A stretch of 17,687 nucleotides of DNA from Podochytrium sp. JEL0797 (taxonomy: Eukaryota > Chytridiomycota > Chytridiomycetes > Chytridiales > Chytriomycetaceae): NCBI GenBank assembly GCA_027596195.1, contig JADGJG010000507.1:1-17687 (forward strand), given 5' to 3'. The position numbers and the translations under genes are program-made. The notes under the pieces are model-generated. The model did not search any database. It was not told where the DNA came from and saw only the letters and a program-made list of their open reading frames with translations. Below are positions 1-17,687 of this stretch, in pieces (the stretch's first letter is position 1; each line of letters begins with the position of its first letter).

Positions 1-22
1 GAGGGTGGCTGTTTGTTTCGAT

Positions 23-270
23 CTCATATTATCTGTATCCATGTTTGACGACCTTATATATTATTATTATTATTCTGAAAGCGAATTTTGATTTCTGCTT
101 GGCGGGAATTTCGACGCGTTTTTTCGTTGGCGGATTTTATGCAAGCGGAATCCAAACCAAATGCATTCCCTTCTTTCCCCCGCTCTGCTTGCATTCTTCT
201 CTGTCTCTTGCATTGCCACGTCTAGTGGGTGTCGCGACGTCAAGTTCCAGGAATGTATTGGCGCAGCGAC
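23..270 (+). repeat. Left arm of an inverted duplication (promoter plus first exon of the secreted-protein gene)
   Basis: This stretch matches the reverse complement of 17410-17687. By eye, 23-118 differs from the right arm at only 2 of about 96 positions, including a shared TTATATATT element and an (ATT)5 run. A 41-nt gap in the left copy then falls in the presumed 5' UTR. The coding part (161-270) differs at about 12 of 110 positions. Similarity stops abruptly at 270, inside the reading frame. The right arm runs to the last base of the window, so the full extent of the repeat is not visible. Confidence 0.9.
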
Positions 271-274
271 TTAA
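161..274 (+). pseudogene. Truncated copy of the Cys-rich secreted-protein gene (37 codons, then stop)
   Basis: The ATG at 161 opens a frame with a hydrophobic signal peptide (MHSLLSPALLAFFSVSC...) followed by GCRDVKFQECIGAAT and then a TAA at 272-274. It aligns residue for residue with the N-terminus of the 316-aa gene at 16472-17519. Homology ends exactly where the stop appears, and no second exon is seen downstream. Of the eight N-terminal cysteines of the intact gene, only the first two remain. It is probably a broken duplicate. A short secreted 37-aa peptide is possible but less likely. The 41-nt gap relative to the right copy lies upstream of this ATG and is not a multiple of three, which argues for this ATG as the true family start. 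Confidence 0.7.
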
Positions 275-450
275 GCCGCTGATTTTAAAGTTTCGCGCGC
301 TGCGACGATTGCGAGCAACAGGTGGAGGAAGACCGCGGATTGTGATCGTGGGTAATCGATAATCTTGGTTGTCTAGAAAGAGATATTAATCGAGAAAGAA
401 TATAAATTTTTCTCTATTTTATAACTTTGTCTAAAGGGAATTTTAAAAAA

Positions 451-3400
451 TTATTCATCGCTTTTCCATTCCTCATCCAAATTCGCTCCATTGCCGTCAT
501 TTGCAGAAGGTGGCACAAACAATGGATTCTCATGGAGGCCACTTGGGCCAGAGTAGAGTGGGTTTTGATCCACGACACCCTGCAGAATTATTCAGCTTTC
601 ATGAATAAACGAAATCAAAAAAAAACGCACCAGCATTGGGTCAGAGTTATTGAGATCAATCACGGATGCTCCGAGACTCTTTCTGCGGTACATGAAAATC
701 CCGGCAGCAGCTCCAACTGCAGCGAGGCCCCCAACGACTCCAATAAATGCAGGGGTCGACGTAGTAGTTGTCGCACCGGGAGTGGGCGAGGTGGTAGGGT
801 CGCCATTGACTGCAGATGCAAAGTTGTTGAGACCGCCACTACCTGTGGGTTTACTTGATTTGACAGTTTGGCTTCTGATGGAAGCAAGTTGGATGAGATT
901 GGTTGAGTTGGACGCAGTGCTGATTTTGCTGGTGGCTCCTGTTCCAGAAGAAAGTTTGCTGACAACACTGGTGCTGGTCGGAATGCTGGTTTTGATGGTC
1001 GTACTCGTTCCGGAAGAAAGTTTGGTGAGGCCACTGGAGCTGGTTGAAGTGCTGATTTTGACGGGCGCGCTTGTTATGGAAGCAACCACGGGGAGAAGCG
1101 AGGTGCTGTGAATAACGCTACTTGTTATGGAAGCAACCACAGGGAGAGGCGAGGTGCTGTGAAGAACGCTACTTGTTATGGAAGCAACCGAGGTGCTGTG
1201 AAGAACGCTACTTGTTATGGAAGCAACCACGGGGAGAGGCGAGGTGCTGTGAAGAACTCTAGTTGTTTCCGAAGTGCGGAGAAAGTCGGTTGTCAGAGTG
1301 CCAAAGCTTGGGTTGGCGCTGGTGGATGCTATCGAACTTCCTGAATGCTTCACGCCCCCATCAGAGAAATGAATTGGGGCCAGAGTTAAAGTTGTGGAAG
1401 TACTTGAGGTTGAAGTGGATGTTGTGTGTGTGGCGGAAGTACGCGTTGTGCTCGATGTCGAGCTCGTCGTGCTGCTTGAAGTTGTTGTGGACGTCGAAGT
1501 ACTGGTCGAGGAGCTGCTGGTGGTGCTCGTAGACGTGGATTTAGTGGTGGTTGTGTGGGTTGATGTTGAAGTAGAAGTCGTCGTTGTGCTCGATGTCGAG
1601 CTCTTCGTGCTGCTTGGAGCTACGGACATCAAAGTACTGGTTGAGGAGGTGCTACTCGTGCTCGTTGTCGTAGAAGAAGTGGCAGCTGTGTGGGTAAACG
1701 TTGAAGTAGAAGACGTCGTCGAGCTCTTCGTGCTGCTTGAAGTTGTGGACGTTGAAGTACTGGTCGAGGAGCTGCTGCTAGTGCTCGTCGACGTGGATGA
1801 AGTGGAGGTTGTGTGGGTAAACGTTGAAGTAGAAGACGTCGTCGAGCTCGTCGTGCTGCTTGAAGTTGTAGACGTCGAAGTACTGCTCGAGGAGCTGGTG
1901 CTCGTTGAAGTGGTGGAACTTGTTGTCGAGCTTGTGCTGCTCGAAGTGCTCGTGGTGGGAGTACTCGTTGACGTAGAAGACGTCGTGGAAGTGCTCGTCG
2001 TTTCGGACGTTGTCGAGCTGGTGCTGCTGGTTGAAGTACTCGTTGAGGTAGTTGTTGGAGTGGATGTTGAAGTAGATGACGTCGTTGTGGTTTCAGTCGT
2101 GGAGGTTGACGTGCTAGAAGTGCTCGTCGTTTCAGACGTTGTCGAACTGGTGCTGCTGGTTGAGGTACTCGTTGAGGTAGTCGTCGGAGTGGATGTCGAA
2201 GTAGATGACGTTGTGGTGGTTTCAGTCGTGGAGGTTGACGTGCTGGAAGTGGTTGTTTCGGTCGTTGTCGAACTGGTGCTGGTTGAGGTAGTTGTCGGAG
2301 TGGATGTCGAAGTAGATGACGTCGTGGTGGTTGCAGTCGTGGTGGTTGACGACGTGCTGGAAGTGGTTGTCGAACTTGTGCTGCTTGAAGTGCTCGTAGT
2401 GGGAGTACTCGTCGATGTGGAAGACGTGGTGCTCGTGGACGAAGTCGATGATGTGGTGCTGGTCGTTAAGCTGGTTGAGGTGGTTGAAGAGGATGTAGTA
2501 GAAGTTGAAGTTGTCGTTGTGCTCTATACAGTAAGCGAGTATCAAAGGAGTGCTCAGTTTTAAGGAAGACTACAAACCGTTGAATCCGTCACGTAGACGT
2601 CCGTACAATTCACAATCCGATTAGTGATTGCAGTGTACATATTTTGCAATATCGATGGTCCGATGGTAGGGTTAATAATGTCCTGAATCATGTAGAGGCG
2701 CATCATGCCGTTTTTACGTAACACTTGCGCCTGAAGCGATGTTTGCAATTGGTTGGTCTCAAGGTTCAGGTAAGTTGCAGATGCGCTGAACTCGCCAAAT
2801 GTTGAAGATTGCGACTGCAGGAGGGGATCTCCGTATTGGACAATTGCTGTGTGAGCATGATTTTGTGTAGCTGTGGGATACACGTCTTTGTAGAGCTGGT
2901 TGTACGTATCAAACGTGGATTGCGGTCCTGCAGTATTGGCATTGAATGTTGATTGCATGAGAAGAGAGATGGAGGCTCCTGTGGACACGATCAAGTTGGC
3001 CGTGACTACAATTTCAGTGTAATAGGGATCTTCAAGGACGATTGGCACCGACGAATTTCTAAAGACAACAATTTGAGATCTCGTCACAACATACAAAAAG
3101 GCTTACCTGTAAAAGTTTTTGCCATAAAACTGTCGCGGCTGGAACGGTGGTTCGATTCCAGAGCAGCTGGAGCTGATACCATTATTATACCCACTTGGGC
3201 AAAGAGCATTTCCTTGCGCCGGCATCATATATGTACTAAAGCAAAATTGATTAGCATAATCGTACTTTTTGCTGAGCAAATCTTACTTGCTCGTCGGAAT
3301 ATCCGAATCTTCATCCGTCGCCATAATAATCTGCTTCTGTACGTTCCCATTTCTCCAAATAAGACTACAGGCTGAAGTATAAGAGCCAGTACACGCTTTG

Positions 3401-3910
3401 ATCATATCGGATCCATTATTCGGATTCAGCGTCATGCGGATCGCTTCCATTCCGGCTTCCCAACCCGAGCGTGAACACCCGACAGCCAACAGCGCAGCTT
3501 TCGCATCGACAGCACTTGACTTTAGAGCCGCGTTTGTTTAATCGATCGAAAATGGAATCGATTGGTGGCGCTTACCGTGAATGGGAGCAAAATAGACGGC
3601 TGACCCCCGAATCCAATCACAGAGTATCTCGCACTGATGTTTTTCGCGTTGATCTGATCCACAAACAGGGCCAGGTTTGCCGCACTATGGTGCAAAGTAT
3701 ATGTAAAAACATGAGAATGGATGTGAAGAAAATAAGGTAATCGAGATTGTGGACTGACATTTGCTGGTTGTACAGGCACATGCTCGAGGATCCGTCAATA
3801 AGGAACAAAAAGTCGGCTGGGACAGATTGCGTGATGTTGGAGCATTGCGTGACATAGCCCGCGCTCACGATCGTTGCGCATAACACGATCAAGAACGCGA
3901 TCAGGTCCAT
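451..3910 (-). CDS. vWA-domain Ser/Thr-stalk membrane protein with NPxY-type tail (paralog A, 1041 aa, 7 exons)
   Basis: Exons (minus strand): 3910-3759, 3684-3576, 3519-3287, 3235-3107, 3058-2578, 2523-631, 579-451; all introns are GT..AG and 48-74 nt long. Residues 1-18 look like a signal peptide. A vWA domain follows, with MIDAS D39-x-S41-x-S43 (FLFLIDGSSSM) and a later IIMATDEDSD segment (155-160) that fits the third metal-site loop. The Cys-containing ectodomain runs to about residue 368. A Ser/Thr mucin-like stalk of roughly 580 residues comes next, then a Gly/Ala-rich TM helix (about 961-980, GGLAAVGAAAG), the stop-transfer YRRK, and a tail with NPLY (1005-1008) and NPLF (1017-1020). 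Every splice was checked against paralog B, which aligns through each junction. Exons 6 and 7 are the least certain because the stalk is low complexity, but the frame stays open throughout and the tail matches B closely. A role in adhesion or surface recognition is inferred from architecture only. Confidence 0.82.
1066..1257 (-). repeat. In-frame 51-nt tandem repeat in the paralog A stalk (4 copies)
   Basis: Units lie at 1066-1116, 1117-1167, 1168-1206 and 1207-1257, with lengths 51, 51, 39 and 51 nt. The third lacks 12 nt. All lengths are multiples of three, so the protein frame is kept. Each encodes a variant of VLHSTSPLPVVASITSS; the short copy reads VLHSTSVASITSS. Near-identity between copies suggests recent slippage or unequal exchange. 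Confidence 0.93.
1988..2350 (-). repeat. 129-nt tandem repeat in the paralog A Thr/Ser stalk (about 3 copies)
   Basis: Copies start at 1988, 2117 and 2246, exactly 129 nt apart (43 codons). The first two are nearly identical and the third is shorter and more diverged. The repeat encodes Ser/Thr-rich protein on the minus strand. On the plus strand the same DNA is G/T-rich. Confidence 0.85.
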
Positions 3911-4116
3911 AATTGTTTTGGGGATAAAAAAATTGTTGGCCGCGCGCCGAAAGGCGGCAGGAAATCCTTGGCTTAATTCAAGGTCAATAGAAAAAAAGGG
4001 AAGACTTCAATAGGGTATAGGATGTATAGCATATAAATATGGCATAGAATTAAAAAAACGCGTAACGCCCTCATTCACTTTTTGATTTTTCATTCATCAA
4101 TTTATTTGGGTAGTTA
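3911..4116. other. Intergenic spacer between paralogs A and B
   Basis: This 206-bp AT-rich spacer holds the 3' end of paralog B and the presumed promoter of paralog A. A TATTTATA-like element lies near 4031-4038 on the minus strand, about 120 nt upstream of the paralog A ATG. That assignment is weak. No coding potential was seen. Confidence 0.5.
4101..4106 (-). terminator. Poly(A) signal AATAAA for paralog B
   Basis: A canonical AATAAA on the minus strand lies about 11 nt past the paralog B stop codon, in AT-rich sequence. Confidence 0.5.
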
Positions 4117-7100
4117 TTAAAATATTTCAATATTGTGCTCGTGAATTGCTTGTTCCGGAGGTTGGTATAGTGGATTTTCACGCACTCCGGAGGGCCCCGA
4201 ATATAAAGGATTCTGCGCCGCCTGAAACATGGCATCCGATTGACTCATGGAATTTGCCGAGGCTGGGGTAAACGAGCCCCTGTTGTACATGAAGGCAAGG
4301 CCTGCAGATGCTCCCACTGCCACAAGCCCACCCATCACGCTGAACGATATTATTTTTGGCGATGCTGGTGAGGGTGCACTTGTGGGAGTGGCTTCCCCCG
4401 CTGAGGGTATAGTATCAATATCATTGCTAATGCCTCCAAACACCAGTAGCCTTGTTGAAGCAGGAGTGGGAGTGGAAAGAACGGAGCTTTCAGACTGCTC
4501 CAGAATTGTTCCAATGAACTGTTCAGACGAGTATTCCGAGTTCAGCTTAACAGTAAAGATTAAATCTGGGCCGCTTGTTGTTGTTGCGGGAACTGGCTGA
4601 ATCTCCTTTGTGGACTCCAAAGGCGGGTTAATTGTTGTTGAAGTGATATCTGAACCTGTGCGGCTGGAAAAGGTGGTGGATGTCGTAATAGTAGATGTGA
4701 ATGAGATCGTGGTGGATGTAGTACTTGATGTGGTCGTTGAAGTGGTTGTACTCGTGGACGAGGTCGTGGACGTGGATATTGTTGCAATGTAGTCTAGAGG
4801 GTCGGAAGTTGATGTACTTGTTGCTGTTGACGCAGTGCTGGAAGTGGACGTGCTTGTCGTAGAAGGTGCAGTGCTGGAAGTGGATGTGCTTGTTGTGGTT
4901 GATGCAGTAGCCGTTGTAGCTTCAAGAGTTGTTGAAGGAGATGAGGTTGTGGTATCCGTGGTTGCGACCGGGAAACTGGATGTGAACGGTGTGGCTGTTG
5001 TTGATTCATTATCGGAAACCAGAACGTTTATAGTTGTTGTAGTGGTGGAAGTAGACGTGTTGGTGCCGGTGGTCGAAGTCGTAGTGCTGGAAGTAAACGT
5101 GCTGGTGGTGGTGGTTGAAGTCGGCGTGCTGGAAGTGGAAGTGCTGGTGGTTGACGTTGCAGTAGAGGAAGTAGACGTGCTGGTGGTGGTGGTCGCGGTC
5201 TTAGTGCTGGAAGTGGACGTGCTGGTGGTTGACGTCGCAGTGGAGGAAGTAGACGTGCTGGTGGTGGTGGTCGAGGTCTTAGTGCTGGAAGTAGACGTGC
5301 TGGTGGTGATGGTTGACGTGAACGTGCTGGTGCTGGTGGTTGAAGTGGACGTGCTGGTGGTTGACGTCGCAGTGCTGGATGTAGAGGTGCTGGTGCTCGT
5401 CGTCAAAGTGCTGGAAGTAGATGTGCTCGTCGTTGATGTCGCAGTGCTAGATGTAGTTGTGCTGGTGCTGGTGGTCTGAGTACTGGATGTAGATGTGCTG
5501 GTGGTTGAAGTTAGAGTGCTTGAAGTGGACGTGCTGGTGGTTGACGTCGCAGTTTTGGATGTCGACGTGCTGGTGCTGGTGGTCTGAGTGCTGGAAGTAG
5601 ATGTGCTCGTAGTTGACGTTGCAGTGCTTGTTGAAGTTGTGCTGGTACTGGTGGACAAAGTGCTGGAAGTAGATGTGCTGGTGCTGGTGGTCTGAGTGCT
5701 GGAAGTAGATGTGCTCGTAGTTGACGTTGCAGTGCTTGTTGAAGTTGTGCTGGTGCTGGTGGACAAAGTGCTGGAAGTAGATGTGCTGGTGCTGGTGGAC
5801 AAAGTGCTGGAAGTAGATGTGCTGGTGCTGGTGGTCTGAGTGCTGGAAGTAGATGAGCTAGTGCTAGTGGTTGTTGTCAGTGTGGAAGTAGTTCTTGTTG
5901 AAGTTGTTGTGGATTTAGTCGAGGTGGTGGATGATATGCTTGCAGCTGAACTCGTGCAATTCTGAACCATCATCTCCATCGCGTGGTACACGTTACTCAG
6001 AATTTCAGGGCCCATGACTGGATCGATTCTAATCAACGAGTGAGAATGGCGGCAAAACCGGACACATGCACACCCACAGCAAACTCACATCTCCTCAATT
6101 TGATAAACACGCATCACTCCACCTCCCTTCAGCACTACTGCCTGTAACGACTCCTCCAACCCACTCGCATTCAGATTCACCCATGTCTGTGCTGCACTAA
6201 AGCTCCCAAACGCGTCATCTTGTGCCTGCATCCGCGGGTCTCCATACTGTAGGACAGCCGTATGCGCGTGATTCACGTTACTCGAGTTTGCTCCAAAAGT
6301 CGAAAACCATAGGTTGTGCTCGTCAAAAGTGGATTGCGGGCCTTTGATGTTGGCGTTGAAATCGGATTTCATGAGAAGAGAGAGGGAGACCGAGTTGGTG
6401 ATGATCATTTTGGCGGTGAGTTGGATTTCGTCGTAATACGGCTGTTCGAGGGAAATCGGGCCGGGTGATGTCCGGTAATAATTGGAATTCCAAAACAAGC
6501 TCGGTTGAAACGGTGGCTCAATCATCGCTGTACCCGACAAACACCCCATCGTCACCAAAGAATATCCACTAGGACAAAACGCGTCGCCACTCCCTTGATT
6601 GGGGAGCAAGTAGTTGTTGGAGATGGGGATGTCTGAATCTTCATCCGTCGCCATGATGATTTGTCGTTGCGCCCCATTTCTCCATTGAAGATTGCAGGTT
6701 GAAGATCCTCTGAATCCAGAGATGCAGGAGGTGCGATCCATGTCGGTGCCGTTGTTGAACTGCAGCGTCATTCTGATCGCTTCCAGGCCGGATTCCCATC
6801 CAGACCGTGAGCATCCGACTTTGAGAAGGGCTGTATTCACGGATGCAATGTCATTCTGGTTGCATCAATTTCAATGATTGATAATCAATTTGCAATTCAC
6901 TCACTGTGAAGGGAACAATAATTGATGGCAAACCACCGAACGCGACTACTCCGTACCTTGCATCGATACGAGTTGCGCCGATACTTTGCACGAAGCGTTG
7001 CAGACTGGACGCGATCAGCGAATTGTAAGAGCACATGCTGCTGGAGCCATCAATCAGGAACAGAAAGTCAGCTGGGACGGAGGTGGAATAGTTTGTGCAT

Positions 7101-7171
7101 GTGCTGGCAATCAAGGAGGTGGAGACAAGCTGTGCGGATAACACGATCAAGAACGCGAGGAGTGACCCCAT
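4117..7171 (-). CDS. vWA-domain Ser/Thr-stalk membrane protein with tandem NPxY tail (paralog B, 981 aa, 3 exons)
   Basis: Exons (minus strand): 7171-6905, 6855-6089, 6028-4117; introns are 49 and 60 nt. Residues 1-24 look like a signal peptide. The vWA MIDAS is D41-x-S43-x-S45 and the ATDEDSD loop is at 158-164. The ectodomain carries conserved blocks shared with paralog A, such as VGCSRSGWE, EPPFQP, GPQSTFD and NHAHTAVLQYGDP. A Ser/Thr-rich stalk starts after NCT at about 370 and gives way to a less repetitive juxtamembrane region. The TM helix is about 903-926 (MGGLVAVGASAG). The cytoplasmic tail carries NPLY at 951-954 and 963-966, eight residues apart. The second splice gives EEIIDPVMG, matching the unspliced QDIINPTIG of paralog A. 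vWA MIDAS domains bind protein ligands through a divalent metal, and NPxY motifs bind PTB/FERM domains such as talin. Applying these roles here is inference. Confidence 0.87.
5581..5796 (-). repeat. 108-nt direct duplication in the paralog B stalk
   Basis: The block starting at 5581 recurs at 5689, 108 nt (36 codons) later, with almost no differences. It sits in a longer field (about 4740-5930) of shorter, degenerate Thr/Ser codon repeats encoding strings such as TSTSTSSTQTTS. In-frame expansion is consistent with a flexible O-glycosylated stalk. Confidence 0.8.
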
Positions 7172-7290
7172 TTCGGGGAAATGTTTGTCACGAAAAAGAT
7201 TTGATTATGGAGTACAAGCTAACGAAAGGAAGGACCATGCAGGCAAACTCGTCCCTTCTCCTTCCATCAAAAACGATTACGCAAAAAAAA
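7172..7290. promoter_or_regulatory. Divergent promoter region shared by paralog B (-) and the DOCK gene (+)
   Basis: The start codons of paralog B (7171, minus) and DOCK (7291, plus) are only 119 bp apart, so both genes must draw their 5' regulation from this stretch or from inside each other. No TATA box is evident. Two further ATGs in frame with DOCK lie at 7207 and 7237, so the spacer may be shorter still. Confidence 0.55.
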
Positions 7291-10200
7291 ATGGAGATAG
7301 AGTCAATACAAGCCCCCCGGCTGCCACCTGAGAGCGCCACGCTGGCCGTGCTGGCGAGTGGATGGACACCACCCGAGAACAACGATGGCGTGTGGAAGCC
7401 AGTCGCGGGAGATGCGAATGCGGTTGATGGGGTTGCGATCCAGGCGTACGAGGCGGGCGGACTGCCGGGCTTTGTGTCGCTGGACGTGGGCGATGGTGCG
7501 TTGTGCTTCTCGCTCATTCCCTATTAGGCGTTTGCTAGGGAGTGCCAGGCGTTTGCTAGGCGTTGCTTGGCGCTGCTCGGCAATGCGCCCTAAGCATTCG
7601 CCAGCCACTTGCTAGGCACTCGCTAGGCCTTCCCTAGGCGTTCACTAACCAAAACGTCTAGTTGTCCTCGTTGTCGAACAGCACCAAACCGCGACTCAAA
7701 CGACGTGGTTCCGTGGCTACGTGTTTGCCGCCACGTTCGCTGCACCGCTGGCTGCACAGCACTTTGCCCTCGGCGTGTTTCCCGCTGCCCATGTTGTGCT
7801 GAGTGTCCGGCCTGCGGGGCAAGGAACCTTGGAAGCACCCATGTTGTCGGGAGTGTCGTTGTTTGCGGGTGAGAACTGTCCTTCAAGAGAACCACATCCT
7901 GACCACCGTTACTAGCCCATCCCCGCATTCCCCCCCCCGCATTCCCCACCTACGAAACCGTGCTTGGCTTCCGCGAGCCGCTGATTGACGGCATTGCCGC
8001 GACTCTCGCCGAGTGGGCCGATCTGCTCAAGACCCACCTGAATGCCCAGGACTATGCGAAACACACGGCCATTCTGGCCCTGTCGCGCCAGCTGTACCAC
8101 GGTCGTTCGCAGCTGCTGGCCGGCGCCCTCTCGCGCGACCGTCTTGCAAAGATCCGCGCGAACCTCGTTGATATCCTCGAGTTTGGCAACCACCTGCAGG
8201 GCCTAGTGGCCATCGTCAGACACCGCTCGCGCGGATATCTGCTGGGCGAGAAGAAAACTTCCTCCATCGTTCGCGTCTTTGCCTCGCACTTTGAAACTCA
8301 TGAGCGCCTGCGCCTCAGCGACCACTCCTTCTCGATCTATTCCAAATTGTACGAAAAAGTCTCGGCACATCGCTACACCCTGTCACTCGCTCCCCTGGAC
8401 CCGGACCCGCGGTCGCTGCTCAACGCCCCGTCCCTCAATCGCAACGACCCGGTGCTGACATACTACGTTCATTTCGAACTGAGTTCGTGCTTTGCCCAGA
8501 TTTGTCTGCCTGGCGAGCATGCCGATCTCATCTTTTCTCTGTATGATCACCGCGCGCGGAGGCCCCTGACGGAGGACTTTTTAGTGCGCATTGACTACAC
8601 GGGAATGCCCGTGAGCACGGATGCGGAGGGGCGGTTGCGTCTCAAGACGGTGTTTTGCGAGTTGGGAGAAGGTGATTTTGCCAGTGACGCTGCCAGCGTG
8701 TGTCTGGTTGTGCGCATTGTGCGTGTCGGGCGGATGAATTCGAATGAGAAGGAGGTGGGAGGTGGTGTTGGGTTGGGGGATACCGAGAGTTTGTTTGGGA
8801 AGGAGGGCCCGTTTCGTTTGGGGTTCGCCTCGAGGCTGGGGTCGGGTGGCGGTGATTTGCTATCCAAAAGACCATCACTCAGAAATAGGGCGAGTACGGA
8901 GAGTTTGGGGAGCGGTTCAAGCTCAGGGGATGGAGTGGGATTGAGGAGGCCGTTTGCGGCGGGCGTGCTGGATCTGACAGAGATTTGGAACAAGGCCAGG
9001 AAGGCGGGGGTTTCCGACACGAACGCCGTGATCGAAAGCAGTGTGGCAGCTGCAAACGTGTCCGAGAATGACGTCGATCGTAATTTGATGGAGGGGGCGG
9101 AACACACGCTTCAGTTGTACTCGCCCGTTCCGGAGTCTGGGTTCCCAGACCTGCCCGACCAGATTATCAAACAATCGGATACGAATTCCTCGCAGGAAAA
9201 CATCAAGGTTGTACTCAACATGAGCGCCCATACTTGTTCTGTTTCGGAACCGGTCCCTGTCTCATTGATCAAGGTCGAATCCACCCCGCGACTCGGCTTC
9301 CCGGAACGCATCCATCCACACGATTCGCGAAACAGCATCTATTTGACTCTCCAATCGGGAGAGTTTGCCTCACGCCCCACGACTTTTGCGCAACGCAATG
9401 TTCAAGTGATGGTGCAGGTTCGCACGTCTGATGGCGTGTTTGTCGATCACTGCATCTCTCGAGGATTCAACGGGAAGGAGAACACCTACGAATCTGTCGT
9501 CTACTATCACTCCAACTCTCCCACTTGGTCCGAAACGATTCGCATCGACTTGGAGCCCCAAATCCTCGAAAAGGCCCACCTGCTTGTTCTCCTTCGACAG
9601 TGCTCCTCGGCCCAAGACACCGGTGAACGCGGACTCTTTGCGTTTGCATTCTTGCCCCTCATCCGAGGAGATTTTACCGTCATTGCGGACGACATCCACA
9701 CCCTGATTCTGTACAAGTACGACAAGAGTATCGTGCAAACGGCCGATTACCTCAAATGGACCACCAACTGTACAGGCACCCCAGAAATCACGACCACTAC
9801 CCCATCCACCCCAACCAAAACGGCCTCCCCGAAACTACGCGACAAAATCACCCTCCGCACAGCCCTCTGCAGCACTCTCATGACGCAAAGCACGGGGATC
9901 CTCAACCTTCTGCACTGGCGCACCGCGACGCTACATTTCCGCGTTCCTGTCTCGCGGATTCTGGCGCAATTCCGAACCTCGGTCCCGCCTTTGGAGATTG
10001 TGAAATTCCTGCATGGGATCTTGGATGCGTTGATTGGGGTGTTGGATTCGTCTGATTCTGCGCCGTCGACTGCAGCGTCTCCTGCTACGCTTGCGCGGTA
10101 TCCTGGTGGAGGAGTGGGAGCGGGAGCAGGGGGAGACGCGAGTCCCGTTTCTGAGACGGAGTTGAACAAGGTGGTGTTTGAATCCATGATTTACGTGTTT

Positions 10201-13200
10201 GGAATCATTCTGCAGCCCCGGTTTGGGGCGTATGAGGCTGCGTTGGAGGCGTATGTGGATAAGTTTTTGAGGAGTACGGCGTGTTGGAGCAAGATTTTGG
10301 AGGCGTTTGTGGCTTTGTTGGAGGCGGGGGGGAGTGGTAGCTCGAAGTGTGAGTTGTTGTGTGAGAGTATCAAGGTGTGGCGGTTTTGGGTGCAGATTGT
10401 GGTGCGCAGCGGGCTGGTGCATCAGAAGCTGAGTGTTGCGGAGGGAGGTGTGGCTGAAGGTAATGATGGGGCTGGGAACTCGTTCCGTGACGGTCTGTGT
10501 GCCATGTTGGGAATCTTGAAGGGGTTTATTGCGCTGCCGTTTGACAATGTGACGGAGGCGCAGGTGCTGGTGTTAAGGCATTTGATGGAGTTGGTGCCGT
10601 ATTTGGAGACGGTGTATGGGGCTTTTGCGTTGATACCCATGTTGGTGGATTTTGTGGATAGTGTGAACACGACCAAGGTGATATTTTTTGGCTTGTTTCG
10701 TGGGTTTTGGTTTGTTTGGATTGCTCACTCGTTTTCATATTTTTTTGTTCGCAGCCAATCTTGAATACCTTCAAGCTCGCCTTTGTCCATTGCCTGATTC
10801 ACAGTTCCGTCTTCAACGACCAAAAGAGCCGACTCACTCTCGTTCATGCCACGAAGCGTTGGATACTCGGTCCTCTCACGGCAGACCTCTCCAGCGACGC
10901 CAACTCGTCCAAAATAGCCGCTTTCCGTCTCTCTCTGAGCATCACAGTCGAATTGATTGACAAGCTCCATCGTGTGAGGGACCGCCTGGCCAAAGACGCG
11001 GCGCGGGTCGACAAGACGGGAACGGACGTTGCGGCTCGAAGCGACCTGCTCAAAGCATGCGTTGACGAAATTTCACCTCTTCTGGAGCCGTTGATTCGAC
11101 AATACGGAGTCCTCGTCAAACTCGTCAAAAGTCTTCCTGCGGAGACAGGGGCCACGTTGCGCAGGGGATCGACTGCAGCAGGGGACAGGAAGAGCCGAAC
11201 GACAAGCGTCTCGTTTTTGCAATCCCCGTTACGCAACGAGCTCGCGGAACTGGCGGCTGTGATTCTGTCGTTTATCCACTTTCTCCCTTCGAGCGAATTG
11301 TCGGCTCTTCTCAAGATCCATTTGGGCGGCACGTCCAAGGAGAACGGGATTGGCGATGTGTATATTGTGATGCAGAGTTTGATGCGGGGTGACGCGTTTC
11401 CTGATCACTGGGCCAGTGCGAATATGATGATTAGCAAGTGTGTGATCAAGGTGTTACGGGTTGTGAATGACCGGTTGAAGGTGCAGCAGGGTTCTGTGAA
11501 GGGAAGTGTGAGCGCGCAGACGCAGCTGTTTTTGCTCGATTACTTGAGCATCATTCTGCAGTTGCTCACGTCGCGGTCGATTGCGACCGAGTATTTCAAG
11601 CCGCAGTTGGCGCGGTTGGCGTATCGGTTGGAGGCGGATGTGAGGGGGGAGGCTGGGGAGTTGTTTCGATTCGCGTGGATGGAGGTGATTATGGCGGATA
11701 CGGTGGATCGTGGGAGTATTAGCTTCGTGCGGAGCTTGTTTGCGTCGTTTTTGGAGCTTACCATGAGCCCGCATCACAAGCTGAAGTATGCGGCGATTGA
11801 ATTGTTGTTCAGGTTTGTGATGAGAGTGTTTTTTTCGGGAAAACTTTCGCGTTGTTTGCTGATCGCTGGTTTTGTTTTTGCGCTCGTAGCATCATAGAGC
11901 ACGAGTGCAAGACCAAAGGAGACTTTTCTTCTCTGGAAGCAGAGTGCTTGGACCGTTTGGAAGGGCTCATCATCTCGGACGGGAAGGGCGACCAAGTGTT
12001 TCGTCGATTTTTTGTCGACTCGCTCAGCAAATACTTTACCGCTGCGGCCGTTTCTTCCGTGGCCGCCGCCACGAGCAAACTGGACGACGAAGCGAGTCGC
12101 CGCACGTTCAGTACGAGTGCAGCCTCCAGCAACATCACCTCGTTTGCGGCATGTGGGGCGCGGTTCTTAAAGAATGTGGACACGTTGATGGACATGTGCA
12201 TCACGTTGCGGGATATTCCGTCGGATCCGAGATTTGATGAAGAGAGGATCTGGATGTCGCTCAAGTTGATGTACTTTTTTAGGGATATGAGCCGCAGGTT
12301 TGTTTTACTCTGTAGGTTGAAAATGACAATCTCTGAACGTGTTTATTTTTTTGGTTGCAGGGGGTTGTATGTCCGATATATCCACAAGCTTTCTGAGCTA
12401 CATTCTGCTTTGGGAAACACTGCCGAGTCTGCTTTGTCGTTGAAGCTTCATGGCGACCTGCTCCCGTGGTCGCATGACGAGCAGTTGGACCCACTCCCGC
12501 AGTATGGATTCTCAACTCGTCAATCAGCATTTGAGCGTAAAGAGCAGGTTAGTTTGTTCAACTACCGTGATGCGTTGCGTTGCTGATGTGTGGTGTTGAC
12601 GCAGATTTGGTTGTCGTGCCTCGCCGGCCTGGAGCAAACCAACAACTGGGAGCGCGCGATTGTCTTGTATTCCGAACTCGCTGCTCAGTACGAGAAGAAG
12701 TGGTTCAATTACACGGACTATGCGCGGATACTGCGGAAACAGGCCGACTTGGTGGAAAACATAACAAGCAAGGAACGGTACTTTCCGACCTATTATCGGG
12801 TGGGGTTCTATGGCAACGAGCATTTGAGTTATCTACAGGGAAAGCAGTTTATTTATAAGTAAGTCGCTATTCGTGAATGTCAGCGTGTTTTCGTTCTGAT
12901 GTGTACGAAACTTCGATAGGGCCCGCGAATGGGAAAAGCTGGCATCGTTTTGCGAGAGCATTTTGAACAAGTTTGTCGGCTCTCAACTTCTCGCGTCGAA
13001 CGCTCCGCCGACGGATGACATTGTCCACGGGAACGGGAGCTGGATCCAAATCACTTCAGTGAACCCCGAAATCGACCGTCAACGCTGGGCAGACGGGGAC
13101 ATCAACTCGGCCTGGTACAACTGGGAGTACGACTCTGAGCGCTTCTCGGATGTGGACACCCTTCCGCACCATACCGATCTCTCCTCTGCCTCTGCCCGGG

Positions 13201-14426
13201 GTGATGGGGGCGAAAGTGCCGGAGCCAGCTTGTCGGATGTGTCTCGTGGAAAGGGCGATCACTCAAACAACTACATCAAATACCTCATTGAGCCCGACCT
13301 CGACCCTGACACGGAGAGTGTGATTTCCAAAGCCAATGTTCTGTTGGACTCGATTCCGACCCCCGTCAAGGCGTTCTACTCGAGCAACGAAATCAACGCG
13401 TTCTCTTACTCTCGCCCGTTTCGACGACAACATCACCAAGAAGACGCGGTTTCGATCTCAAGCGGTGGCGTGGGTGGAATGATGGACTCTTCGACGAGTT
13501 CCCTTACCGACTTGTGGACAGAGAAAACGCTGTTTCTTTCGGCTGACACGTTTCCCTGTCTGTCGCAACGCAGTCAAGTCATCAAGTCGTTCACGATCCA
13601 GTTGTCTCCGATCGAGAATGCCATCATTGCGGTGCGAACCAAGAGTCGGCAGTTGTGCGCTTTCTTGCGGCAGTTTGAGAATCCAGAGAACAATGGTGGT
13701 AGTGGTGGTGGTGTGGAGGCGAACGTGAATTCATTTACGATGGCGTTGAATGGGGCGATTGATGCTCCCGTGAATGGAGGAATACCAATGTATAGGAAGG
13801 CGTTTTTGGAAGATGGTGCAGCGGGGTACTCTGCTTCGCAGGTGAAGATGTTGAGCTGGTCGATTGAGAATCAGGTAATTTTTTTTTTGTTGGCGGGGTT
13901 GATTCGTTTTTTTCTCACGCCTTTTTGTTGCGATAGATTGAACTCCTGCATCGCTGTCTGGATGTCCATGGGCGATTAATTGGATCGCAGATGCGGCCAC
14001 TTCACGATAGTCTGGTGTCGGTTTTCTTCAGGAACTTTGAAAAAGAGCTTGTGAAACTTGGAGTCGAAGTTGTTCGGCCTGCATCGTCGGGTTCGTTTTA
14101 ACGTTTTCATTAATCAATCTATTAATGATTCTAACCTCAATCGCTTTCCTGGCATAGTAACTGCGGCACTCATTCAGGAGGATCGCGGTGGCGGGAAAAC
14201 CTTGCTCCGATCGGCCTCATCCGCCTTTCTTGCACTTAACAGCCGCAAAACATTCGATAGCAATACGGGCTCTGCCTTGTCGTCAGTGATTGATCTTGCG
14301 CTGGGGTCGCCGTCTTCGTTGCAAGCGCCGCCAGGTCAATTGACCAGTATGTCATCGAATGCCTCTGCGACTGGGCTATCTATTGGGGCCAAAATGCGGG
14401 GCTTGTTCAACAAGGATCTGGCGTAA
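7291..14426 (+). CDS. DOCK-family Rho GTPase exchange factor (SH3, DHR-1/C2, DHR-2; 2152 aa, 10 exons)
   Basis: Exons: 7291-7495, 7662-7868, 7916-10677, 10755-11812, 11890-12297, 12361-12547, 12605-12858, 12920-13874, 13937-14090, 14158-14426; total 6459 nt. An N-terminal SH3 (about residues 44-120) is restored only by joining exons 1 and 2: GVAIQAYE...SLDVGDVV...WFRGYV...GVFPAAHVVL. DHR-1/C2 spans about 593-740 (IYLTLQSGEF..., VVYYHSNSPTW, PLI). A helical-repeat middle follows. DHR-2 spans about 1550-2060 with family hallmarks RYIHKLSELH, WERAIVLYSELAAQYE, RYFPTYYRVGFYG, FIYK, FSYSRPF and MALNGAIDAPVNGG. In the family, DHR-1 binds phosphoinositide and DHR-2 activates Rac/Cdc42-type GTPases, usually with ELMO. 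The SH3 places it with the DOCK1-5/Dck1-like group. ATGs at 7207 and 7237 are in frame and could add 28 or 18 residues; 7291 has a good context (A at -3, G at +4) but the start is not settled. Exon 3 carries a low-complexity insert near residues 400-560. Confidence 0.93.
7526..7646 (+). repeat. Degenerate 11-bp tandem repeat filling DOCK intron 1
   Basis: About eleven head-to-tail units follow the consensus AGGCGTTTGCT (units of 10-13 nt, for example AGGCGTTTGCT, AGGCGTTGCTT, AGGCACTCGCT, AGGCGTTCACT). They make up most of the 166-nt intron 1 (7496-7661), which is more than twice the length of any other intron here. The last unit runs into CTAACC, a good branch site, 11 nt before the TCTAG acceptor. 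Confidence 0.85.
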
Positions 14427-14473
14427 TTTGTTTGTTTTGATAAACTTTTGTAATTTTCTTCTTTATTCCTCCA
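14427..14473. other. Tail-to-tail spacer between DOCK and the Lam/Aster gene
   Basis: Only 47 bp of AT-rich sequence separate the two stop codons, so the 3' UTRs of these convergent genes almost certainly overlap. Confidence 0.7.
14462..14467 (-). terminator. Poly(A) signal AATAAA for the GRAM/VASt gene
   Basis: A canonical AATAAA on the minus strand begins 6 nt past the stop codon, inside the convergent spacer. Confidence 0.5.
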
Positions 14474-16381
14474 TCATTGAATTCGCTTCATCAATTCGAA
14501 CTCCTCTTCCATTTTCAAGACAATGTCCGAAAGTTTGAGGACCGCTTTTGCCATTTTCCAAACCATCATTACCTGTGTGGTCATCAACAACGCAAACACA
14601 AGAACTGACAACGAAACCAGAATATTGACATCCAACCACGTTTGCTGCGTCTCGCATTCGTTCACAACTGGAGCTGGAGTTGCATTGAAAATAACGGTTG
14701 GCAAGGAGGACCCATTCGACATTTTTCTATGGGTTCGGTGTTTGCTAGCGCGAACCGTCGCGTTAGAGGCAACAGACAATGTAGAAGAAGCCGTGGAAAG
14801 GTTCTTTCGGTGATGAGTACTTGGGAATCTTTTGGGAGACGAGGAGGCGAGCGCCAACGACGGCCACACCTTTTCTTCCACCTTGCTGCTGTTGTTAATG
14901 TTCTTCATTTTGCTTTCTTCAAGTTGAGTAGTCAGCTGTGCAATCATGGTTGCGAAACTGTGTTTGATTCCTGTGATAGAACTCTTTGCGACGGTTTGAC
15001 TGCCGATGGATTGTTTTTCAAATTCCACAATTGTCGAGGCAGTGAGTTTGCATTTATCATCTCCGTTTCCTCTCGTGATGCAAGTGACAATTGTGCTCGA
15101 ATATTCGTCGCCAAAAAAGTCTTGCGTTGTTTTTTTGGTTTTGATGCAAATCCCTCCCGGGAAGTTGATGTTCACGACTTCTTGACAAACAGCAATACGG
15201 CACTGTGTAGGTCTCAACTGCTCCTCATTCGCGGGAAGGATATATTCCAATCTTCTTGAATCACCGAGAGAGAGGTGGGCGATTGGCTTCACCTCGAATT
15301 CGTCAAACGCGGCGAGAGGGGCCAAGCTCTGTGGGGTATTTTTCGGAGTCCACTTGCTAAGAATGACATCCGTCTCTGAAGAATGTTCCACCAGCGAAAA
15401 AACCAAATTTCCAACAAGATTCAGAAACACTGAGTCAGGTTGTTGTTGTGGGCTACACAAAAATTCGGCTGCCATGGCAACAGAGCAATTGAATTCTCCT
15501 TCAAACACACGCGAAGAGGATGAATGATACCCTTCATGGAGTTTGCAATCATTTGACGTTGGAGAGGCGGTGGAGCTTCGGGCTGATCCAGCCAAAAGTG
15601 TTTCCATCGAAGAAACATTTATATCGGCCAAACGGGCAGGTGGTGAATTGAACGAGAACAAGCTTGAGAAAGAGGATTTGCGAGAATGATTTGATTCGAG
15701 TTCAGTCAATGAGCCCAACGTCGCGCCTAAAGGGTCATTCTGCATGGAAGGGGGATTAATTACACCAATAAAAATATATAGGCCTCACATTCAGATGCCA
15801 AAGCTTGGTGAGTATCGAGAACGTTGCGTCGCGATCGAAAAAGCTCGCAAAGTAGAAAATTTCGGAATTCGATTCAATTTGAATCGCGTTGGGGATAATC
15901 ATAATAGTTTTTTTTGCGATAGCTGTAACGGACTTGATCTTAATTTGGATGTTGGATGTGAAAATGGATGAGAAACAAATGTGTTGCGCGGACACCCAAA
16001 GTCGCCCAGCAAGTGGGAGATCGCGTCTGAAGTCGGCACAGGAATAAACTATCGCGTTTATGGTCAACACAAAACTCAAAAACACGCCCACAAACCTTCG
16101 ATCAGTCGCTCGGCGACGGGAATATCTTCAAAAATCTTGTGAAACTCCTTGTTTTCCCGCATTTGCGCGCGCGGTGGAATCACGCTCAAGATTGTGTCAA
16201 TCTCGTTGTTGGAATGATGGGACAACTCGATTCCTCCCCCGCTGATGCTGAATGACTTTTTGCCAACCACTTGGCATTTGTTCGCATGTGGAATCGGGAG
16301 AGACACATCTCGTCTGCTTCTGATCGAGTATTTGCTTGGTTTATAGTCGGACGATGACGAAGAGGAATTCGTGCCCTCCAT
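14474..16381 (-). CDS. GRAM-VASt sterol-transfer protein, Lam/Aster (GRAMD1) family (603 aa, 3 exons)
   Basis: Exons (minus strand): 16381-16096, 16048-15789, 15739-14474; introns are 47 and 49 nt; total 1812 nt. The GRAM domain (about residues 76-182) is split by intron 1 and restored as FHKIFEDIPVAERLIE/VYSCADFRRDLPLAGRLW then VSAQHICFSS. A Ser-rich linker follows. A VASt/Aster domain (about 260-465) comes next, opening FEGEFNCSVAMAAEFL and including SKWTP, RRLEYILP, a Cys/Gln segment (CRIAVCQEV) and a conserved-type IVEFEK strand. A single TM helix lies near 552-576, and the C-terminal tail is charged and helical. In fungi and animals this family moves sterols between the ER and other membranes at contact sites; the TM anchors it in the ER. 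The VASt assignment rests on order and pattern; the GRAM is clear. The gene is convergent with DOCK. Confidence 0.85.
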
Positions 16382-16471
16382 TTTTTCGGGTTTGTCACCG
16401 ACAAAAAAAGGAGTTTATATTTCCTTTTTGGACTAGAAAATTCAACTACAGATGATAATTATTATATAGCA

Positions 16472-17519
16472 CTACCAGAAAACATAAACAACCAGCCCAA
16501 AAACGAAAACTTGAACCATCAAGTCCGCACTTCCCATCCCGCCACTCGCGTCCACCCCGTCTCTCTTCAGCCCCACCAACCCAGACAAACTCGATAATCC
16601 CTGCACACCCTGAACGAGCCCATCAACCAATTTGCCAGTGTTTACAAGCGTGTTCGTCAACTGCGAACCGGAACACACGTCATTGACTGCAGAAGCAACG
16701 GTTGATTGACCACACCCTGTCAGACAACGCGTCAGTGAACTCGCGCTCTGAGCATCGATGCCGCTAAAGCTTATGGTGGAAGAACAGAGGAGGCTAACAA
16801 AGTTGTTGACGTTGGGAGAGTTGAGGTGGTGATAAAGGTTCACGGCACATGTGAGCGCGCAGGATGGAGCATTCGGTCCCGTGTTGATGAGAACGGGAGA
16901 AGCAGAACTGCTAGAGGATCCATCCAACGCGTCGTTCACAATCCCACCCACGATCGCGGGTGCAACTGCCCCCACCACGACGGGGACGGCGGCATTCGCG
17001 ACCGCTCCGACGATATCTCCGGCTAGATCCTTTTTCTGAAGCTTGAGTTCTTGGTTGCTCTCGGGAGAAACTTGGAGCGGGTTTGTGGGTCCTTCGAGAG
17101 ACATGTCGTGTTTTGCGGAATCCTTGAGGAATGGAGTCAATACTTTGACAGAACACTCAGATTCCTCGAAGGATTTAATGGCGGTGTGGGATAACTTGGC
17201 TGGGCAGAAATCCAGGTAGCTATTGTAATAGGGCGGGAGGAATGGGATATAATTCAGTGAATCAGTGAATCAGCGAATCGGACACAAGCCAGACATCACA
17301 GCAAATCATCTCTTACCACTGCATCACCATATTCATTTCAATGCATTCGCATGCATTCAGTCGTCCCTGATTTCTGTGTGGATCACGGCCGCACTGTTGA
17401 GATTCTTGGGTCGCTGCGCCGATGCATTCCTGGAACTTGATGTCGCGACACCCACTAGACGTAGCGAAGCAAGAGATCGAGAAGAATATAAGCAGAGCGA
17501 GGGGAAGAAGGGAATGCAT
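16472..17519 (-). CDS. Secreted, probably GPI-anchored Cys-rich protein with CFEM-like 8-Cys module (316 aa, 2 exons)
   Basis: Exons (minus strand): 17519-17317 and 17219-16472, joined across a 97-nt GTAAGA..AATAG intron. The unspliced frame would stop 2 nt into the donor. The signal peptide is residues 1-22. Eight cysteines follow (24, 32, 43, 57, 59, 68, 73, 90); the last five have spacing C-x-C-x8-C-x4-C-x16-C, close to the second half of the CFEM signature, and an Asp lies at 46. The first pair is spaced 7 rather than 3, so this is CFEM-like, not a clean match. Next come an Ala/Val/Gly-rich hydrophobic stretch (about 137-162), a poly-Ser patch, a six-Cys module (188, 192, 213, 233, 237, 250), and a C-terminal ASGGMGS plus hydrophobic tail typical of GPI addition. 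Fungal CFEM proteins act at the cell surface, some in haem/iron uptake. No function can be assigned here. An ATG at 17582 is in frame but would bury the signal peptide. Confidence 0.75.
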
Positions 17520-17687
17520 TTTGGAAGAGGTTTTCTTAGGCAAAGACCCGCCGCCGGTGCGGGATTCACTTCCCGCTTGCATAAAGCCCGCCGCGTCGAA
17601 ATTCCCGCCAAACAGAAATCAAAATTCGCTTTCAGAATAATAATAATAATATATAAGGTCGTCAAACATGGATACAAATAATATGAG
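17410..17687 (-). repeat. Right arm of the inverted duplication
   Basis: This is the reverse-complement match to 23-270. It carries the intact promoter, 5' UTR and start of the Cys-rich secreted-protein gene. It reaches the final base of the window, so the homology may continue beyond it. Confidence 0.9.
17641..17660 (-). promoter_or_regulatory. TATA-like element upstream of the Cys-rich secreted-protein gene
   Basis: CCTTATATATTATT on the minus strand lies about 130 nt upstream of the ATG at 17519. The same element, in the same relative place, is kept at 52-65 in the left copy. Promoter function is inferred from position and conservation. Confidence 0.35.

Follow-up and report, generated by a model that had tools for sequence, protein, structure and literature searches.

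Tandem vWA proteins with twin-NPLY tails in a chytrid: candidate talin-linked adhesion receptors

Chytrids are fungi with swimming spores. Talin, vinculin and paxillin are present in basal fungi with no known membrane anchor, and the role of this scaffold is described as unclear in the available text of PMC5042518 (2016). The question raised by one contig of Podochytrium sp. JEL0797 (Chytridiomycota), analysed here over a window of 17,687 nucleotides, is whether two tandem genes, A and B, could encode such an anchor. A first-pass annotation had described their products as fungal-type surface proteins with the layout of beta-integrin and Dictyostelium Sib proteins, and as possible adhesion receptors linked to talin or another PTB protein. 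Its premise that canonical integrins were lost in fungi agrees with the available text of PMC6685044. We find that the A/B family may be a candidate for the missing anchor, a kind of receptor that fungi were thought to lack. Titles and the beginnings of abstracts among the literature matches listed, a scope that is thin for subscription journals (e.g. Kang et al. 2021), describe no such fungal receptor.

The gene models are given in Table 1. All eight predicted introns, rebuilt from the minus strand, run from GT to AG, measure 48-74 bases and leave in-frame joins. The public annotation is contradicted by these predicted spliced models; its deposited proteins P0001 and P0002 (552 and 575 aa) read the stalk in the wrong frame and lack the transmembrane (TM) segment and tail. 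Spliced A and B both contain the layout claimed earlier: a signal-peptide-like start, FLFLIDGSSSM with its DxSxS metal-site motif and ATDEDSD in the von Willebrand factor A (vWA) domain, a Ser/Thr stalk that is probably O-glycosylated, a small-residue TM reading GGL(A/V)AVGA(A/S)AG, and a twin-motif tail. The ectodomains are 54% identical over 367 residues (E 6e-141), and the last 150 residues align at E 8e-21. Since synonymous sites are saturated (pS 0.77 in the ectodomain and 0.99 in the cytosolic tail), A and B are old duplicates, and dN/dS is not computable.

Table 1. Features of the locus according to the predicted gene models
Feature	Position	Strand	Details
Gene A	451..3910	-	7 exons, 1041 aa, stop 453-451; GT..AG introns, in-frame joins, paralogue alignment
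Gene A exons	3910-3759, 3684-3576, 3519-3287, 3235-3107, 3058-2578, 2523-631, 579-451	-	
Signal-peptide-like N-terminus of A	3857..3910	-	hydrophobic stretch aa 3-21
vWA ectodomain of A, about aa 33-360	2602..3814	-	DxSxS aa 39-43, invariant E108, D156-EDSD
Ser/Thr-rich stalk of A, about aa 369-955	763..2523	-	74% Ser+Thr, 0 cysteine
TM helix of A, FIGVVGGLAAVGAAAGIFM	691..747	-	hydropathy 2.10; GAAAG = GxxxG
Twin motif of A, NPLY SGPSGLHE NPLF	517..564	-	within last exon
Gene B	4117..7171	-	981 aa; 3 exons 7171-6905, 6855-6089, 6028-4117
Signal-peptide-like N-terminus of B	7112..7171	-	hydrophobic stretch aa 4-22
vWA ectodomain of B, about aa 35-369	5956..7069	-	Pfam VWA_2 34.6 bits, VWA 25.1 bits
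Ser/Thr-rich stalk of B, about aa 373-900	4363..5946	-	74% Ser+Thr, 0 cysteine
TM helix of B, IISFSVMGGLVAVGASAGL	4297..4353	-	hydropathy 1.86; GASAG = GxxxG
Twin motif of B, NPLY SGPSGVRE NPLY	4165..4212	-	
Divergent gap, 119 bases	7172..7290	.	between B (ATG 7171, -) and DOCK-family gene (ATG 7291, +)

The cytosolic tail spans about 60 residues, with the consensus QNPLYSGPSGxxENPL[Y/F]xPP and an N-to-N spacing of 12 between the two motifs in both proteins. The block that opens with QNPLY and closes with the PP behind the second motif has 16 of its 20 residues identical, and in A it occupies a separate last exon (579-451), as the first-pass annotation had observed. Its further claim that the tail is under constraint holds for the motif block, which is retained despite saturated synonymous sites, and not for the tail as a whole, where dN is 0.50 vs 0.40 in the ectodomain; change is concentrated outside the block.

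Nine relatives were found outside the window, and those with names come only from Chytridiomycota and Neocallimastigomycota, alongside two metagenome records, a narrower range than "fungal-type" implied. Only one record, P0006 from Synchytrium microbalum, reaches a TM. Its tail reads NPLF..ENPLY, with NPLF first and seven residues between the motifs vs eight in A and B. The other eight records show no TM behind the vWA domain; among them, P0003 from Neocallimastix shows three vWA domains followed by Cys-rich repeats and no NPx[YF] as deposited. The expectation of an NPLY tail in homologs is borne out in Synchytrium and not in P0003 as deposited, and P0006 is the one sequence that documents tail conservation outside the window. 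A second protein search with stalk-masked sequences returned only records of 287-622 aa, missing P0006 and P0003, and a third added nothing beyond records already known. When tails were shuffled 200,000 times each, at least two NPx[YF] motifs arose in 43 (A), 162 (B) and 1 (P0006) of the shuffles; the twin motif in these three tails is more than chance.

A search of the 24.4 Mb genome with the tail sequence returned A and B only, and a tail profile had no match among solved chains at E<=10. Codon matches to ENP[LF][YF] number 60 genome-wide vs 21 in a reversed control, two of the 60 being A and B themselves. The surroundings of the other 58 comprise 62 occurrences, or 54 distinct ones once eight same-neighbourhood repeats are dropped, and a second NP[LF][YF] within 40 residues in an open frame occurs in 0 of the 54 (0 of 62). 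In these open frames the excess over the control thus shows no wider NPLY-tailed family in Podochytrium.

The search for talin and FERM proteins that the first-pass annotation had proposed found three genes. By its profile matches the gene on contig C12 is a talin, with a FERM head that includes a PTB-type F3 and a rod with vinculin-binding bundles and I/LWEQ (FERM_f0, FERM_M, IRS/PTB at 101 bits, Talin_middle, R4, VBS2, IBS2B, I/LWEQ); Pfam reported no F1 in this gene, which was read in pieces and not as one complete spliced model. Its F2-F3 region best matches the talin-2 chain 3g9w (E 8.9e-55), along with many integrin-talin constructs. The F3 (PTB) lobe is identical at 69 of 102 positions to animal talins, in the case of talin-1 (chain 1y19_B) as in that of talin-2 (3g9w_A), with RWAA kept. 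A vinculin gene lies on contig C534. Contig C103 carries a KRIT1-like FERM piece, and contig C398 combines MyTH4 with FERM pieces.

We lean towards reading A and B as single-pass, talin-linked, Sib/integrin-like candidate adhesion receptors. Through its metal site the vWA domain would bind a ligand of the substratum or wall, and the stalk would let it reach beyond the cell coat or wall. The first NPLY would dock on talin F3, and the talin rod would bind actin and vinculin. Its mode of action would resemble that of SibA in Dictyostelium or of a beta-integrin, so far with no alpha subunit found, and it would provide zoospores, germlings or rhizoids with a grip that bears force. Of the link suggested earlier, the talin head and rod and vinculin are found in the genome, and binding of the tail to talin is a prediction. 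One observation speaks against an adhesion role in Orpinomyces: its scaffold genes were not up-regulated on cellulose, and Calkins and Youssef preferred non-adhesion functions (PMC5042518, available text).

The closest parallel is with SibA-E of Dictyostelium, which likewise have an outside vWA domain, a single GxxxG TM and two cytosolic NPxY-type motifs in a cell that contains talin; an integrin alpha/beta pair is found in neither organism. According to the available text of PMC9197732, PMC9453864 and PMC12686525, SibA has a vWA domain, a GxxxG TM and two NPXY motifs; it needs the first NPXY to bind talin A, and in cells that lack SibA no tension acts on talin A. A and B share with the Sib proteins the two motifs in a short tail (NPLY and NPLF in A, NPLY twice in B) and the GxxxG helix. 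Unlike SibA-E, they have a Ser/Thr stalk in place of a cysteine-rich domain or R1-R4 repeats, neither of which was seen (the stalks are cysteine-free and Pfam reports VWA only), and vWA_SIBA-E (PF24909) is not listed for their ectodomains at E<=1. In the wider family this profile gives P0003 at E 0.0072 and P0011 at E 0.012, both below the cut-off; in a separate comparison it was listed for 1 of 10 family members. The apicomplexan adhesin TRAP also joins a vWA domain and one TM to actin; to our knowledge it does so through another tail and another actin bridge, with no NPxY or talin.

A fairly unlikely alternative assigns the NPLY motifs chiefly to endocytosis or recycling: A and B would be wall-integrity or surface sensors, their motifs would be recognised by a PTB or FERM trafficking adaptor, and there would be no force-bearing link. 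NPxY is a generic PTB ligand, and the yeast wall sensors Wsc and Mid2 have the same plan of long Ser/Thr stalk, one TM and short tail. We know of no vWA domain or twin NPxY tail in Wsc or Mid2. These sensors have been proposed as functional integrin analogues (PMC6685044, available text). Talin F3 is the strongest PTB-like domain found in the genome, at 93-101 bits, and the metal-site vWA ectodomain points to ligand binding, both of which argue against a mainly endocytic role. No PID-type PTB was matched in the genome, a weak point since the control genomes are equally silent.

It is improbable that the tail partner is the KRIT1-like protein on C103 or the MyTH4-FERM protein on C398 rather than talin. 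KRIT1 chains are the best match for the C103 FERM (E 8.7e-08), MyTH4 on C398 scores 49.2 bits, and Dictyostelium myosin VII is listed as a talin A interactor (PMC9197732, available text). However, the F3 lobes fall far below talin F3, at 20-22.7 bits (IRS) on C398 and 16.7 bits (to the KRIT1/FRMD8 lobe) on C103. There is a similarly small chance that A and B are ordinary cell-coat glycoproteins that act through their stalk and keep the tail only through kinship of the duplicates. Fungi have many Ser/Thr-rich single-TM proteins, and the tail overall evolves no more slowly than the ectodomain; but most of its change lies outside the motif block, and the motif recurs in Synchytrium.

The ectodomain bears on descent from integrin. 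The structure predicted from the deposited sequence has a mean pLDDT of 52, because more than a third of that sequence is wrong-frame stalk; the vWA core blocks reach about 80-93. The top structural match is the I-domain of Pactolus, which we take to be an integrin-beta relative, and many of the matches listed just below it are integrin beta chains. In the family alignment the GWEAGLEAI loop carries a Glu that does not vary, at a position that is presumably Thr in other vWA domains and Glu in beta-I domains, and the WRN..ATD stretch also appears to us beta-I-like. The alignment segment holding this loop and WRN..ATDEDSD had no match to solved chains at E<=10. Integrin_beta (PF00362) is not listed for the A/B ectodomains at E<=1; P0003 passes its cut-off with 34.9 bits over 47 residues, and P0004 and P0011 stay below it. 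Animal integrin beta shares with A and B a MIDAS-type vWA domain and a short tail with NPLY followed by a second motif, which in beta-1 and beta-3 comes 12 residues after the first, the same spacing as here. Unlike integrin beta, A and B show no PSI, hybrid, I-EGF or beta-tail domains, only VWA families being found in the ectodomains and no cysteine in the stalks, and they lack the ADMIDAS Asp pair and the tryptophan before NPLY that are features of integrins.

At genome level PF00362, integrin alpha (PF08441) and PF24909 gave no match, and the control genomes were silent too. A PF00092 search listed two other vWA genes, on C545 and C69, and not A and B themselves, so exon-split domains are missed in such genome profile searches; neither gene showed the A/B layout in the open frames listed. 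These comparisons do not demonstrably place the ectodomain nearer to integrin or Sib than to other vWA domains, in keeping with the earlier caution that integrin descent is not shown. Descent from either is not demonstrated, and we file A and B as neither integrin nor Sib proteins; that they are true, degenerate integrin beta descendants is highly unlikely.

With a candidate receptor named and its tail defined, the question of the basal-fungal scaffold can be tested directly, either in a chytrid or on purified domains. Binding of the tail to talin F3 would mean that fungi, too, had talin-coupled adhesion without the integrin heterodimer. This would bear on the proposal from Dictyostelium that adhesion through integrin is a specialised form of an older talin system (PMC12686525, available text). 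A broader reading is plausible but tentative: zoosporic fungi may have kept a working talin-vinculin adhesion, with the vWA/twin-NPLY family as its outer half. Integrin and Sib would then be joined by a third class of vWA receptor coupled to talin, which would also be the anchor missing from basal fungi. The family might be an ancestral receptor without an alpha subunit that predates the integrin heterodimer, or the same plan rebuilt by convergence. If that is true, the linkage of B to its neighbor across the 119-base gap would be more than chance. DOCK-type Rac activators are integrin-signalling partners in animals, and the gene adjoining B has Pfam matches to DOCK_N, DOCK-C2, TPR_DOCK and DHR-2, which place it in the DOCK family.

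The neighboring genes A and B were rebuilt as spliced models, A with 7 exons and 1041 residues, B with 3 exons and 981 residues; all eight introns run GT..AG and measure 48-74 bases. Their ectodomains share 54% identity over 367 residues, and their final 150 residues align with an E-value of 8e-21. A protein search returned the deposited proteins from this contig (C454 of the 24.4 Mb, 995-contig Podochytrium genome searched), HDU98_008625 and HDU98_008624 of the chytrid Podochytrium sp. JEL0797. These models, 552 and 575 residues long, follow a His/Tyr-rich frame at the stalk, with no transmembrane helix (TM) after the vWA domain and no tail. Judged from sequence, the Ser/Thr-rich frame is the real one, because in both genes it runs into matching TM and tail regions, and because relatives P0008 and P0009 have Ser/Thr stalks and P0006 a Ser/Pro/Ala-rich stalk. 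The first-pass annotation had described a tail common to A and B despite its separate exon in A; indeed, in-phase joining of that last exon yields an NPLY..NPL(Y/F) block identical in kind to the intronless block of B. The His/Tyr-rich misreading costs P0001 and P0002, the deposited proteins of this locus, their TM and tail, and apparently does the same in P0007, judged by look only. Misframed stalks in deposited chytrid models may conceal such receptors in other genomes.

Three protein searches gave 11 records, two of them the window's own. The nine others come from Neocallimastix lanati (P0003), Phlyctochytrium planicorne (P0004), metagenomes (P0005, P0011), Synchytrium microbalum (P0006), Chytriomyces hyalinus (P0007, P0010), Chytriomyces sp. 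MP71 (P0008) and Obelidium mucronatum (P0009). P0006 alone continues past the stalk into a TM, followed by NPLFATRQMMENPLY. The other eight, three of them marked partial, have no TM after the vWA domain as deposited, so tail conservation in homologs, on which the first-pass annotation had made its reading depend, holds in one of one judgeable relative. An alignment of 12 vWA sequences (three from P0003; two or three incomplete at one end) leaves DEDSD, two glycines and the GWEAG-loop Glu invariant. P0003 carries three tandem vWA domains, then cysteine-rich repeats (about residues 1310-1468) without a Pfam match, and no TM as deposited.

Between A and B, synonymous change has reached saturation, with pS at 0.77 for the ectodomain and 0.99 for the cytosolic tail, and dN is 0.50 in the tail against 0.40 in the ectodomain. 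The whole tail thus does not change more slowly than the ectodomain, which counts against a strong claim of tail constraint. The earlier proposal of a constrained tail finds support in the motif block, where A and B agree at 16 of 20 positions, counted from QNPLY through the PP that follows the second motif, despite that saturation; it finds none in the tail as a whole, whose ends differ. Motif starts lie 12 residues apart in A and B and 11 in P0006. Shuffling each tail 200,000 times produced at least two NPx[YF] motifs 43 times for A, 162 times for B and once for P0006.

A search for talin, FERM or PTB genes, suggested at first pass, found one talin gene, on contig C12, with profile scores of 111.5 bits for I/LWEQ, 46.2 for FERM_M and 93.1 for the IRS-type PTB. 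Spread along some 8 kb of a single strand, its exon translations match FERM_f0, FERM_M, IRS, Talin_middle, Talin_R4, VBS2, IBS2B, a rod segment and I/LWEQ. Against solved chains, the F2-F3 stretch matches talin-2 (3g9w, E-value 8.9e-55) along with many integrin-talin constructs; F3, the PTB domain, is identical at 69 of 102 positions to talin-1 chain 1y19_B, and likewise to talin-2 3g9w_A, and retains the RWAA stretch. A fungal talin with a head is worth stating, since the accessible text of PMC5042518 lists Orpinomyces talin from the middle domain (residue 100), the word FERM being absent from its main text. A vinculin gene lies on contig C534. Two further FERM genes, one KRIT1-like and one MyTH4-FERM, complete the three FERM loci found, among which no kindlin was recognized; the FERM-MyTH4-FERM arrangement of the MyTH4-FERM gene is that of myosin VII tails.

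One genome holds all of these parts: vWA domain, stalk, twin-motif tail, talin and vinculin. The vWA domain would hold a ligand, the stalk would bridge the cell coat or wall, and the first NPLY would dock on talin F3, with talin pulling on actin and bringing in vinculin. As far as the accessible texts go, Dictyostelium SibA combines a vWA domain and a GxxxG TM with a pair of NPXY motifs, of which the first is required for talin A binding (PMC9197732, PMC9453864), and without SibA talin A is not under tension (PMC12686525). The plan is the same, established there by experiment, whereas talin docking by A and B is predicted. Batrachochytrium zoospores, according to the available part of PMC5461030, attached to concanavalin A but, in the conditions used, to none of collagen, fibronectin and keratin, a pattern by which a ligand unlike animal matrix is possible for A and B.

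Genome searches for integrin beta, SIBA-E, integrin alpha and PID gave no match, a weak absence, since no control matched either and even A and B were missed by the VWA family search. By the tests made, A and B are placed in neither the Sib family nor integrin beta; they would work like both if the proposed mechanism holds. The first-pass view that fungi lost canonical integrins agrees with PMC6685044, whose accessible text reports integrins absent from fungi. The corresponding part of PMC5042518 reports scaffold proteins present and integrin absent in basal fungi, and allows that a non-homologous protein, with SibA as example, could stand in; it nonetheless favors non-adhesion roles for the scaffold. 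No title or abstract opening among the papers listed in the literature searches describes a fungal receptor of this kind.

B and a DOCK-family gene point away from each other, their start codons separated by 119 bases; in animals, DOCK proteins work downstream of integrins. The neighboring GRAM and VASt protein may be a Lam/GRAMD1-type sterol-transfer protein. Each contig end holds a small secreted-type reading frame with the common stretch SSGCRD(I/V)KFQECIGAAT.

Features of the window and further FERM loci
Feature	Contig	Position	Strand	Remarks
Gene A	C454	451-3910	-	
Gene B	C454	4117-7171	-	
DOCK-family Rac/Cdc42 activator	C454	7291-14426	+	DOCK_N, DOCK-C2, TPR_DOCK, DHR-2 lobes; head-to-head with B
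GRAM + VASt protein	C454	14474-16381	-	neighboring open frames
222-aa frame	C454	16472-17140	-	several cysteines; no Pfam match at E<=1
Contig ends	C454	23-270, 17410-17687		inverted repeat, 76% identity, 289 columns
L021, fungal KRIT1-like FERM protein	C103	about 4412-6396	-	best solved match KRIT1, E 8.7e-08
L022, FERM-MyTH4-FERM	C398	29-2600	+	start near contig end
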